From the NCBI GenBank assembly GCA_947460875.1, contig CANHGR010000006.1, forward strand, positions 62,001 through 126,000: a stretch of 64,000 bases of DNA. The letters are read 5' to 3'. The notes under the pieces are model-generated. The model saw only the letters and a list, made by a program, of their open reading frames with translations. It had not been told where the DNA came from and did not search any database. Below are positions 1 through 64,000 of the stretch, piece after piece. The position numbers and the translations under genes are program-made. The stretch comes from Sphingobacteriaceae bacterium. Its GTDB lineage: Bacteria > Bacteroidota > Bacteroidia > Sphingobacteriales > Sphingobacteriaceae. How positions within the stretch are numbered: the stretch's first letter is position 1; every line of letters starts with the position of its first letter.

Positions 1-1
1 G

Positions 2-211
2 GGTGCAGAGATTCGGACAGCATCAGATCAATTAGGATTCATTGGAATGTACCACACTAACAACAGCATGAGTTTTGGCCTGAGTTATCAGCAAAAGAAA
101 GACTGGCAATTGTTACTACTGTACAATAAGCCAACTAAGTCCTTGCAGAAGAGCTTCGCTACCGACACTTTTGAGCTGGGATTGCAATTCAATTTGATTA
201 AGAATAAATAA
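2..211 (+). CDS. PorP/SprF family type IX secretion membrane protein, C-terminal fragment
   Basis: Frame 2 is open from the window edge to a TAA at 209-211, giving about 69 C-terminal residues. The fragment has alternating hydrophobic residues, a YNKPTKSL stretch and an ending FELGLQFNLIKNK, which looks like the last beta-strands of a PorP/SprF outer-membrane protein. That family works with the type IX secretion/gliding machinery and often sits next to large secreted surface proteins, as with the adhesin just downstream. The N-terminus lies outside the window, so the assignment rests on the tail and the neighbour only. Confidence 0.6.
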   Translation, partial: GAEIRTASDQLGFIGMYHTNNSMSFGLSYQQKKDWQLLLLYNKPTKSLQKSFATDTFELGLQFNLIKNK

Positions 212-348
212 CTATTTGGGTGCAGCAGCTATTACGTTGTAACGAACATAACGATTTTATGTAAACCGCAACGCTTAACTATGCCAACCCAAATTAAAAT
301 GAAAACTATCCAAATTAACCATAAAAATTTAATCCAAACTTATTCGCT

Positions 349-2631
349 ATGAAGAAATCAATTTTTACGGTTTATTATGTTTTTTCAATGCTGGTCGCAG
401 TACCGGCATTCGCACAAATTGGTATTGGAACTGCCAATCCTGCTCCTTCTGCAGCCTTAGAAGTAAGCTCAACGGGTAATAATAAAGGGATCTTAGTTCC
501 ACGAATTAGCGCAGCCCAAAAAAATGCGATTGCTAGTCCAGCCGAGGGTTTATTGATTTATCAAACCACAGCTCCGGTAGGCTTTTATTATTATACCGGT
601 ACTGCCTGGAAGTTGATGGCTAATACAACAGACATAACGGCAGGATCATTAACTGGAATAATACCTATTGCCAATGGGGGTACTAATTCAACGGCTGTCG
701 CCACAGCTGGGGGTATTGGATATGGAACAGGTACAGCACATGCCTATACTGGGGCAGGCACCACTGGGCAAATATTAAGTTCAACCGGAGCGGGAGTACC
801 CACCTGGATTGTTGGACCCGTACCTTATAAAGGTGCAACTGATTCGGTTAATTTAGGCGCATTTGATTTAACGGTTAATAGTTTAAGAGTTGGAAGAGGC
901 GGTGGTGGGATAGCTACCAATACTGCAATTGGCTCTAGTGCACTTGCTGCTAACACGACTGGATCAAGAAGTACTGCCATTGGTACTAATTCACTTTATA
1001 CTAACACAATAGGCTATAATAATACTGCTATTGGTGCAAATGCACTTTTTGCTAACATAGAGGGATATTATAATACTGCAATTGGGCTATCTGCACTTGA
1101 AGATAACACAGCTGGATTTAGCAATACTGCAACAGGTTTATTTGCACTTGGTGATAACACGAGCGGCTCATCCAATACTGCGATTGGTCACGGAGCACTT
1201 CGTAAAAACACGATTGCCACATATAATACTGCCGTTGGTTTTAATTCACTTACTTCTAACATAGATGGCATTAATAATACTGCAATTGGTACACTGGCAC
1301 TTGCTACTAACACAAGTGGAACTTTAAATACTGCCACTGGAGTAAGTGCACTAACTGCCAATACATCTGGAACTAGTAATACTGCAACAGGTTTATTTGC
1401 GCTTGGTGCTAACATAATTGGGAATCTAAATACGGCGAATGGTCAGGGAGCACTCCGTTTTAATGAAACTGGCAGTTATAATACCGCCATTGGGTATAAT
1501 GCACTTTACAAAACAAATACGACTGCAGCAAGCGGAGGCAATACGGCGATTGGTAATGCTGCAGGTAGTAGCAATACAACAGGAACTAACAATACGTTTA
1601 TTGGTAATGGTGCTACCGCTAGTTCACCAACTTTAACCAATGCTACAGCAATAGGCAATGGGGCGAGTGTTTCTGCTGATAATACGATTCAATTGGGTAA
1701 TACAAGTGTCATTAATTTAAGGGTCAATGCTATAACCGTTGGAAGGGGTAATGGTGGTATAGCTAGTAATACTGCAATTGGTTTTAATACACTTAATGCT
1801 AATACGACTGGAATTGATAATACTGCAATTGGTTCTAGTGCACTTGCTGCTAATATTTCTGCTGGAGGAAATACTGCAACTGGTAAAGATGCACTGCGAT
1901 CAAACACGATTGGAGTTTCCAATAATGCATTTGGTTTGGCTGCACTTTATTATAACACGGAAGGTAATAACAATACTGCAATCGGGAATAGTTCAATTTT
2001 CACTAATGTACTTGGTTCAAAAAATACTGCAATGGGTATTGACGCACTTAAACTTACAAATCCAGCAATTGCAAATACGGGAGATAATACCGCGATTGGA
2101 TATCAAGCAGGGCATACTAATACAACCGGATTAAACAATACGTTTATTGGTAGTGGCGCTGTGGGATCTTCGGCAACTGCAAATAATGAAATTACCTTGG
2201 GGAATTCATCAATAGCTACAATTCGTGCACAAGTTATTGGTATAACTTCTTTATCTGACAGACGTGATAAAACCGACATTGCTACTATTTCTGAAGGCTT
2301 AGATTTTATAAAGCAATTAAAGCCGGTAAGCTTTACATGGAATACGCGCGATAAAGCGAAGGTTGGCATTAAGGCTGCAGGTTTTATTGCACAAGACCTA
2401 TTAGCTTTACAGCAAAAATCTGCTATTGGTGCCAATTTAGATTTAGTAAGCCAAGAAAATCCAGATAAATTGGAAGCGCGCTACAGCAATTTATTGCCTG
2501 TAATAATAAAAGCCATTCAAGAGGAAAGTGCTCAAAAAGATGCTGAGATTGCAACTTTAAAGGCTCAATTTCAAGCACAGCAAAAACAAATCGAAGAACT
2601 TAAATTGCTCATTTTATCTTTGAAAAAATAA
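349..2631 (+). CDS. Secreted repeat-rich adhesin with C-terminal S74 intramolecular chaperone
   Basis: This 760-residue protein starts with a signal peptide (MKKSIFTVYYVF to VPAFA, cleavage near residue 22). From about residue 191 it carries some 13-14 degenerate repeats of about 17 residues built on NTAIGxxAL. A second block, restarting with VGRGNGGIAS near residue 465, has about seven more, so the head looks duplicated. The C-terminus is a peptidase S74 tail-fibre chaperone domain: ITSLSDRRDK contains the likely self-cleavage serine, about S636, followed by GLDFIKQLKPVSFTW. A coiled coil ends the protein (EIATLKAQFQAQQKQIEELK). Such proteins fold as trimeric fibres, and the tail is usually autocleaved after folding. 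The PorP/SprF gene upstream fits a surface-export role. A phage-fibre origin is possible, but no phage genes are near. Confidence 0.85.
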   Translation: MKKSIFTVYYVFSMLVAVPAFAQIGIGTANPAPSAALEVSSTGNNKGILVPRISAAQKNAIASPAEGLLIYQTTAPVGFYYYTGTAWKLMANTTDITAGSLTGIIPIANGGTNSTAVATAGGIGYGTGTAHAYTGAGTTGQILSSTGAGVPTWIVGPVPYKGATDSVNLGAFDLTVNSLRVGRGGGGIATNTAIGSSALAANTTGSRSTAIGTNSLYTNTIGYNNTAIGANALFANIEGYYNTAIGLSALEDNTAGFSNTATGLFALGDNTSGSSNTAIGHGALRKNTIATYNTAVGFNSLTSNIDGINNTAIGTLALATNTSGTLNTATGVSALTANTSGTSNTATGLFALGANIIGNLNTANGQGALRFNETGSYNTAIGYNALYKTNTTAASGGNTAIGNAAGSSNTTGTNNTFIGNGATASSPTLTNATAIGNGASVSADNTIQLGNTSVINLRVNAITVGRGNGGIASNTAIGFNTLNANTTGIDNTAIGSSALAANISAGGNTATGKDALRSNTIGVSNNAFGLAALYYNTEGNNNTAIGNSSIFTNVLGSKNTAMGIDALKLTNPAIANTGDNTAIGYQAGHTNTTGLNNTFIGSGAVGSSATANNEITLGNSSIATIRAQVIGITSLSDRRDKTDIATISEGLDFIKQLKPVSFTWNTRDKAKVGIKAAGFIAQDLLALQQKSAIGANLDLVSQENPDKLEARYSNLLPVIIKAIQEESAQKDAEIATLKAQFQAQQKQIEELKLLILSLKK

Positions 2632-2703
2632 AATTATTGATCTAGCTAACCTCCCCTTAAAACAAGTATTGTTTTTAGAAATAGAGTCTTGCTTTTTCTA
2701 TAT

Positions 2704-2737
2704 AAAAAAGGTTCAGTTTTATAATTGAACCTTTTTT
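2704..2737 (+). terminator. Intrinsic terminator after the S74 adhesin
   Basis: Perfect 12-bp arms AAAAAAGGTTCA and TGAACCTTTTTT enclose a 10-nt loop. The T-run lies inside the 3' arm, so it could act in both directions. It lies 73 nt after the adhesin stop. Confidence 0.8.
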
Positions 2738-2889
2738 ATGTCTCGTGCCTTATTGAATTTTTTTTAGTTATCAAATAGTCTTAACTAAACTAATTACGTT
2801 GTTGCTGATATAGATAATGCAGAAATTGGAGGGGATAAGGGAATGCTAATGGTTTGTGCATGACAGGCACAATTGTAAAACTCTCCAAT

Positions 2890-2994
2890 ATGGCTGTTCT
2901 AAGCAATTACCATCCAGATAACGTACACCAATTGAAGCCGATCCCGGATGAACTGGCGCGCCTTAAAGAACTACTTAAATCCGATAATGCCTAG
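2890..2994 (+). other. Possible 34-codon gene remnant
   Basis: An ATG-initiated frame of 34 codons has a plausible, gene-like composition (PIPDELARLKELLK, helical and charged) unlike the surrounding AT-rich DNA. No upstream extension or promoter is evident. It may be the tail of a decayed regulator or mobile-element gene. No function is assigned. Nothing else stands out between 2740 and 3145. Confidence 0.2.
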
Positions 2995-3145
2995 ACATAA
3001 AACTGGTCAATCCATCACCCTGCGACTAATCAGAGATCGGGTTCTTCTTTTCGGTGTGTGATGGAAGAAGTTTAGATAGTGCTTTTTTTAACACATAGGT
3101 ATTATTTAACTAGTTCAGTCCACTTCTTGCTTAAGATTTAGACGA

Positions 3146-3637
3146 TTATTCAGATGCTCTTTTTGAATTAATGTATAATGTGTAAATAGCATTGATATTA
3201 ACAAACAGTAAAATTAAACCTACAACAGCTGATAATTTATATAAGCCCATATGTTCTCCTTTATCCAATACTACGATTAAACTAAGGCTTATGATTAAGA
3301 TGATAGAAATCAATATAGACTTAAATGCAGCAGCAAATTTTGAAAAAACTAATTTTAAATCTTGATTACTTTCATTTGACCCTAAAGAATTTTCCGTTGT
3401 ACTTATAATTTCTTCTTCAACTTGATTCCCTTTTTTAAACTTCCGGACTATGTAGTATATTATATAGATAAACCCAATTAAACCCGAGCCAACAATAAAG
3501 AATCCAACATCGTCTCTTCCAAAGATATCCTCCCAGAAAAACACCAAAGAACTATATTCATCTCTAACACACCATGCAAAATTTATCAATGCTAAAATTG
3601 AAATAATTAAATAAAATGTAGACGCAACTTTTTTCAT
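3146..3637 (-). CDS. Small four-helix membrane protein of unknown function
   Basis: The product is 163 residues with four predicted membrane spans: residues about 5-23, 45-65, 107-127 and 135-155. A charged cytoplasmic-type loop (RKFKKGNQVEEEIISTTENS) lies between spans 2 and 3. I do not recognise a family. It is transcribed alone, away from the adhesin, with AT-rich DNA on both sides and no operon partner. Codon use is very AT-rich compared with the metabolic genes, which may indicate an accessory gene. Confidence 0.6.
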   Translation of the reverse strand: MKKVASTFYLIISILALINFAWCVRDEYSSLVFFWEDIFGRDDVGFFIVGSGLIGFIYIIYYIVRKFKKGNQVEEEIISTTENSLGSNESNQDLKLVFSKFAAAFKSILISIILIISLSLIVVLDKGEHMGLYKLSAVVGLILLFVNINAIYTLYINSKRASE

Positions 3638-4029
3638 AATTGTATAATTTTAAATTTTATTTGACCATGTATTAACAATAATAAATCAAATATTTAAGAA
3701 ATCAAATGCGATATTAACATAAAATTCCGCTCGCATAGAATGGGGTATAATCATATTAGCCGAATACAATGTTGAGGCTGTATGTCTTCAAACTAAGGTG
3801 GGCTAACTCTTAATGAGTATCCCCGTTTATTCAAACTTAGGCTTAATTTTCTGTATTTCAGCGGTTTACTTCTTTCTTATTTCCATCTTAAATTTAAGGG
3901 TTTATGGAAAGCAGGGATTAATTCCATTGATCCCCAAAAGGGGGAGACCGTCAAGCCAAATGCTGCCGCTGCGCTTGTCGCCATTTTTTATTTTTCGACC
4001 ATTCAAGCCCGCTTGATGTTCTCTAAATA

Positions 4030-4066
4030 AAAAATGCTGCTCCACCTGCGGTGGAACAGCATTTTT
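4030..4066 (-). terminator. Terminator downstream of tRNA-Ser
   Basis: Arms AAAAATGCTG/CAGCATTTTT plus TCCACC/GGTGGA, with one internal mismatch and a TGC loop. It lies 4 nt past the 3' end of the leftward tRNA-Ser. The 432 bp from 3638 to 4070 otherwise hold only this hairpin and an unconvincing reading frame. Confidence 0.75.
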
Positions 4067-4070
4067 ATTG

Positions 4071-4157
4071 CGGAGAGAGAGGGATTCGAACCCTCGGTAC
4101 CGTTGCCAGTACGACAGTTTAGCAAACTGTTCCTTTCGGCCACTCAGGCATCTCTCC
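4071..4157 (-). tRNA. tRNA-Ser(GCT)
   Basis: 87 nt on the minus strand. The acceptor stem GGAGAGA pairs with TCTCTCC, the discriminator is G, the long variable arm is typical of serine tRNA, and the T-loop is GTTCGAATC. The anticodon loop TTTGCTAAA contains anticodon GCT, reading AGC/AGU serine codons. CCA is not encoded. Confidence 0.95.
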
Positions 4158-4240
4158 TATTTTCTCAACTAACTTTATAAAATATATTCGAGGGGGCAAA
4201 TATAGCAATTCAAGTAGCCCCTCAAAAATAAATTCTATTT

Positions 4241-6334
4241 CTAAAGCGTATAGTCTATCCTAACGTGGTAGATTCCGATCAGCATACTTTTGAAAATCAG
4301 CTTGATAGTCTCCAAATCCTTTAAGGTAATATTACTGTCGTTCAGCTGATGTTGGTCGAGTTTATACTTCACAATCCTGTCTACGAGCTGGTTAATGCTT
4401 TCCACATTGGGTTCTTTCAAACTTCTTGAAGCTGCTTCGACAGAATCGGCAAGCATTAGAACCGCAGTCTCTTTTGAAAATGGGATGGGTCCTGGATAAC
4501 GGAAAATATTCTCATCCACCAGCTTTTCAGGGAAGTTCTTTAAAAACGACTGATAGAAATAATCTACCCGTGTGTTTCCATGATGAGTCCGAATAAAATC
4601 AATGATCACCTCCGGGATATGATGATGCCTTGCCATTTCTATGCCCTTATTTACGTGCTGGATAATAATCTGAGCACTTTTTTCATAAGGTAATTTATCA
4701 TGGGGATTAGTACCGGTATTTTGATTTTCAATAAAATACTGTGGATTGTCCATCTTCCCAATGTCGTGATATAACGCCCCTGCTCTAACCAAGAGGGCAT
4801 TTCCGCCAATTTTAAATATGGCAGCTTCTGCTAGATTTGCTACCTGAAGGGAATGCTGAAAAGTGCCCGGAGCCTTAAAGGAAAGTTCGCGCAATACCTT
4901 AGAATTGGTATTGGTAATTTCCATTAATGTTACCTCAGAGGTAATGTTGAACATCTTCTCGAATAAATAAATTAGAGGGTATGCCAGCAGACACAAAAGC
5001 ACGCTCGAAATAAAAGGGATAAAATTAGTTGCTGTCTCTATAGAAACAGATCCCGCTCTGATAAATGAAATACCCGCAAAGGCAAGAAAATAAGTAACGA
5101 AAATTTGAAAGGCAGAAATAATAATCTGCTCGCGCTTTACCAAATTTTTGATGCTATAGATAGCCACCATTCCGGCTGTTACCTGAAGAAACGCGAACTC
5201 AAAACTATTTGGCACAAAAAATCCGGCAATTAAAACCACCAGAAGGTGCAAGTTGAGTGCAAGCCTGGTATCAAACAGAATCCGGATAATGATCGGGACA
5301 ATGCAATATGGAATATAATAAACACTCGGAATCTTAATTTTTATCGCCCAGGAAAGCAGCAGCAACATAAATGTTATGATCATCAGAATAAGCGATACCT
5401 TGCGGTTATCGTTAAAAATATCTTTCCTGAATAAATAAAGGAAGACCATCATCAAGCCGACGATAATACCCACAAGTAAAAACTGACCGGCAAAGACAAA
5501 CTTTCTGTCGCCGATAATCAGGGCATCCTGCTCATAAACCTCTCGAAGCGATTCTAACTTTTGAAAAGCTTCCGGTGTGATCATATTATCCGTGGCGATG
5601 ATCAATTCGCCTTTTTGAACCATGCCAGTCGATGGCGAAATGCTGGCAAGGGCCTCCTCCTCCACCTTATTTGTCAATCGCTCATCATAGATATAATTCG
5701 CTTCCACATTATCCATTAGCAAAGTCACAAGCCAAGATTTTTTTTCAAGTGTACGGATAGCAGTAGCGCGCGCTAAAGCATACTTGCGGGCTCCGGCTAT
5801 CGTAAACGCGTCAAGCGTGTTTAATGAGCTAAGGACATTATCTGTTAACAGGCTAAAATTATAATTTGAATCTAGGTGCTGAAATTTCTTGTTTCGGTTT
5901 ATAACACCCCTGCTATAGATGTCTTCGAGAATTTGAATGGCTATTTTTTTTATTCCTTCCTTCTCGTTAAACTCTTCGCCGCTGTTCTTCCACTGAATCT
6001 CGAAATTTGTAGCGAAGGTTTCAAGCTCGCTTTCTACTATTTCCGCGTTGTTCTGATAAACAGGATTTACAGCTCCTAAAATCCCTTCTTGATCTTTTTT
6101 GAGCTCTTCGGAGGTTTTTTTAATCGCATAGGTATAGGGCGACACCAGGTCTTTATGTAACCAAATCTTTCCCTTTTCGTATTCAAAGCTAAATCTAGCC
6201 TGCTTCGGTAGGAAAAGTGCAATAACAAGCACACAAAGACCCATCATCAAAAACTTCGCTTTAGACGAATATCGATGATATAAAACCTGATTAGATCCTT
6301 TTTTTGGTGCTGTCAAAACCTGCTTTTCTGTCAA
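4241..6334 (-). CDS. 7TM-HD family membrane phosphodiesterase (PgpH-like, c-di-AMP type)
   Basis: 697 residues. One N-terminal membrane helix (FLMMGLCVLVIALFL, about 28-42) precedes an extracytoplasmic 7TMR-HDED domain (about 45-280). A bundle of seven membrane spans follows (about 285-470), then a cytoplasmic HD domain. The metal-binding HD pair is in YHDIGKM (H523/D524), with further metal ligands likely in MARHHHIPE, RTHHGNT and LADSVE. PgpH-type members hydrolyse cyclic di-AMP and are common in Bacteroidetes. It stands alone, divergent from the thiolase gene, across a 201-bp spacer. Substrate is inferred from the family. Confidence 0.85.
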   Translation of the reverse strand: MTEKQVLTAPKKGSNQVLYHRYSSKAKFLMMGLCVLVIALFLPKQARFSFEYEKGKIWLHKDLVSPYTYAIKKTSEELKKDQEGILGAVNPVYQNNAEIVESELETFATNFEIQWKNSGEEFNEKEGIKKIAIQILEDIYSRGVINRNKKFQHLDSNYNFSLLTDNVLSSLNTLDAFTIAGARKYALARATAIRTLEKKSWLVTLLMDNVEANYIYDERLTNKVEEEALASISPSTGMVQKGELIIATDNMITPEAFQKLESLREVYEQDALIIGDRKFVFAGQFLLVGIIVGLMMVFLYLFRKDIFNDNRKVSLILMIITFMLLLLSWAIKIKIPSVYYIPYCIVPIIIRILFDTRLALNLHLLVVLIAGFFVPNSFEFAFLQVTAGMVAIYSIKNLVKREQIIISAFQIFVTYFLAFAGISFIRAGSVSIETATNFIPFISSVLLCLLAYPLIYLFEKMFNITSEVTLMEITNTNSKVLRELSFKAPGTFQHSLQVANLAEAAIFKIGGNALLVRAGALYHDIGKMDNPQYFIENQNTGTNPHDKLPYEKSAQIIIQHVNKGIEMARHHHIPEVIIDFIRTHHGNTRVDYFYQSFLKNFPEKLVDENIFRYPGPIPFSKETAVLMLADSVEAASRSLKEPNVESINQLVDRIVKYKLDQHQLNDSNITLKDLETIKLIFKSMLIGIYHVRIDYTL

Positions 6335-6535
6335 AAATAAAGGAAGTTTTAATAAATAAGTAAATAGTCTGATTATTTAAATCCTAAATATATTTTACCT
6401 TCATTTTTAATTAGATCCGGATGCATAATAAAACCAGCTAAAAGCGTTTTATAATATTAAATTGGATTTAGTTAAAAACAGTTGCATTGGGCAACTAAAC
6501 GTTTGAAAACCGGGCAAGCAAATTAGCCGCCAGAA

Positions 6536-7717
6536 ATGAAAGAAGTCTATATCATATCCGCTATCCGAACGCCTATTGGCAGTTTTGGAGGAAGCCTATC
6601 GATGCTTTCTGCAAGTCAGTTAGGTTCTATCGCAATTAAAGGATGCCTGGCAAGAGCAGGCATTAGTCCAGATAAAATTCAAGAGGTTTACTTTGGGAAT
6701 GTACTTTCTGCCAACCTCGGACAAGCGCCGGCAACACAAGCGGCTAAGTTGGCAGGATTGAATGATATTCCTGCGACAACAATAAATAAAGTATGCGCAT
6801 CTGGCATGAAATCAATTATGCTGGCTGCACAAAGCATTATCCTAGGCGAAAATGATGTAGTAATTGCCGGCGGGATGGAAAGCATGAGCAATGTACCTTA
6901 TTACCTGGACAAGGCACGAACAGGATATCCTTTGGGCAATGCTCAGCTCATTGACGGATTGGTTAAGGATGGGTTATGGGATGTTTATAACGATTATCAT
7001 ATGGGCTCTGCCGCCGAATTGTGTGCAGAATCTTTTACTATAAGTAGAAAAGAACAAGATGAATATGCCATCCAATCCTATCGCCGGGCGGCAGCCGCAC
7101 AGCAAAATGGGCATTTTAAAAATGAAATTATACCGGTAGAGATTGCTACTAAAAAAGGAGATATCACGTTGGTAGACAAAGATGAAGAAATTGAAAAAGT
7201 TGAATTTGATAAACTACCTGGACTGAAACCCGTGTTTAAAAAAGACGGAACAGTGACGGCGGCAAATGCCTCGAGTCTAAACGATGGCGCAGCCGCAATC
7301 TTAATCATGAGCGGCGAAAAAGTTAAAGAATTACGATTGAAGCCCATTGCTAGAATTCTTGGCTTTGCTGATAGTCAGCAAGCACCAGAATGGTTCACGA
7401 CCGCACCCTCTAAGGCTATTCCAAAAGCATTATTAAAGGCCGGTATTCATGCTGAGCAAGTTGACTATTATGAGATAAATGAAGCCTTTTCGGTAGTTGC
7501 GATCGCAAACAATCAACTATTAAAACTCAATCCTGAGCATGTGAATGTAAACGGCGGAGCCGTAGCTTTAGGGCACCCATTAGGCGCGTCTGGGGCACGC
7601 ATCGTGGTAAGTCTTCTAAATGTTTTACAACAAAATACTGCTAAGATCGGCGTGGCAGGCATCTGCAATGGTGGTGGCGGCGCGAGTGCCATGATTATAG
7701 AGAATGTACAGATATAG
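6536..7717 (+). CDS. Acetyl-CoA C-acyltransferase (thiolase)
   Basis: 393 residues, standard thiolase length. The acyl-accepting cysteine is C87 in NKVCASGMKS. The C-terminal motifs are EINEAFS, NGGAVALGHPLGASGAR (catalytic histidine) and GICNGGGGAS (second catalytic cysteine). It condenses two acetyl-CoA or cleaves acetoacetyl-CoA in the cytoplasm. Only 1 nt separates it from the next gene, which is secreted and apparently unrelated, so co-transcription does not reveal a shared pathway. Biosynthetic versus degradative direction cannot be told from sequence. Confidence 0.93.
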   Translation: MKEVYIISAIRTPIGSFGGSLSMLSASQLGSIAIKGCLARAGISPDKIQEVYFGNVLSANLGQAPATQAAKLAGLNDIPATTINKVCASGMKSIMLAAQSIILGENDVVIAGGMESMSNVPYYLDKARTGYPLGNAQLIDGLVKDGLWDVYNDYHMGSAAELCAESFTISRKEQDEYAIQSYRRAAAAQQNGHFKNEIIPVEIATKKGDITLVDKDEEIEKVEFDKLPGLKPVFKKDGTVTAANASSLNDGAAAILIMSGEKVKELRLKPIARILGFADSQQAPEWFTTAPSKAIPKALLKAGIHAEQVDYYEINEAFSVVAIANNQLLKLNPEHVNVNGGAVALGHPLGASGARIVVSLLNVLQQNTAKIGVAGICNGGGGASAMIIENVQI

Positions 7718-7718
7718 G

Positions 7719-8627
7719 ATGAAGGTCACTTTTTTCATAGTCCTTCTTTTTGCCCTGCCAACAGTTTTGCAAGCACAGAAACTCAGTGCAGAAAATCGGC
7801 AGAAGCTTCTTACACTGCAAGACAGCCTGATCGCAAAAAGCTTTTCCCGCATCAATCTGGAGCTGGAGCCGGAACGCTATAATTCAAACTACGCCTTTAT
7901 AAAAACACTTATTGAGGCCCTTAAGATTCCCGGATCGTTCGGCTTTGGCTTTGATTCTCTTAAAAGCATTTCTATTCAGCCTTCCGGCGATGGTGCTTTC
8001 AGGATATTCAGCTGGCCGATACTAAACAGCGATGGCTCCTATCGGTACTATGGGACTATTCAAATGAACAAACCAGGGGCTGAGCTCCAAATGTTCCCCT
8101 TGGTAGATTATTCAGAATCGATTAAAGCGCCGGCCGATACATTGACCACAAACGATAAATGGTATGGTGCGCAATATTATAAGGTTATCCCAGTTAGTCG
8201 CGACACGCGCATCCCCTATTATATTTTATTGGGATGGAAAGGCAACTCCGCTGCGACAACTAAAAAAGTAATCGACATATTATATTTTAAGGATGGGAAG
8301 GCCTGTTTTGGAATGCCTGTCTTCGATGGCGACAAAGAACATCCTAACAAACATCGTGTTATATTTGAATATTCGGCTCAAGTAACAATGTTACTAAATT
8401 ATCAGGAAGATAAGGGATTGATTGTTTTTGACCACCTTGCGCCTCCAAACCCCGCTCTAAAAGGAAAATTCGATCAATACGGGCCGGATTTTACGTATGA
8501 CGGACTTAAATTCAGCGCCGGACGTTGGCGCCTGACAGAAGATCTAGAGGTTAAAAATCCCGCTTCGGCAGCAGATGAACAATATAACGACCCTCGTAAG
8601 CCTACAAAAAAAGTTGAAAAATTATGA
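7719..8627 (+). CDS. Secreted protein of unknown function
   Basis: 302 residues when started at the ATG at 7719, which gives a clean signal peptide (MKVTFFIVLLFALPTVLQAQ). The frame also allows an ATG at 7704, inside the thiolase gene, but that would place MYRYR before the signal. The mature protein is mixed beta (YRYYGTIQMNKPGAEL, PYYILLGWKGNSA) with no catalytic motif I recognise. Its stop codon overlaps the start of the DPP IV gene (ATGA), which implies translational coupling and perhaps a role in peptide processing at the cell surface. Confidence 0.7.
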   Translation: MKVTFFIVLLFALPTVLQAQKLSAENRQKLLTLQDSLIAKSFSRINLELEPERYNSNYAFIKTLIEALKIPGSFGFGFDSLKSISIQPSGDGAFRIFSWPILNSDGSYRYYGTIQMNKPGAELQMFPLVDYSESIKAPADTLTTNDKWYGAQYYKVIPVSRDTRIPYYILLGWKGNSAATTKKVIDILYFKDGKACFGMPVFDGDKEHPNKHRVIFEYSAQVTMLLNYQEDKGLIVFDHLAPPNPALKGKFDQYGPDFTYDGLKFSAGRWRLTEDLEVKNPASAADEQYNDPRKPTKKVEKL

Positions 8628-10807
8628 TGATGATTAAGAATACTCTGATTCTATTGCTAGTTGCAAACGCTGCTTTTTCACAGACCAAAAAAGTTGCTAA
8701 CCTAGAAGATATTTACAAAAAAGGCGTATTTGCCGCCAGAACGGTTGTCGGTCTACGCTCCATGAAAGATGGCAAGACCTATGTTTCAGTGGAGACAGAT
8801 CCGGTTACAAAACTGAGGTATGTCGCTAAGAATAACTATAGCGACGGGAAGGTTTCCTCCGTACTTTTTACTGAGGCTGATCTAAACTTTCAAGGCACAA
8901 CACTCCCAATTAGCACCAACTTCAACCATGATGAAAGCAAGGTCCTCATCGCTAAAGATGAAGAACAAATTTACAGACATTCAACCCGTGCAAATTACTT
9001 TGTTTATGACTTGAAGTCGAAGAAGATAACACCGGTTTCTTCTGTCGGAAAGCAGCTTTTTGCTACTTTCTCGCCAGACGGAAATAAAGTAGGGTTCATT
9101 AGAGACAATAATATTTTTGTCAAAGATCTGGTAAGCGGACAAGAGAAAAAGATCACTTCAGATGGTAAGATCAACAGCATTATCAACGGCGGAACCGATT
9201 GGGTATATGAAGAAGAATTTGCATTTACCACAGCGTTTTTCTGGAGCCCAGACAGTAAAAAGATTGCTTATTATAAATTTAACGAAACAGAAGTCGCAGA
9301 ATTTTCTTTGACGATGTTCGAAAGCCTCTATCCCTCGACATATAAATTTAAGTACCCGAAGGCCGGCGAAAAAAACTCTGTTCTTAGTATTCATATTTAT
9401 GATCTCATAAACAGCAGTACAAAGAACATCGACATCGGCACCGAAAAAGATCAATACATCCCTAGGATAAAATGGACTAATAGCCCAAATACACTCTGCA
9501 TTTTGCGCATGAACAGGGGGCAAAATAACCTGGAATATCTTTTTGCGGATGTGGCAACGGGTTTGTCTAAAGTTGTGCATACAGAGAAAGATAAGGCCTA
9601 TATTGACGTAAACGACGATCTTAATTTTCTAAGCAATGGCAAGCAATTTGTCATCACGAGCCGATCAGATGGTTATAATCATATCTATCTGTTTGATATC
9701 TCTGGCAAATTGATCAATCAAATTACAAAAGGTGCGTGGGAAGTCAGTACCCTGTACGGTCTGGACGAAGCAAACGGCAAGATATATTACCAGTCTACAG
9801 AAAGATCTCCGCTACAGCGGGATATTTATAGTATCAGCCTTGATGGATCAGAAAAAAAACAGATCAGTATTGCAAGTGGAACCAATAAAGCGACCTTCAG
9901 CTCAGATTTCAGCTATTATATATTGGATCACTCTAGTGCTAAAAGTCCGGCTTATATTACCCTAAATGATCATACCGGCAAGGTTTTACGGGTATTGGAA
10001 GACAATGCCAGACTAAAGCACATCGGCGATGACTATTTGCTCAGCCTGAAAGAGTTTTTTAGCTTCAACACCTCAGAAGGTGTTCAACTAAACGGTTACA
10101 TGATTAAGCCGGCCAATTTCGACCCATCAAAAAAATATCCAGTGCTGATGTACGTGTACGGCGGACCGGGTAGTCAGAACGTAGCAGATAGCTGGGGAGG
10201 CTCGCATGTTACCTGGTTTAACTATCTATCGCAGCAGGGATATATCATCACTTGCGTGGATAACAGGGGGACAGGCTTTCGTGGAAGCGCTTTTGAGAAA
10301 TCTACCTACAAAAACCTAGGTAAACTTGAGACAGTCGATCAAATTGAAGCTGCAAAATGGCTAGCAAAACAACCATACATTGATCCAGCACGAATAGGAA
10401 TCTGGGGCTGGAGCTACGGTGGATATATGTCGTCTTTAGCAGCTACAAAAGGACAGGGTATCTTTAAGATGTCTATCGCCGTGGCACCTGTTACCAGCTG
10501 GCGCTATTACGACAGCATTTACACAGAACGATATTTACAAACCCCTCAGGAAAATCCAGGCGGATACGACGAAAACTCGCCCATTAATTTTGCAAAAGAC
10601 CTTCAGGGCAAATTTCTGTTAGTGCATGGCACAGGCGATGATAATGTGCATTTTCAAAACAGCGTTATGTTTTCTGAAGCACTAATTCAGGCTAACAAAC
10701 CTTTCGAACAGGCCTTCTACCCGAATAAGGCGCATAACATTTCAGGTGGAAATACTACTTTACACTTATATGGCAAGCTAACAGATTTTGTTAAGGCTAA
10801 TTTGTAA
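8624..10807 (+). CDS. Dipeptidyl peptidase IV (S9B serine peptidase)
   Basis: 727 residues with an N-terminal signal peptide (to about residue 20). The eight-bladed propeller region contains the family's double-Glu substrate motif (DWVYEEEF), followed by an alpha/beta-hydrolase domain. The catalytic triad is S597 in GWSYGGY, D672 in GTGDDNVH and H704 in KAHNIS. It removes Xaa-Pro or Xaa-Ala dipeptides from peptide N-termini in the periplasm. The coupled gene upstream and the dipeptide transporter 68 bp downstream suggest a peptide scavenging unit. Confidence 0.93.
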   Translation: MMMIKNTLILLLVANAAFSQTKKVANLEDIYKKGVFAARTVVGLRSMKDGKTYVSVETDPVTKLRYVAKNNYSDGKVSSVLFTEADLNFQGTTLPISTNFNHDESKVLIAKDEEQIYRHSTRANYFVYDLKSKKITPVSSVGKQLFATFSPDGNKVGFIRDNNIFVKDLVSGQEKKITSDGKINSIINGGTDWVYEEEFAFTTAFFWSPDSKKIAYYKFNETEVAEFSLTMFESLYPSTYKFKYPKAGEKNSVLSIHIYDLINSSTKNIDIGTEKDQYIPRIKWTNSPNTLCILRMNRGQNNLEYLFADVATGLSKVVHTEKDKAYIDVNDDLNFLSNGKQFVITSRSDGYNHIYLFDISGKLINQITKGAWEVSTLYGLDEANGKIYYQSTERSPLQRDIYSISLDGSEKKQISIASGTNKATFSSDFSYYILDHSSAKSPAYITLNDHTGKVLRVLEDNARLKHIGDDYLLSLKEFFSFNTSEGVQLNGYMIKPANFDPSKKYPVLMYVYGGPGSQNVADSWGGSHVTWFNYLSQQGYIITCVDNRGTGFRGSAFEKSTYKNLGKLETVDQIEAAKWLAKQPYIDPARIGIWGWSYGGYMSSLAATKGQGIFKMSIAVAPVTSWRYYDSIYTERYLQTPQENPGGYDENSPINFAKDLQGKFLLVHGTGDDNVHFQNSVMFSEALIQANKPFEQAFYPNKAHNISGGNTTLHLYGKLTDFVKANL

Positions 10808-10875
10808 ATTTCAAACTAGATAAAATCTGTACATTCAGCTTTAAATAGAGCATTCATTTAACGATATCAAATGAT

Positions 10876-12219
10876 ATGAAGCAATCAAAAGAGATTTTTG
10901 GACATCCGGCAGGATTATATGTGCTCTTCTTTACTGAGCTATGGGAGAGATTCAGTTATTATGGAATGCGTGCAATCCTGGTTCTATTCCTGGTTTCTTC
11001 AGCTTCGGGGGATAATCCCGGTTTCGGCTGGACCGAAACGGAGGCGTTAAAGCTCTATGGGATTTATACTTTTCTTGTTTACTTATCATCTGTACCCGGT
11101 GGCGTTCTAGCTGATAAATGGCTGGGGCAAAAGAAAACGGTTATGCTAGGCGGTTTACTGTTGGTACTTGGTCATAGCATTCTTGCGGTACAGGCCCTCT
11201 GGGCGTTTTATACGGGACTTGCCTTCATTATTTCGGGAGTTGGCTGTCTAAAACCCAATATTTCTAGTATGGTGGGCGGCCTGTACCCCATAGGGGATGA
11301 TAGACGCGACAAAGGTTTTACTATTTTTTATATTGGCATCAACATCGGAGCATTTCTCGCTGCACTTGTCGTAGGATATGTGGGCGAGACTTATAGTTGG
11401 CATTATGGATTTGGACTTGCGGGCATCGGGATGGCGATCGGGCAATTAGTATACGTGGTGGGCCAAAAATATCTTCAAAACGTGGGCGAGCCGCTCAAGA
11501 ATTTTTCTGCACAAGAACGCAATATCACAAACAAGCCATTGACCTCTATCGAAAAAGACAGAATCCAGGTCATGCTACTCTCCTTCTTAATGATCATTGT
11601 TTTCTGGGGGGCTTTTGAACAAGCCGGCGGATTGATGAATCTTTACGCTGACCAAAAGACAAACAGAATTATAGGCTTCCTAAACTGGGAAGTTCCGGCG
11701 TCCTGGTTCCAATCCGTCAATTCATTCTTTATCATTACATTGGGCGCTCCTATAGCTGCTTTCTGGTACAATTGGAAAAGAAAAGGGAAAGAAGCTTCTT
11801 CAGTTTTTAAAATTGCAATCGGACTAATTATTATGGGATGGGGATTTCTATTTATGAGTGCAGCATCCTACCAATTTCAAAATCAAGGCTCATCAGCAAT
11901 GTACTGGCTGGTATTGGCCTATCTATTCCATACAATCGGAGAGCTTTGTGCTTCGCCAGTAGCACTGTCATACATCACTAAACTAGCGCCGTTAAAGTAT
12001 GCCTCCATCATGATGGGTATTTACTGGGCCGCCACCGGCTTAGGTAATTACGCTGCAGGATGGGTTGGAGTTTGGTCGCAAACCGCTGGTGAGCTACAGA
12101 TTTTTACAGGTATCGCGATTTTCTGTACCATTATTGGCGGTTTGGTTATTTTGATTCTAAAGCCGCTTAAGCGACTAGCTCATGGAGCAGAGGATTTTAC
12201 TGAACAGACTTCAGTTTGA
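10876..12219 (+). CDS. POT/PTR2 family proton-coupled peptide transporter
   Basis: 447 residues of hydrophobic MFS fold. The PTR signature is at the start (FFTELWERFSYYGMRAILVLF, containing the ExxER proton motif), and FYIGINIGAF is the second family motif. It imports di- and tripeptides with protons across the inner membrane. Placement directly after a dipeptidyl peptidase makes the substrate link unusually clear: DPP IV would release dipeptides that this carrier takes up. The N-terminus MKQSKEIFGHP is normal for the family. Confidence 0.92.
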   Translation: MKQSKEIFGHPAGLYVLFFTELWERFSYYGMRAILVLFLVSSASGDNPGFGWTETEALKLYGIYTFLVYLSSVPGGVLADKWLGQKKTVMLGGLLLVLGHSILAVQALWAFYTGLAFIISGVGCLKPNISSMVGGLYPIGDDRRDKGFTIFYIGINIGAFLAALVVGYVGETYSWHYGFGLAGIGMAIGQLVYVVGQKYLQNVGEPLKNFSAQERNITNKPLTSIEKDRIQVMLLSFLMIIVFWGAFEQAGGLMNLYADQKTNRIIGFLNWEVPASWFQSVNSFFIITLGAPIAAFWYNWKRKGKEASSVFKIAIGLIIMGWGFLFMSAASYQFQNQGSSAMYWLVLAYLFHTIGELCASPVALSYITKLAPLKYASIMMGIYWAATGLGNYAAGWVGVWSQTAGELQIFTGIAIFCTIIGGLVILILKPLKRLAHGAEDFTEQTSV

Positions 12220-12336
12220 TCTTTTATGGGCATTAAAAGTAGAATTTATACTATTTTTGAATCATTTGACGCCACGCTCTTGAATACTCTCGGTTTTTTC
12301 GTTTTATCCGGTATCTTCGTTCATTGATAATAAGCA

Positions 12337-13074
12337 GTGATAGCAGATAGTTTAGTAATCATCCCCACTTATAATGAAAAGGAAAATATCGAAAGGATTA
12401 TTCGAAAGGTTTTCTCTTTGCCCATTGACTTTCACGTTCTCATAATTGATGACGGTTCGCCGGACCAAACTGCCGCAATTGTAAAACACTTGCAAACTGA
12501 ATTTCCTACCCGTCTTTTTTTAGAACAACGCAAAGGAAAATTAGGGCTTGGAACTGCATACATCCATGGATTCAAATGGGCATTAAAACACCACTACGAA
12601 TATATTTTTGAAATGGATGCAGACTTTTCGCATAACCCCGAAGATTTGATTCGTTTGCGTGAAACTTGCGTTTTCGGAGCAGATCTTGCCATCGGCTCGC
12701 GCTACGTAAACGGCGTCAATGTAGTAAACTGGCCAATGAGCAGGGTGTTAATGTCTTATTTTGCTTCGTATTACGTTCGACTCATCACCGGAATAACGAT
12801 ACAAGATGCCACCGCAGGTTTTAAGTGCTACCGTAGGATTGTTTTAGAGACCATCCAGCTACACAAGATTAAATTTGTTGGCTATGCTTTTCAAATTGAA
12901 ATGAAGTTTACTGCACTAAAACATGGATTCAATGTGGTGGAAATTCCGATCATTTTCACAGATCGCACCGAAGGTGTTTCAAAAATGAATACAAAAATCT
13001 TTAGAGAAGCCTTTATTGGCGTAATACAACTAAAACTTTCGAGTTTTTTCAAAAAATACCCGGCTCATCGCTAG
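12337..13074 (+). CDS. Polyprenol monophosphomannose synthase (GT2)
   Basis: 245 residues. The GT2 glycosyltransferase fold shows VIIPTYNEKENI, the nucleotide-sugar motif IDDGSPD and the metal-binding EMDADFSHNPEDL. GSRYVNGV and ATAGFKCYRR are typical of dolichol-phosphate-mannose synthase homologues. The start is GTG at 12337; no ATG lies close enough to keep the first strand. It has no C-terminal membrane domain, so it is the short soluble type, transferring mannose or another hexose to a polyprenyl phosphate. A 117-bp gap separates it from the transporter. Confidence 0.88.
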   Translation: MIADSLVIIPTYNEKENIERIIRKVFSLPIDFHVLIIDDGSPDQTAAIVKHLQTEFPTRLFLEQRKGKLGLGTAYIHGFKWALKHHYEYIFEMDADFSHNPEDLIRLRETCVFGADLAIGSRYVNGVNVVNWPMSRVLMSYFASYYVRLITGITIQDATAGFKCYRRIVLETIQLHKIKFVGYAFQIEMKFTALKHGFNVVEIPIIFTDRTEGVSKMNTKIFREAFIGVIQLKLSSFFKKYPAHR

Positions 13075-13203
13075 TTTAATTCAATTCAGCGGAACTGATT
13101 TTATAAAATTGAAAATTATCTCGGTCTTTTGCTTAATATTTTTGGTGATTTATTAATATAATGACAGTTATACTAAAAAAATACTAAAAATAAAGATGCA
13201 TAA

Positions 13204-13233
13204 TTGAAAAAATAACAATACGGCTTATATTTG
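13204..13233 (+). promoter_or_regulatory. Promoter of small RNA A
   Basis: TTG at 13204-13206, a 19-nt spacer, then TATATTTG at 13226-13233. This matches the Bacteroidetes -33/-7 consensus (TTTG and TAnnTTTG). The proposed transcript begins 5 nt after the -7 box. Confidence 0.65.
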
Positions 13234-13237
13234 TATC

Positions 13238-13296
13238 GGTTTATAATTGGTTAGTTTAAAGGCCTCCATTCTCCCCGCTTGGAGGCCTTTTCTTTT
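13238..13296 (+). ncRNA. Candidate small RNA A (seed-type)
   Basis: A short unit of about 55-59 nt. The 5' single-stranded part is GGTTTATAATTGGTTAGTT, then a hairpin GGCCTCC/GGAGGCC (13261-13267 with 13281-13287) with a C-rich 13-nt loop, then TTTTCTTTT. Its first 38 nt differ from RNA B at one position only. The 5' part is complementary to RNA M and to several mRNA leaders in the window. No reading frame of any length fits. That it is transcribed and acts in trans is inference. Confidence 0.6.
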
Positions 13297-13390
13297 CCTC
13301 CAATTTCCGGAAGCTACAACAGCGATTTTATTTAGTTCCACAGGTAGAAATTACCAGCCTGAAAAATACTATACAGCCACGAAAAAAAAT

Positions 13391-13420
13391 TTTGTGAATT
13401 ATATTAAATAGTTATATTTG
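13391..13420 (+). promoter_or_regulatory. Promoter of small RNA M
   Basis: TTTG at 13391-13394, 18-nt spacer, TATATTTG at 13413-13420, again the Bacteroidetes consensus. The proposed start is at the same distance (5 nt) as for RNAs A and B. Confidence 0.65.
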
Positions 13421-13424
13421 ATAT

Positions 13425-13485
13425 ACTAACTAACCAACTATAACCTAAAACCCTCATCTTAAACAAGATGAGGGTTTATTGTTTT
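13425..13485 (+). ncRNA. Candidate small RNA M (decoy-type)
   Basis: The 5' part reads ACTAACTAACCAACTATAAC and is followed by a perfect 13-bp hairpin (13448-13460 with 13465-13477, loop AAAC) and a weak T-rich tail. The 5' part is nearly the reverse complement of RNAs A and B: 10 bp unbroken, one mismatch, 5 bp, a bulge and 2 bp. It also resembles the leaders of carbohydrate genes in this window. It therefore looks like a leader mimic that could titrate A and B. No coding potential is seen. Confidence 0.55.
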
Positions 13486-13537
13486 CAGCAATATTTTCAG
13501 TGTTTTGTTAAAATTATGTTAAATTTTCAATAGAGTG

Positions 13538-13568
13538 TTTGAAAACTTAATAATTATCCGCACATTTG
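13538..13568 (+). promoter_or_regulatory. Promoter of small RNA B
   Basis: TTTG at 13538-13541, 19-nt spacer, CACATTTG at 13561-13568 (TTTG core kept, TA replaced by CA). The proposed start is 5 nt downstream, as for RNAs A and M. Confidence 0.55.
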
Positions 13569-13572
13569 AAGT

Positions 13573-13632
13573 GGTTTATAATTGGTTAGTTAAAAGGCCT
13601 CCATTCTCCCAGTTTGGAGGTCTTTTTTTTTA
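13573..13632 (+). ncRNA. Candidate small RNA B (paralogue of A)
   Basis: It has the same 5' GGTTTATAATTGGTTAGTT and the same CTCC-rich loop as RNA A. The hairpin is GGCCTCC with GGAGGTC (13596-13602 with 13616-13622, one G-U pair), followed by a strong T9 run. Over the first 38 nt it has one difference from A, while the flanking DNA is unrelated, so selection on the transcript rather than a recent large duplication is likely. Its hairpin ends 8 nt before the stop of the leftward SMP-30-like gene and may terminate that gene too. Confidence 0.6.
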
Positions 13633-14454
13633 ATTTAACTGAAAAGCAACAACCGTTCTCTTACTAAAAGTTGGAACATATATAATTTTCTTTTTAGGAT
13701 CGTAACCGATATCTGCAATATTTGATCGATCCGCGCGAGTATCCAATAGTGTTTCAAATTTTCCATCCGCATATAGGTATTGCAAAACGCCGCTCCATGA
13801 ACTAATCAGAAAATCGCCATTTCCCATTGGTTCAATGCCATCTAGTCCGGCTACTAATCCATCAGCCAGTTTTACTAAGCTTTTATCAGGAGCAACTTTC
13901 TGCACTGCTCTGCCAGTTAATACAAACAGCTCATTGCCAACGCTTTTAAGTCCGTTAACACTTGGAGCACTATCTATAAAAATTTCAGCTTTGCTATCTA
14001 CAATTCTGTAAATTTTTCCGGCAGCAGAATCAGAAACATAAATGATACCCTTACTATCTATAGTGATGTCATTAAATACTCTAGCACCCGGCACCGCTAT
14101 TTTCTGCAGTATTTTTCCTGAGCGGATATCAATAACAACAACTTCGGCCAAATCAGCGACATAGAGCTTCTTTCCGAACTTGCCCATTCCTTTTGGAGCG
14201 TTTAGTCCGGTAACCCAGTTCGTATCTGCTTTACTTCCATCCAGGCTCAATCTTGCAACTCCGCCTTTGCCATCAGCAACGCTGGGACTACCATTAATCA
14301 GAGAGACATAGAGCGTCTTATTTTTCATGTCTGCAAAAACTGATTCGGGGACAGCGAAGATCGGCCCGGTTTCCCATAACTTAGTTACTTGATGTGTTTG
14401 TGCCTGCGAGAAAAAACATATTCCGACAAAGGCTAGTGATAGTAGATATTTCAT
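13630..14454 (-). CDS. Secreted SMP-30/NHL-like beta-propeller protein
   Basis: 274 residues from the ATG at 14454, which starts the signal peptide (MKYLLSLAFVGICFFSQAQ). An ATG at 14490 would add 12 residues with no signal character. The propeller repeats resemble SMP-30/gluconolactonase and NHL proteins: FNDITIDSKGIIYVSDSAAG, ANIADIGYDP-like and APKGMGKFGKKLYVAD. A lactonase role would fit the sugar-acid theme downstream, but metal ligands are not clear enough to claim it. It is convergent with the small RNA cluster and divergent from the XRE regulator. Confidence 0.7.
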   Translation of the reverse strand: MKYLLSLAFVGICFFSQAQTHQVTKLWETGPIFAVPESVFADMKNKTLYVSLINGSPSVADGKGGVARLSLDGSKADTNWVTGLNAPKGMGKFGKKLYVADLAEVVVIDIRSGKILQKIAVPGARVFNDITIDSKGIIYVSDSAAGKIYRIVDSKAEIFIDSAPSVNGLKSVGNELFVLTGRAVQKVAPDKSLVKLADGLVAGLDGIEPMGNGDFLISSWSGVLQYLYADGKFETLLDTRADRSNIADIGYDPKKKIIYVPTFSKRTVVAFQLN

Positions 14455-14720
14455 AATTGTTTTTGTTGACAAAATTAGTTCAAATTGCAAATAATTCTAA
14501 TGAAGATAGTGTTAAAAATATTGTTTCTTGTGTTAATTTCGATTCTTAAAAAAAATATCTTTTAGGTCAACTTCCTCAATTACGCACTTTGCTTAATCGA
14601 TTTTGTACTACAAAATTTCAACAAAGCACTTTATCTGTAAATAAACCTGTATTTTTACCGCTCGGTTTGGGATGGTATTTGTTTAATTACGCTGCCTTCC
14701 ATTTAGCTTAGCATTTCTTA

Positions 14721-15302
14721 ATGAATACTTTAAATATTTCACTTTTAGTTGAAGACGCTTCCACCAAAGCTCTCAACATTGGAGATCGCATTCGTATTTT
14801 ACGCAGCAATCAGAAAAGAACATTACAAGAAATTGCTGACCTATGCGAGCTTTCTAAAAGTATGATCTCCAAGATCGAGAATAACAAAACCGTACCATCT
14901 GTGGCAGCGTTAGTTAAAATTGCAAAAGCATTGGGAACCAATATATCAAGTTTACTCGAACAGGATGAGTGGTTAAATGCAATTATGACTTCGCGAGTTA
15001 AAGCTATGGAAAATTTAACACCAACTGACAAGGGTTATTCAATCTATCCTTATGGATCGAACTATCCTGAGAAGAAAATGCAACCCTTTCTGTTTGTCGC
15101 AAAAAAAGGTGAAGTAAAGCACCACCAGCTTGTCCATGAAGGCGAAGAGTTCATTTATATAATCAGCGGCGAAATGAAAATGCAGGTTGGAGAAATTCAA
15201 TATTCTTTAAAAGCCGGCGATACGCTTTACTTTAATTCTCTACTGAAACATGGTGTGATGCCGGTATCTGAAGAGGTAATCTACCTCGATATTTTCGTTT
15301 AA
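14721..15302 (+). CDS. XRE-family regulator with C-terminal cupin domain
   Basis: 193 residues. An XRE helix-turn-helix occupies about 20-75 (IGDRIRILRSNQKRTLQEIADLCELSKSMISKIENN). A cupin_2 domain covers about 110-190 (HHQLVHEGEEFIYIISGEMKMQVG and LKAGDTLYFNSLLKHGV). Such regulators sense a small ligand in the cupin barrel and bind operator DNA. It lies 549 bp upstream of susC in the same direction and is the only transcription-factor gene near the locus, so it is a plausible local regulator. Ligand unknown. Confidence 0.87.
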   Translation: MNTLNISLLVEDASTKALNIGDRIRILRSNQKRTLQEIADLCELSKSMISKIENNKTVPSVAALVKIAKALGTNISSLLEQDEWLNAIMTSRVKAMENLTPTDKGYSIYPYGSNYPEKKMQPFLFVAKKGEVKHHQLVHEGEEFIYIISGEMKMQVGEIQYSLKAGDTLYFNSLLKHGVMPVSEEVIYLDIFV

Positions 15303-15363
15303 TTTCCTCACATCCTTTGATCAATTTTATTATCCGGCACCTTAGGTTTTCTTTGTAAATAAA

Positions 15364-15399
15364 TTTAGGATAATGAGAGAAATTTCTCATTATCCTAAA
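15364..15399. terminator. 15-bp inverted repeat after the XRE-cupin gene
   Basis: Arms 15364-15378 and 15385-15399 pair perfectly around a 6-nt loop, 62 nt after the regulator's stop. No long T-run follows, so it may be a factor-assisted terminator or an RNA-processing hairpin. Confidence 0.55.
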
Positions 15400-15555
15400 A
15401 GACGCTAAGACTATTTTATCCAGGAGTCCAGAAATTCTACTGAAAATCTTGCCAACGATAGGCTAAGGAAACAATTCGCTTGCTTCTCCTTCCCATTTCA
15501 AAAAAAATAAAAAAAATAATCTCTTAGATATTAATAATAAATAATATATTCGTTC

Positions 15556-15584
15556 AACAAAGTTGAATAAAAGTCAACTTTGTT
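15556..15584. promoter_or_regulatory. Inverted repeat upstream of susC, possible operator
   Basis: AACAAAGTTGA and TCAACTTTGTT are perfect 11-bp arms around a 7-nt spacer, 268 bp before the susC ATG. It has the dyad shape of a binding site for a dimeric regulator such as the adjacent XRE-cupin protein, but could also fold in RNA. The rest of the 549-bp spacer is AT-rich with a T9 run at about 15660-15668 and no gene. Confidence 0.4.
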
Positions 15585-15815
15585 ATAACCGAACCTTTTT
15601 TATTCTTAGAGTGCCTTTGAAAAACCTAAACTCCAGCGGATTGAGCTGGCTATTTGACGTTTTTTTTTAATTGAATACAACCAAAAACTAAAATATAAAC
15701 CAATTGTCAACCAAAAAAACTTCTATGAGAAATCCGACTACCAGAGCCAACTTACCGACAACCACACTGCGAAAGAAATCGCTTAGCCCAAAAATTTAGT
15801 GACTCATATTTAACC

Positions 15816-15834
15816 GACTAACCAATCATTAACC
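15816..15834 (+). promoter_or_regulatory. susC leader motif complementary to small RNAs A/B
   Basis: GACTAACCAATCATTAACC lies 17 nt before the susC start codon. Over 18 nt it differs from the reverse complement of the RNA A/B 5' end at two positions. Similar motifs precede other carbohydrate genes here. A binding role is inferred. Confidence 0.45.
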
Positions 15835-15851
15835 AAAAAACTAAAAAAAAA

Positions 15852-18800
15852 ATGAAAAATGAGCAATTTTCTGCTTTAATCCGTTTGGCAAGAAGAACAG
15901 CTGTTTTATGCCTGTTTTTTGCCCTTGCTTCGGCCAGTGTGGCCCTAGCAGAACGGGAATCTAATTTTACTACTAAAGATTTGCTGAAAGTTATTGTCAG
16001 AGGCAGGGTAATAGACAATAATGGCGTGGCAATGCCCGGCGTTGGGGTAAGCCTAAAAGGGACTCAAATACGTGTTACAACCGATGCCAATGGCACTTAC
16101 AGTCTGGATGCACCAGCTGCAGGTGTTCTTGTATTTACTTTTGTGGGCTTCACGACTCAAGAGCTTTCGGCAGGCAACAACACAGTTTTAAACGTCACAC
16201 TAACGCCTGAGACGACAACGCTTGAAGAAGTTGTCGTGGTTGGATACGGTCAGCAAACCAAGGCTACTATGACGGGTGCGGTCAGCTCCGTAAAATCTGA
16301 AGCGTTGCTAAGAACTCCTTCCTCCACTACTTCAGGAGCGCTTGTTGGAAAAATTGCAGGTATTACTGCAAGAGCTGCCGACTCGAGACCAGGAAGCAGT
16401 ACATCTATTCAAATAAGAAATTACGGCACGCCTTTATTTATTATCGATGGCGTACCAATGACCCAAGCAGATTTCAACAACCTAGATCTTTCTTCAATTG
16501 AAGATATATCGGTATTGAAAGATGCTTCTGCTGCAATTTATGGGCTGCGCGCAGCTAACGGCGTAGTACTAGTTACAACAAAAAAAGGCAGTGTTACAGG
16601 TAAAAGCGTGATTAACGTAAGCAGCTACTATGGATCACAAAGTTTTTCGCGATATGTCATTCCTGCAAATGCGTATTTATATGTTACGGCATTAAACTAT
16701 GCAGAACAGAATAATTCAACGCAGAATAATATAACGCCGGCCTTACCGTACTCGCAAGCAGAACTTGAGAAATGGAAAGCCGGGACTGAAAAAGGGTATC
16801 AAAATACAAATTACTATGATTATATTATGTCTCAAAACGTTCCCCAATATTACTTAAATGCAAGTGCATCAGGTGGATACGAAAACGTCAACTATAATAT
16901 CTCCATTGGCCATGTTTACCAAAACGCAACTATCAAAGACAACTATTTTAAACGAACCAATTTACAGGCAAATTTAGATATCGGCCTAGCAAAGGGGTTT
17001 AAGGTCGGCACTCAAATTAGCGGCCGCCTTGAAACCCGCCATGAAGTTTCACCTGTAGGGTCAGGAGCAAGTACATATGACAATCCATTTCTTGCAATCT
17101 TATCCATGTGGCCAACTGAGAGGGCTTTTGCTAACGATAATCCGTTATATATTAATGCAGACGTCAATATCCCGACCAGAAATCCAGAATTGTATAAAGA
17201 AAGTGTGGTGGGATCTCAGGAACAAACTAATACTACATTTAACGGCAATTTTTACGCTCAATACCAATTTCCATTTGGTTTAACGGCAAAAGCTACATAT
17301 TCATATGGATTTAAACCGACTCGCTTTGAAAATCAGCGGAAAATCTTCAGCACTTACCGCTATGTAGCGGCTACAGACACCTATACTGAAGTTGTAACCG
17401 GCACCCCACCTCGTGTTAAGCGCAGGGATGAAACACAAAACTTTTTTTCTCAGTTGCAACTGAACTATAGCAAGAACCTCGGTTCACATTCAATAAAAGC
17501 TACAGCTGCCTACGAAAGCGAAAGATCAGAAACACAAAATTTACAAGTGAATTCCATTTCACCGAACAATTACAGCCCTCTAATTAGATACATTGATGTC
17601 AATGGCGTTACTGACACATACGGCACAAGTGAAAGAGCATCATTTATCGGAAGAGCAGATTATTCTTTTAAACAGAAATATCTGGTAACTCTGCTCGGTA
17701 GATATGATGGATCTTATTTATACGCGCCCGGCAAGCGCTGGGGATTATTTCCAGGTGTACAATTAGCCTGGCGTGTTTCAGAGGAGCCTTTCTTCAAAGA
17801 GAACCTTAGTTTCTTCAGCAATTTCAAGCTAAGAGCTTCTTACGGTCAAACCGGCATCGAATCAGGCGTTAACCAGTGGGACTATCTTGGCGGCGCCTCC
17901 TACGGCAGTGGAAGTTATATTTTTGATGGCACCCTCGCTACTGGTGTAGATCCGAGAGATCCTGCAGTGACAAACATAACTTGGGCAACCAACATCCAGA
18001 AAAATATTGGATTTGATTTCGGATTATTTAATAACAAGTTTGCTGGCCAATTTGACGTTTTTGCCCGTATTCAGAAAAATTTAACCGGGACAAATACGGC
18101 TGTAATCGTTCCGAGTGAAATCGGATATAGCCTACCCGAAGAAAATCTAAAGATTTCAAACGGAATTTTCGGTATCGAAGGGCAGTTCAGCTATACAAGC
18201 AAGATCAATAACGTTGATTACTCGATCGGACTAAATGCTACTCTTTCGAGAGATAAATCTTTAGACAGATATAGACAACGATGGTCTAATTCCTATGACC
18301 AGTGGCGTAATGGAACACAAGACAGGTGGTCGAATATCCTTTTCGGATTTGAAACAGAAGGGCAATTTACATCGCTAGAGCAAATTCGAGATTGGCCGGT
18401 AAACATAGATGGTTCGGGGAACAGAACTTTACTCCCCGGCGATATCATCTATAAAGATACAAATGGCGATAAAATTATCAATAACAATGATCAACTTCCA
18501 ATCGGATATGCAAGAGGAGCTAATCCTTACATGAGTTTCGGACTTAACACCGAAGTTGGATATAAAGGCTTTAAATTAACTTTGGATTTTGCCGGTGGTT
18601 CCATGCAATCTCTCGTACGAGAACTAGAATTGCGGGTTCCTTTTCAAGCGAATCACAGTGCTCCGCATTATATTTTCGATGATGTTTGGCATAGAGCCGA
18701 TGTATTTGATGACAATAGTCCATGGATTCCTGGAAAATATCCTCCAATACGGAAAAATCCAACAAGTCAATCAAGCTATAACAAGATAAGCAGCTTCTGG

Positions 18801-19034
18801 CTTACAAATGTTAAATATATACGCTTAAAATCTCTTGAACTTGGCTATGATATCCCACAGAAATTCATCCAAAAAGCTGGCGCCTCGCGACTAAGGGTAT
18901 ACGCAAATGGGTCAAATCTGTTCTCGATTGATAATATGAAAGAATACGAAGCAGATCCTGAGATTTCTATGGGAAGCGGATTAGTTTATCCAAATGTCAA
19001 GCTATACACCTTTGGCTTTAACCTAACATTTTAA
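15852..19034 (+). CDS. susC: SusC/RagA-family TonB-dependent outer-membrane transporter
   Basis: 1060 residues. The signal peptide (to about residue 33) is followed by a carboxypeptidase-like domain (about 48-120: VRGRVIDNNGVAMPGVGVSL). Next come a TonB box with the family signature EEVVVVGYG, a plug domain (TMTGAVSSVKSEALLRTP, IDGVPMTQADF, DASAAIYGLRAANGVVLVTTKKG) and a 22-strand barrel ending in a terminal aromatic-type strand (YTFGFNLTF). It imports glycan fragments bound by SusD. It opens the polysaccharide utilisation operon, with susD 10 nt downstream. Substrate is inferred from neighbours (GH39, GH3, acid-sugar enzymes) as xylose- or uronate-containing glycan. Confidence 0.96.
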   Translation: MKNEQFSALIRLARRTAVLCLFFALASASVALAERESNFTTKDLLKVIVRGRVIDNNGVAMPGVGVSLKGTQIRVTTDANGTYSLDAPAAGVLVFTFVGFTTQELSAGNNTVLNVTLTPETTTLEEVVVVGYGQQTKATMTGAVSSVKSEALLRTPSSTTSGALVGKIAGITARAADSRPGSSTSIQIRNYGTPLFIIDGVPMTQADFNNLDLSSIEDISVLKDASAAIYGLRAANGVVLVTTKKGSVTGKSVINVSSYYGSQSFSRYVIPANAYLYVTALNYAEQNNSTQNNITPALPYSQAELEKWKAGTEKGYQNTNYYDYIMSQNVPQYYLNASASGGYENVNYNISIGHVYQNATIKDNYFKRTNLQANLDIGLAKGFKVGTQISGRLETRHEVSPVGSGASTYDNPFLAILSMWPTERAFANDNPLYINADVNIPTRNPELYKESVVGSQEQTNTTFNGNFYAQYQFPFGLTAKATYSYGFKPTRFENQRKIFSTYRYVAATDTYTEVVTGTPPRVKRRDETQNFFSQLQLNYSKNLGSHSIKATAAYESERSETQNLQVNSISPNNYSPLIRYIDVNGVTDTYGTSERASFIGRADYSFKQKYLVTLLGRYDGSYLYAPGKRWGLFPGVQLAWRVSEEPFFKENLSFFSNFKLRASYGQTGIESGVNQWDYLGGASYGSGSYIFDGTLATGVDPRDPAVTNITWATNIQKNIGFDFGLFNNKFAGQFDVFARIQKNLTGTNTAVIVPSEIGYSLPEENLKISNGIFGIEGQFSYTSKINNVDYSIGLNATLSRDKSLDRYRQRWSNSYDQWRNGTQDRWSNILFGFETEGQFTSLEQIRDWPVNIDGSGNRTLLPGDIIYKDTNGDKIINNNDQLPIGYARGANPYMSFGLNTEVGYKGFKLTLDFAGGSMQSLVRELELRVPFQANHSAPHYIFDDVWHRADVFDDNSPWIPGKYPPIRKNPTSQSSYNKISSFWLTNVKYIRLKSLELGYDIPQKFIQKAGASRLRVYANGSNLFSIDNMKEYEADPEISMGSGLVYPNVKLYTFGFNLTF

Positions 19035-19044
19035 TTGACCTAAT

Positions 19045-20955
19045 ATGAAAACTATCATCAGATATATACTTCTCAGTACTCTATCGCTCTCAGTATTCTC
19101 CTGTAGCAAAGAAGCACTTGAAACTACGCCTCAATCTATCCTGTTTGACGATCAAACTTGGTCTGACCCTGTAATTGTAACGGGCGTATTAGCTAATTTT
19201 TACAATCGGCTTCCTGCACATACTAGCATCTCTTCTAACTATATGGAATATTCTGTGTTTGACGAGGCAATTTGGTCGGGCTTTAATAACCCGACGGAGG
19301 AGGCCCATAACAACGTTTTGAGCTACGCGACAGACAGATGGAGGCTTTGGGATTACGGGTTGATCAGGGACATCAACCTGGCGATTGACAAAGTGAATGA
19401 AGCGAACTCGGTAAAAATGACCACAAACGTAAAAAAACAATTCATTGCAGAATTGAGGTTTCTTCGCGCTCTGGATTATTTTGAAATGGTCAAAAGGATG
19501 GGTGGAGTACCCATCATCACGGAACAACTAATATATGACTTCAGCGGTGACGCAACGCCACTTCAGAGGCCTCGGAATACCGAAGCAGAAGTTTACACTT
19601 TTGTGGCGAATGAAGTTGATGCAATAAAAGAAGATTTGGGCTACCCAAACAGTAAAACCCATGCTAATAAATATGCTGCCTTAGCTTTGAAAAGCCGTGC
19701 GATGCTGTATGCCGGTTCTATTGCAAAATATGGAAGCACAACTCCAACAGTATCAACACCGGGTGGAGAAGTAGGAATTTCAGCGTCTTTGGCGAGCGGA
19801 TTTTATCAACGATCACTCGATGCTTCTAGAGAAATTTTAGTCAGCAATAAATATTCATTATACAATGTCAATCCTAATAAGGGCGAAAATTTCTACGAAG
19901 CGATTATGACTAAAAACAATAATCCTGAAGTGATCTGGGCTTACGATTTTAACAAAGCACAGGGCAAAAAACATAATTTCACGGTCGATAATATTGCCCG
20001 GTCTTTCGTAGAAAATGCTTCACAAGCTGGTTCAGGCATCACGCCTTCTGCACAATTAGTTGAAGCGTATGAATACGTAGGAGGAGTCACAAATCCATCT
20101 GACGGATCTTTGAGAGGAGTGGGCACCGGAAGTACCACTCTTACCGGTACTCAGCAAACTGCCCAATGGATATTTTATGACAAACCTGAAGATATCTTTG
20201 CGAATAAAGATGCTAGATTATATGGAACTGTGATTTATCCTGGGACCAGCTTTGCAGGACGGCCCGTTTCAATTCAAATGGGAGTTTACGTTTGGAATGC
20301 TAGTACAAACAAATACGATCGTGTAGAAGGTAACGTAGGATCTACCTACACTGATGGCGGAGTACTTACCGGAAAAGACGGACCTCACCGAAGCACAAAT
20401 TTTACCAGCAACAGTGGCTTCTATCTTAGAAAATACATTGATCCCGCACCGGGTGCGAGCTCGAGTGCCGTTGGAAGTGATACATGGTGGATCTACTTTA
20501 GGCTCGGTGAAATATTATTGAATGCAGGAGAAGCTGCATTTGAACTCAATGGAGCAACTTCCGAGGCGCTAGATTATTTTAATCAGGTAAGAGTTCGAGC
20601 AGGGTTTGCCGCCAATAGCATTAATGCAGGAAATTTAGACCGATTAAAAATCGAAAACGAACGTAGAATAGAACTTGCATTTGAAGATCACCGCGTTTGG
20701 GATCTGCGACGCTGGAGAAGAGCACATATCCTCTGGGATGGAAATACAACAAACAGGAATGCGATGATGTTGGGGGCATTTAGCTATCGAGTTGTCCGTC
20801 CGGGACATCCGATGCATGGCAAATATGTCTACGATGTTTCTGTTCCGGCAAGACTAAAAGCACCACGCTTTTACCAAGTACAGAATTATTATTCAACAAT
20901 TAACAACACGGTACTCAGTAATAATCCTAAAATAGTGAAAAACCCTTTCCAATAA
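19045..20955 (+). CDS. susD: SusD/RagB-family glycan-binding lipoprotein
   Basis: 636 residues. Lipoprotein signal with lipobox LSVFSC (cysteine at about 20). The N-terminal TPR-like helices include VKKQFIAELRFLRALDYFEMVKRMGGVPI, the hallmark SusD stretch. The C-terminal half carries LRLGEILLNAGEAAFELNG-like (WWIYFRLGEILL) and ENERRIELAFEDHRVWDLRRWRRA, also family signatures. It sits as a lid on the SusC barrel at the cell surface. Length is slightly above average for the family (about 500-600). Confidence 0.95.
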   Translation: MKTIIRYILLSTLSLSVFSCSKEALETTPQSILFDDQTWSDPVIVTGVLANFYNRLPAHTSISSNYMEYSVFDEAIWSGFNNPTEEAHNNVLSYATDRWRLWDYGLIRDINLAIDKVNEANSVKMTTNVKKQFIAELRFLRALDYFEMVKRMGGVPIITEQLIYDFSGDATPLQRPRNTEAEVYTFVANEVDAIKEDLGYPNSKTHANKYAALALKSRAMLYAGSIAKYGSTTPTVSTPGGEVGISASLASGFYQRSLDASREILVSNKYSLYNVNPNKGENFYEAIMTKNNNPEVIWAYDFNKAQGKKHNFTVDNIARSFVENASQAGSGITPSAQLVEAYEYVGGVTNPSDGSLRGVGTGSTTLTGTQQTAQWIFYDKPEDIFANKDARLYGTVIYPGTSFAGRPVSIQMGVYVWNASTNKYDRVEGNVGSTYTDGGVLTGKDGPHRSTNFTSNSGFYLRKYIDPAPGASSSAVGSDTWWIYFRLGEILLNAGEAAFELNGATSEALDYFNQVRVRAGFAANSINAGNLDRLKIENERRIELAFEDHRVWDLRRWRRAHILWDGNTTNRNAMMLGAFSYRVVRPGHPMHGKYVYDVSVPARLKAPRFYQVQNYYSTINNTVLSNNPKIVKNPFQ

Positions 20956-20965
20956 TTAGACCAAT

Positions 20966-21676
20966 ATGAAAATCAAATCAATAATATTCGTTGTAGCGAC
21001 TTTTATTATCTTCCTTGCTGGATGCGAAAAAGATAATTACAAAGCGCCGGATTCGTTTTTGACAGGAACGTTAAATTATCAGGGCACCCCTGTCCCTTTG
21101 AGGTCAAACGGGGTACAAATCGAACTATGGCAGCATGGCTTTCAACTGTTTACCAGTAAAATTCCTGTTTGGGTGGATCAAAACGGACAATATTCTACTC
21201 AAATCTTCGACGGAGATTACAAAATGACTCTAGTAAAAGGAAACGGGCCATGGGTTGACAAAACAGATAGTATTGATGTTAAAGTTAAGGGCAATACCGT
21301 CGTAGATTTTCCCGTCGAACCATTTATCCTGCTCAAGGACGTGGTGTATACAAAAAGCGGGTCAGCTCCAAGCCAAACTGTAACGGTTACATTCTCCATT
21401 CGGTATGTAAACACCAGTAAGGCACTTTCCACCACCAAATTATTTCTTAGCACGACAGCTATTCTAGACAATAACACAAACCTCGCAGCATTAGAAAAAA
21501 AAGTAGGAACTACCGCAGGACTAATCCCTCCCGGCGCTACTTCAGCAACTATCGGACCGTTAACAATTCCTGCTAGCCTGGCTACAAAGCCGTTTATTTA
21601 TGCAAGGGTTGGTGCTCAGGCGGTGGGCGTTACCGAGTATGTGTACTCAGATGCCGTTAAAATCACATTACCCTAG
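20966..21676 (+). CDS. DUF3823 surface lipoprotein of the SusCD locus
   Basis: 236 residues with lipoprotein signal (IIFLAGCEKD). The mature part is beta-sandwich-like: TLNYQGTPVPLRSNGVQIELWQ resembles a carboxypeptidase-like/DUF3823 N-domain, and a second immunoglobulin-like half follows. DUF3823 proteins commonly follow susD and are thought to bind glycan at the surface. It is 10 nt from susD and ends just before a very long hairpin, so it is probably the last gene of the highly expressed part of the operon. Confidence 0.8.
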   Translation: MKIKSIIFVVATFIIFLAGCEKDNYKAPDSFLTGTLNYQGTPVPLRSNGVQIELWQHGFQLFTSKIPVWVDQNGQYSTQIFDGDYKMTLVKGNGPWVDKTDSIDVKVKGNTVVDFPVEPFILLKDVVYTKSGSAPSQTVTVTFSIRYVNTSKALSTTKLFLSTTAILDNNTNLAALEKKVGTTAGLIPPGATSATIGPLTIPASLATKPFIYARVGAQAVGVTEYVYSDAVKITLP

Positions 21677-21694
21677 GAACTAATTTGAACGACC

Positions 21695-21736
21695 ATTTTC
21701 AGTACATAGACAAATCTTTGTCTATGTACTGAAAAT
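21695..21736 (+). terminator. 20-bp perfect hairpin separating susCD from catabolic genes
   Basis: Arms 21695-21714 and 21717-21736 are perfectly complementary with only TC between them. It lies 18 nt after the DUF3823 stop. There is no T-run, so it may serve as a 3' stabiliser, a processing site or a partial terminator that lowers downstream expression. Confidence 0.6.
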
Positions 21737-21810
21737 CAGAGAAATACTAATTTTAAATTTTGCTAAGTTTACCACGTAAAAAGAGTGTTATAAGGATTTA
21801 ACCCGTATAT

Positions 21811-23538
21811 ATGTCATTTCAAATTAAAAGTATATTCACCATTCTGTTTACCTTACAGGCAGTAGCATTTCATCAAAATGCCAGGTCGCAGTCTACTACA
21901 GCGGCAAACATTCAAGTAGACTTTAATAACGAAAAGGCTAAAATGAACCCCATCTGGGCTTGGTTTGGATACGATGAGCCAAACTATACCTATATGAAGG
22001 ATGGCAAGAAACTTTTGTCTGAACTCGCTGCATTAAGTCCGGTACCTGTCTATGTGCGCGCCCACAACCTACTAACCAGCGGCAATGGCGAAGCAGCATT
22101 CAAATGGGGATCTACAAATGCCTATACCGAAGACGCAAACGGTAAACCGGTTTATAACTGGAAAATAATGGATAGCATCATGGATACTTATATCCAACGT
22201 GGCATGAAGCCCCTTGCCGAATTCAGCTTTATGCCTGAAGCATTATCAACCAAACCACAACCTTACAGGCATACCTGGCAACCCGGTCAGCCTTATAGCA
22301 ATATCAATACGGGTTGGAGATTCCCACCAAAAGACTATAAAAAATGGGGCGACTTGTGTTTTGAGTGGGTAAGACATTCTGTTGAACGATATGGAGAAAA
22401 AGAAGTAGAAAGTTGGTATTGGGAGCTGTGGAATGAGCCGGATGCTGCTTACTGGGGCGGCACCGTTGAAGAATTCAATAAATTATATGATTATACTGTA
22501 GACGGTGCAACTCGGGCGCTTCCAAGCATCCGCATCGGGGGACCGCATGTAACGGGCGGTATTAGTCCGGCTGCCACCCGATTTCTTAAAACCTTCTTGG
22601 AGCATTGCATATCCGGCACGAACTACGTAACCGGAAAAACAGGAACACGCATAGACTTTATCGGATTTCATGCGAAAGGCTCTCCAAGTCTAGTCGGTAA
22701 TATGGTTCGAATGAACGCAGGATTGCAATTGCGGCAAATAGAAGGCGCTTTTAAAATTATTGCTTCGTATCCACAGATCAAAAACTTACCTATTGTTATC
22801 GGAGAATCAGACCCCGAAGGATGTGCGGCCTGTGGAATGACCACTAATCCCTCCAATGCCTATCGTAATGGCACCATGTATTCTAGCTATACGGCAGCAA
22901 CTTTTGCCCGAAAATATGAGCTAGCGCAAAAGCTTGGCGTTAATCTAATTGGTGCAGTTTCCTGGTCGTTTGAATTTGAAGACCAGCCTTGGTTTCACGG
23001 CTTCCGCGATTTAGCTACCAATGGAGTAGACAAGCCTGTCTTAAATGTCTTCCGAATGTATGGTAAAATGGGTGGAATGTTGGTGGAAGCAAAGTCAGAC
23101 AGAATGTATTCTCTCGATTCTGCTTTGGTGCCTACTGCTAATAATTCAAACCGTGGTAGTTTTCGCGGCGCAGCAACAGATATCGGCGCCTTAGCGTCTA
23201 AAGATAAAAAATCGTCGGCCGTAATGGTTTGGAACTACCATGACGATGACAAGCAAGGTCCAGCCGAAAATGTCTCGCTAACGCTTAACGGCATCTCTAA
23301 GAAAAAAGTAACGATGACTCAGTACAGAATAGACGGCGAACACAGTAATTCGTATGAGGTATGGAAAAAAATGGGTTCTCCTCAAAATCCAAGTCCTGAT
23401 CAAATTGATCAACTTGAAAAGGCGGGTAAGCTGCAGACCATTGGATCGCCGCAGGTAATGAAAATAACAAACAACACAACAACAGTGCAAATGACACTTC
23501 CAAGGCAAGCAGTGGCTCTGATAAAATTAGATTGGTAA
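21811..23538 (+). CDS. GH39-family glycoside hydrolase, copy 1
   Basis: 575 residues with signal peptide (to about residue 27). The TIM barrel contains the general acid/base in WYWELWNEPD (E about 209) and the nucleophile in IVIGESDPEG. Both match the GH39 pattern (beta-xylosidase/alpha-L-iduronidase clan GH-A). A conserved CAACGM pair of cysteines follows the nucleophile. The C-terminal part is a beta-sandwich (AVMVWNYHDDDKQGPAENVSL). It shares large identical blocks with the genes at 32570 and 34319. Copy 1 has D in place of N after the WNEP proline, unlike the other two. The sugar cleaved is not determinable from sequence. Confidence 0.88.
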   Translation: MSFQIKSIFTILFTLQAVAFHQNARSQSTTAANIQVDFNNEKAKMNPIWAWFGYDEPNYTYMKDGKKLLSELAALSPVPVYVRAHNLLTSGNGEAAFKWGSTNAYTEDANGKPVYNWKIMDSIMDTYIQRGMKPLAEFSFMPEALSTKPQPYRHTWQPGQPYSNINTGWRFPPKDYKKWGDLCFEWVRHSVERYGEKEVESWYWELWNEPDAAYWGGTVEEFNKLYDYTVDGATRALPSIRIGGPHVTGGISPAATRFLKTFLEHCISGTNYVTGKTGTRIDFIGFHAKGSPSLVGNMVRMNAGLQLRQIEGAFKIIASYPQIKNLPIVIGESDPEGCAACGMTTNPSNAYRNGTMYSSYTAATFARKYELAQKLGVNLIGAVSWSFEFEDQPWFHGFRDLATNGVDKPVLNVFRMYGKMGGMLVEAKSDRMYSLDSALVPTANNSNRGSFRGAATDIGALASKDKKSSAVMVWNYHDDDKQGPAENVSLTLNGISKKKVTMTQYRIDGEHSNSYEVWKKMGSPQNPSPDQIDQLEKAGKLQTIGSPQVMKITNNTTTVQMTLPRQAVALIKLDW

Positions 23539-23597
23539 AAGAGATAAAATAGTTGATAAAATATTATAATTGCGCTTTATCTCTTTAAATATAGAAT

Positions 23598-24773
23598 ATG
23601 AAAATCACAAATGTACGGACCAAGTTATATCAATGGAATGGTCCGGTTAAAACAGGCGATACAATTTTCGCAACGCCGGTAAGTTTATTACCGTTTCAAA
23701 CTGATTCACAAGCCGCTTATCGATTTTTTAGTTGGCTGGTTGTTGAAATAGAGACGGATGAGGGATATGTCGGAATCGGCAATGCGGGATTAAGTCCGGA
23801 TGTTACTAAACTTATAGTTGATGCTAAATTAAAAGGCCTCCTCATTGGAGAAAACCCTTTAAATACCGAGTATTTATACGAAAAAATGTACCGTTCGACA
23901 GTAGCGTTTGGACGGAAAGGTGCAGTAATTGCGGCAATAAGCGCGATTGACATCGCTTTATGGGACATTAAAGGACTTGCGGCTAAGCAACCCGTGTTCA
24001 TGCTCTTGGGTGGAAGGGTTAAAGAATATATCCCAACTTACTATAGTCGGCTATATACCCGAAATCTTGATAGCCTCGAAAAGGAAGCTGCACATTATAA
24101 ATCGGAAGGATTTACCGGAATGAAATTGCGCTGTGGATACCCTCTTACCGATGGCACTGCGGGCATGAAAAAGAATGTGGAAATGGTAAAAGTAGTTCGT
24201 GATACCGTAGGTGATGATGTGGATATCATGCTAGAAGCTTACATGGGTTTTAATTTCCCTTATGCAAAACAACTCCTAAAAGAACTTGAGCCATATAACC
24301 TCCGTTGGGTAGAAGAATTGTTGCTTCCTGATGAGATACATTTGTTTACAAAGCTTAAGGACTACACAGATATCCCACTTTCGGGTGGAGAACATGAATA
24401 CACCCGTTTTGGATTTCATGACCTGATCCAGTCGGGCTCTTTAGATATTTTCCAATTTGACACTAATCGTCAGGGTGGCTTTACAGAGGCACAGAAGATT
24501 TGTACCATGGCGCAATTGCATGGCGTAGAAGTGATCCCGCATGGCGGACAAATGCATAATCTGCATGTTGTAATGAGCTCCTTCGCATCGCCAATGGCTG
24601 AATACTTCCCGAAAACAGAAATTGAAGTGGGCAATGAAATGTTCTGGTATATATTTGATGGTGAAGCAATTGCAGTAGATGGAAAGCTTCAGCTTGATGA
24701 TAATAAGCCGGGAATGGGACTTACACTTAAAACTGATCCCGAAGAACTAAAGCATTTTAAAATAATCGAATAG
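23598..24773 (+). CDS. Enolase-superfamily sugar-acid dehydratase (L-rhamnonate dehydratase-like)
   Basis: 391 residues of mandelate racemase/enolase fold, closest in motifs to L-rhamnonate dehydratase: EPYNLRWVEE, LSGGEHEY, DIFQFDTNRQGG and VIPHGG. Metal ligands are likely E213, E239 and E265, with the catalytic Asp-His dyad D288/H315. The first ligand is Glu (MLEAYMG) where E. coli RhmD has Asp. The reaction would be aldonate to 2-keto-3-deoxyaldonate in the cytoplasm. It lies 59 bp after GH39 copy 1 and 22 bp before the SDR. The natural acid could be xylonate, arabinonate, rhamnonate or another; the locus suggests a pentonate. Confidence 0.85.
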   Translation: MKITNVRTKLYQWNGPVKTGDTIFATPVSLLPFQTDSQAAYRFFSWLVVEIETDEGYVGIGNAGLSPDVTKLIVDAKLKGLLIGENPLNTEYLYEKMYRSTVAFGRKGAVIAAISAIDIALWDIKGLAAKQPVFMLLGGRVKEYIPTYYSRLYTRNLDSLEKEAAHYKSEGFTGMKLRCGYPLTDGTAGMKKNVEMVKVVRDTVGDDVDIMLEAYMGFNFPYAKQLLKELEPYNLRWVEELLLPDEIHLFTKLKDYTDIPLSGGEHEYTRFGFHDLIQSGSLDIFQFDTNRQGGFTEAQKICTMAQLHGVEVIPHGGQMHNLHVVMSSFASPMAEYFPKTEIEVGNEMFWYIFDGEAIAVDGKLQLDDNKPGMGLTLKTDPEELKHFKIIE

Positions 24774-24795
24774 ATAACATTACAGACGGGAAATT

Positions 24796-25572
24796 GTGGA
24801 ACATAGCATTTTAGATCAATTTAAATTAAACGGTAAAACGGCTCTCATAGTAGGCGGTAACCGTGGATTAGGACTGGCAATGGCAAAAGCATTAGCCGAA
24901 GCCGGAGCGAGCATTTCTATCGCTGCGCGCGATGAAAAAACAAATAAAGAATCACAAGAAATTATAAAATCGAATTACGGTGTAGATTGCATCAGCTTTC
25001 AATGTGATGTTTGTTCTGAAGAGGATATCAAGAATGCAGTAGCTGGCACTCACTCTCATTTTGGCAGGATTGACATTCTGATCAATTCGGCCGGCATCAA
25101 TATTAGAGGTAAAATTGAAGATTTATCTGTCGATGACTTTAATAAGGTACAACAAGTCAATGTAACAGGAACCTGGATCGCGAGTAGAGAAGTTGCCCCG
25201 ATAATGAGGAAAAACGGCTATGGCCGGATTATCAACATCGGTTCAATGCTTTCTGTAACAGCAATTGCTGAAAGGACACCCTACGCATCCAGCAAAGGTG
25301 CGGTATTAAATTTAACTCGTGCTCTTGCAATGGAATTTGCTAAAGATGGCATTAATGTGAATGCCATGTTACCTGGGCCCTTTGCAACAGACTTAAACCT
25401 ACCACTGTTGAACGATCCTGAAAAATACCAGGCTTTTATTTCAAAAATACCCCTAGGTCGCTGGGCAGAGCCGCATGAAATAGGCGGTTTAGCATTGTAT
25501 CTTTCTAGTCCGGCTTCTGGATTTGTTACAGGAGCAGGTTTTTCGATAGATGGCGGTTGGGTGACTGTTTAG
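24796..25572 (+). CDS. SDR-family sugar/sugar-acid dehydrogenase
   Basis: 258 residues. The Rossmann NAD(P)-binding motif is GGNRGLGLA near residue 20, followed by NSAG at about 94. The active site is S/Y/K (IGSMLSVTA, then YASSK). The C-terminus FSIDGGWVTV is classical. It resembles gluconate 5-dehydrogenase and 2-keto-3-deoxy-rhamnonate 4-dehydrogenase enzymes. The start is GTG at 24796. In this operon it could oxidise the free aldose (as Caulobacter XylB does) or the 2-keto-3-deoxy acid (diketo route). The sequence does not decide between these. Confidence 0.88.
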   Translation: MEHSILDQFKLNGKTALIVGGNRGLGLAMAKALAEAGASISIAARDEKTNKESQEIIKSNYGVDCISFQCDVCSEEDIKNAVAGTHSHFGRIDILINSAGINIRGKIEDLSVDDFNKVQQVNVTGTWIASREVAPIMRKNGYGRIINIGSMLSVTAIAERTPYASSKGAVLNLTRALAMEFAKDGINVNAMLPGPFATDLNLPLLNDPEKYQAFISKIPLGRWAEPHEIGGLALYLSSPASGFVTGAGFSIDGGWVTV

Positions 25573-25573
25573 A

Positions 25574-25599
25574 ACGTGATTCGTAGTACGTGATTCGTA
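25574..25599 (+). repeat. Short tandem repeat in the intergenic spacer
   Basis: ACGTGATTCGTA occurs twice, 14 nt apart, within the 84-bp gap between the SDR and FAH genes. Related CGTAxTACG words recur in the hairpin at 36073, so these may be pieces of an interspersed palindromic element. Confidence 0.4.
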
Positions 25600-25656
25600 A
25601 TACGACAAGCGTAAAACGAGCTTTTAATAGTTAGATAAAATTATAACAAACAAAAT

Positions 25657-26673
25657 ATGCCTGAGACTTCTACCCGGCTTGTTCAACTAACGCATCCTCA
25701 ACATGGAAGAAATGTGGCCTTAGTTGATGAGCCGTCTTTAATTTTATTGAGTGATACTCGTGCTGTTTATGATTTGGCTCTTGAAGCGCTGCGCTCAGGA
25801 GTAAAATTGAAATCTTTGATTGAGCTTCGCCTCACAGACGAGAAATTGGATTATGATTCTGTATATAATGGATTAAATGCCTGGAAATTGCTTCCGTCTT
25901 TTGACCATCCGGAGGGACCATTTGGATGCATTGTAGCCGGTACAGGCCTTACCCACAAAAACAGTGCGCTAAACCGTCAAATGATGCATCAATCGGCAGA
26001 ACAAAAACCGACGGATAGCATGCAGATGTATCAATGGGGTGTTGAAGGCGGGCAGCCTGAAGCAGGTCTAATCGGCGTTCAGCCGGAGTGGTTCTATAAG
26101 GGAAATGGGTCCGTGCTTCGTGCTCATGGTGATGCTTTGGAAGTACCTTCTTTCGGTAATGATGGTGGCGAGGAGCCTGAGGTAGCCGGCGTATATCTTG
26201 TCGATGCAAATGGTCAACCCTGGAGAATCGGTTATAGTACCGGGAATGAGTTTTCTGACCATGTGATGGAAAAGAAAAATTACCTTTATTTAGCTCCTTC
26301 TAAGCTCAGAACTTGTTCGATCGGACCTGAAATCGTGATTGATGAAGACTTTAACGACTTAAAAGGAACTGTCAGTGTATCAAGAAATGGCACAGAATTA
26401 TGGTCGAGCCCGGTAAATACCGGCGAAGCTAACATGGCGCATTCTCTTGAAAATTTAGAACATCATCATTTTAAGTATAATGGCCACCGTATTCCTTTAC
26501 AGGCACATGTTCATTTCTTCGGTGCTGATGCTTTCAGCTTCGGGAATAAATTATTGCTTCAAGATGGGGATGTCATGTCGGTTCAATGGGAAGGACTAGG
26601 CAGGGCGTTGAAAAACCATTTGAAGGTAAGTACTGAAAAAGATGAGTTGGTAAAAGTGAGATCAATCAATTAA
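25657..26673 (+). CDS. FAH-superfamily AraD1/GguC-like enzyme (2-keto-3-deoxy acid dehydratase or hydrolase)
   Basis: 338 residues. The C-terminal fumarylacetoacetate-hydrolase fold has YSTGNEFSDHVMEKKNYLYLAPSK with acidic metal ligands in the area (EEPEVAG, GNEFSD) and GDVMSVQWEGLGRAL at the end. The N-terminal extension (about 1-115) is typical of the AraD1/GguC group. Known relatives convert 2-keto-3-deoxy-pentonate to alpha-ketoglutarate semialdehyde (Weimberg-type) or hydrolyse 2,4-diketo-3-deoxy acids. Because a ketoglutarate-semialdehyde-type dehydrogenase follows in the same operon, I favour the dehydratase role. Confidence 0.83.
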   Translation: MPETSTRLVQLTHPQHGRNVALVDEPSLILLSDTRAVYDLALEALRSGVKLKSLIELRLTDEKLDYDSVYNGLNAWKLLPSFDHPEGPFGCIVAGTGLTHKNSALNRQMMHQSAEQKPTDSMQMYQWGVEGGQPEAGLIGVQPEWFYKGNGSVLRAHGDALEVPSFGNDGGEEPEVAGVYLVDANGQPWRIGYSTGNEFSDHVMEKKNYLYLAPSKLRTCSIGPEIVIDEDFNDLKGTVSVSRNGTELWSSPVNTGEANMAHSLENLEHHHFKYNGHRIPLQAHVHFFGADAFSFGNKLLLQDGDVMSVQWEGLGRALKNHLKVSTEKDELVKVRSIN

Positions 26674-26693
26674 CAACATTATATAAACCACCA

Positions 26694-26712
26694 GCTAACC
26701 AAACTAATAACC
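26694..26712 (+). promoter_or_regulatory. GH3 leader motif of the CTAACCAA type
   Basis: GCTAACCAAACTAATAACC abuts the GH3 ATG. It matches RNA M with two single-nucleotide insertions, so it could pair with RNAs A/B across the start codon region. Confidence 0.4.
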
Positions 26713-29313
26713 ATGAAATCTCTAGTTCATTACTTACCTGCCAAAAGCAAGGTAGCAGCCTTACTTTTACTCATGGCATTTGGCGGCAACCAAAGCCTTT
26801 TGGCTCAAACAACTTCAAACGGCAAACCGCTTTACATGGATGTTACCAAACCTGTTGATCAACGCGTGGCCGATTTAATGGCGCGCATGACATTGGAGGA
26901 AAAAGCACAATATTTGAATCACGTTGGACCAGATATCCAGCGCTTCGATATCCGTTCAGACAAATGGAACCAGTCGCTCCACGGAGTTGTCTGGAACCAG
27001 CAGCCCGGACCGCAACGCACTACATTTTTCCCCGTATCAATTGCAATGGGGGCAAGCTGGGATACAAAATTAATGAATGAAGTTGCTACCGCAATCTCTG
27101 ATGAAGCAAGAGCGATCTATAATTGGTGGCGCAACAGCCCAAGCACTTTCCCCACCGGGGCAATGAAAAAGGGCCTAATCTATCGCTCGCCTGTAATAAA
27201 TGTTGAACGAAACCCTTACTGGGGACGAAATGAGGAAGCATATAGCGAAGATCCTTACTTAACCGGACGTATGGGTGTTGCACATGTTCAAGGACTTCAA
27301 GGCAATGATCCAAAATACTTAAAATTGGCTTCAACTTTAAAGCACTATGCTGTAAATAACGTCGAATACGGTCGTCAGGGACTGTCTGCTTCAGTAAGTG
27401 AGCGGATGTTACACGAATATTGGCTACCTCACTTCAAAGACGCGATTGTAGAAGGAAAAGCACAATCCGTTATGGCGTCTTATAATGCCATCAATGGGAT
27501 TCCAAGCAATATTAACAAGATTATGCTTAATGATATCCTCCGTGATAAATGGGGATTCAAGGGTTTTGTAGTCTCTGATCTTGGTGGTGTACGCTCGATG
27601 GTCAACCAGCATACAGGCGGAAAGATGACTTACGAAGATGCTGTTGCTCAATCAATTATCGCTGGCTGCGACTTCTCAGATGCTGAATACATGAACTATT
27701 TGCCTTCAGCAGTTAGACAAGGTAAACTTCCCGAAGCTGGATTCAACAATGCTGTGGCCCGTGTCATGCGCGTCCGCTTCCTGCTTGGAGAATTTGATCC
27801 TTTCGAAATGGTTCCTTACAGCAATTTAAAACCAGATGTGATTGGGAGCAAAGAACATCTGGCTCTGGCCTTAAAAGCTGCACAAAAAGGTGTGGTTTTA
27901 TTAACCAATACTAACAATGCTCTACCCGTCAATAAAACCAGCGTAAAAACTGTAGCGGTAATCGGCCCAATGGCAGACATTTTTACTGTTACCGGCTATA
28001 GCGGTCTACCGATGGAGGGAATTAGTCCGCTTCAGGGAATTAAAAATCGCGTAGTGCCTGGTACTGAAGTTCTTTTTGCTAAAGGTTCACCCATGCCTCC
28101 GGCATCACGTAACCCTAATCCGGCCATCGCCAATGTAGGCGGTCAGCTAACCCCTACCCCTTCTGCTGAAGGACGTGCACAGGCATTAATGAACGGCAAT
28201 AATATTATTGCTCTGAACATGACTCCGGAACAAAGATTGCAGGGGTACACCGTTGCTATAGAAGCACTAAAAGCTTTGGACGCAGCCTCGACAGCCAGTC
28301 CGGAGCAGAGACTGGAGATTAGCAAGATGCATGAGCAGAAATTTATCGAAGTTTTAACCACTGATCAGAAAACTGCTTATACTTCGGCTATTGCATCACG
28401 TCCTGCAACAGTGGGCTTTGCCATACAAGGAGTTGGTGGTGGTCAGGGTGGCGGTGGAAGAAGTGGCCAAAATGCCAATACGCCTGCTCCTGCTGATGAA
28501 GCGACTTTACTTGCAGAAGCAGCTGAAATCGCTAAAAGAGCTGATGTTGTCTTTTTATATCTTGGAACCAACAGTCAGGTAGAGCGAGAAGGATCGGATC
28601 GTACATCACTATTGCTACCTGGAAACCAGGAAGAGCTATTTAAAACCGTTAAAGCAGCAAATCCAAAAACGGTGGTGGTGTTCATGAATTCGGGACCGAT
28701 AACGATGCCTTACGTGAAAGAAAACGCAGCTGCAATAATCGAAGGTTGGTGGAGTGGCGAACAAGGTGCAAACGCTATTGCAGATGTGCTTTTTGGTGAT
28801 GTCAATCCGGGCGGAAAGCTTCCGCATACAATTTATGCATCAGACGCACAGGTTCCATCGCAGGACGAATATGATGTTACGAAAGGATTTACCTATATGT
28901 ACATCAATGGAAAACCATTGTTTCCATTCGGACACGGACTTAGTTACACAACATTTGAATTTAGCAATCTTAAGCTTGTCAGTCCTAAACAAATTAATGC
29001 CTCAGGCAATGTAACCGTTAGCTTTAATATCAAAAACACCGGCAAAATTGCAGGCGATGAAGTTGCGCAACTATATATTCATGAAATGAGTCCAGCCGTA
29101 AAAAGACCAATCAAAGAATTACGCGGGTTTGAGCGTGTATCTCTTAATCCGGGTCAAACAAAGACCGTTACCCTAACAGTACCGGGAAACAAGTTGGCTT
29201 ACTGGGATGAACGGGTACATGATTTTGTTGTAAATCCAGGGGCCTTTGAAATTATGGTTGGAAATTCTTCTGAAAACACCCCATTAAAAACACTAATTAC
29301 TGTAACTAAATAG
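26713..29313 (+). CDS. GH3 glycoside hydrolase (beta-xylosidase/beta-glucosidase type) with unusual insert
   Basis: 866 residues. Signal peptide to about 31. The GH3 N-domain has the nucleophile D289 in FVVSDLGG; NVERNPYWGRNEEAYSEDP and KHYAVNN are substrate-site motifs. The GH3 C-domain is split by an insert at about 460-600 that holds MTPEQR and LTTDQ motifs (reminiscent of LTxxQ periplasmic helical proteins) and a Gly-rich linker (GVGGGQGGGGRSG). A fibronectin-III-like domain closes the protein (GDEVAQLYIHE, LRGFERVSL). It removes terminal beta-linked sugars in the periplasm. It lies between the FAH and MFS genes of the same operon. Confidence 0.9.
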   Translation: MKSLVHYLPAKSKVAALLLLMAFGGNQSLLAQTTSNGKPLYMDVTKPVDQRVADLMARMTLEEKAQYLNHVGPDIQRFDIRSDKWNQSLHGVVWNQQPGPQRTTFFPVSIAMGASWDTKLMNEVATAISDEARAIYNWWRNSPSTFPTGAMKKGLIYRSPVINVERNPYWGRNEEAYSEDPYLTGRMGVAHVQGLQGNDPKYLKLASTLKHYAVNNVEYGRQGLSASVSERMLHEYWLPHFKDAIVEGKAQSVMASYNAINGIPSNINKIMLNDILRDKWGFKGFVVSDLGGVRSMVNQHTGGKMTYEDAVAQSIIAGCDFSDAEYMNYLPSAVRQGKLPEAGFNNAVARVMRVRFLLGEFDPFEMVPYSNLKPDVIGSKEHLALALKAAQKGVVLLTNTNNALPVNKTSVKTVAVIGPMADIFTVTGYSGLPMEGISPLQGIKNRVVPGTEVLFAKGSPMPPASRNPNPAIANVGGQLTPTPSAEGRAQALMNGNNIIALNMTPEQRLQGYTVAIEALKALDAASTASPEQRLEISKMHEQKFIEVLTTDQKTAYTSAIASRPATVGFAIQGVGGGQGGGGRSGQNANTPAPADEATLLAEAAEIAKRADVVFLYLGTNSQVEREGSDRTSLLLPGNQEELFKTVKAANPKTVVVFMNSGPITMPYVKENAAAIIEGWWSGEQGANAIADVLFGDVNPGGKLPHTIYASDAQVPSQDEYDVTKGFTYMYINGKPLFPFGHGLSYTTFEFSNLKLVSPKQINASGNVTVSFNIKNTGKIAGDEVAQLYIHEMSPAVKRPIKELRGFERVSLNPGQTKTVTLTVPGNKLAYWDERVHDFVVNPGAFEIMVGNSSENTPLKTLITVTK

Positions 29314-29413
29314 AATATGTCTGTCTTTTAAGATAGACTACACCATAGAAAGTAAACTTCTGTAGTTGATTAGTCATGGCTACAACAAATAACAAAAATT
29401 ATAAATATCGAAT

Positions 29414-30721
29414 ATGACCGATACCTCCGCCATTAATTTTAAGCCATCGAAAATGAGGTGGATTATGATAAGTCTCGCCTTTACAGCGACTCTGCTGAAT
29501 TATGTCCACCGGATGTCGTTCAATTTATTAGCCGCAGATGGAGAATTACGCCAGATGATACCCGACAGTGCATTTGGCAATATTGCTGCTGCATTTTTTA
29601 TCGCATATATGATTTCCAATGCGTTTTCGGGATTTGTGATCGATAAATTGGGCACCCGTATCGGATATTCTCTTTGTATGGCTTTCTGGACTACCGCGGG
29701 CCTTTGCCATGCATTTGTCGTTAGCCCCTTTCAATTTGGAGTTGCACGATTTTTCCTTGGAATAGGCGAAGCAGGCAACTGGCCTGCTGCGCTTAAATTA
29801 ACCACAGAATGGTTTCCGCCACATGAGCGCTCCACCGCTTCCGGCATATTTAATAGCGGATCTGCCCTGGCACTTATTATAGTTCCGCCGCTGGTTACTT
29901 TTTTGGGCTTGGAATATGGATGGCAGGCTACATTTATCATCTTAGCCATGTTTGGCTATCTATGGCTGGCGGTATTTTGGTTCGTCTACTATACCCCAAC
30001 ATCCACTGTCAAAGAATCTAAAGCAAAGATCATCCCACCGCTTAAATTATTTAAGACACGCTTCGTATCGATGTTTGCCTTATCAAAATTCTTTCTTGAT
30101 CCTGTCTGGTATTTTGTAACCTTCTGGATAGCCAGATACTTAGTTGATATTCATAACCTCAGCTTAAAGGAAATCGGCTTTTACGGCATCCTCCCCTTTC
30201 TGATCGCTGACGTTGGAAACCTTGTCGGAGGATATTTCACCCAAGTTTTAATAAAACGAGGGATGCCTATTCATAAGGCCCGCAAACTGGTAGTCTGTCT
30301 GTCTGCCGGTGTAATGGCTGCGCCATTGCTCGTCGCCCCCTGGATTATCACCTCACCTGTTTCTGCATTGCTGGTATTTGGCATTTGTGGTTTTGGTTAT
30401 ACTTCATATACAGCCAATTCATTGGCGGTTCCGGCAGAGATCGTTCCTTCTAATGCAACTGCTTCCGTTTGGGGCTTAGGATGTATAGGCACCGGACTTG
30501 GAGGTGCGGTTTTTAATTATTTTTCAGGATCGACGTTAGAAAGGATTACAGCGAGTCAGAGCCATACCATCGCCTATGATTACCTATTTGTTGGCTACGG
30601 CATTTTAGCTGTTATCGGACTTTTAATTGTCATCTTTTTGATGGGGCCGTTCACGAAACATGAAGGACTTCATAAATTTGCAGAAGAGCAGAACAGCTTA
30701 ACTACAGGACTCGTACCTTAG
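29414..30721 (+). CDS. MFS acid-sugar transporter (ACS family, hexuronate/galactarate type)
   Basis: 435 residues with 12 predicted spans. The family pattern is LNYVHRMSFNLLA in helix 1 and GIGEAGNWPAALKLTTEWFPPHERSTASGIFNSGSALA in helices 4-5, as in ExuT/GudP-type anion:cation symporters. It would bring uronates or aldonates across the inner membrane. Its stop codon overlaps the upstream in-frame region of the dehydrogenase gene, which supports co-expression with the oxidative pathway. Specific substrate not known. Confidence 0.88.
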   Translation: MTDTSAINFKPSKMRWIMISLAFTATLLNYVHRMSFNLLAADGELRQMIPDSAFGNIAAAFFIAYMISNAFSGFVIDKLGTRIGYSLCMAFWTTAGLCHAFVVSPFQFGVARFFLGIGEAGNWPAALKLTTEWFPPHERSTASGIFNSGSALALIIVPPLVTFLGLEYGWQATFIILAMFGYLWLAVFWFVYYTPTSTVKESKAKIIPPLKLFKTRFVSMFALSKFFLDPVWYFVTFWIARYLVDIHNLSLKEIGFYGILPFLIADVGNLVGGYFTQVLIKRGMPIHKARKLVVCLSAGVMAAPLLVAPWIITSPVSALLVFGICGFGYTSYTANSLAVPAEIVPSNATASVWGLGCIGTGLGGAVFNYFSGSTLERITASQSHTIAYDYLFVGYGILAVIGLLIVIFLMGPFTKHEGLHKFAEEQNSLTTGLVP

Positions 30722-30747
30722 TGCTTTTAAAAATTAAACCGTTAAAA

Positions 30748-32334
30748 ATGTTGACAGGAGAAAATTTCATAGGATTTACAAACAGTGCTAAGGGCGAAAA
30801 ATCATTTCAAGCTTTCGCACCGGCAAACAATGACTACTTACCGGGCAATTTCAATATTGCGACAAAAGAAGAGTTTGACAGAGCACTTTCACTTGCTGAA
30901 TCTGCGTTCAAAACGTTTAGAGATACTACTTATGAAGCTCGCGCCTTATTTCTTGAGGCCATAGCGGAAGAAATAATGGCATTGGGCGATACACTGCTTG
31001 AGCGCGTCTCGGCAGAATCAGGTTTACCACTCGGCCGCGTTACCGGCGAACGCGGAAGAACCTGCGGACAGATGCAACTTTTTGCAAAGCTTTTACGCGA
31101 CGGATGGTGGGTAGATGCACGCATCGATAAAGCTCAACCAGATCGCCAGCCGCTACCAAAATCAGACATTAGAAGAATGCTCATCCCGATAGGTCCGATT
31201 GCCGTTTTTGGAGCAAGTAATTTCCCTCTAGCTTTCTCCACCGCAGGTGGTGATACTGCTTCAGCACTTGCTGCAGGATGCCCTGTTGTTGTTAAAGCAC
31301 ACTCTTCGCATCCTGGAACAAACGAACTGATTTCTTCTGCAATTATTAAAGCAGCAAAGAGAACAGGTATGCCTGACGGCGTATTCTCTTCGCTCTACTT
31401 ATCACATGATGATGTGATGAACTTGGTAACCCATCCGGCTATTAAAGCTGTTGGCTTTACAGGATCGCGCAGCGTTGGCATGAGATTATTTAATGCGGCT
31501 GTGAACAGACCCGAGCCAATTCCGGTTTATGCTGAAATGAGCGCAGTAAACCCTGTAATCATCACAGAAAATGCATTAAAAACGAAGAAGGAAAAAATCG
31601 CAAAAGATTTGGCCGCTTCGGTAACTATGGGATCCGGTCAGTTTTGTACGAATCCGGGATTGGTAGTGATGATCGATTCTGCTGCATCTCAAGCTTTCTT
31701 AGCCGAGTTCAAAACAAGCATGGAGGCAACTGTGCCATCAACGATGCTGAATAAAAATATCTGCAAAACTTATAATGAAGGGATAACCGCATTGCAAAAT
31801 GCTCCTGAAATCACGGTATTAGCACAATCTTCTAAAGAAGCAATGCCTGATCGTCAGGAAGCAAGACCAACTGCAAGTACTATAAAAGCAAAAGATTTTT
31901 TAGCGAACAAAGAATTTGAAAATGAAGTTTTCGGACCGGCAACGTTGATCGTGCTTTGCACAAATCAAGCCGAGGTTTTAAGCGTCCTAAACGCGCTTGA
32001 AGGACAATTAACCGCCACAATTCATGCAGACAATGACGACACAGCAACTTTGCAAGCTCTAGTAAGTGCGATCACTGCAAAATCCGGCCGCGTAATTTTT
32101 GGAGGTTACCCAACCGGGGTTGAAGTATGCCATTCTATGCAGCATGGCGGACCGTTCCCTTCAACAAGCGATGCACGATCAACATCGGTAGGAACAGCGG
32201 CAATTTACCGCTTTGTTAGACCGGTTGCTTTCCAGGATTTGCCGGATAACCTATTACCTGAAGCATTGAAGAACGCTAATCCGTTAAACATTCTTCGTTT
32301 AGTGGATGGTGTTTGGACAAAGGATAAAGTGTAG
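30748..32334 (+). CDS. Aldehyde dehydrogenase, alpha-ketoglutarate semialdehyde (2,5-dioxovalerate) type
   Basis: 528 residues from ATG at 30748. The frame also reads from GTG at 30721, but MLTGENFIGF matches the normal beginning of this family. The cofactor-binding helix is GFTGSRSVG, the general base is in YAEMSAVNPV and the catalytic cysteine in MGSGQFCTNPG. The KGSADH group is longer than most ALDHs, with GRVIFGGYPTGVEVCHSMQHGGPFPSTSDARSTSVG near the end; this pattern is seen here. It would oxidise alpha-ketoglutarate semialdehyde to alpha-ketoglutarate, completing the proposed non-phosphorylative pathway. Confidence 0.88.
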   Translation: MLTGENFIGFTNSAKGEKSFQAFAPANNDYLPGNFNIATKEEFDRALSLAESAFKTFRDTTYEARALFLEAIAEEIMALGDTLLERVSAESGLPLGRVTGERGRTCGQMQLFAKLLRDGWWVDARIDKAQPDRQPLPKSDIRRMLIPIGPIAVFGASNFPLAFSTAGGDTASALAAGCPVVVKAHSSHPGTNELISSAIIKAAKRTGMPDGVFSSLYLSHDDVMNLVTHPAIKAVGFTGSRSVGMRLFNAAVNRPEPIPVYAEMSAVNPVIITENALKTKKEKIAKDLAASVTMGSGQFCTNPGLVVMIDSAASQAFLAEFKTSMEATVPSTMLNKNICKTYNEGITALQNAPEITVLAQSSKEAMPDRQEARPTASTIKAKDFLANKEFENEVFGPATLIVLCTNQAEVLSVLNALEGQLTATIHADNDDTATLQALVSAITAKSGRVIFGGYPTGVEVCHSMQHGGPFPSTSDARSTSVGTAAIYRFVRPVAFQDLPDNLLPEALKNANPLNILRLVDGVWTKDKV

Positions 32335-32553
32335 AAAAGCAGTGAGCCATGGAGGTTGGCGGGTGGAGTAAGGAGCAACGAATAAGGACGCTGTTCGGAT
32401 GGGCGATAAGACAAGGAGATCGACTTTAGAAATAACAAAAACTTGAATCATAGCGTAAACCAAATTAAAAAAATTATGCTCGATGTCGTTCAGAATTCCG
32501 GACGCAAGAACTTCAGACCTCTGAGTTCTGTCCTCCACCCCTTAAGAAATAAA

Positions 32554-32568
32554 CCAACCAAATAAACC
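32554..32568 (+). promoter_or_regulatory. GH39 copy 2 leader motif
   Basis: CCAACCAAATAAACC ends 1 nt before the ATG. Against the reverse complement of RNA A/B it needs a 2-nt deletion and one substitution. The rest of the 32335-32553 spacer shows only an imperfect hairpin at about 32501-32523. Confidence 0.35.
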
Positions 32569-32569
32569 A

Positions 32570-34261
32570 ATGATACACCTACTAAAAAAAACCTGTTTGT
32601 TGTTTGCGCTAAGTTTCTTCTGCGTTTCACAAAGTTTAGCACAAGGAAATCCCGCCAATTTTAAAATTGACATGGCTAAAGAAATTGCGCCAATGGAACC
32701 TGTTTGGGCATGGTGGGGCTATGACGAGCCTAACTATACCTACATGAAAGACGGCAAAAAATTACTGAGTGAACTTGCCGCTCTTAGTCCGGTGCCAGTT
32801 TACGTTCGTGCACACAGCCTCTTGGTAACAGGAGATGGAAAAGCCGCTCTTAAATGGGGCTCAACCAATGCCTATACCGAAGATGCTAACGGAAATCCAA
32901 TTTACAGTTGGACGATTATTGACAGTATTTTCGATACTTACGTGCAACGTGGTATGAAACCTTTTGCACAAATTGGTTTTATGCCAGAAGCACTTTCTAC
33001 AAAACCTCAGCCCTATAAGCATGAGTGGACTCCCGGCGGTCGTGCCTCCATTTATACCGGATGGACCTACCCTCCTAAAGACTATAACAAATGGGCTGAA
33101 TTAGTACATCAATGGGTTAAACATTCCGTAGAGCGTTACGGCAAAAAAGAAGTCGAAAGTTGGTACTGGGAGCTTTGGAATGAGCCAAATATCGCTTATT
33201 GGAGCGGTACTACAGAAGAATATTGCAAATTGTATGACTATACCGTGGATGCCGTTAAACGCGCACTTCCCACTGCGAAAATTGGAGGTGCAGATGTTGC
33301 GGGCACCGGCGGTGCAGACGGTTCCAAATTTTTACGTGATTTTCTAGATCATTGCGTGTCAGGAACTAATTACGTGACGGGAAAAATTGGTACGCCAATA
33401 GACCTGATTTCGTTTCACGCTAAGGGGGCTCCAACTCTAGTTGATGGCGTGGTTAGAATGAATGTTGGCACCCAACTTCGTGATATCCAAATGGGCTTTA
33501 AAATAGTGGCCTCCTATCCTGCCCTTAAAAATTTGCCGATCATTATCGGCGAGTCTGACCCAGAAGGTTGTGCCGCCTGCGGCATGACAACCAGTCCGCA
33601 AAACGCTTACCGCAACGGCACGATGTATCCTAGCTATACAGCCGCATCGTTTGCGAGAAAATATGCTCTTGCGGATGAAGCAGGAATTAATTTTAAGGGT
33701 GCCGTGACCTGGGGTTTTGAATTTGAAGATCAGCCTTGGTTTTATGGCTTCCGCGATATGGCAACAAATGGTGTAGACAAGCCGGTATTGAATGTGTTCC
33801 GCATGTTTGGCAAAATGTCTGGAAAGCGTGTAGCCGTAGAAGGAAGCAGGATGTATCCGCTAAGAGCCATCGTAGATTCTAGTGCAAGACGACCGCTTAC
33901 TGATATCGGTGCGCTTGCTTCAAAAGATAAAAAAACGGCAGCAGTAATGGTCTGGAATTATCATGACATGGACCTGCAGGGTGCAGCCGAACCGGTTACT
34001 ATCAACATCAGTGGCCTAAAAGCAAAAAATGTTACGGTAACGGAATATCTTATTGATAACGAGCACAGCAACTCTTACGAAGTTTGGAAAAAAATGGGAT
34101 CGCCACAAAACCCAACAGCTGATCAGATTGATCAACTTGAAAAAGCAGGGCAATTAGACACTGTTGGTGAACCAAAAAAAATGAAAGTGGATTCAGGTAC
34201 TTTGACACTATCTACGGCCTTACCTCGACAAGCAGTCGGTTTACTTAAACTAGATTGGTAA
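32570..34261 (+). CDS. GH39-family glycoside hydrolase, copy 2
   Basis: 563 residues. Signal peptide to about residue 25 (QSLAQ). The acid/base is E205 in ELWNEPN and the nucleophile E328 in IIIGESDPEG, with the same CAACGM motif just after. A C-terminal beta domain follows. It shares near-identical blocks with copies 1 and 3 (DEPNYTYMKDGKKL, KWGSTNAYTEDA, FEFEDQPWF). A 235-bp spacer separates it from the dehydrogenase gene, so it may have its own promoter. Its leader contains CCAACCAAATAAACC directly before the ATG, a match to the proposed small-RNA target motif. Confidence 0.88.
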   Translation: MIHLLKKTCLLFALSFFCVSQSLAQGNPANFKIDMAKEIAPMEPVWAWWGYDEPNYTYMKDGKKLLSELAALSPVPVYVRAHSLLVTGDGKAALKWGSTNAYTEDANGNPIYSWTIIDSIFDTYVQRGMKPFAQIGFMPEALSTKPQPYKHEWTPGGRASIYTGWTYPPKDYNKWAELVHQWVKHSVERYGKKEVESWYWELWNEPNIAYWSGTTEEYCKLYDYTVDAVKRALPTAKIGGADVAGTGGADGSKFLRDFLDHCVSGTNYVTGKIGTPIDLISFHAKGAPTLVDGVVRMNVGTQLRDIQMGFKIVASYPALKNLPIIIGESDPEGCAACGMTTSPQNAYRNGTMYPSYTAASFARKYALADEAGINFKGAVTWGFEFEDQPWFYGFRDMATNGVDKPVLNVFRMFGKMSGKRVAVEGSRMYPLRAIVDSSARRPLTDIGALASKDKKTAAVMVWNYHDMDLQGAAEPVTINISGLKAKNVTVTEYLIDNEHSNSYEVWKKMGSPQNPTADQIDQLEKAGQLDTVGEPKKMKVDSGTLTLSTALPRQAVGLLKLDW

Positions 34262-34318
34262 GCCCCTAACATAACCACAGTTAAAAAATATCCCGATTAT
34301 ATATCAACAAAACCAGTT

Positions 34319-36061
34319 ATGTCAAAATCGCTAAACCACATTGTTCTTCTTTTTGCCTGCCTTATTTCCAGCTACGCCTATGCACAAAACGCCAGTGGTC
34401 CAGCTAAAATACAGGTAAACCTTGGTAAAGAAATTGCACCCATGGAACCTGTTTGGGCATGGTGGGGCCATGATGAGCCCAATTACACCTACATGAAGGA
34501 TGGCAAAAAACTTATTGCCGAATTTGCAGAGTTAAGTCCGGTGCCTGTTTACATTCGCACGCATAGTCTACTGGTTACGGGCGATGGAAAAGCTGCGCTG
34601 AAATGGGGATCGACCAATGCTTACACAGAAGATGCAACTGGTAACCCGATTTATAACTGGAGCATCATCGACAGTATCTTTGATACTTACATCAAAAATG
34701 GAGTAAAACCGTATGCGCAGATTGGATTTATGCCAGAGGCAATGTCTACTAAGCCACAACCTTACAGACATTACTGGAAGCCTGGAGATAATTATAATGA
34801 CATCTATACAGGATGGACTTATCCTCCAAAAGATTATAATAAATGGGCTGAATTGGTCTATCAATGGGTTAAGCACAGCATAGACCGCTATGGTCAAAAA
34901 GAAGTAGAAAGCTGGTACTGGGAATTGTGGAACGAGCCAAATATTTCTTACTGGAAAGGAAGCCAAGAAGAATTCTTCAAACTTTATGACTATACCGCAG
35001 ATGCTGTAAAAAGAGCACTGCCTACGGCAAAAGTTGGCGGTCCAGATAGTGCGGGTGGCGGTCAGGGAGCTGCGGGGAGATGGTTAACCGCCTTCTTAAA
35101 TCATTGTGTATCCGGAACTAATTATGTAACCGGAAAAGTGGGCACTCCCATCGACGTAATCTCATTTCACGCCAAAGGTGCCCCGGCCTTGTTAAACCGT
35201 GGTACTCAAGAGCAAAAAATTAGAATGAATGTTGGAACTCAATTACGCGACATCGAAACCGGATTTAAAATCGTTGCTTCTTTCCCAACTTTAAAAAATT
35301 TACCAATCGTTATTGGCGAATCTGATCCGGAAGGATGTGCAGCATGTGGAATGGCGACAGACCCGCAAAATGCTTACCGTAACGGAACAATGTATTCAAG
35401 TTATACTGCAGCATCATTTGCCCGCAAATATGAGCTTAAAGACAGGACCGGTGTCAATTTCTTAGGAGCCGTTTCATGGTCATTCGAGTTTGAAGATCAA
35501 CCTTGGTTTTACGGATTTAGGGATATGGCAACAAACGGAGTTGATAAGCCTGTTTTGAATGTTTTCCGCATGTTTGGTAAAATGAGCGGTGCACGAGTTG
35601 AAACTCAATCAAACAGACAGTACTCTTTAGATTCTATCTTAAGACCCACGAATGCCAGAACAAATACCGGAAGTATTAGAAGCGCACAAACGGATATCGG
35701 CGGACTTGCATCCAAGGACCTAGCTAAAAAAACGGCAGCAGTCATGGTTTGGAATTATCATGATGAAGATATACAAGCAGCTGCAGAACCTGTAGAAGTA
35801 AGCTTTAACGGCATCCCCGCTAAAAAGGTCAAAATGACTCATTACCGCATTGATAATGAGCACAGTAATTCATACGAAGTATGGAAAAAAATGGGCTCCC
35901 CGCAAAATCCATCAGCCCTGCAGATAGCCGCCCTGGAAAAAGCCGGAAAATTAGAAACGATCGGGAAAACTCAAAAATTAAAGTCTACCGACGGAAATCT
36001 GGTAGTGAGTATCGGACTGCCAAGGCAGGGAGTTTCTTTGTTGCAATTGCAATGGCAATAA
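34319..36061 (+). CDS. GH39-family glycoside hydrolase, copy 3
   Basis: 580 residues. Signal peptide to about residue 22 (AYAQ). The acid/base is E206 in ELWNEPN and the nucleophile lies in IVIGESDPEG. It contains a small insertion (LNRGTQEQKIRMN) before the IRMNVGTQL block and a longer region near residues 440-460 (TNARTNTGSIRSAQTD) that copy 2 lacks. Copy 1 has a similar stretch there. It ends the rightward operon, 57 bp after copy 2, and is followed by a palindromic terminator. Copies 2 and 3 look like the more recent duplicates. Confidence 0.88.
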   Translation: MSKSLNHIVLLFACLISSYAYAQNASGPAKIQVNLGKEIAPMEPVWAWWGHDEPNYTYMKDGKKLIAEFAELSPVPVYIRTHSLLVTGDGKAALKWGSTNAYTEDATGNPIYNWSIIDSIFDTYIKNGVKPYAQIGFMPEAMSTKPQPYRHYWKPGDNYNDIYTGWTYPPKDYNKWAELVYQWVKHSIDRYGQKEVESWYWELWNEPNISYWKGSQEEFFKLYDYTADAVKRALPTAKVGGPDSAGGGQGAAGRWLTAFLNHCVSGTNYVTGKVGTPIDVISFHAKGAPALLNRGTQEQKIRMNVGTQLRDIETGFKIVASFPTLKNLPIVIGESDPEGCAACGMATDPQNAYRNGTMYSSYTAASFARKYELKDRTGVNFLGAVSWSFEFEDQPWFYGFRDMATNGVDKPVLNVFRMFGKMSGARVETQSNRQYSLDSILRPTNARTNTGSIRSAQTDIGGLASKDLAKKTAAVMVWNYHDEDIQAAAEPVEVSFNGIPAKKVKMTHYRIDNEHSNSYEVWKKMGSPQNPSALQIAALEKAGKLETIGKTQKLKSTDGNLVVSIGLPRQGVSLLQLQWQ

Positions 36062-36072
36062 GCGACGTGTGA

Positions 36073-36113
36073 TACGTCTTACGCTCTACATATTACGTAC
36101 AGCGTAAGACGTA
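36073..36113. terminator. Bidirectional hairpin between convergent genes
   Basis: TACGTCTTACGCT pairs perfectly with AGCGTAAGACGTA around a 15-nt loop. It sits between the rightward GH39 copy 3 and the leftward DUF4468 gene. It may also be a copy of an interspersed palindromic repeat. Confidence 0.55.
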
Positions 36114-36120
36114 GTACGTG

Positions 36121-36663
36121 TCAATACTCATAATCCTTCGCCAATCTGGCATTGATCCTATTAAGTACACTTCTGGCGGATTGGTGCATGGCATAAAGCT
36201 TTGTGCGATGTGGGCCGTCTTGAGCTTCTTTGTTTTTAACAAGATAGAGCAGATCTGAATCATATTTCTCTGTAAGTACTTTATCGCCCACCTTTATTTG
36301 TCGCTCAAAAGAACTTAATGTAGCAGTATATTGACCTGCATCTACTTTAATCCTTAGCATCATGCTGACATTGTCCAGAAAGTTATAGGTGCTTAGTTTA
36401 CCGATGAATATTCCTGTGGCTTTATCTTCCTTTTGTACCACCAACTGCGCATTATCGATAAACTCCTGCATCATCTGCTTCACTTTTGAGTATGCATCCT
36501 CTTTATTGGTATAAAAGGTTTCATCTTCTTCCTGATAAGTAATTGTGCCATTTTGAACCGGGATAGAAGAATAATCGAAGCCGTCGTCATCAGGTGCAAT
36601 CGCCGGATTTTGAGCATAACTGAAAAAGGGCAGAAGCAACAACAAATACAATATCTTCTTCAT
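36121..36663 (-). CDS. DUF4468-like secreted protein
   Basis: 180 residues from ATG at 36663, giving a good signal peptide (MKKILYLLLLLPFFSYAQ). An ATG 9 nt upstream would prepend MQE. The mature protein has a beta/alpha pattern (YSKVKQMMQEFIDNAQLVVQKED, ATGIFIGKLSTYNFLDNVSMMLRIKVDAG) seen in DUF4468/TBP-like Bacteroidetes proteins. Function unknown. It is convergent with the polysaccharide locus and probably not part of it. Confidence 0.65.
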   Translation of the reverse strand: MKKILYLLLLLPFFSYAQNPAIAPDDDGFDYSSIPVQNGTITYQEEDETFYTNKEDAYSKVKQMMQEFIDNAQLVVQKEDKATGIFIGKLSTYNFLDNVSMMLRIKVDAGQYTATLSSFERQIKVGDKVLTEKYDSDLLYLVKNKEAQDGPHRTKLYAMHQSARSVLNRINARLAKDYEY

Positions 36664-36780
36664 TTCTTGCAAATTTTAGAGATCGAAAATAATCCTATGG
36701 CAATTTTAACGATTAATTTTCATAATTATTGGGTGGCGTAGATAACAGACACCTTTGCGCTTACCGATGGTAACATAAAG

Positions 36781-36806
36781 AAGGCAGAATCGTTTGACTC
36801 TGCCTT
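36781..36806 (-). terminator. Terminator of the CE1-like esterase gene
   Basis: AAGGCAGA and TCTGCCTT form an 8-bp stem 22 nt past the stop of the leftward esterase gene. On the minus strand the T-rich CTTTATG follows. Confidence 0.5.
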
Positions 36807-36827
36807 GTTTATGATTGAAGAATACGC

Positions 36828-37961
36828 CTATTTAAAAAGCTGCTTGGCTGTTTCTGTGATGTATAAACGACAATTCATCCAAGTATGTCCGCCGCTGGTA
36901 AATAGGGTCTGGTGCTTGATGTTATTTTTAGTAAGCACTTCAGAAAAGATTTTCGAAAAGGGATATAGACTATCATCCGTGCCTGTACTGATCGTAAAGA
37001 GCTTTAGCTTTTTCAACTCGTCTGCAGACGCATAGGTAGTTCCTATGGAAGCTTCTAAAGCGGCCTGATCGCCGCGAATCGCAGGAGCATACGCCGCTAC
37101 ATAACCGAATATCTCAGGATGTTTGGCGCCCGCCGCAAGGGTCTGACCTCCGCCTCTTGAAAATCCTGCAATAGCTCTCTTGTCAGAAGATTTTAAAGCC
37201 CTGTATTGTTTTTCAGTATAAGGGATGATCTCTTTTATTAATTCATTTCTGAAAATATCTCCGCCAAATTTGCTTGCATCCAATGTTCTGTTAGCTTTTT
37301 GAAGAGCGGGTGCCGCATTGGCATAAGGCATTACAATAATCATCGGCTCTGCCTGTCCTTTGGCTATCAAGTTATCCATTATCAGGTTCACGTGACCTAC
37401 CTTGAACCATGTTTCCTCAGTGTCTGTAGCACCGTGGATCAAGTATAAAACTGGATATTCTTTTCTAGTATTTTCTTCATAACCCGGTGGAGTGTAAACG
37501 ACCATATTTCTCATTAAATCCATCGATTTTGAATAATAGAGGCGGTAGCTGACAGTTCCGTGTGGCACATCTTTATCAGCGCTGTATAATGGAGGCGCAT
37601 CGCCAATCACATCTAAAAGACTGTTTTTAAACGTTTCATTTGGAAAATAATCCGGGTTTCTAGGGTCGGCAACAGAAATGCCGTCTACAATAAAGCTGTA
37701 AGGATAGAGGTTAGGCACAACCGGACCGATAGTCACGCTCCAAGTACCGGTAGTATCTCTGACCATTGGCACTCTGCCCGGTGTCCAAAACTGCCCTCCG
37801 CTTAGTTCTACTTTTTGAGGCTTTGCGGTATCTGCAGGTCTGAATCTAAATGTGACGGTACGGTCGGCATGTACTTGCGGCGATTGCACGCCGCCACCTA
37901 ATTGTGCAAATCCTGTTGTATAAACTAATAGGAGCCCAATAATAAAATTGATTCTTTTCAT
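36828..37961 (-). CDS. Secreted CE1-like carbohydrate esterase with N-terminal E-set domain
   Basis: 377 residues. Signal peptide to about 19. An immunoglobulin-like/CBM48-type N-domain (about 25-120: VTFRFRPADTAKPQKVELSGG) precedes an esterase D-like alpha/beta-hydrolase. The nucleophile is S268 in AGFSRGGGQ, with a likely D330 and H359 in SGGHTW. Relatives are feruloyl and acetyl-xylan esterases, which remove acyl groups from hemicellulose. Although on the other strand, it fits the polysaccharide locus. Its leader (CTAATCAATTTAACCAAACC before ATG) resembles the shared leader motif. Confidence 0.85.
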   Translation of the reverse strand: MKRINFIIGLLLVYTTGFAQLGGGVQSPQVHADRTVTFRFRPADTAKPQKVELSGGQFWTPGRVPMVRDTTGTWSVTIGPVVPNLYPYSFIVDGISVADPRNPDYFPNETFKNSLLDVIGDAPPLYSADKDVPHGTVSYRLYYSKSMDLMRNMVVYTPPGYEENTRKEYPVLYLIHGATDTEETWFKVGHVNLIMDNLIAKGQAEPMIIVMPYANAAPALQKANRTLDASKFGGDIFRNELIKEIIPYTEKQYRALKSSDKRAIAGFSRGGGQTLAAGAKHPEIFGYVAAYAPAIRGDQAALEASIGTTYASADELKKLKLFTISTGTDDSLYPFSKIFSEVLTKNNIKHQTLFTSGGHTWMNCRLYITETAKQLFK

Positions 37962-38026
37962 GGTTTGGTTAAATTGATTAGGTTTTATAAAAATAAGAAA
38001 TAATATACTCCAGAAAACACAATTTT

Positions 38027-38380
38027 TCAGGAGTATTCAATCAATTCAATTCGGTTATCAAAAGGGTCACGGAAGAAAAGTCTCTCCCTTCCTTCGATCT
38101 TCGACGAATAGGCTAATGGTATCTCCATGCGCTCAAGATATTCCGTTGCCTTGGCGAGGTTTTCAATTTCAATGGCAAAATGTCGGGCAGAAAAATTTCC
38201 ACCATCCTCTTCCTGCACATGTAGCTGAATTCCGGCTATTTCAAACCATAAGGATCCCCGTGGATGTTCCCCCGGGATTTCGACTAGTCCAAGTACTTCA
38301 GAATAAAATACACGTGCTTCCTGCTTCTTCCCTACCGGGACGCAGATCAACACATGATCGAGTCTTTTAAAATCAAACAT
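38027..38380 (-). CDS. VOC/glyoxalase-family protein
   Basis: 117 residues with the two beta-alpha-beta-beta-beta modules of the vicinal-oxygen-chelate fold. RLDHVLICVPVGKKQEARVFYSEVLGL begins the first module and HFAIEIENLAKATEYLERMEIPL with RLFFRDPFDNRIELIEY the second. Probable metal ligands are H8, H55-region (LHVQEE) and E115. The reaction is unknown: these small members include lyases, dioxygenases and resistance proteins. It lies 65 bp upstream of the esterase gene on the same strand. Confidence 0.8.
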   Translation of the reverse strand: MFDFKRLDHVLICVPVGKKQEARVFYSEVLGLVEIPGEHPRGSLWFEIAGIQLHVQEEDGGNFSARHFAIEIENLAKATEYLERMEIPLAYSSKIEGRERLFFRDPFDNRIELIEYS

Positions 38381-38453
38381 CCGTTGAAATTATGAAAAAT
38401 CTGCAAATTTTAGTGCTGCATTTGGGCTGTAAAAAATATTGACTTAACTCCGG

Positions 38454-38484
38454 TTTGCAAGTCCCATAAAAACAGGCTATTTTG
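38454..38484 (+). promoter_or_regulatory. Possible promoter of the secreted hydrolase gene
   Basis: TTTG at 38454-38457, a 20-nt spacer and TATTTTG at 38478-38484, one base short of the Bacteroidetes -7 consensus. Confidence 0.35.
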
Positions 38485-38524
38485 CTTTAAAAAATCAATA
38501 CTAGAGACAGCACATTGTCTAAAA

Positions 38525-38538
38525 AACCAATTTAAGCC
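38525..38538 (+). promoter_or_regulatory. Leader motif of the secreted hydrolase
   Basis: AACCAATTTAAGCC lies 6 nt before the ATG. Compared with the reverse complement of RNA A/B it lacks one A and has one A-to-G change, which would give a G-U pair. Confidence 0.4.
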
Positions 38539-38544
38539 AATAAA

Positions 38545-39447
38545 ATGAACAAAATACTCATTAGCATTCTCGCTGTTACAGCGATGAGTTTCGGCAACCA
38601 TGCACAGGCACAAGTAGGCAACGCTGCGCGCCCAATTACCAGAACCGTTGAAGACGGAGGCAGCGGACCATATAAAACCTTGATGGTTTCAGAAAAATCA
38701 TTACAAACGCATACCGTTTTCCGTCCCAATGACCTAGAAGCAATAGGCCCCAACAACAAATTGCCCATCATCGTTTGGGGCAATGGAGCATGCGCGAACT
38801 CTCCATGGGAGCACATCAACTTCCTATCGGAAGTTTCTTCTTATGGCTTCTTTGTAGTAGCAATTGGCCCAATGCCATTGGAAGGCGAGCGCGGCAGCGG
38901 GAGGTCTACGTCCTCGCAACTGACGGATGCCATTAACTGGGCAATTACTCAGAACAGCGACAAAAACAGTCCCTATTTTAATAAAATAGAAGTTAGCAAA
39001 ATAGCGGTAAGCGGGATGTCTTGCGGTGGCCTGCAAACGCTTGAGACTGCTCCCGATCCAAGAGTCACAACGGCAGTAATTTTAAATAGCGGTATTTTAC
39101 CAACTCCAAGTCCGATGGCCGGTATGCCGGGCCTCAGCAAAGATCATTTGGCAAAACTTCATACCCCTACTCTCTATGTCCTAGGAGGAGAGAAAGACAT
39201 TGCTTACGGAAATGGGATGGATGATTATAAACGCATTAACCATGTACCTGTTTTTGTAGCTAACATGGACGTTGGACACGGCGGCACTTATGCCAAGCCA
39301 CATGGCGGCGAATTTGCTAACGTCGCTACAGCATGGTATAAATGGCAATTAAAAGGCGATAAAGATGCAGGTAAAATGTTTAGCGGCAACCCTCCGGGAT
39401 TAGCTCAAAACCCATTGTGGAAGGTCGACAAAAAGAATATGCCCTAA
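38545..39447 (+). CDS. Secreted alpha/beta-hydrolase
   Basis: 300 residues. Signal peptide to about 22 (HAQAQ). The alpha/beta-hydrolase fold has PIIVWGNGAC as the oxyanion strand, S159 in VSGMSCGGLQ as nucleophile elbow, an acidic residue in GGEKDIAYG and H in DVGHGGTY. It resembles dienelactone-hydrolase/PHB-depolymerase-like or acyl-esterase enzymes. A carbohydrate-esterase role is suggested only by its neighbours and its leader motif. It has a good start context (AATAAAATG). Confidence 0.78.
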   Translation: MNKILISILAVTAMSFGNHAQAQVGNAARPITRTVEDGGSGPYKTLMVSEKSLQTHTVFRPNDLEAIGPNNKLPIIVWGNGACANSPWEHINFLSEVSSYGFFVVAIGPMPLEGERGSGRSTSSQLTDAINWAITQNSDKNSPYFNKIEVSKIAVSGMSCGGLQTLETAPDPRVTTAVILNSGILPTPSPMAGMPGLSKDHLAKLHTPTLYVLGGEKDIAYGNGMDDYKRINHVPVFVANMDVGHGGTYAKPHGGEFANVATAWYKWQLKGDKDAGKMFSGNPPGLAQNPLWKVDKKNMP

Positions 39448-39733
39448 TTGAAGAATTCTCTCTGCTAGAACGACGTGCAATGAAAGTATGAAGTCTTTAT
39501 AAAGGGCAACATCTCGCCAATTTACAGGCTAGAAGTTCATTATTCCTTCATTTTAGTGCATGCTTGATACTAAAATAAAGGCAATACCCGTCGGAGTTTA
39601 ACACTAAATCCAAACGGCCTGTTAATCATGTAAACAATTATTGAATGTGTCTGTTGACCCCGCTAGGGTCAACTTGTTTATCGGCATTTTTCTACATTCT
39701 CTAGTCTTAAACAGGACAAATTACCTTAATGAT

Positions 39734-39928
39734 ATGAATAGCCGAAAATCACCGGATGAGTTAGCCATTGCATACAAAGAGATAGGTCTTCAACATAAAG
39801 AGAAGGAACAGCGTGCGAGTGAGCTAATTATTGCTAACCATGAGAAAGAACAGCGTACCGCAGCGCTGATCATTGCGAATATAGACGTAGTCATTTATGG
39901 GAACTGTGCCCGGCCGAGTTCATGTTAA
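39734..39928 (+). pseudogene. Fragment of a sensor histidine kinase
   Basis: The 64-codon stretch ELAIAYKEIGLQHKEKEQRASELIIANHEKEQRTAALIIANID matches the coiled-coil repeats (KEKRAxELIIAN) found between PAS and kinase domains of Bacteroidetes histidine kinases. No PAS or kinase domain follows: the frame stops after IDVVIYGNCARPSSC. It lies next to a duplicated tRNA end, so it looks like debris of a rearrangement. The 286 bp between 39448 and 39733 hold nothing else that I recognise. Confidence 0.55.
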
Positions 39929-39960
39929 AGTCTTTTGCTATAGATCTGCACAAACTTATG

Positions 39961-40020
39961 CCTCATTGGAATAAAAAAAGCGATGTGAAATACATCGCTT
40001 ATGTGACCTGGGAGAGGCTC
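39961..40020. repeat. 60-bp direct repeat, copy 1 (tRNA-Lys 3' end plus terminator)
   Basis: This is a perfect copy of 40072-40131. It contains the tRNA-Lys terminator hairpin (39978-40000) and the last 17 nt of the tRNA gene. Beyond it, faint tRNA-like words (TTCGAACC, CAGTTGC) suggest a decayed tRNA copy or an attachment-site scar. Confidence 0.85.
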
Positions 40021-40071
40021 CCTTCGAACCGCGCATGCCCTTTCAGTTGCCTTCTCAGGATAAACTTCTCG

Positions 40072-40131
40072 CCTCATTGGAATAAAAAAAGCGATGTGAA
40101 ATACATCGCTTATGTGACCTGGGAGAGGCTC
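40072..40131. repeat. 60-bp direct repeat, copy 2 (at the intact tRNA-Lys)
   Basis: Identical to 39961-40020, 111 bp apart. This copy continues into the full tRNA-Lys gene. Confidence 0.85.
40089..40111 (-). terminator. Terminator of tRNA-Lys
   Basis: AAGCGATGT/ACATCGCTT with a 5-nt loop, followed on the minus strand by seven T. It begins 4 nt past the tRNA 3' end. Confidence 0.85.
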
Positions 40132-40187
40132 GAACTCTCGACCCACTGATTAAGAGTCAGTTGCTCTACCAACTGAGCTACCAAGTC
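40115..40187 (-). tRNA. tRNA-Lys(CTT)
   Basis: 73 nt on the minus strand. Acceptor GACTTGG/CCAGGTC with one G-T pair, discriminator A. D-arm AGCTCAGTTGGTAGAGC, anticodon loop CTCTTAA (anticodon CTT, reading AAG), T-loop GTTCGAGCC. CCA is not encoded. Confidence 0.95.
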
Positions 40188-40291
40188 GTTTTCGAGGGAC
40201 AAAGAAACGAAAAAAAATCGAATCTGGGGTCAAGCGTTTTGATTGAATAAGGCCTTCCTGGTCGTAGGGCCTAATTAAGCAAAATTCTGAT

Positions 40292-42043
40292 TTATAAATC
40301 CCATTTATCATAATCATACTCACCCTGCAGCGCATATTTACCCAAGAGGCCTAATCCAGTCGCAGCCAGCGGGGTAATGATACAAGTTACTATAATGCCG
40401 AAGATCAAATCGTCTTGCTTGCCGGAACTAATTTTAGGTATCCCAAGCTCAAATATGCCAACGTAAACGGCTACAACTCCTAATAATATCCAAACGATTC
40501 CAAGTAGCCTTCTAACTTTTATTAAAAATTCTGAAGGCACTATTGATTCGGAGGCAGCATCTTTATACTCCTTAAGGTAGCAAAGCCCTATAACAAATGA
40601 TACACACATAAGAATGATCGGGTAAGAGAGTCCGGCTAGGTAAAACTCCTCACTCCCTGCTTCTGTAGCCTGATTGACAAGGTAGGTAGAAATGACCATG
40701 CACATCCCACCAAACACACCAAACCCGATGTGATAGGGAAAAGAAATGGATGTGTATCGAACCTTCAAAGGGAACATCTCAACCAAATATGCAGCGAGCG
40801 GGCCATAGGATAGGGCAGCAATGCTTAACAAAATCGCGACATAAAATATCAGCATCCACTTATCACGATCGTTCAGATTGACCGTTTTAAGGATGTCTGC
40901 GTTTAAAGGCTTACCTGTATCAATACTAATTTTTTGCACCTCCTGTAAAACGGTTTGGTCGGTATAGAAATGCTTGATGGTGATGGTCTCAACACTTCCT
41001 TCTACTTTTCGCTCTATTGTTCTCCTTGAGGTATCTTCTGTTTTATTCTCAAGGTTAACGGTTTGATAAATTTCCTGATATATCGGTCGCGAAAACACGA
41101 TAGCGATAAATAAACTGGCTAAAATCAAAGGCTTTCGACCGGTCTTATCTGATAGCCAACCCGAAAGTACATACACCGGCATACCGATCAGGAAGGCAAT
41201 AATCAGAATCGCATTTACTTCACCAAAATCTAAGTAGAGCGTCTTTAATAAAAAGGTCTGGATGAAAGTAAAGAACTGACCATTGAGTGCCCCAACTCCA
41301 AGCGTAACGCCAAAAAGAGCTAGTAAAATCACTTTCAAATTGGCCTTGTTGCCAAACGTATCGCTTAGCGGACTTTTAGATGTCCTTCCCTCTGCTTTCG
41401 CGTTAGCAAACAAGGGCGATTCAGCCATATTTTTTCGAATATATACCGAAATAATCACCAGGAAGATGGATATTAAAAAGGGCAACCGCCAGCCCCATGC
41501 TTCCCAATCATCCGGACTTAAAACATTTTTAATCACAAGAACGACAGTAAGAGAAATCAAAAATGCAATAACCGCCGTTACCTGGATCCAGCCGGTCCAG
41601 AAGCCCCTTTCCTTTGCCGGCGAGTGCTCTGCAACAAAGGTCGCCGCACCGCCATACTCCCCCCCTATTGCAAGACCTTGTAAAAGCCTTAAAATGAGAA
41701 CGATGATGGGTGCGAAATATCCGATGGTTTGATAAGTCGGTATTAAACCGATAGCCACCGTAGAACCACCCATCACTAGCAGAGTAATCATAAACGTGTA
41801 TTTTCGACCGATTAGATCGCCCAAGCGACCAAAAAACAAAGCCCCAAAAGGGCGCACCACAAAGCCCGCCGCGTAAGTAGCTAGAGTGATTAAGAAGGCA
41901 CCGCTAGCATTATCCTGAGGGAAAAACTTAGTGGCTATTACACTGGCAAGACTTCCAAAAATGTAAAAGTCATACCATTCTACCACTGTCCCTACCGATG
42001 AACCTATGATTACCGGAATTATTGATTTAGTCTTAGTTGCCAT
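40292..42043 (-). CDS. MFS transporter of the metabolite:H+ symporter (MHS) family
   Basis: 583 residues, longer than the usual 430-550. The start SSVGTVVEWYDFYIFGSLASVIATKFFP and FGALFFGRLGDLIGRKYTF, then GLAIGGEYGGAATFVAEH, are MHS hallmarks (proline/betaine, shikimate, dicarboxylate carriers). A hydrophilic insertion of about 75 residues after helix 8 (NLENKTEDTSRRTIERKVEGS) accounts for extra length. It is the last gene of a leftward cluster after the acid-sugar kinase, so C4 acid-sugar uptake is the likeliest role. Confidence 0.85.
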   Translation of the reverse strand: MATKTKSIIPVIIGSSVGTVVEWYDFYIFGSLASVIATKFFPQDNASGAFLITLATYAAGFVVRPFGALFFGRLGDLIGRKYTFMITLLVMGGSTVAIGLIPTYQTIGYFAPIIVLILRLLQGLAIGGEYGGAATFVAEHSPAKERGFWTGWIQVTAVIAFLISLTVVLVIKNVLSPDDWEAWGWRLPFLISIFLVIISVYIRKNMAESPLFANAKAEGRTSKSPLSDTFGNKANLKVILLALFGVTLGVGALNGQFFTFIQTFLLKTLYLDFGEVNAILIIAFLIGMPVYVLSGWLSDKTGRKPLILASLFIAIVFSRPIYQEIYQTVNLENKTEDTSRRTIERKVEGSVETITIKHFYTDQTVLQEVQKISIDTGKPLNADILKTVNLNDRDKWMLIFYVAILLSIAALSYGPLAAYLVEMFPLKVRYTSISFPYHIGFGVFGGMCMVISTYLVNQATEAGSEEFYLAGLSYPIILMCVSFVIGLCYLKEYKDAASESIVPSEFLIKVRRLLGIVWILLGVVAVYVGIFELGIPKISSGKQDDLIFGIIVTCIITPLAATGLGLLGKYALQGEYDYDKWDL

Positions 42044-42138
42044 TGAGTGAATTAAAAAAGCCTGAAGTGTTTGGTTTATTGCACAGGTTCTAAAAACTGA
42101 AGATATAAAAAATTATAGCAATAGATAAAGCGAAAAAC

Positions 42139-43275
42139 CTATCTCAGTCCTACGTCCGTTGGCCATGCATAACTCCCGGGTTTTAAAGTGAGGAACAGTC
42201 CCTCATGCTCTAGCGACTGCAAGCGTACCACCCCGGTGCTGAACTCTTGTACTGGAATAAAATGATTTAAATTCAATTGCTGTACGATAGCTAATGCGGT
42301 TGCTCCCCCCTCGATTAATAGCTCCTTTACTTTAACTTTATTACAAACCTTTCTCACCAGCAAGGCCTGCTTTTCGCGCAGGTTGACACCCTGAACGGCA
42401 TGCTCATCAATAGCGAGCACTGCTTTCTGATGCAGGTTTAACGCAGAAACAATCAGCTCAGCCAATGAATCAAAAAGTTCATCATCAGGATTAACCGAAT
42501 AGATGATGTTTTCCGGTAAATAGAATACCTGCGCACCGGCAGCTTTGAACGCTCCAATAAGCTTCCTGCTTTTGTCGAATGAAGTTCCACTTACATACAA
42601 TGCGGGTGCTCGCAGCGCGAAATGCGAATGATCATTTCGCGCACTATGTCCTAAAGATTCGAGCAGCGCTGCGAAAAAACCGGAACCTCCGGCTAAAAGT
42701 GTTTGCCTATCGGTTTTCGCAGCCCATAATTTCAGGTCTTCTTCAGCGCTGCATTCTGCAACGATGATCCCAGCTTCTGGAAGCGCTTCAGTACCATCCA
42801 GTACCTCAATATCGCTTTCTTCACAGCGAAGCATCATATGTATTTCAGCACTCTTTATAGGGAAATCGGTATCATTAGCAAAACTGCTCAGATGGATGGG
42901 CTGCCCATCTACAAAATACCGCCCATCGATTATTTGACGGTTCAAAGCGGGGTTAGCCGGGACCAACAAAGCCCTCGATAGCCCGGTTTCATTCAAATGT
43001 ACGTGCAGCTCCGCCAAAACATGGCCGCGAAGCACCGAATCAACTTTTTTATACAGAAAATCGGGTTTGAGTGTTATCAGTTGCACGGTTAAATCAGCCA
43101 TTGTACTAACTGCCTCCTGCTCGGTCATCGAACGGGTATCCGTGGCGATGACCAATAAATCTGCATCAGTACTTGGCGGAACCAAAGTCAAAATTTCAAC
43201 CCGCAAAGCATAGCGTAATCCAATGCCTGCAAGTTCAACCGCCCCTGTTAAATCATCAGCGATAAGCGCGATCAT
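42139..43275 (-). CDS. Four-carbon acid sugar kinase (DUF1537 family)
   Basis: 378 residues. The N-domain starts ALIADDLTGAVELAG (substrate-binding DDLTGA), and FLYKKVDSVLRGHV is a further family motif. The C-domain binds ATP (LLIEGGATALAIV and the end LTLKPGSYAWP). DUF1537 kinases phosphorylate D-threonate, D-erythronate, L-threonate or 3-oxo-tetronates at O4. The family assignment is supported by the PdxA-like gene 1 bp upstream in the same operon, the standard partner for D-threonate/D-erythronate breakdown to dihydroxyacetone phosphate. Which stereoisomer is used is unknown. Confidence 0.9.
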   Translation of the reverse strand: MIALIADDLTGAVELAGIGLRYALRVEILTLVPPSTDADLLVIATDTRSMTEQEAVSTMADLTVQLITLKPDFLYKKVDSVLRGHVLAELHVHLNETGLSRALLVPANPALNRQIIDGRYFVDGQPIHLSSFANDTDFPIKSAEIHMMLRCEESDIEVLDGTEALPEAGIIVAECSAEEDLKLWAAKTDRQTLLAGGSGFFAALLESLGHSARNDHSHFALRAPALYVSGTSFDKSRKLIGAFKAAGAQVFYLPENIIYSVNPDDELFDSLAELIVSALNLHQKAVLAIDEHAVQGVNLREKQALLVRKVCNKVKVKELLIEGGATALAIVQQLNLNHFIPVQEFSTGVVRLQSLEHEGLFLTLKPGSYAWPTDVGLR

Positions 43276-43276
43276 T

Positions 43277-44320
43277 TTAGCTAATGGCTTGCGTGCGGAA
43301 CTTACTTAGCTGAATAGCAGATTCAATAGCCAAAACCATTGCATCTGCGCTGGCAACGCCCTTCCCCGCTATTTCAAAAGCAGTACCATGATCAACGGAG
43401 GTACGAATAATGGGTAGACCCATCGTAATGTTCACTCCTTTTACGCTGGCCATTTGTTGCTTTTCCTCATCCCATTGAAAACCCGAAAGCTTAAAAGGAA
43501 TATGCCCCTGGTCGTGATACATTGCCACTACGCCACCATAAGCACCTGTTGCCGCTTTAGCAAACATGGTATCGGGCGGTATCGGTCCTTCAACATCATA
43601 ACCCCTTCTACGCGCCTCCTCTACTGCCGGCAAGATCTCGAGTTCTTCCTCGTCGCCAAACAAGCCACTATCACCCGCATGTGGGTTTAATCCGGCAATT
43701 CCAATTTTCAAATTCGTTTCACCCAGACTAATCAGGCCGTTATGCAGCAGCTCAATCACCTCAACAATACGATCTTTCTTGACCAGATCACAAGCCTCCC
43801 TTAAAGACACATGGGTAGACACGTGAATCACCTTGATATGATCTTCTACCAGCAGCATGGCATATTTTCGGGTGCCCGTTAGGGTGGCATATATTTCGGT
43901 ATGCCCGGCATAATGATGCCCGGCTTCATTGATCGACTTTTTATTTAGTGGTCCGGTTACGGTAGCATCAATCTCACCTGCCTGAGCAAGCTCTATCACT
44001 TTTTTGACCGACTGGAAAGCCGCTTCTCCGGCGCTGGCAGATATCTCGCCAAAACTAAACTGACTCATCTCAATGGTGTGCAGGTCGAGCACATCTATTG
44101 TTCCGAACTTGAACTCCGCTTCGCCAATGTTTTTAATCACATGGATAGAAGCATTTAAATTCAAATGTTCAATAATGGCCTGAAATACAAGGGCCTCTCC
44201 CACTAAAACCGGTTTACAGCTTTCATACAGACTTTTTTTCAGCAGCGCCTTTATCGCTATCTCCGGACCGATCCCGGCCGGATCTCCCATGGTAATTCCT
44301 ATAATTGGTTTATCAGGCAT
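43277..44320 (-). CDS. PdxA-family 4-phospho-acid-sugar dehydrogenase (PdxA2-like)
   Basis: 347 residues of the PdxA fold: IIGITMGDPAGIGPEIAIKA at the start, TGPLNKKSINEAGHHYAGHTE, then IAGLNPHAGDSGLFGDEE and YHDQGHIPFK with the metal-binding histidines. In a pyridoxine route it oxidises 4-phosphohydroxy-L-threonine. Next to a DUF1537 kinase, homologues (PdxA2) oxidise 4-phospho-D-threonate or -erythronate, giving dihydroxyacetone phosphate and CO2. The gene context supports the catabolic role. It is divergent from the PQQ dehydrogenase gene across a 397-bp spacer. Confidence 0.88.
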   Translation of the reverse strand: MPDKPIIGITMGDPAGIGPEIAIKALLKKSLYESCKPVLVGEALVFQAIIEHLNLNASIHVIKNIGEAEFKFGTIDVLDLHTIEMSQFSFGEISASAGEAAFQSVKKVIELAQAGEIDATVTGPLNKKSINEAGHHYAGHTEIYATLTGTRKYAMLLVEDHIKVIHVSTHVSLREACDLVKKDRIVEVIELLHNGLISLGETNLKIGIAGLNPHAGDSGLFGDEEELEILPAVEEARRRGYDVEGPIPPDTMFAKAATGAYGGVVAMYHDQGHIPFKLSGFQWDEEKQQMASVKGVNITMGLPIIRTSVDHGTAFEIAGKGVASADAMVLAIESAIQLSKFRTQAIS

Positions 44321-44561
44321 TTATTTCTAAAATATTGAAGGCGCAAGATAGTGGTTTAGGGGATGGATGTCAAATGGGGCAGAAATGAAGGCAAATCCTA
44401 TTGCAAACCAAATCACGGATGGCTTAGAAAAATTTCTATAATGAATTCGAGCATTTTTCACATAGCAAATATCTATTAATGCCAATACTATAAATCGACA
44501 TGAATTGTGAAACCCATTGCGAAGTGTCGCGTCAAAAACACAAGATAAAAACTGTTCAATT

Positions 44562-44591
44562 TTTGTACTTATCTTTTAAATTATATATTTG
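44562..44591 (+). promoter_or_regulatory. Promoter of the PQQ dehydrogenase operon
   Basis: TTTG at 44562-44565, 18-nt spacer and TATATTTG at 44584-44591, the same boxes as small RNA M. Transcription is expected to begin near 44596. The rest of the 44321-44717 spacer has no gene that I trust. Confidence 0.65.
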
Positions 44592-44599
44592 GTTTAAAG

Positions 44600-44615
44600 A
44601 CCAATTAATTAAACC
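44600..44615 (+). promoter_or_regulatory. PQQ operon leader motif
   Basis: ACCAATTAATTAAACC begins about 4 nt after the predicted transcript start. It equals the reverse complement of the RNA A/B segment apart from a 2-nt insertion. Its position at the very 5' end parallels RNA M. Confidence 0.4.
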
Positions 44616-44717
44616 AAAGCCTGAGATATTTCTTTTATGCAGCTTGCTGCCGCTTCTACGCGTTTTAAAACCAGCCAGAATCGAAATGGTACAGTTAAGG
44701 GCAATTATCAAAACCGC

Positions 44718-47048
44718 ATGCAATCAAAAATAAGTCGGCAATGGCCGGCAAGTAAATGGCTTACACTAGCCGGGGGACTATTGATGCTCGTGATTTTCGG
44801 CATTGGATGTATGGTCCGCAACTCCCTTTCTGAACAGCAAGATCCTTTTGCTCCATACAAATCATGGACTCAATACGGCGGTGGAGCTGATCAATCAAAA
44901 TATACTGAGCTAAACCAAATCACTAAAAAGAATGTCAGCCAGCTTCAAGTTGCCTGGAATTATCCCACCAACGATAAAATAGAATACACCTTTAATCCTA
45001 TCGTGGTGGATTCGATCATGTATGTTCTTGCTAAAAACAATTCTCTGGTTGCTCTTAACGCCGTAACCGGAAAAGAAATATGGATTCATGCCAACCTAAC
45101 CGGAATCATCCGCCGGGGCATTAACTACTGGGAAAGTAAAGACCGCAAAGACCGCCGCCTGATTTTTACCTTGGGCAACACCCTGCAGGAAATCGATGCC
45201 CTAACCGGAAAATCGATTCTATCTTTTGGCACCGACGGTTATGTTTCCCTTAAAGATGATCTTGGCCGGGATCCGGAAAGCGTAAATCGAGCGGCATCAT
45301 CTACGCCAGGACATATCTTCGAAGATCTGATCATCCTTGGTTCATCTCCCGGCGAAGCACTGTTTTCGGCCCCGGGGCATTTAAAAGCATTTAATATAAT
45401 AACCGGCAAGCTTGCATGGGTTTTCCATACCGTTCCCCTACCGGGAGAATACGGATACGAAACATGGCCGAAAGACGCATATAAATATGTGGGTGCTGTC
45501 AATACATGGGGAGAAATATCAGTCGATGAAAAACGTGGTATCGCGTATTTCCCACTTGGATCTCCTACCTATGACTATTACGGTGCAGACCGAATTGGTG
45601 CCGGCTTGTTTGGCAATTGCCTGCTGGCACTCGACGCGCGCACCGGAAAGCGCATATGGCACTTCCAAACGGTACACCATGATCTATGGGATTACGACCT
45701 GACATCCGCCCCACAGCTAATCACGGTAAAGAATAAGGGCAAAATGGTAGATGCTGTGGCCGTGGCGAGCAAGCAAGGATTTTTATTTGCCTTTAATCGT
45801 GTTAGCGGCGAACCCTTATGGCCAATAGAGGAACGCCCCGTGCCAGCTAGTGGGATGCCCGAAGAAGTGGCCTGGCCTACTCAACCCTTCCCCACCGTTA
45901 TACCGCCATTTACTCGCCAAACCGTTACGGTTGATGATCTGAATCCGTATTGGCCAAAACCTAAACTCGATTCAATGAAACGGCGCGTTGCCGCAGGAAA
46001 ATCCGGCTTATATACACCTCCTTCAGATAAGTATGAAACTTTTTCAATGCCCGGTGCCATCGGAGGAGCTAATTATGGAAACAGCGCGGCGAATCCAAAA
46101 AAGGGAATCATGTACGTGGCTTCAATGGAATATGCTTCGATATACAAATTGAATAAAGTGCAACGTCCAACTTCTGAGCCTTTGTCGGCAGACATGACCC
46201 AGCGCGCTCAAACAGCCTATTTGTTAAATTGCCAGGGCTGCCACGGTGCTAACCAGGCGGGCGGCGCCGGTCCATCTCTCATAAACATGGGTGAAAAAAT
46301 AAACGTTGAAGGCTTTAGAACTGTCGTAGGCGTTGGACGCGGATTGATGCCTGCCTTCGCCCATATTGATGAAACAACGGTAACGGCGATGTATAGATTT
46401 TTGGGTGGCTTAATGACTCAGCGTCCTGCTGCTGCTGGGAGAGGAGCAGCACCTGCAACCGCAGTTACCATGCCTGATGGACCTGTAGTAGCATCCGGAG
46501 GCGCGCCCGAAGCACAGAAATTTAATGCACTGAGGGCAACTAAGCCGATGACCGAGTATCCCGAAGGTGTAACGCATCCAAAAGATAGATATACCAGTGG
46601 TTACGGACTAGAGTTTTCAGATTTGCTCAGTCCGCCTTGGGCTACCATAACGGCGTACGACCTTAACAGCGGAACAATCAAATGGCGTAAACCGCTTGGT
46701 CAGGATGCCCGAATCAAACTAGAGCCTGGACAAGAAAGCACCGGCAGCCCGATCGGATCACAGCGCAAAGGGATGATCGTTACCTCAACCGGTATTCTAT
46801 TTGCCACCTCGAAAGGTGGAAAGTTAAATGCCTACGATGCCGATAACGGCAAACTGTTATGGACTCGCATTTTAAATAAAGATACAGACGGCTTGCCTGC
46901 AACTTACCAGGTAAATGGCAAACAATATCTGGTGGTGCTCGCTGTGGGCAGTTATAGCAAAGAAACCCTAGACCACTCTAAAGACCCAGGTGCACTTCCA
47001 CCTGGATATGTCGTATTTTCATTACCGGATAAACCCAAAAAAAATTGA
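44718..47048 (+). CDS. PQQ-dependent dehydrogenase with embedded cytochrome c domain
   Basis: 776 residues from ATG at 44718, which places a membrane or lipoprotein anchor at about 14-31 (LTLAGGLLMLVIFGIGC). A frame start at 44637 would add 27 residues of poor composition. The eight-bladed quinoprotein propeller contains VHHDLWDYDLTSAPQ (about 319-333), the glucose-dehydrogenase-type PQQ motif. A haem c domain is inserted at about 485-595 with CQGCHG (C505, C508, H509) and an MP-type distal ligand (GLMPAF). It oxidises sugars or glycosides in the periplasm and passes electrons to haem. A Gly/Ala-rich linker follows. Confidence 0.88.
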   Translation: MQSKISRQWPASKWLTLAGGLLMLVIFGIGCMVRNSLSEQQDPFAPYKSWTQYGGGADQSKYTELNQITKKNVSQLQVAWNYPTNDKIEYTFNPIVVDSIMYVLAKNNSLVALNAVTGKEIWIHANLTGIIRRGINYWESKDRKDRRLIFTLGNTLQEIDALTGKSILSFGTDGYVSLKDDLGRDPESVNRAASSTPGHIFEDLIILGSSPGEALFSAPGHLKAFNIITGKLAWVFHTVPLPGEYGYETWPKDAYKYVGAVNTWGEISVDEKRGIAYFPLGSPTYDYYGADRIGAGLFGNCLLALDARTGKRIWHFQTVHHDLWDYDLTSAPQLITVKNKGKMVDAVAVASKQGFLFAFNRVSGEPLWPIEERPVPASGMPEEVAWPTQPFPTVIPPFTRQTVTVDDLNPYWPKPKLDSMKRRVAAGKSGLYTPPSDKYETFSMPGAIGGANYGNSAANPKKGIMYVASMEYASIYKLNKVQRPTSEPLSADMTQRAQTAYLLNCQGCHGANQAGGAGPSLINMGEKINVEGFRTVVGVGRGLMPAFAHIDETTVTAMYRFLGGLMTQRPAAAGRGAAPATAVTMPDGPVVASGGAPEAQKFNALRATKPMTEYPEGVTHPKDRYTSGYGLEFSDLLSPPWATITAYDLNSGTIKWRKPLGQDARIKLEPGQESTGSPIGSQRKGMIVTSTGILFATSKGGKLNAYDADNGKLLWTRILNKDTDGLPATYQVNGKQYLVVLAVGSYSKETLDHSKDPGALPPGYVVFSLPDKPKKN

Positions 47049-47051
47049 CCA

Positions 47052-47957
47052 ATGAATAGAAGAACTTTTATCTATAACGTCTCCGGCCTGGCTTTGAGCG
47101 TTACCGTTTTGCCATCCTTTGTTCCTTTTTACAAAGACAAAATGGACAGGATAGCAATGGGCACTTTGTTGTTCCGCTACCGGTTCAAGCGCACAAAACC
47201 CCGTGAGCTGGCAGCGATTAAAAATGAGTTGACGCTCCTTGATGTTCCGATGCATCACAGGGATAAATTTGGGATAAAGAAAATTGAATTCTGGAATGAG
47301 CATTTTGAATCTCTTGACCCTACCTACTTAGAAAGTGTTAAGAAAGCTATCAAAGCAGCAAAAAGCGAGTTGCTTAACGTACAAATAGATCGCATCCAAT
47401 ATAACTTGGCTTCTCAAAACGAGGAAGAACGCCTTAAATCGATTAAAGACGTTAAAGAATGGATCGATGGAGTCGCCATCTTAGGGTCTAAATGTATTCG
47501 TATCAATCCGGGCAGGCCTAACGGCACAGTCGAGAAGAGCATCCAATCTCTAAAAGAGTTAAAAAGCTATGCCGACCAAAAGAAACTTACGATCATCACG
47601 GCCAACCATTTTGGAATCGAAACGGATCCGGTGAAGCACGTGGCTATTATGAACGGCGTTGGTAAAGGCATCTATACTGAGCCAGATTTTGGAAATTATT
47701 CTAGCCCATCGGTTATCTTGCCTTCCCTAGAACAAATACTTCCCTACGCCCATATTGTATCTGCCAAAGTGGTCGACTTTAACGACCAAATTGAGCACGT
47801 AACATACGATTTTGATAAATGCGTGCAGCTTTGCGAGAACAAAGGCTTTAAGGGTGTCTACATGGTTTCGCAATGGAGCTCTAAGTTTCATGATATCGAC
47901 TATGATAAAGTTGCCGACTGGGTGATTACCCACTTGAAAGATAATATGAAAAGCTGA
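47052..47957 (+). CDS. Tat-exported TIM-barrel sugar isomerase/epimerase-like protein
   Basis: 301 residues. Twin-arginine signal MNRRTFIYNVSGLALSVTVLP, so export of a folded, probably cofactor-bearing protein. The xylose-isomerase-like TIM barrel has KKIEFWNEHFESLDPTYLE, KCIRINPGRPNG, ITANHFGIETDP, EPDFGNYSS and SAKVVDFND. The pattern of acidic/His residues fits divalent-metal binding. It starts 3 nt after the PQQ dehydrogenase stop, so the two are tightly coupled. Relatives in 3-keto-glycoside clusters act as lyases or epimerases; the reaction here is inference. Confidence 0.8.
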   Translation: MNRRTFIYNVSGLALSVTVLPSFVPFYKDKMDRIAMGTLLFRYRFKRTKPRELAAIKNELTLLDVPMHHRDKFGIKKIEFWNEHFESLDPTYLESVKKAIKAAKSELLNVQIDRIQYNLASQNEEERLKSIKDVKEWIDGVAILGSKCIRINPGRPNGTVEKSIQSLKELKSYADQKKLTIITANHFGIETDPVKHVAIMNGVGKGIYTEPDFGNYSSPSVILPSLEQILPYAHIVSAKVVDFNDQIEHVTYDFDKCVQLCENKGFKGVYMVSQWSSKFHDIDYDKVADWVITHLKDNMKS

Positions 47958-47975
47958 CCTTTCTAACACAAGAAG

Positions 47976-49907
47976 ATGAAAAATTTTTTATCGAGCATCC
48001 TGCTAAGCAGTCTTTGCATTTTAAGCTTTGGCCAACAAAAAACGGGCGATTATAATGGTCGCAGCCAAAGTTTTATCCCGGATTATACGTTCAAAGGATC
48101 GTCATTTTCCGACTGGCATACGATCGGAACAGCAAAATGGCAAGCAAGTGATGGCTTGATAACAGCATTACCCAATGGTGGCTCAGGTTACCTCCTATCC
48201 AACCGCTCTTTTCAAGACTTCGCGATACGAACACTATTCAAGGCCGATCCCGGTACTGAGCTAGGCTTTCTGTTTCGTTTGGAGAAAACAGCCAGCGGCA
48301 TGAAAGGCTTCTTGGTTTCGGTTAAAGATGCCGAAGTGGGTTCATACAAAGTAGTTCTTGATGCTGAAGGTAAGGAAACAAGCAGAGAAAGATTAAGATC
48401 GGCAGGTGGCATCATCCGTCAGGCACCTACACCAAACCCGAACGATCCGCCTGCCGGAGCTCGAGGAGGTGGGGGCGGTCGCGCTGCTATGCCTGTTTTA
48501 AATTTGCCTTTAGTTCGTCCTTCAACTGCAGTGGTTCCGGGACAATGGAACCAGTTTGAAGGTATCATAGATTTGAATATGCTACGCGCTTATACCAATG
48601 ATAGTGGCGAAAGCGGCACTGTAGCTGACGCTCAGGACGGAAATTTCGGTCCGGTAGCTCTTTATGTATCTGGCAGTGGCCGGGTCCAGTTTAATGAGCT
48701 CAACTATCAGGATGCAGGAATAAAATCGATGCCGAAGGAAGGAAGTTCCGCTCGTTTTAAAGTGCAGCAAGTTCAAGATATGTATTATTCCTGGGGTGCA
48801 GGTTCGGGCGACTTTAACAACGATGGCATCACAGACATCGCCGCCGGACCAATCATTTATTTCGGTCCCGATTATACCAAATACCGTGAAATTACTTTCG
48901 CGTCTTCTGTGAGTCCTTCGAAAAATTTTACTGAATTTAACGCACAATACAGCTATGATTTTAACGGTGATGGCTGGCAGGATATCTTAACCGGCCCATC
49001 AACAGGTACTGTTTTTATTAACCCGCAGGGCGAATCCCGACGCTGGGAACGCTATGCTGTGCTTCCGGGTATTCAATCGGAGATCACTCTTTTTAAAGAT
49101 GTTAATGGCGATGGAAAACCGGAGTTGATCTACGCGTCTGGCGGACAAATGTGTTATGCAAACCCTAATCCTGGAGACGCTACGAAACCTTGGGTGCATC
49201 ACCCCATTTCAGAACGAGGAACTTCTTTGGCTCATGGAGTAGGTACCGGCGACATCAATGGCGATGGCCAAATAGATATTATCGGTGCAAATGGCTGGTG
49301 GGAACAACCTACAGACTTTAGCAGCACCGAACTTTGGACCTATCACCCCGAAGCATTTGGCCGCTATGCTCACCGAGCGTCTAATGTTGGGGGCAGCACG
49401 ATGGGCGTTTATGATGTGAACGGCGATAAACTAAACGATGTAGTAACCGCCTTAAATGCCCATGGTTTCGGACTTGCCTGGTTTGAGCAGAAAAGAGATG
49501 CAAGCGGTAAAATCAGCTTCGTCCGCCACATGATCAGTGATGATTACAGCACGAAAAATGCTGGCGATGTAACCTTTTCGCAACCACATGGCGCCACTTT
49601 CGCCGACGTTGACAATGACGGCATCACCGATTTCATCGTCGGCAAACGCTATTGGTCGCACCTGGATACCTATCTGGATCCCGATCCTTATGGTCCGCCG
49701 GTTATTTATTGGTATAAAACAGTTCGAAATTCAAAAGCACCAGGTGGCGCAGAATTCGTTCCGCAATTGATTCATAACCGCTCAGGAGTTGGTTCTGATG
49801 TTTTGGCCGAAGACTTGAATAAAGACGGCACCGTTGATATCGTAACGGCTACAGACCGCGGAGTGTTCATCTACTGGAATACACAAAAAGGCAAAGACAA
49901 AAAATAG
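47976..49907 (+). CDS. Secreted DUF1080 (3-keto-disaccharide hydrolase-like) protein with FG-GAP repeats
   Basis: 643 residues with signal peptide (to about 19). The N-domain (about 35-245) is a DUF1080/LamG-like jelly roll: FKGSSFSDWHTIGTAKWQASDGLIT, FLFRLEKT, GQWNQFEGIIDLN. A Gly/Arg-rich loop is inserted (AGARGGGGGRAAM). The C-terminal part carries about seven FG-GAP/VCBS-type calcium-binding repeats (FNNDGITDI, FNGDGWQDI, VNGDGKPEL, INGDGQIDI, VNGDKLNDV, VDNDGITDF, LNKDGTVDI) forming a propeller. It is 18 nt after the TIM-barrel gene. It could hydrolyse 3-keto-glycosides or bind glycan. Confidence 0.8.
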   Translation: MKNFLSSILLSSLCILSFGQQKTGDYNGRSQSFIPDYTFKGSSFSDWHTIGTAKWQASDGLITALPNGGSGYLLSNRSFQDFAIRTLFKADPGTELGFLFRLEKTASGMKGFLVSVKDAEVGSYKVVLDAEGKETSRERLRSAGGIIRQAPTPNPNDPPAGARGGGGGRAAMPVLNLPLVRPSTAVVPGQWNQFEGIIDLNMLRAYTNDSGESGTVADAQDGNFGPVALYVSGSGRVQFNELNYQDAGIKSMPKEGSSARFKVQQVQDMYYSWGAGSGDFNNDGITDIAAGPIIYFGPDYTKYREITFASSVSPSKNFTEFNAQYSYDFNGDGWQDILTGPSTGTVFINPQGESRRWERYAVLPGIQSEITLFKDVNGDGKPELIYASGGQMCYANPNPGDATKPWVHHPISERGTSLAHGVGTGDINGDGQIDIIGANGWWEQPTDFSSTELWTYHPEAFGRYAHRASNVGGSTMGVYDVNGDKLNDVVTALNAHGFGLAWFEQKRDASGKISFVRHMISDDYSTKNAGDVTFSQPHGATFADVDNDGITDFIVGKRYWSHLDTYLDPDPYGPPVIYWYKTVRNSKAPGGAEFVPQLIHNRSGVGSDVLAEDLNKDGTVDIVTATDRGVFIYWNTQKGKDKK

Positions 49908-50388
49908 CAGGAAGAGTTCTGCTTTATTTTTGAAAAGCAAATTCCTGCTTTCATCGCTTACAGCGGTACCGTTCTTCGCTCTAGCTTTTTCCCCTGCTAA
50001 ATTCCCCGTGCACAAGCTGCCGCTGCGCCCGGGTTTAGTTTAGAAACGCTTTTGGTTCTTCGTGACGAAAAAAATGGATTTTCGTAGTTTTAGGAAGATG
50101 GTCGTTAGTTTTAGGCTTTCGAATTAAATCCGGCTTTGATTCGTTGACTTTCTTAGCAAGCCTACTTATGATCATAAGAAATGGGGCTTAAATGGAGATC
50201 ACAAATCTCAACCAATTGTATATTATCGCTATCGTTGCTTGCGCCCTCACCGAAAAACTACTTTATCTCAAAGAGCTATCGTTCTACCCAGAGCGCATCG
50301 GCAAGAATTGCGCCGGAAGTAATCAAGACACCTGCTTTAATAAATTTTATTCGCGATAGCTTATTCATCATTCTCGCTTGGGCAATAT
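49908..50388. other. 481-bp intergenic region without a gene
   Basis: It holds AGCAGGAA and TTCCTGCT (49907-49966), which could pair at long range, and two copies of a TAGTTTTAGG word at 50085-50133. A frame at 50181-50426 overlaps the ABC-F gene and has no coding character. No RNA gene was recognised. Confidence 0.5.
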
Positions 50389-52017
50389 CTAGACTACGGA
50401 ATAAAGTTCATCGCGCTGACGCTTAACCACTTCGCTGTTTATGTATTCGTCGTAAGTCATGAGCTTATCAATAATACCCCCCGGCGTCAATTCAATCACC
50501 CGGTTAGCAACAGTTTCTGTAAGCTCATGATCTCGGGAAGTAAAGAGAATAGTACCCCGAAAATCTTTCATCCCATTATTTAATGCCGTAATAGACTCAA
50601 GATCCAGGTGATTAGTTGGCTCGTCAAATAAGAGGAGATTGGCCTGTTGTAACATCATTCTCGAAAACATGCAACGCATCTTTTCGCCTCCCGAAAGAAC
50701 AGATGATTTTTTCAACACTTCTTCTCCTGAAAAGAGCATCCTGCCTAAAAAGCTTCGGATAAACTGCTCATCTTTTTCTGCTGCTGAATACTCACGTAGC
50801 CAGTCGATCAGGTTGCTATCCTTCCCTGCAAAAAAATCAGAATTATCGTTGGGGATCGATGCAGTATTGATAGTTACGCCCCATTTAAACGTCCCTTTAT
50901 AATCGGCATCATTTCCCGTAAGGATATGATAAAAAGCCGTTGTAGCCAGACTGTTTTCTGATAAAATTGCAATCTTGTCGCCTTTATTAACTAACAGATT
51001 GATATTTGAAAACAGCAACTCTCCATTGAGTTCCTTTTGCAGATTTTCGATTTGAAGAATTTGATCGCCTGCTTCTCTTCCCTGATGATTGAATAAGATT
51101 GCAGGGTATTTTCTATTTGAAGGTTGAATTTCGTCGAGATTGATCTTATCCAAAGCCTTTTTCCTGCTCGTCGCCTGTTTTGATTTTGAAGCGTTCGCGC
51201 TAAACCTGCGAATAAAATCCTGAAGTTCTTTAACCTTATCTTCAAGTTTTTTATTCTGATCTGAACGTTGCCTTAATGCCAACTGACTAGACTCATACCA
51301 AAAGGTATAATTACCGGTATAAATAGTCATCTTACCAAAATCAATATCCACAACGTGTGTACAGACCGTATCTAAAAAGTGCCTATCGTGAGACACCACA
51401 AGGATGATCCCCTCGTACCCTGCCAGAAAATCTTCAAGCCATGAAATGGTATGAATATCCAAATCGTTGGTAGGCTCATCAAGTAACAAGATATCCGGTT
51501 TGCCAAACAAAGCCTGAGCAAGCAATACCCGAACTTTTTGATTACCATCCAGTTCTTTTAATAATTTATAGTGCAAATCCTCTTTAATACCAAGGTTACT
51601 AAGCATGGTAGCTGCGTTATTTTCCGCATTCCAGCCATCCATCTCTGCAAAAATATTTTCAAGATCCCCTGCGCGTTCTCCATCCTTCTCCGTGAAATCT
51701 TCTTTGGCATAAAGTTCATCCTTCTCCTTCATTACGCTATACAACTCTGCATGTCCTTTTAATACGGTCTCAATAACCGAAAACTCATCAAAAGCATAGT
51801 GATTTTGGTTCAGAACCGCCATTCGCTCGCCAGGAGTAAAGCTTACCGAGCCACTTGTTGGATCAATCTCTCCCGATAAAATCTTCATAAATGTAGACTT
51901 ACCCGCGCCGTTTGCACCGATCACGCCATAGCAGTTTCCGCGGATAAATTTTAAATTTACTTCTTCAAAAAGAGTTCGTTTACCGTAACGAAGGGAAAGA
52001 TTTGATACTGTTATCAT
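50389..52017 (-). CDS. ABC-F family ATPase (ribosome-associated)
   Basis: 542 residues from the ATG at 52017 (MITVSNLSLRYGKRTLFEE), the standard ABC-F beginning. Thirteen extra codons upstream are possible but unconvincing. Two ABC domains: Walker A GANGAGKST and LLLDEPTNDLD in the first, and LLLFDEPTNHLD with LSGGEKMR in the second. The P-site interaction linker is rich in basic residues (about 245-310: FSANASKSKQATSRKK). There are no membrane domains. ABC-F proteins act on the ribosome. It resembles the YbiT-type group rather than resistance types. Monocistronic. Confidence 0.92.
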   Translation of the reverse strand: MITVSNLSLRYGKRTLFEEVNLKFIRGNCYGVIGANGAGKSTFMKILSGEIDPTSGSVSFTPGERMAVLNQNHYAFDEFSVIETVLKGHAELYSVMKEKDELYAKEDFTEKDGERAGDLENIFAEMDGWNAENNAATMLSNLGIKEDLHYKLLKELDGNQKVRVLLAQALFGKPDILLLDEPTNDLDIHTISWLEDFLAGYEGIILVVSHDRHFLDTVCTHVVDIDFGKMTIYTGNYTFWYESSQLALRQRSDQNKKLEDKVKELQDFIRRFSANASKSKQATSRKKALDKINLDEIQPSNRKYPAILFNHQGREAGDQILQIENLQKELNGELLFSNINLLVNKGDKIAILSENSLATTAFYHILTGNDADYKGTFKWGVTINTASIPNDNSDFFAGKDSNLIDWLREYSAAEKDEQFIRSFLGRMLFSGEEVLKKSSVLSGGEKMRCMFSRMMLQQANLLLFDEPTNHLDLESITALNNGMKDFRGTILFTSRDHELTETVANRVIELTPGGIIDKLMTYDEYINSEVVKRQRDELYSVV

Positions 52018-52125
52018 AGCTGGATTAAATATCCCAAAAGGACAATTATAATGCAAAGGTACTGATTTGAGGTCGGAATCGAAAGCTCTGCCAGTATCGT
52101 CCCACCTGATTACAGAGTTTATAAA

Positions 52126-52678
52126 ATGGAAATTGATGATCTTTTAAAGTTAGTTTCAAGGGCCCCTATTAAAAAAACAAATTGTTGATCTGGCCGGTTT
52201 AGTTGTCGAAAAGGACTTAACTGAACAATTGATCGGTTTGACCTGTGACCAGGATTCCCCTTCCACTTTTCGAGCGGCCTGGATTTTGGAATACCTGGAA
52301 GCAAAATTTCCTCATAAATTTTTAAACTCAGTAGCTCCATTTATTGAAAAATACCCATTACAGAATAATCTAAGCTGCAAACGGCACTATACTAAAATAT
52401 TGATGCATATAACGCATAAAAATGCTCACTTCGAATATAAAAAAGCGATAGAAACAATCAACTTTGAGCCGATTGTTGAAGCAACTTTTGAATGGTTAAT
52501 TAATAATCGAACTCCGGTAGCTGTTCGTGTAAACTGTTTAGACATTCTATATAATTTATCCAACAGCTATACCTGGATCACTGAAGAACTGAAAGATCAC
52601 ACCCGGTTTCTTCTTAAGAATGAAAGCGCTGCGATGCAAAGCCGGGGCAAACGCGTTCTTAAGAAAATTAAAAAATAA
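52126..52678 (+). pseudogene. HEAT-like protein gene with a frameshift at an A7 run
   Basis: The gene starts at ATG 52126 (MEIDDLLKLVSRAPIKK). At the A7 run 52171-52177 the frame runs to a TGA at 52186. With six A instead of seven, the frame continues as KQIVDLAGLVVEKDLTEQLIG into the open frame from 52229 (MIGLTCDQDSPSTFRAAWILEYLEAKFP) to 52678, about 183 residues in all. The helical, Leu-rich sequence resembles HEAT/armadillo-like repeats; function unknown. Recent mutation, transcriptional slippage or a sequencing error in the homopolymer could each explain it. Confidence 0.65.
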
Positions 52679-52745
52679 TGGGCAGAAACTTCGCAAATCA
52701 TCGTATCATGCAAACCAATATTAAAATATTTGTCTATATTTAAAC

Positions 52746-53195
52746 ATGACCCTGAAACAGAAGCTTTACAATTTATGCGAGAACTATGTTGCAGATCGGA
52801 TAGCCACGGCGCAGAACGCGATTGAAGCGGCGCAACAATCTGCTAATGATGAAACGAAAAGCAGTGCGGGGGATAAATATGAAACCGGCAGAGCGATGAT
52901 GCAGCAAGAAGCAGAGTGGGGACGAAAACAACTGGCTGAGGCCTGGGCGTTGAAACAATCATTTGAACACGTTTCTAACGAACAGCCCGAATCTAGAGTA
53001 TTTGCCGGCAGTGTTGTATATACAAATAAGGGCATCTTCTACCTTTCGATAAGCGCAGGTAAATTGTCTGTCGACGGCCAAACGGTATTTGCAATTTCGG
53101 TCGCCTCGCCTCTAGGCGGCAAATTGCTGGGTAAGTCTACAGGAAGCGTTGTCAACTTCAACGAACAAGATTTTACCATTCTGAATATTGCCTAA
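52746..53195 (+). CDS. GreA/B-like small protein
   Basis: 149 residues. An N-terminal coiled coil (about 1-75) contains SSAGDKYETGRAMMQQEAEWGRKQL, reminiscent of the Gre-factor coiled-coil tip (AGDKYE). It is followed by a beta-rich FKBP-like half (VVYTNKGIFYLSISAGKL). Such proteins are often mislabelled 3-oxoacyl-ACP synthase in Bacteroidetes annotations. Binding to RNA polymerase through the secondary channel is the natural guess, but the acidic tip differs from true GreA. Confidence 0.65.
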   Translation: MTLKQKLYNLCENYVADRIATAQNAIEAAQQSANDETKSSAGDKYETGRAMMQQEAEWGRKQLAEAWALKQSFEHVSNEQPESRVFAGSVVYTNKGIFYLSISAGKLSVDGQTVFAISVASPLGGKLLGKSTGSVVNFNEQDFTILNIA

Positions 53196-53289
53196 AGACA
53201 AATTCGGGCCGATTTCGTTGTAACATTCTTATTATAGAAATTCTTTCATTTCTTAAAAAGGAACTATAAAAGCATTTATACAGCCTTCC

Positions 53290-53320
53290 TTTGGACATTT
53301 TTAAGAAAATATTACTTTTT
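53290..53320 (+). promoter_or_regulatory. Possible promoter of the first outer-membrane barrel gene
   Basis: TTTG at 53290-53293, 19-nt spacer and TACTTTTT at 53313-53320, one mismatch from the -7 consensus. The leader that follows is about 125 nt long. Confidence 0.35.
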
Positions 53321-53449
53321 CTAACGCTTTCTTCAAAATTTTATAAAATATTATTTGAACCCCGTTAAACTTAGTTAGCAGTTTGCCGTCTTATCATACA
53401 AGCGCCTTAAAAAAGAAAAAACTGGCACTTGCACCCAACAACAATTATT

Positions 53450-56329
53450 ATGAAAAGAAATCTTTTATTCTTCCTGGCTCTGTTCTTTGGCGCTAGTCAG
53501 TTATTCGCACAAACAGACCGAGAAGTAACGGGTGTTGTAAAAGATACTGCGGGTTTAGCGGTATTTGGGGCAACAGTAAGACTGATTCCGGCAAGCAGAA
53601 CGTCAGACACTTTGATGATCCGCACAAATATCGAGGGAGCCTTCGTTTTTAAGGCGGTGCCTTCAGCTCAATTCAACCTTAACATAAGCAGTTTAGGCTA
53701 CGAAACGATTGTTGTTCCAGTTTCTGGCTCAACGGCGGCCTCTCGAATAGTTGTACCAACGGTAACACTTAAACAGGGTGCAAGTATGCTTGACGCGGTC
53801 GTAATTACCGGCGCTCCGGCAGTAACTATTAAGGAAGACACTATACAATATACTGCAGCAGATTTTAAATTACGTGAAGATGCGGTGGTCGAAGACCTAG
53901 TGAAAAGAGTTGACGGGGCTGAGGTGGGTAAAGACGGGAGCGTCACCCAAAATGGAAAAGCGGTTACAAGATTTAGAATTGACGGGAAAGATTTCTTTGG
54001 AGGCGATTTACAGACTGCCTTAAAAAATATCCCCGCTAATGCCGTCGATAAGATTCAATTCATTGATGATTACGGCGATCAGGCTGCCTTTACAGGCGTG
54101 CGAGACGGTGATCCAGAAACGATTATCAATATTACAACCAGACCGGGTAGAAATACGGGCCTTGTCGCTAATGCAACAGCGGGTGGTGGCAATAATACTA
54201 GCAGAACCGTTGGAAATAATGAATTATATCAATTTAACCTCTTTGCAACTCAGTTTAAAGGGGAACGTAACATCGGAATAACTGCTGCATTAAACAATAA
54301 TAATACTCAAATTGGTGGTACTGGTTTTGGTGGCCGCGGTGGTGGTGGTGGTGGTAATTTTAGTGGCGGCGGAGGCGGAAATGCTGGCGGCAATAATAAC
54401 ACCGGCATTACTACAGCAAGTCAAATTGCTATAAACTACACAAATCGCTTTAGCACGAAATTACAGGTAACTGGCGCCTATAATTATTCAAATACCGACC
54501 GTAACGTCCTTTCAAACTCTGTCGGTGAAAGCATAAACAGATTAGGCACAATATTTGAAAGAGCAGACAGTGATAATGGTTCTTTAAACGCAGCTCATTC
54601 GGCTAATACAAACATCATCTACAATATAAATTCAAAAAATCTGCTAAACATCCGTGCAAACGTAAGTTTCGCTGATGCGACAAGCATTAATGCAAGGTCT
54701 AATTTTCAGGCCGGTGCAATCAAGCAAGATCAAATAATTTCAACAGTTGCAAGGACCTTAACACCTAACTATGGTGGTCAAGCAACTTACAGCCACGTGT
54801 TCACAAAACCTGGTCGTAATTTATCGCTGAACGTAAACATTAGTAATAGTGAATCCAATAGGGATGATGATACAGACAACAATACCTTATATTATAATGC
54901 TGCAACCCAAGCTCTAATTAAGGATTCAGTATTTGTGAGACAAATTGCAACAGACAATTTAAGCTTTTCGGGATCTTCACGCTTTATATACAGTGAGCCC
55001 TTGAGTGAAACAGGTCGCTTACAGTTTAGCTATAATATTAATTATGCCGGCAGAGACAATCAAAAAATAACAAACGATGTACTCGGCATTAATAATCTTG
55101 TGCCGATTGACTCCCTAAGCAATATATATAATACTTCGTTTATCACTCAAACCATTGGCTTGAATTATAATTACAGAAATCAAAATAATGAGCTTCAAAT
55201 AGGCGTGCAGGCTCTGCCTACCTTGCTAAGGGGAACCTCAGAAACTTTAAACACTGAAATCAATCGTTCAAATTTTAATGTTGCGCCGATTTTTAGATAC
55301 ACCTATCGTTATTCACGTACCAGAACAATCCAAGCAAATTATAACGGTAGAGCAGTTGAACCAAACTTCAATCAACTCCAACCGGTTCGGGATGTAACAG
55401 ACCCTCAACGCCCTATAGTTGGTAATCCAGATTTGAATTCATCATTTAACCATCAATTTAACCTTACCTATAATAATTCAAACCCAATTAAGCGTACCTC
55501 ATTTTTGGTACGCATGCAAGGTGGTTTAACCCAAAATAGCATCGTTACTAACCAGGTATTGGTTGATGATGGTCTAGGTTCATTTATCCGTGAAACACAA
55601 TATCGCAATGCTGACGGTATTTATAACTATGGACTTAATTACAGCACTCAGAAGTCATTTAAAGATCGTCAATATACTGTTGTATTACGGGGCAATGCCA
55701 ATTTTAACAATAGCGTAGGCTTCCAGGATAATATCAAAAATACGTCAGATACCTGGAGATTCAATCAGAGCTTGGCATTACAAATTAATCCAGGTACCTG
55801 GATGGAAATGGCTCCATCATTCAGCTACGGATATACCAAGAGTAATTATACTGCTCCTGGAAGCCGCGATCAAGAGATTCAAAGCTATTCATTTGATGTA
55901 ACCGGGAGACTGTTTTTCTTGAAATCAAAATCGCTAATCTTAGGCTTTACTGGTGGTAAAACGTTCAATACAGGATATACCGGTGCTCTAAATGTTAATC
56001 CGTTTATCATCAATGCGTATATAGAGCAACAATTCCTGAAAAACAGGACGGCTACTTTAAGACTTCAAGCATTTGATTTGTTGAACGAATCAACCAATAT
56101 TAGTCGTACAATCGATAGTAATGGATTTACCGATACTCAAACTAATCGTTTGACTCAATACTTCATGCTTACTCTAGCAATGAGAATTAACAGGTTTGCC
56201 GGAGGCACAGGCGCTAGCCAAACGATCCCTAATCAAGGACAAATCAGACAGCAAGGCGGTTATAGTGGCGGACAAGGTAGTTATGGGGGTGGACAAGGCG
56301 GGTTCGGCGGAGGACAAGGAGGGTTTTAA
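53450..56329 (+). CDS. Outer-membrane beta-barrel protein, TonB-receptor-like, copy 1
   Basis: 959 residues from ATG 53450, giving signal peptide MKRNLLFFLALFFGASQLFAQ. The frame could start 7 codons earlier with no signal character. A carboxypeptidase-like N-domain (about 25-105: REVTGVVKDTAGLAVFGATVRL) precedes a plug-like region (EDTIQYTAADFKLREDAVVEDLVKRVDG, IDGKDFFGGDLQTALKNIP) and a large barrel (PF14905-type). A Gly-rich insert (about 285-325, GGRGGGGGGNFSGGGGG) and a Gly/Gln-rich tail (YSGGQGSYGGGQGGF) are unusual. Substrate unknown. Confidence 0.85.
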   Translation: MKRNLLFFLALFFGASQLFAQTDREVTGVVKDTAGLAVFGATVRLIPASRTSDTLMIRTNIEGAFVFKAVPSAQFNLNISSLGYETIVVPVSGSTAASRIVVPTVTLKQGASMLDAVVITGAPAVTIKEDTIQYTAADFKLREDAVVEDLVKRVDGAEVGKDGSVTQNGKAVTRFRIDGKDFFGGDLQTALKNIPANAVDKIQFIDDYGDQAAFTGVRDGDPETIINITTRPGRNTGLVANATAGGGNNTSRTVGNNELYQFNLFATQFKGERNIGITAALNNNNTQIGGTGFGGRGGGGGGNFSGGGGGNAGGNNNTGITTASQIAINYTNRFSTKLQVTGAYNYSNTDRNVLSNSVGESINRLGTIFERADSDNGSLNAAHSANTNIIYNINSKNLLNIRANVSFADATSINARSNFQAGAIKQDQIISTVARTLTPNYGGQATYSHVFTKPGRNLSLNVNISNSESNRDDDTDNNTLYYNAATQALIKDSVFVRQIATDNLSFSGSSRFIYSEPLSETGRLQFSYNINYAGRDNQKITNDVLGINNLVPIDSLSNIYNTSFITQTIGLNYNYRNQNNELQIGVQALPTLLRGTSETLNTEINRSNFNVAPIFRYTYRYSRTRTIQANYNGRAVEPNFNQLQPVRDVTDPQRPIVGNPDLNSSFNHQFNLTYNNSNPIKRTSFLVRMQGGLTQNSIVTNQVLVDDGLGSFIRETQYRNADGIYNYGLNYSTQKSFKDRQYTVVLRGNANFNNSVGFQDNIKNTSDTWRFNQSLALQINPGTWMEMAPSFSYGYTKSNYTAPGSRDQEIQSYSFDVTGRLFFLKSKSLILGFTGGKTFNTGYTGALNVNPFIINAYIEQQFLKNRTATLRLQAFDLLNESTNISRTIDSNGFTDTQTNRLTQYFMLTLAMRINRFAGGTGASQTIPNQGQIRQQGGYSGGQGSYGGGQGGFGGGQGGF

Positions 56330-56354
56330 AGATATCTAATAAGAAAATAAGAAG

Positions 56355-56380
56355 AAGGCGATTATCTTACTAATCGCCTT
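56355..56380 (+). terminator. Terminator between the two barrel genes
   Basis: AAGGCGATTA/TAATCGCCTT with a 6-nt loop, followed by TTTTTG. It separates the transcription of the two paralogues, at least partly. Confidence 0.85.
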
Positions 56381-56439
56381 TTTTTGTCCCGTTAACTAGC
56401 AAAAATGCCCAACAATCAAGTCAACCTAAAACAGAAAAT

Positions 56440-59301
56440 ATGAAGAAGTTATTTCTACTTTTAATGATAGGCTTATTTGCAAACCGCTTATCGGCGCAAA
56501 CTGGGCGTGAGATTAGTGGTATTGTGAAAGATACAACAGGTGCCTTTGTTATAGGAGCTAACATAAAGCTCGAATCTCCATTGGATACGATGTCCATGCG
56601 GAGCAGTCCACAGGGGGCGTTCGTTTTCAAGAATGTGAAATCTTCACAGTTCACTATTTCTGTAGTTAGCCTGGGATATAGCCTCTTTAATCAACGCTTT
56701 TTATATAGCGATGACAGGACACCAATCCAGGTAAATACAATAGTTTTAAAACCAGGCGCTAATATGCTCGACGAAGTGGTCGTCAATGGCACCCCTGCTG
56801 TTACTGTTAAAGAAGACACGATTGAATACCGTGTAGACGACTTTAAAATGCGCGAAGGTGCCGTTGTAGAAGATTTAGTCAAGAAGTTAGATGGCGTTGA
56901 ACTATCAGCCGATGGTTCAGTAAGTAAAAACGGAAAGGCAATCACCCGTTTCCGGGTAAACGGCAAAGATTTCTTCGGTGGCGATCTGCAAACTGCTATG
57001 AAAAATATTCCTGTAGATGCAATCGACAAAATTCAGATCATCGATGATTATGGTGATCAAGCAAATTTTACAGGCGTCAAAGAAGGTGAACCAGAGCAAA
57101 TATTCAATGTAACAACGCGCCCTGGGAGAAATAAAGGTTTTATTGCCAATACCACAGATGGGGGCGGCAGCGAAAATCGGTATCAGGCATCGCTCTTTGC
57201 CAGCCAGTTTAACGGAGATCGGAATATTGGCATAACCGGGGGAATAAACAATAATGGCAGCGCGGTAGGCGGTGCAGGATTTGGAGGCGCGCGGGGAGGA
57301 GCCGGGGCGCCCGTGGGTGCAGCCGGAGGATTTAATGGCGGTAATGGCGCAGGCCGTGGCGGAAATGCAGCTGAAACCGCTGGTGGTGGTGGAAATAATG
57401 GCGGGGGGGGCGGTAGCGGAATTACTACCCAAAGCTCCATCGGCCTAAACTATACAGATAAACTCAGTCCGAAAATTTCTATCGTTTCTGCAGCGCAGTT
57501 AAATTTTCGTAACACAAAAACAATTACCAGCACATTTTCGGAACAAGCAAATAGGCTAGGCACGGTGTTCGCCAATAGCAGTACCGATGCAGGGAACAGT
57601 AATGATGCCTACAATTTGAGTATAAGACAGTTGACCTACAATATTAACCCCAAAAATTTACTCCAGATAAGTGGGGGTATCAGCTATTCTGCAGCGGATA
57701 ATACCTCCTCAAGATCACTACTAAATACCGGCGTTATTGTACAAGATCAATTTACCACTTCAGGTACCACTTCAAACACTCCATCGTTTAACAGTAATGT
57801 TCTTTATAATCATCTTTATAAAAAAACCGGAAGAAACAGCTCCTTGTCTTTAAACATAAACAACAACCAGGTAAATCAAGAGAATCTAAGCGATAATAAC
57901 ATCATCTATTATAACCCAACAACGGGAAGTATTCTAAAAGATTCTATTAATTACAGGGTAAATACAACCGATAACAAGACCCTGGGACTAACCAGTAATT
58001 TTGTTTTAAATGAGCCATTAAGTGCTACAGGCAGGCTGCAGTTAAGCTATAACCTAAGCTACAATAAGTATGATAACAGCCAGCTCGTTGAGTTCAAAGA
58101 CCTGGCAGAAAATCTTCAACAAATTGATTCTTTGAGTAGAATTTTTAACTATTCATTTGCCCAGCATCGCATTGGCCTGAACTATAATTATAGAACACAA
58201 AAGAACCAGCTTTCATTGGGTTTGACCGCTACCCCCACGTTTCTTATTGGGCAAAATGAGAGTTTGAACACGCACATAGATCGTAAAAATTTCTACTTAA
58301 CTCCAATTTTACGATATGTATATTCCTACTCAAGAACAAAGACGATACAGGTTCAATATAACGGTCAGGCACGTGAACCTCAGTTTGCTCAACTACAACC
58401 TGTGCGGGATGTAACAAATCCTCAAAGACCGGTTGTAGGCAATCCAAACCTCGAGGTTCAGTTTACCCATAGCCTAAATACTACTTATAACAATTCAAAC
58501 CCCTTAAGACGTACTTCTTTTATGCTTAGATTGAACGGAAGTATACTCAACAATCAAATTGTAAACAATATCGTCTTACTACCGGATGTTTTTGGCAGCT
58601 ACATCCGTGAAACACGTTGGGTTAACACCAATGGCACATACAATTATGGAGCCAATTATAGCTTCTCAAAATCAATTAAAGACCGGCAATATACGTTCAG
58701 CTTTAACGGTAGTGCATCCTATGATAATGCTGTTTCATTTGCCGACAATATCAAAAATTTCCAAAAAAGCCTGACGCTATCTCAAGGATTGCGCTTAAAC
58801 ATCAATCCAGGGTCATGGATGGAGTTGACTCCGAACATGAATTACAGCATCCGAAAAATTGACTATACTTTAGCGACAAACACGGATACTGAGATTGAGA
58901 CTTTTACGATAAGAGTGAATACAAGCCTTTATTTCATGAAGAACAGATCACTTATTTTTTCATTCGATGGTGGACAAAGCTATATAAAGGGATACACTAC
59001 TGCGAATAATACCAATCCATTGGTAATCAATTCTTCTCTTGAAAAGAGATTTCTAAAAAATCAAATGGCGAGTATTAAGATTTCAGCTTTCGACGTTTTT
59101 GATCAAACAAACACCGTGAACCGCAGTATCTCTGAAAACGGCTTTTCAGAAAGCATTACCAATCGTCTTACCAGCTATTACATGCTTACTTTTACGATGA
59201 GAGTAAACAAATTTGGGGGACAAACTCCCGCCGGGGCCGGATTTAATCGAGGGCAAGGACCGGGAGGTGCGAGGCAGGCTCCTGGCCGAATAGGATTTTA
59301 A
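56440..59301 (+). CDS. Outer-membrane beta-barrel protein, TonB-receptor-like, copy 2
   Basis: 953 residues. Signal peptide MKKLFLLLMIGLFANRLSAQ, carboxypeptidase-like domain (REISGIVKDTTGAFVIGANIKL), plug-like region (EDTIEYRVDDFKMREGAVVEDLVKKLDGVEL, VNGKDFFGGDLQTAMKNIP) and barrel. It shares most of its architecture with copy 1, including a Gly-rich insert (about 275-330, GGAGFGGARGGAGAP). The C-terminal tail is shorter (GGQTPAGAGFNRGQGPGG) and lacks the GGQGG repeats. The pair probably arose by tandem duplication and then diverged. Confidence 0.85.
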   Translation: MKKLFLLLMIGLFANRLSAQTGREISGIVKDTTGAFVIGANIKLESPLDTMSMRSSPQGAFVFKNVKSSQFTISVVSLGYSLFNQRFLYSDDRTPIQVNTIVLKPGANMLDEVVVNGTPAVTVKEDTIEYRVDDFKMREGAVVEDLVKKLDGVELSADGSVSKNGKAITRFRVNGKDFFGGDLQTAMKNIPVDAIDKIQIIDDYGDQANFTGVKEGEPEQIFNVTTRPGRNKGFIANTTDGGGSENRYQASLFASQFNGDRNIGITGGINNNGSAVGGAGFGGARGGAGAPVGAAGGFNGGNGAGRGGNAAETAGGGGNNGGGGGSGITTQSSIGLNYTDKLSPKISIVSAAQLNFRNTKTITSTFSEQANRLGTVFANSSTDAGNSNDAYNLSIRQLTYNINPKNLLQISGGISYSAADNTSSRSLLNTGVIVQDQFTTSGTTSNTPSFNSNVLYNHLYKKTGRNSSLSLNINNNQVNQENLSDNNIIYYNPTTGSILKDSINYRVNTTDNKTLGLTSNFVLNEPLSATGRLQLSYNLSYNKYDNSQLVEFKDLAENLQQIDSLSRIFNYSFAQHRIGLNYNYRTQKNQLSLGLTATPTFLIGQNESLNTHIDRKNFYLTPILRYVYSYSRTKTIQVQYNGQAREPQFAQLQPVRDVTNPQRPVVGNPNLEVQFTHSLNTTYNNSNPLRRTSFMLRLNGSILNNQIVNNIVLLPDVFGSYIRETRWVNTNGTYNYGANYSFSKSIKDRQYTFSFNGSASYDNAVSFADNIKNFQKSLTLSQGLRLNINPGSWMELTPNMNYSIRKIDYTLATNTDTEIETFTIRVNTSLYFMKNRSLIFSFDGGQSYIKGYTTANNTNPLVINSSLEKRFLKNQMASIKISAFDVFDQTNTVNRSISENGFSESITNRLTSYYMLTFTMRVNKFGGQTPAGAGFNRGQGPGGARQAPGRIGF

Positions 59302-59377
59302 CCGCCCTAGTTATAAACATAAAAAATATGCATCATTCTGATCATGATTTTTTGCTTCCAGGCAAAATTTAGGGTAT

Positions 59378-59659
59378 TTAAAATTTTAAATTCTGCTCCA
59401 CCCAATTCTGGACTTCCTCTTGATTGGTAAGTTCTGAAGGCATTTTATCATGAATCAACTTCTCAATCTTGTTGCCGGTGTTAACAAAGCGGTAACTCCA
59501 GATCACCATTAATTTATTAATCAGGTAAATTACTTCATTTCCTTCTTTGCGGCTAAAAATAGTGTTGTCGGGTTTCCCATTTACTTTCGGATCATTTTTA
59601 GCGTACAACGTCCATTCGTAATCTTTATAATATAAATTACTTTTGGCAAATAAAATCAT
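59378..59659 (-). CDS. Small hypothetical protein
   Basis: 93 residues. It begins MILFAKSNLYYKDYEWTLYAKNDPKVNGKPD and ends LTNQEEVQNWVEQNLKF; it is rich in Lys, Asn and Tyr, with no membrane span or signal. I know no family. It is on the strand opposite both neighbours, with a 65-bp gap to the ABC gene. Confidence 0.55.
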   Translation of the reverse strand: MILFAKSNLYYKDYEWTLYAKNDPKVNGKPDNTIFSRKEGNEVIYLINKLMVIWSYRFVNTGNKIEKLIHDKMPSELTNQEEVQNWVEQNLKF

Positions 59660-59760
59660 GGAGGAGTTTTTTTAGAGATTTCTAAAGATACCTATAATAG
59701 CTTGCCCACTCGTATATATTATTATTGAACACTTATATTGACAACTTACGGAAGCAAATT

Positions 59761-61266
59761 GTGACAAAAGCCCTACCCTTTCTCTGTCTTGAAAACATCA
59801 CCGTTAAAAGCCTAAACAAGGTATTGTTTACCAATCTGAACTTCAACATGAATAAAGGTGAACACTGGGCAGTCGTAGGAGAAAGCGGGTCTGGAAAAAC
59901 GGCCTTTCTTTCTACAATCGCGGGCATTCTGAATGTCACAAAGGGAAGGATTTATCATGCCTATTTTGAACGATTTAAGCAGCAAAAAAATATCGATGAT
60001 CCATTTTTCGGGATACATCAAGTCGTTTCATTTGTCCAACAAAAACACCATTTCAGAAATCTGTCCAACACGGGCGAATTCTATTATCAACAGCGATTTA
60101 ATTCAGCGAATTCAGAAGACTCGCAGACAGTTAAAGAATATCTTCATTCGATCAAGCGTGGTCCGGTCGAAAATCGTGTCTGGACCATTGGTCGAGTCAC
60201 AGAAATCATGCATCTTGACTATCTTCTTGATAAGGAACTGATCAAATTATCGAACGGTGAAACGCGTCGGCTATTGATTGGGGCGGCCTTAATAAAAAAT
60301 CCTATACTTCTATTGCTCGATAATCCATTAACCGGTCTTGATGTCAATTCTCGAAAAGAATTTCTCCATATATTTTCAGCGATAGTCAAATCAGGCATCA
60401 CGGTAGTCTTAAGCACCTCGCCTACTGAAATCCCCGATGAAATTAGCCACGTTGCCGTATTAAAAAATGGATTAATCGAAAAGTCATATACCCGCGCTGA
60501 TTATACAGCGGAAGTCAAGGAATTTAAAAACACAGCGCCTGATACATCACAGATTCAGAAATCTTTAAAACCGCTAGTGACCTACACAAACATTGTCAAG
60601 ATGACAAATGTAAGCGTCGAGTACTCAGGCAAAAAAATCCTCAATGAACTAAACTGGCAAGTAAAACAAGGTGAAAGATGGGCACTAAGCGGCCCAAACG
60701 GTGCCGGAAAATCAACGCTGTTAAGTCTTATCAACGGCGACAATCCACAGGCATATTCTAATGATATCATTCTGTTCGACCAACAACGAGGTAGTGGAGA
60801 AAGTATTTGGGACATCAAAAAAAAGACAGGCTACGTATCGCCGGAACTGTTGCAGTATTTTCCTGCAGGCTCAAACTGTATGGAGATTATCGAATCCGGA
60901 TTTTACGACACTTTAGGCCTATTCAGACCGGCATCTGATAAATATCGAAACATCATAGAAAACTGGATGGATCTATTGCAAATTAGTCAATACAAAAACA
61001 GTCTATTTAGCGCTGTTTCGGCCAGTATACAAAGGCTCTGCCTTTTAGCCAGAGCACTTGCTAAAAATCCGACGCTACTTATCCTGGATGAGCCATGTCA
61101 AGGTCTAGATACGCAGCAGCAAGAACATTTTAAGGCTATTATCGACGTGGTATGTATGTTGAACAACAGTACTTTGATTTACGTCACACATTACCCCGAA
61201 GAGTTGCCCCCATCGATCAATAAATTCATACACCTTGAAAAAGGAATCGCACAAATTATCAGATAA
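59761..61266 (+). CDS. ModF/PhrA-like tandem ABC ATPase
   Basis: 501 residues from GTG at 59761 (MTKALPFLCLENITVKSLNKV); a TTG at 59725 would add 12 residues without support. Two ABC domains: Walker A GESGSGKTAF with LSNGETRRL signature in the first, and GPNGAGKST with LLILDEPCQGLD in the second. The second signature is degenerate (AVSASIQRLCLLARAL instead of LSGGQ). The layout follows ModF/PhrA, a soluble molybdate-associated ATPase. No molybdate transport genes are near. Its last 8 nt overlap the convergent GntP gene. Confidence 0.8.
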   Translation: MTKALPFLCLENITVKSLNKVLFTNLNFNMNKGEHWAVVGESGSGKTAFLSTIAGILNVTKGRIYHAYFERFKQQKNIDDPFFGIHQVVSFVQQKHHFRNLSNTGEFYYQQRFNSANSEDSQTVKEYLHSIKRGPVENRVWTIGRVTEIMHLDYLLDKELIKLSNGETRRLLIGAALIKNPILLLLDNPLTGLDVNSRKEFLHIFSAIVKSGITVVLSTSPTEIPDEISHVAVLKNGLIEKSYTRADYTAEVKEFKNTAPDTSQIQKSLKPLVTYTNIVKMTNVSVEYSGKKILNELNWQVKQGERWALSGPNGAGKSTLLSLINGDNPQAYSNDIILFDQQRGSGESIWDIKKKTGYVSPELLQYFPAGSNCMEIIESGFYDTLGLFRPASDKYRNIIENWMDLLQISQYKNSLFSAVSASIQRLCLLARALAKNPTLLILDEPCQGLDTQQQEHFKAIIDVVCMLNNSTLIYVTHYPEELPPSINKFIHLEKGIAQIIR

Positions 61267-62569
61267 AGATATCCATAATCAGTACTCCGCCCAATCCCAT
61301 GACCGCAATCAGGGTTTCCATAATAGACCAGGAGAAAAGAGTATCCTTTATAGAAAGGTTGAAATACTCTTTAAAGAGCCAAAAGCCAGAATCATTCACA
61401 TGGGAAAAAGCCAAACTGCCTGCTCCAATCGCCAAAACTAACAAGTTTGGATCAACATTCAAGCTTCCCATCATAGGCGCGAAAATCCCAGCTGTTGTAA
61501 GGCCCGCAACGGTTGCCGACCCTAAACAAATTCTGATAATACCGGCTATCAACCATCCCAGAATAAGCGGATTTATAGATAATCCTTGCAACAGCACTGC
61601 AATGTCATTGCTAACACCACTGTCTACCAATACCTGTTTGAGTATACCTGCGCCTCCAATAATAAGAAGGATCATCGTTACATCCTTTACGGCATCTGAA
61701 TAAACACCCATAACGGAAGTCATACTTCGACCCATCTTTAAGCCAAGCATATAAGTTACCACAATAGTGGCAATCAACATCGAGATTGCAGGATCTGATA
61801 AAAACACAAATGTGGCCTTTAGCGATCCTTCTAGCGGGATAAAAAATGGCACCATAGTGGTTACCATTAACAAAATAACTGGAAGAAGTGATGCCAAAAT
61901 ACTATTTGTCGTTCCTGGAAGTTCTTCGTTAGATAGATCAACTGAATACGTTTGCGAGGGTGAAATTACAATGTGCTTTAAGCGGCTTGCAAGAAATGGC
62001 CCTGCAACAATCATGGCAGGAATTGATATAATTATTCCATAAAATAGTGTCAAACCCATATTTGCGTTGAACTGCAATACCAACGCTGATGGCGATGGGT
62101 GTGGAGGCAAAAATCCATGTGCTACAGACATCGGCGCAAGTAGCGGGATGGCGATGAACATTGGAGGAAGCTTACATTTATAAATAATAGAAAAAATAAG
62201 CGGCACAAGAAGCACAAAACCTACGTTATAAAAAAGAGGAATCCCAATGATAAAACCAGTAATCATAAGCGCCCACGTGATATACTTTTCGCCAAATGTT
62301 TTCATCATTACCGTTGCAATGCGCTGAGCAGCGCCACTTTCTGCAACTAGCTTTCCCATCATCGCACCAAGAACAATGATTATGACGATGGAGCCAAGTG
62401 TATCACCTATCCCTTTGGAAACGGATTTACCAACCTCGGCAACTGGAATTCCAAGAGAGATTCCCGTTATTAATGATACAATCAAGAAGGCTAGAAAAGG
62501 GTTAACCTTCCCTATTGTTATCAATCCTATAAGTAGCAGGATACATAACAAAACGATAATTAATGTCAT
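61259..62569 (-). CDS. gntP: GntP-family gluconate/aldonate permease
   Basis: 436 residues, highly hydrophobic with about 12-14 spans. The family patterns are VNPFLAFLIVSLITGISLGIP at the start, LLAPMSVAHGFLPPHPSPSALV and FSHVNDSGFWLFKEYFNLS near the end. It takes up gluconate or related aldonates with protons. It follows the IlvD/Edd dehydratase gene 44 bp downstream on the same strand, so aldonate uptake and dehydration are coupled. Its leader carries the best match in the window to the target of small RNAs A/B. Confidence 0.93.
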   Translation of the reverse strand: MTLIIVLLCILLLIGLITIGKVNPFLAFLIVSLITGISLGIPVAEVGKSVSKGIGDTLGSIVIIIVLGAMMGKLVAESGAAQRIATVMMKTFGEKYITWALMITGFIIGIPLFYNVGFVLLVPLIFSIIYKCKLPPMFIAIPLLAPMSVAHGFLPPHPSPSALVLQFNANMGLTLFYGIIISIPAMIVAGPFLASRLKHIVISPSQTYSVDLSNEELPGTTNSILASLLPVILLMVTTMVPFFIPLEGSLKATFVFLSDPAISMLIATIVVTYMLGLKMGRSMTSVMGVYSDAVKDVTMILLIIGGAGILKQVLVDSGVSNDIAVLLQGLSINPLILGWLIAGIIRICLGSATVAGLTTAGIFAPMMGSLNVDPNLLVLAIGAGSLAFSHVNDSGFWLFKEYFNLSIKDTLFSWSIMETLIAVMGLGGVLIMDIFI

Positions 62570-62577
62570 TGTATATT

Positions 62578-62595
62578 GGTTTAAATTGGTTAGTC
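62578..62595 (-). promoter_or_regulatory. gntP leader motif, best match to small RNAs A/B
   Basis: On the minus strand it reads GACTAACCAATTTAAACC, 9-26 nt before the gntP start codon. It lacks only one A compared with the reverse complement of RNA A/B over 18 nt (17 of 18). Confidence 0.5.
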
Positions 62596-62613
62596 TTTAA
62601 TTTTGTGCCTTTT

Positions 62614-64000
62614 TCAATGTGAATCGCGTAAAACTTCTGAGCCCGAATTTCCAACCAGAAAGTCGAAATCGGCACCTTTATCGGCTTGCTGCACACGATT
62701 TACATATAAATTTACGTATCCACGATCAAGGGCAGGCTCAGCTTTTACCCAATTTTTTCTTCGTCTTTCCAATTCCTCATCAGAAACCTCGAGGTGTAAG
62801 CGCTTCTTCAGCACATCTAGCTCTATAAAATCGCCATCTTCAACAAGAGCGAGATTACCGCCAATTGCAGCTTCAGGCGAGACATGAAGCACAACTGTTC
62901 CATAAGCGGTGCCACTCATTCTGCCATCTGATATTCTCACCATGTCTGTAATTCCTTTGTCAAGTATCTTCTTTGGTAATGGCATATTCCCAACTTCTGC
63001 CATACCTGGATAACCTACAGGACCAACATTCTGCAATACCATGATGCACGTCTCGTCGATGTCAAGATCCGGCAGATCAACTCGTTCATGATAATCTTCA
63101 ATGGTTTTGAACACTACTGCCCTACCCCTGTGCTTCAACAAAGAAGCAGTAGCGGCTGAAGGCTTGATAACTGCACCGTTTATGGCTAGGTTTCCTTTCA
63201 CTACGGCAATGCCAGCTTCTTTCAATATCGGACTTTCATAACTATAAATCACTTCAGAATTATAGCAATTGGTAGAGCCCGAAATATTTTCGGCATGCCC
63301 CTTTCCAGTCACGGTAACTGTGTTCATATGAAGGTGATCCTTCAGCTCATTAATAATTACCGGCAGGCCTCCCGCATAGTAGAAATCTTCCATCAAGTAT
63401 TTTCCTGAGGGCATCAAGTTTAATAATAGCGGTATACTGCTACCCAACCTATCAAAATCTTCTAGATTGAGTGGAACGCCTATCCTTCCGGCTATAGCCG
63501 TAAGATGAATAAGAAGATTTGTTGATCCACCAACTGCAGCATTTACCTTTATCGCATTTTCAAACGCTTCTCTTGTAAGGATTTTAGATATTTTAAGGTC
63601 TTCTTTTACCATTTCAACAATTCTTCTTCCTGAAAGGTGAGCTAAGACTTTCTTTCTTGAATCAACTGCGGGAATCGCAGCCGCTCCTGAAAGTGTCATT
63701 CCTAATGATTCAACCATACAAGCCATTGTAGAAGCAGTTCCCATTGTCATGCAATGACCCGCACTTCTAGACATGCAGCTTTCCGCGAAAGCGAAATCTT
63801 TCGGTGTCATCTTCCCGGTTTTCAGGTCGTCATTGAACTTCCAAATATGTGTGCCGGATCCTATATCTTCTCCTTGAAATTTTCCGTTGAGCATCGGTCC
63901 ACCCGGCACAACAATGGTTGGTAAATCTACGCTTGCAGCACCCATTAATGTAGATGGCGTCGTTTTATCACATCCTGTTAAAAGAACCACACCATCTATA
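62614..64000 (-). CDS. IlvD/Edd-family sugar-acid dehydratase (pentonate type), N-terminus outside window
   Basis: About 462 C-terminal residues are visible; the frame runs off the right edge (upstream IDGVVLLTGCDK), so about 110-130 residues are missing. The iron-sulfur ligands C in TGCDKTTPS and C in AGHCMTMGTAST are present, as are GGSTNLLIHLTAIA and SDGRMSGTAYGTVVLHVSPEAA. The pattern fits L-arabinonate/D-xylonate dehydratases more than branched-chain IlvD. It dehydrates an aldonate to its 2-keto-3-deoxy acid. It would be the first gene of a unit with gntP and could feed the FAH/ALDH steps encoded at 25.7-32.3 kb. Confidence 0.88.
   Translation of the reverse strand, partial: IDGVVLLTGCDKTTPSTLMGAASVDLPTIVVPGGPMLNGKFQGEDIGSGTHIWKFNDDLKTGKMTPKDFAFAESCMSRSAGHCMTMGTASTMACMVESLGMTLSGAAAIPAVDSRKKVLAHLSGRRIVEMVKEDLKISKILTREAFENAIKVNAAVGGSTNLLIHLTAIAGRIGVPLNLEDFDRLGSSIPLLLNLMPSGKYLMEDFYYAGGLPVIINELKDHLHMNTVTVTGKGHAENISGSTNCYNSEVIYSYESPILKEAGIAVVKGNLAINGAVIKPSAATASLLKHRGRAVVFKTIEDYHERVDLPDLDIDETCIMVLQNVGPVGYPGMAEVGNMPLPKKILDKGITDMVRISDGRMSGTAYGTVVLHVSPEAAIGGNLALVEDGDFIELDVLKKRLHLEVSDEELERRRKNWVKAEPALDRGYVNLYVNRVQQADKGADFDFLVGNSGSEVLRDSH

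Follow-up and report, generated by a model that had tools for sequence, protein, structure and literature searches.

Architecture of the locus

Between a glycosyltransferase gene (12337-13074) and an unassigned gene on the minus strand (13630-14490) is a gap of 430 bp, which raises the question of what is encoded there and what the products might do. It lies in a 64-kb stretch of a Sphingobacteriaceae genome, which was analysed as a whole and is referred to here as the window. Direct reading of the sequence revealed three consecutive promoter-RNA-terminator units, all on the plus strand (13203-13632), as described before in a first-pass annotation. With a strict definition of promoter plus terminator, five distinct units were found in the window, three of which follow each other within these 430 bp; Markov shuffles searched with the same definition gave 0.7 units per window, with a maximum of 4. 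The box pairs, the spacers of 18-19 nt and the starts 5 nt past the second box also agree with that annotation: RNA A is predicted to start with the GG at 13238, 5 nt past the box TATATTTG, the middle RNA with the A at 13425 and RNA B with the GG at 13573, downstream of a box, CACATTTG, that has one mismatch to TAnnTTTG (Table 1). In the predicted folds of all three RNAs, the 5' part stays unpaired and the 3' part forms a strong hairpin; the hairpin of the middle RNA has 13 bp and is followed by a T-rich tail, that of RNA B by nine T. RNAs A and B are identical at 37 of their first 38 nt, again as annotated. From the promoters and terminators, we infer that the three units are transcribed.

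Table 1 Features of the locus and putative pairing sites in the window
Feature	Position	Strand	Description	Basis
Promoter of RNA A	13203-13233	+	ATTG 13203-13206, 19-nt spacer, TATATTTG 13226-13233	Sequence
RNA A	13238-13297	+	~60 nt, member of a multicopy family	R1 model, 61 bits in own genome; relatives
Conserved unpaired 5' segment (seed) of RNA A	13238-13257	+	GGTTTATAATTGGTTAGTTT	Comparison of 32 copies; fold
Terminator hairpin of RNA A	13258-13290	+	CTCCCC loop, then T run	Fold -18.7 kcal/mol, z -2.9
Promoter of middle RNA	13391-13420	+	TTTG 13391-13394, 18-nt spacer, TATATTTG 13413-13420	Sequence
Middle RNA	13425-13485	+	~61 nt, antisense to A/B 5' ends, proposed decoy	Duplex energy
Complement of A/B seed in middle RNA	13428-13445	+	AACTAACCAACTATAACC	One central mismatch, one bulge
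Terminator hairpin of middle RNA	13448-13477	+		Fold -18.9, z -6.3
Promoter of RNA B	13538-13568	+	TTTG 13538-13541, 19-nt spacer, CACATTTG 13561-13568	Sequence
RNA B	13573-13631	+	Second family member in the locus	R1 model, 61.5 bits; 37/38 identity to A
Terminator hairpin of RNA B	13592-13626	+		Fold -18.2, z -3.7
Putative site, leader of SusC-like receptor	15816-15834	+	Start codon 15852	Duplex -19.0 kcal/mol
Putative site, leader of GntP-family permease	62577-62595	-	Start codon 62569	Duplex -22.0 kcal/mol
Putative site, GH3 leader	26693-26712	+	Start codon 26713	Duplex -16.0
Putative site, GH39 leader	32546-32569	+	Start codon 32570	Duplex -15.4

Distribution and conservation of the A/B family

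The 18-mer GGTTTATAATTGGTTAGT was found, exactly or with one mismatch, in 114 of 151 sampled Sphingobacteriaceae genomes with up to ~24 copies per genome, and the backwards control was near zero. BLAST with RNA A hit 28 of the 60 relatives, with as many as 15 matches in one genome, and a large share of these matches start exactly at query position 35, that is, at 13238. Conservation in relatives, on which the first-pass annotation had staked its proposal, is indeed present, and the RNA is multicopy across the bacterial family. Named carriers are Sphingobacterium, Parapedobacter, Pedobacter, Olivibacter, Arcticibacter, Daejeonella, Desertivirga, Pelobium and one Mucilaginibacter MAG. The first 15 nt, GGTTTATAATTGGTT, were invariant across 32 diverse copies. 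Among 193 copies, 119 distinct 5' terminator stems were counted, which vary in sequence yet stay paired, and the terminator loop is C-rich, with 118 copies of the CTCCCC type and 72 of the GCCCA type. RNAalifold returned no consensus pairs for the mixed sRNA alignment because the two hairpin types align badly; the stems were examined one by one instead. Sequence similarity among the copies begins and ends at the transcript boundaries. A homologue with an altered 5' end (CATAATACATAAATTGGTTGTAAGG) and a CATCTCCCC loop was seen in another genome (G004, L335).

A sequence profile, R1, found exactly four copies in the own genome (A, B, C1:137577 and C8:23945) and matched 8 Sphingobacteriaceae genomes; outside Sphingobacteriaceae, the sampled genomes of the class gave one weak match (E 7e-4) and no convincing homologue. 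In Rfam 15 no family reached the gathering threshold (best 26.9 of 55 bits), which fits the earlier statement that no described RNA family has this sequence, and in the open-access literature searched no described trans-acting small RNA for Sphingobacteriaceae was found. A and B almost certainly belong to a real, widespread and apparently undescribed sRNA family. The annotation had proposed three small regulatory RNAs of 55-60 nt with Bacteroidetes housekeeping promoters; for A and B, which are multicopy, conserved to the nucleotide from the predicted start and furnished with stems that stay paired, this is supported. The idea of three sister RNAs was rejected, since the middle one is antisense to A and B at their 5' ends, a relation that the first reading had missed.

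A tRNA-like element upstream of many copies

In 51 copies a box lies nearby and a tRNA-like element is absent; the GG follows the end of this box by 4-5 nt in 9 of them, as in A, and by 13-15 nt in 38. Transcription would therefore start at the GG or, slightly further upstream, at the conserved (T)TCATAATTTA. A tRNA-like element directly precedes 56 of the 193 copies, including the C8 copy of the own genome. The element found there (C8:23966-24078, minus strand; L042/L292) is ~112 nt long and has a long variable arm. Its acceptor and T-arm pairs were retained, with paired changes, by all of the 18 sequences compared, and the hairpin of the variable arm likewise changes on both sides. The anticodon loop reads TTGTCTC, TTGTCCC or TCGTCTC, always with GTC and C38. 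A G occupies the discriminator position (G73), and the anticodon stem has a U-U mismatch. The element was called neither by ARAGORN nor by the Rfam tRNA model, and an ordinary tRNA-Asp is also present in the own genome. It occurs in 103 of the 151 genomes, some of which are without the seed, and in these it is trailed by another short RNA that also has a terminator. The position of the element suggests that the same RNA can be made by a second route, in which it would be released by tRNA-type processing. The C8 copy adjoins genes for an AsnC/Lrp-type regulator and a transketolase-domain (pyruvate dehydrogenase beta-like) protein, and in another genus a copy is located beside the same two genes.

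The element also occurs in series. In one genus without the canonical seed it mostly comes as two elements in tandem, of which the second has a larger insertion (L304-L306, L308, L310-L315, L317, L319), followed by a variant trailer, ATAAATAATAAGTTAGTTAAGG, and a terminator. In a further genome without the canonical seed, at least five tandem elements form an array with 150-bp spacing (G004:C33:104503-105219), and tandem arrays of four to five units of tRNA-like element plus sRNA, with a spacing of ~370-400 bp, were seen in L139 (4000-5700), L088 and L299.

Some 20 intact copies are located on IMG/VR viral contigs, where 20 of 22 exact matches comprised the seed and a terminator-like hairpin, although BLAST of plasmid and phage records gave no match. 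Some of these viral copies (L429-L450) adjoin portal genes; two are near an integrase, with a possible attachment site.

Antisense relation of the middle RNA to A and B

The middle RNA consists of ACTAACTAACCAACTATAACCTAAAACCC and the 13-bp terminator, and for its pairing with the 5' end of each of the four copies in the genome a ddG of -17.4 to -19.8 kcal/mol was calculated. Similar units were searched for in the 151 genomes with the pattern TTTG-N4-12-AACTAACCAA. Overall, the hits were no more frequent than those of the control, and widespread decoys were dismissed on this ground. Three hits are less than 500 nt upstream of a family member on the same strand: that in the window, one in G030 (C13, 124 nt) and one in G006 (C20, 471 nt). 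The latter two, both from one other genus, have the same promoter arrangement (TTTG-spacer-TAnnTTTG) and carry the complement with a mismatch at the same position as in the middle RNA; their terminators differ from each other by paired changes, and their duplexes amount to -16.1 (G030) and -15.6 (G006). Decoy-like units are thus known in two genera only. Since the background is about one hit per genome, chance adjacency of such a unit and a family member is very unlikely, as estimated from copy number and genome size. The middle RNA is probably a decoy (sponge) of A and B that would act by titration.

Complementarity of A and B to gene leaders

Sphingobacteriaceae play an important part in glycan degradation in soil and water. 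The genes behind the complementary leaders in the window are mostly glycan-related. Seed pairing of -15 kcal/mol or lower was predicted for 6 of 37 window leaders versus 0.4 +/- 0.7 for shuffled seeds, and none of 60 shuffles reached 6. The density of sites was 3.6 per kb in the 45 nt before starts versus 0.09 in coding and 0.14 in other sequence. Besides the four leaders in Table 1, those of a PQQ dehydrogenase (-16.0) and a hydrolase (-15.2) belong to the six, and elsewhere in the own genome the leader of a GH10 xylanase reached -17.2. Pairing with these leaders is plausible in the own window, as far as prediction goes. An HTH-cupin regulator gene (14721-15302) lies just upstream of the SusC gene and is probably a local regulator of the glycan locus.

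Own-genome stretches outside the window were not enriched (1 of 153 leaders). G013, which has no canonical seed, is still enriched, with 7 of 125 leaders at or below -15, 1.07 sites per kb and the motif in leaders of sugar genes; in G006 and G095, with many sRNA copies, leaders were little or not enriched. The motif may therefore predate the RNA or serve something else. SusC leaders of G006 and G095 were no more complementary than those of G013 and G004, and a general targeting of all SusC leaders was given up on the basis of this comparison. A diverged canonical copy in G013 that fits its leaders was searched for and not found, and the variant trailer seed of its genus gave no leader enrichment. 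In L325, L329 and L330, from genomes without the canonical sRNA, AACCAATTATAAACC-like leaders precede genes, which hints at an independent role of the leader motif.

Proposed mechanism and alternatives

With modest confidence, we favour the explanation that a trans-acting sRNA family, of which A and B would be two of the four own-genome copies, represses leaders of sugar-use genes and that the middle RNA is its decoy. As read from the sequence, A and B each have their own housekeeping-type promoter, an intrinsic terminator and, between the two, a ~20-nt unpaired 5' end that does not change across the bacterial family. The 5' end would pair with leaders of the ACTAACCAA..TAAACC type, at most ~40 nt upstream of the starts of genes for SusC, the GntP permease, GH3, GH39 and the GH10 xylanase, and this would block translation in the manner of FopS in Bacteroides. 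The middle RNA would mimic such a leader and end at once in a terminator, and for this reason it is taken as a decoy that titrates A and B and relieves repression; the same central mismatch in all three known decoys may, speculatively, keep the duplex from being cut. Other members have the same 5' end but are seemingly released from longer precursors, notably behind the tRNA-like element. Taken by itself, a role of the A/B family in the control of sugar genes is somewhat probable, with translational repression as its likeliest form.

A and B could be real regulators whose complementarity to leaders is a by-product of an A/C-rich AACCAA leader motif that glycan genes of the bacterial family have in common and that serves translation. 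The true partner of the 5' end would then be a single conserved mRNA, some other RNA or a protein that recognises the C-rich loop as well. The same leader motif in G013 without the RNA and the lack of enrichment in G006 fit this, as do a 5' end more constant than pairing with variable leaders needs and loops (CTCCCC or GCCCA) that are kept while the stems change; since, on the other side, the enrichment in the own window is ~26- to 39-fold and specific for leaders, and the decoy copies exactly the leader-like sequence, we consider this possible but rather doubtful. Less likely still, the middle RNA may be no decoy, but a remnant of the leader of a sugar-uptake gene that has been lost, or such a leader with premature termination. 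Its 5' part does resemble the SusC leader at 15816, and many such leaders exist, but what follows it is RNA B and no gene, and a compact promoter-complement-terminator unit with paired hairpin changes recurs next to a family member in another genus, where two genomes have it. That A and B are a selfish repeat or a spreading terminator cassette without regulatory role is very improbable: high copy number, tandem arrays, copies on viral contigs and the two near an integrase would suit such a repeat, whereas similarity confined to the transcript boundaries, contexts that vary (own promoter, tRNA-like precursor, 3' ends) and a seed and loop kept while the stems vary speak against it.

The favoured explanation of an sRNA family with a decoy can be extended, more tentatively and with a good deal of doubt, to a family-wide riboregulatory circuit in which the invariant seed is made directly from a promoter or, as a 3' trailer, from a dedicated tRNA-like RNA whose anticodon loop is of the aspartate type (GUC, C38, G73), is carried by phages and is countered by a dedicated antisense decoy gene located between its copies. 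If so, release of the sRNA would be under the control of tRNA processing, perhaps of charging, and the question arises whether bacteria make regulatory RNAs in bulk with tRNA-processing enzymes.

Comparison with known small RNAs

The closest parallel is FopS of Bacteroides thetaiotaomicron, with 14 paralogues of 65-70 nt and reported copies on phage (PMC11697453). Both are multicopy (four copies in the own genome and up to ~24 in relatives here) and short (~60 nt here), and both combine a housekeeping promoter with a conserved 5' seed that is left unpaired and a terminator behind it. Pairing near the starts of SusC-like genes is a prediction for either, although the signal here is strong in the window and not general in relatives, and the phage copies there correspond to the copies on viral contigs here. 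By analogy, the A/B family would work like FopS. The partner protein of FopS, RbpB, carries an RRM_1 domain (PMC11697453); no RRM_1 protein was found in the own genome, and the control search gave matches in Bacteroides ihuae. Among the Rfam matches in the region there was no Bacteroides sRNA model, and FopS may be absent from that release. Membership of FopS is not claimed, because the R1 profile, unlike what homology would predict, has no convincing match among the sampled genomes of the class beyond Sphingobacteriaceae and the RRM_1 partner was not found in the own genome. The tRNA-like precursor of many copies and the decoy gene are unlike FopS, and the text of the FopS paper mentions no sponge or decoy (PMC11697453). 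With its constant seed, up to ~24 copies, phage copies and decoy gene, the system would be a second, directly testable FopS-like example of sugar-uptake control, on a remote branch of the phylum; a working decoy would give it a built-in antagonist as well.

GibS of B. thetaiotaomicron has ~145 nt and two seeds (PMC7366714). It resembles A and B in its unpaired 5' seed and in pairing with translation start regions, which is putative here, but differs in its length, its two seeds and its promoter.

Bacterial sRNA sponges such as SroC, the chb decoy of ChiX and 3'ETS-leuZ, a tRNA-linked RNA, are target mimics that titrate an sRNA. The middle RNA is likewise complementary to the seed and, judged by its promoter and terminator, would be a separate transcript; it differs in being a separate 61-nt gene with its own promoter between two copies of its sRNA partner. 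In genus g6 (L024 760, L027 761), the 3' UTR of a pyruvate dehydrogenase beta-like gene, whose locus also holds a copy of the sRNA, carries the seed-complementary ACTAACCAA immediately ahead of its terminator and might be a 3'-UTR sponge.

Follow-up and report, generated by a model that had tools for sequence, protein, structure and literature searches.

Known porin-repressing small RNAs and known RNA sponges

The FopS RNAs of Bacteroides thetaiotaomicron, reported together with GibS and the protein RbpB, form a paralogous family of about 65–70 nt, each with a conserved single-stranded 5' seed and a terminator; they are described as base-pairing close to the start codon of SusC-type porin mRNAs and thereby repressing translation, and an Rfam model of FopS is stated to have been deposited (PMC11697453). 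RNAs that counteract whole families of sibling small RNAs (sRNAs) are described elsewhere. A single sRNA of Caulobacter crescentus, CrfA, inactivates the sibling sRNAs SisA-D and thereby raises the expression of TonB-dependent receptors (PMC12559287), and the sponge sRNA QrrX of Vibrio cholerae pairs with and destabilises all of the siblings Qrr1-4 (PMC9732341). Sponges of sibling sRNA families are already known. In searches of the open-licence PMC literature, we recognised no sponge in Bacteroidota and no sRNAs of Sphingobacteriaceae or Pedobacter. In plants, target mimics are decoy RNAs that copy a target site and keep a central mismatch or bulge.

The locus analysed here contains three small RNAs, termed A, M and B. 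A and B resemble FopS in that they are multi-copy RNAs of 60–70 nt with a single-stranded 5' seed and a terminator and, as far as their sequences indicate, in pairing with SusC leaders near the start codon. In contrast, the 35-nt FopS seed consensus has no significant similarity to either RNA (1511 of 5000 shuffles were as good for A and 2886 of 5000 for B), although one of the seven A copies tested, that of genome G003, reached 54 of 5000. The FopS partner RbpB, an RRM-1 protein, is also not evident in the genome that carries the locus (hereafter the host genome), where the RRM_1 profile (PF00076) gave 0 matches, with Bacteroides ihuae positive as the control. Because neither a significant seed similarity nor an RRM_1 protein was detected, full homology or membership of A and B in FopS is not established; their best reading is as FopS-like repressors of SusC porins, which their sequences suggest. 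The term 'sponge' is not mentioned in the available text of the FopS report (PMC11697453).

M would correspond to CrfA as a dedicated sRNA directed against a sibling sRNA family. However, CrfA and SisA-D are Hfq-dependent, belong to another phylum and are unrelated in sequence (core UUUCCUCCCU), whereas M and A form a syntenic tandem and M appears to mimic an mRNA leader. QrrX likewise belongs to another phylum and has other targets (quorum sensing); moreover, qrrX lies between vca0830 and vca0832 with no qrr linkage described in the accessible text (PMC9732341), whereas M is linked to A. The differences of M from the known sponges are thus its Bacteroidota host and its linkage to the target sRNA. 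By analogy, M may also be compared with plant target mimics, as it carries what looks like a target-site copy with a central mismatch.

Structure of the A–M–B locus

The window, i.e. the whole stretch of 64,000 nucleotides that was analysed, corresponds to positions 62001–126000 of contig C6 in a 2.2-Mb Sphingobacteriaceae genome (26 contigs, 99% complete). A, M and B lie in one intergenic stretch, with a gene for a family-2 glycosyltransferase on one side and a convergent gene on the other, and all three are on one strand, as first noted. Their promoter-like boxes were read against the -33/-7 sequence TTTG / TAnnTTTG, which we take to be the Bacteroidota promoter consensus. The features are as follows.

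13204–13233, plus strand: promoter-like sequence of A, TTG and TATATTTG (13226–13233), read from the sequence
13238–13297, plus strand: RNA A, 5' single-stranded seed (13238–13256), then terminator (13258–13297), from fold prediction and family alignment
13391–13420, plus strand: promoter-like sequence of M, TTTG (13391–13394) and TATATTTG (13413–13420), read from the sequence
13425–13485, plus strand: RNA M, antisense and putative target-mimic 5' segment (13425–13446), then intrinsic terminator (13448–13485)
13538–13568, plus strand: promoter-like sequence of B, TTTG and CACATTTG (13561–13568), a weaker match than the box of A or M
13573–13632, plus strand: RNA B, 5' seed (13573–13591), then terminator (13592–13631)

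A TAnnTTT[AG]-like box recurs 5' of the relatives of M, and A and B have the sequence GGTTTATAATTGGTTAGTT in common. The susC operon described below is separated from the small RNAs by a gene for an HTH-cupin regulator (weakly PuuR-like; 14721–15302), a candidate for the transcriptional control of the small-RNA/susC locus.

A multi-copy RNA family in Sphingobacteriaceae

A and B are members of a multi-copy RNA family that consists of a single-stranded GGTTTATAATTGGTTAGT and an intrinsic terminator. They are not unique to the A–M–B locus: the host genome contains at least four A-type copies, and the exact 16-nt core in the orientation of A is present in A, in B, once on contig C1 and once on contig C8. 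Sphingobacteriaceae genomes holding the family contain from 1 to about 20 copies. With up to one mismatch allowed, the core was found in 34 of 60 related genomes and in 28 of the 37 belonging to the same family (host genome included), while a reversed control pattern gave 0–3 matches per genome in the 60. Among the single core matches outside Sphingobacteriaceae that were read, none was of A type.

For this survey, 80 further stretches were fetched from relatives and their matches were read. A hairpin of -8 kcal/mol or better directly follows the core in 106 of 118 distinct matches; after removal of one that reads like coding sequence (L189), 105 A-type copies were obtained. GGT, which was outside the search pattern, precedes the core in 98 of them, and TAnnTTTG is present 4–9 nt before the GG in 20. 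In an alignment of 54 copies, the core and the preceding GGT are nearly invariant, and the letters of the stem drift. When A, B and M were compared with Rfam, none of them matched a family at gathering score; the highest-scoring matches under the threshold (SpF11, Phe_leader and others) were dismissed, being far below the cut-offs and looking like terminator matches. A and B therefore appear to represent a large, previously unlisted RNA family without an Rfam match, in a family of soil bacteria. The terminator loops read CTCCC(C) in 67 and CCCAT in 29 of the 105 copies, and because the loop is kept although the stem letters drift (e.g. window positions 13268–13279 and 13602–13613), a second function of the loop is hinted at.

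A tRNA-like element of 111–116 nt was observed about 20 nt 5' of the A-type seed in at least 14 of the 105 copies, with five more recognised by eye, some of them shorter.

L008:1536–1647 (C8:23966–24077), minus strand: tRNA-like element, the sole copy in the host genome
L096, L098, L099, L100, L107, L135, L136, L143, L147, L176, L180, L185 and L193: tRNA-like elements at other loci

The element has an 8-bp acceptor-like stem, a D-like arm, a GGTTCGA T arm and a long variable arm, and no normal anticodon arm; the consensus fold of 14 copies contains 31 pairs, 7 of which are changed on both sides. In 21 loci, ARAGORN predicted a single tRNA, the ordinary tRNA-Cys of L106, and recognised none of these elements. 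In Rfam, the elements at L008, L096, L101, L102 and L185 had no match at gathering score, and the L096 copy had none even at E values of up to 1. The shorter versions in L093, L101 and L102 are located just 5' of the A-type core and seem to keep no more than the acceptor-like stem and the GGTTCGA T arm, so that by analogy they seem to resemble a minimal RNase Z or RNase P substrate. The tRNA-like part might conceivably be a handle for processing of the RNase P / RNase Z type, by which the seed RNA would be released; if this is true, such a handle before a seed RNA would be unusual.

Complementarity of M to A and B

The original prediction held that the 5' end of M is antisense to those of A and B, and this was borne out by duplex energies that beat nearly all shuffled controls. 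The 5' end of M, ACTAACTAACCAACTATAACC (13425–13445, plus strand), is an imperfect reverse complement of 13238–13256 in A and of 13573–13591 in B. The layout with A is the one first noted (10 bp, one mismatch, 5 bp, a one-base bulge and 2 bp), and with B the first run extends to 11 bp. The calculated energies are -17.4 kcal/mol for M–A and -19.2 kcal/mol for M–B, compared with a shuffled mean near -8.3; dinucleotide shuffles were as good in 29 of 20,000 cases for M–A and in 6 of 20,000 for M–B, and the strength of the pairing of M with A is equalled by 18 of the 42,652 22-mers in the window. The 5' segments lie outside the terminator hairpins and are single-stranded in predicted folds, the mean unpaired values predicted in the window unit being 0.90 (M) and 0.91 (B, as the A-type RNA). 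M has complementarity to the seed, a promoter-like box and a terminator, and may be a separate transcript. A type I toxin–antitoxin or cis-antisense pair was rejected, as M does not overlap A or B and the window M has no ATG.

Because its 5' end is a free 18-nt seed, as in A, M might itself be an independent small RNA directed at mRNAs that bear GGTTAG-like sites, its pairing with A being incidental. We regard this as improbable: M is conserved beside A, and the core complementary to M is complete in the A-type RNAs of its own genome.

Conservation of the M–A tandem

A two-sequence model of M (R1) led to M-like RNAs adjoining A-type copies in other genera. At E<=0.1, it gave matches in 91 of 301 genomes and also drew many plain terminators; most of the matches read in 30 fetched loci were not M-like. 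For this reason, M was counted only by the M–A tandem pattern, and the R1 matches were treated as leads. In all stretches fetched up to that point, 14 pairs of CTAWCCAA and A core were found within 320 nt, and in 12 of these the motif lies 126–147 nt 5' of the core; the other two (54 and 61 nt apart) look like chance. A direct pattern search of 399 genomes of the family identified 12 M–A tandems in 10 genomes representing 5 of 25 genera, all with the same order, strand and fixed distance, whereas a backwards-pattern control gave 0. M is thus patchy, the tandem being missing in 389 of the 399 genomes, and there are usually more copies of A than of M. When 84,980 species were scanned, 11 stretches were returned, 10 of them in Sphingobacteriales records; the remaining one, in Desulfobulbus alkaliphilus (L337), was dropped as chance, since it lacks the architecture of M or A and its duplex reaches only -6.9. 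Type strains with the tandem include Pedobacter glucosidilyticus DSM 23534 and Paradesertivirga mongoliensis KCTC 52859. The conservation of the tandem rules out M as a chance antisense sequence.

All 12 tandems have a terminator after M (hairpin of -13 to -21 kcal/mol) and M–A duplexes predicted at between -13.1 and -19.2 kcal/mol. The M 5' end has an identity of 0.79 across nine distinct units, compared with 0.34 upstream and 0.27 downstream, and the M hairpin and the spacer are near shuffled levels (0.65 versus 0.54 and 0.62 versus 0.59, respectively). Some of the units are not independent of one another: four close genomes contain the G018-type M, and in one case G011 and G033 have the same neighbours. 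As the search had fixed 8 of the 18 M positions, the ten positions that follow were tested alone against the A 5' sequence GGTTTATAA, and shuffles were as good in 0 of 2000 cases by energy and 26 of 5000 by score. The complementarity is therefore conserved as judged from the tandems, the duplex energies, the 5' identity and the unfixed positions.

The tandem units lie in varied gene contexts and not beside SusC. Paradesertivirga mongoliensis (G011) contains three (C2:407754–407909, C3:83710–83866 and C3:822754–822912) in different contexts, and therefore the M–A unit spreads or duplicates as a whole. This duplication as a unit, together with the patchiness of M and its resemblance to a susC leader, could also be accounted for if M were a non-functional remnant, such as a captured susC leader with a terminator that was duplicated along with A. 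Such a remnant would hardly keep its 5' end across five genera while the hairpin and spacer are near the shuffled baseline, and we consider this explanation the least probable of those weighed here.

The same tandems bear on a possible action in cis, in which a read-through M–A transcript would fold the M 5' end onto that of A and block or mature A, M being a processing or attenuation part. M and A are at a fixed distance on one strand in 12 of 12 tandems, and the 5' ends of M and the next A-type RNA constitute a 17-nt inverted repeat with a separation of 132 nt. However, M and A each have their own terminator and promoter-like box; two M-like RNAs, one in G030 (C8) and one in G070, are not followed by an A within 400 nt; and in the window the predicted pairing of M with A, which is located upstream of it, is nearly as strong. 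Action in cis therefore has a low probability in our estimation.

The original prediction had proposed M as a decoy or sponge that titrates A and B, with co-variation in relatives as a check. The tandem in five genera, the kept 5' complementarity and the likeness to a SusC-leader site (see below) agree with the proposal, which is thereby supported in part, and the duplex was kept in relatives, with no overall change that abandoned complementarity. The expected co-variation did not appear: no compensatory change between M and A was found in the 12 tandems, and in two genera CTAACC of M has become CTATCC, with one pair lost without compensation. The duplex centre is mismatched in nearly all units, and M varies at this central mismatch. 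The lack of strict covariation can be attributed to the 5' end of A, which hardly varies. A decoy or sponge is the best-supported reading of M that its sequence allows, because the M–A unit is kept in five genera, the 5' complementarity stays while the hairpin and spacer drift, and M resembles the SusC-leader site.

Putative sites for A and B in SusC leaders

A sequence resembling the 5' end of M was found in the leader of a susC gene located 2.2 kb downstream of B, which is the first gene of a locus that also contains susD, a GH39 enzyme and sugar-acid enzymes.

15817–15834, plus strand: putative A/B target site in the susC leader, ACTAACCAATCATTAACC, matching the reverse complement of the A 5' end at 16 of 18 positions, -35 to -18 from the ATG
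15852–19034, plus strand: susC, SusC/RagA TonB-linked outer membrane protein (TIGR04056, 726.7 bits), putative target
19045–20955, plus strand: susD homologue 3' of susC (Pfam PF07980)

The predicted duplexes of this leader with A (-19.0 kcal/mol) and B (-19.2 kcal/mol) are as strong as those of A–M and B–M, and the site is predicted to be mostly unpaired (0.70). Reverse-complementing the A 5' end gives ACTAACCAATTATAAACC; with up to 3 mismatches to this sequence, nine places were found in the host genome and three with the control. Five of the nine are the A-type RNAs (four) and M, and one is the susC leader, which has 2 mismatches and is the only non-sRNA site within that limit; the remaining three equal the control count.

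We then compared SusC leaders, defined as the 60 nt before the first in-frame ATG, which was taken as the start. Genes were picked in list order before testing, except for 7 G011 genes that were added to represent that genome; L254 (no open frame; first set), L307 (second set) and L376 and L377 (A-less set) were left out, and G031:C107 was skipped, since the start of this gene falls at the end of a contig. As the site ACTAACCAATTATAAACC was derived from A and the hypothesis was prompted by the window susC, the 59 leaders of relatives fetched later constitute the fair test. In the first set of 33 leaders (including the four of the host genome), 7 have a site of at least 13/18, against 1.0 expected. 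In the held-out 59, the corresponding number is 7 against 1.6 expected (p=0.009), with at least 14 matches in 3 against 0.26 expected (p=0.004) and a mean shift of p=0.003. For all 92 leaders of A-bearing genomes, it is 14 against 2.6 expected (p=0.002), a statistic in which common ancestry of leaders may play a part. In contrast, none of 68 SusC leaders from four family genomes without any core copy has a site (1.2 expected), a difference from the A-bearing genomes (Fisher p=0.0003) for which the A-less genomes represent only two genera. The site starts at -37 to -30 in 9 of the 14 leaders (binomial p=0.0001), and 78 of the 92 leaders have no site of at least 13/18, including two of the four in the host genome.

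Leaders of 189 other ORFs showed no mean shift (p=0.27) and a small tail excess, with 5 leaders at 13/18 or better where 2.0 were expected (p=0.049). In G009, two lipoprotein-like paralogues of 218 aa (L103:1501–2201; L175, minus strand) have a 17/18 match to the A complement 43–44 nt before the ATG. Given these sites and the tail excess, we do not claim that the A family is restricted to SusC; its targets, as predicted from sequence, may reach beyond SusC.

These leader data also bear on whether the common sequence is instead a DNA or protein signal, i.e. an operator, a repeat or an RNA–protein site, for which the inverse copy in M would be a second half-site or protein decoy. In favour of this, the A 5' end exists in many copies with hardly any variation, as a dispersed repeat would, and some A copies trail tRNA-like RNAs instead of a promoter; in addition, the FopS RNAs of Bacteroides are described as binding the protein RbpB (PMC11697453). 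On the other hand, the motif is at the RNA 5' end in both A and M, which differ in promoters and terminators; SusC leaders are enriched for its reverse complement on their sense strand, with a favoured spacing to the ATG, and this holds only for genomes with A; and the centre of M varies while base pairs are kept. We accordingly give this explanation little credence.

Proposed mechanism and implications

Our preferred reading, which we hold to be probable, is that A and B are trans-acting repressors of SusC-type porins and that M is a target-mimic sponge relieving them. A and B would be trans-acting small RNAs of about 60 nt, whose nearly invariant single-stranded 5' end, GGUUUAUAAUUGGUUAGU, would pair with the leader of a susC-type porin mRNA just 5' of the start codon, most likely blocking the translation of selected SusC messages. 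M, a separate RNA of about 60 nt, would imitate the mRNA site with its 5' end, ACUAACCAAnUAUAACC, including a central mismatch, and by binding A and B it would mask or destabilise them, so that the porin genes are relieved. The sequence analysis establishes the RNA family, the complementarity of M to A, the conservation of their tandem and an enrichment of SusC-leader sites that goes with the presence of A; from these we infer the transcription of the RNAs, the repression, the titration and a signal that induces M. It is also conceivable that A and B activate rather than repress SusC messages.

A wider porin-choice circuit can be proposed only tentatively and is rather doubtful in its full form. 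In such a circuit, up to about 20 seed RNAs would silence SusC, each either transcribed from a promoter of its own or freed from a tRNA-like handle on whose 3' side it lies, and the linked M, duplicated together with single seed RNAs, would tune the pool.

Among the papers surveyed, as far as their available text extends, post-transcriptional choice among dozens of glycan porins in Bacteroidota has been worked out only for FopS in Bacteroides. A and B would represent a second, sequence-distinct seed-RNA family, found in another class, with targets that can be predicted letter by letter. M would be an RNA antagonist, where Bacteroides reportedly uses the protein RbpB, and it would thus provide a sponge physically linked to the sRNA that it antagonises, in a genome in which no RRM protein was detected.
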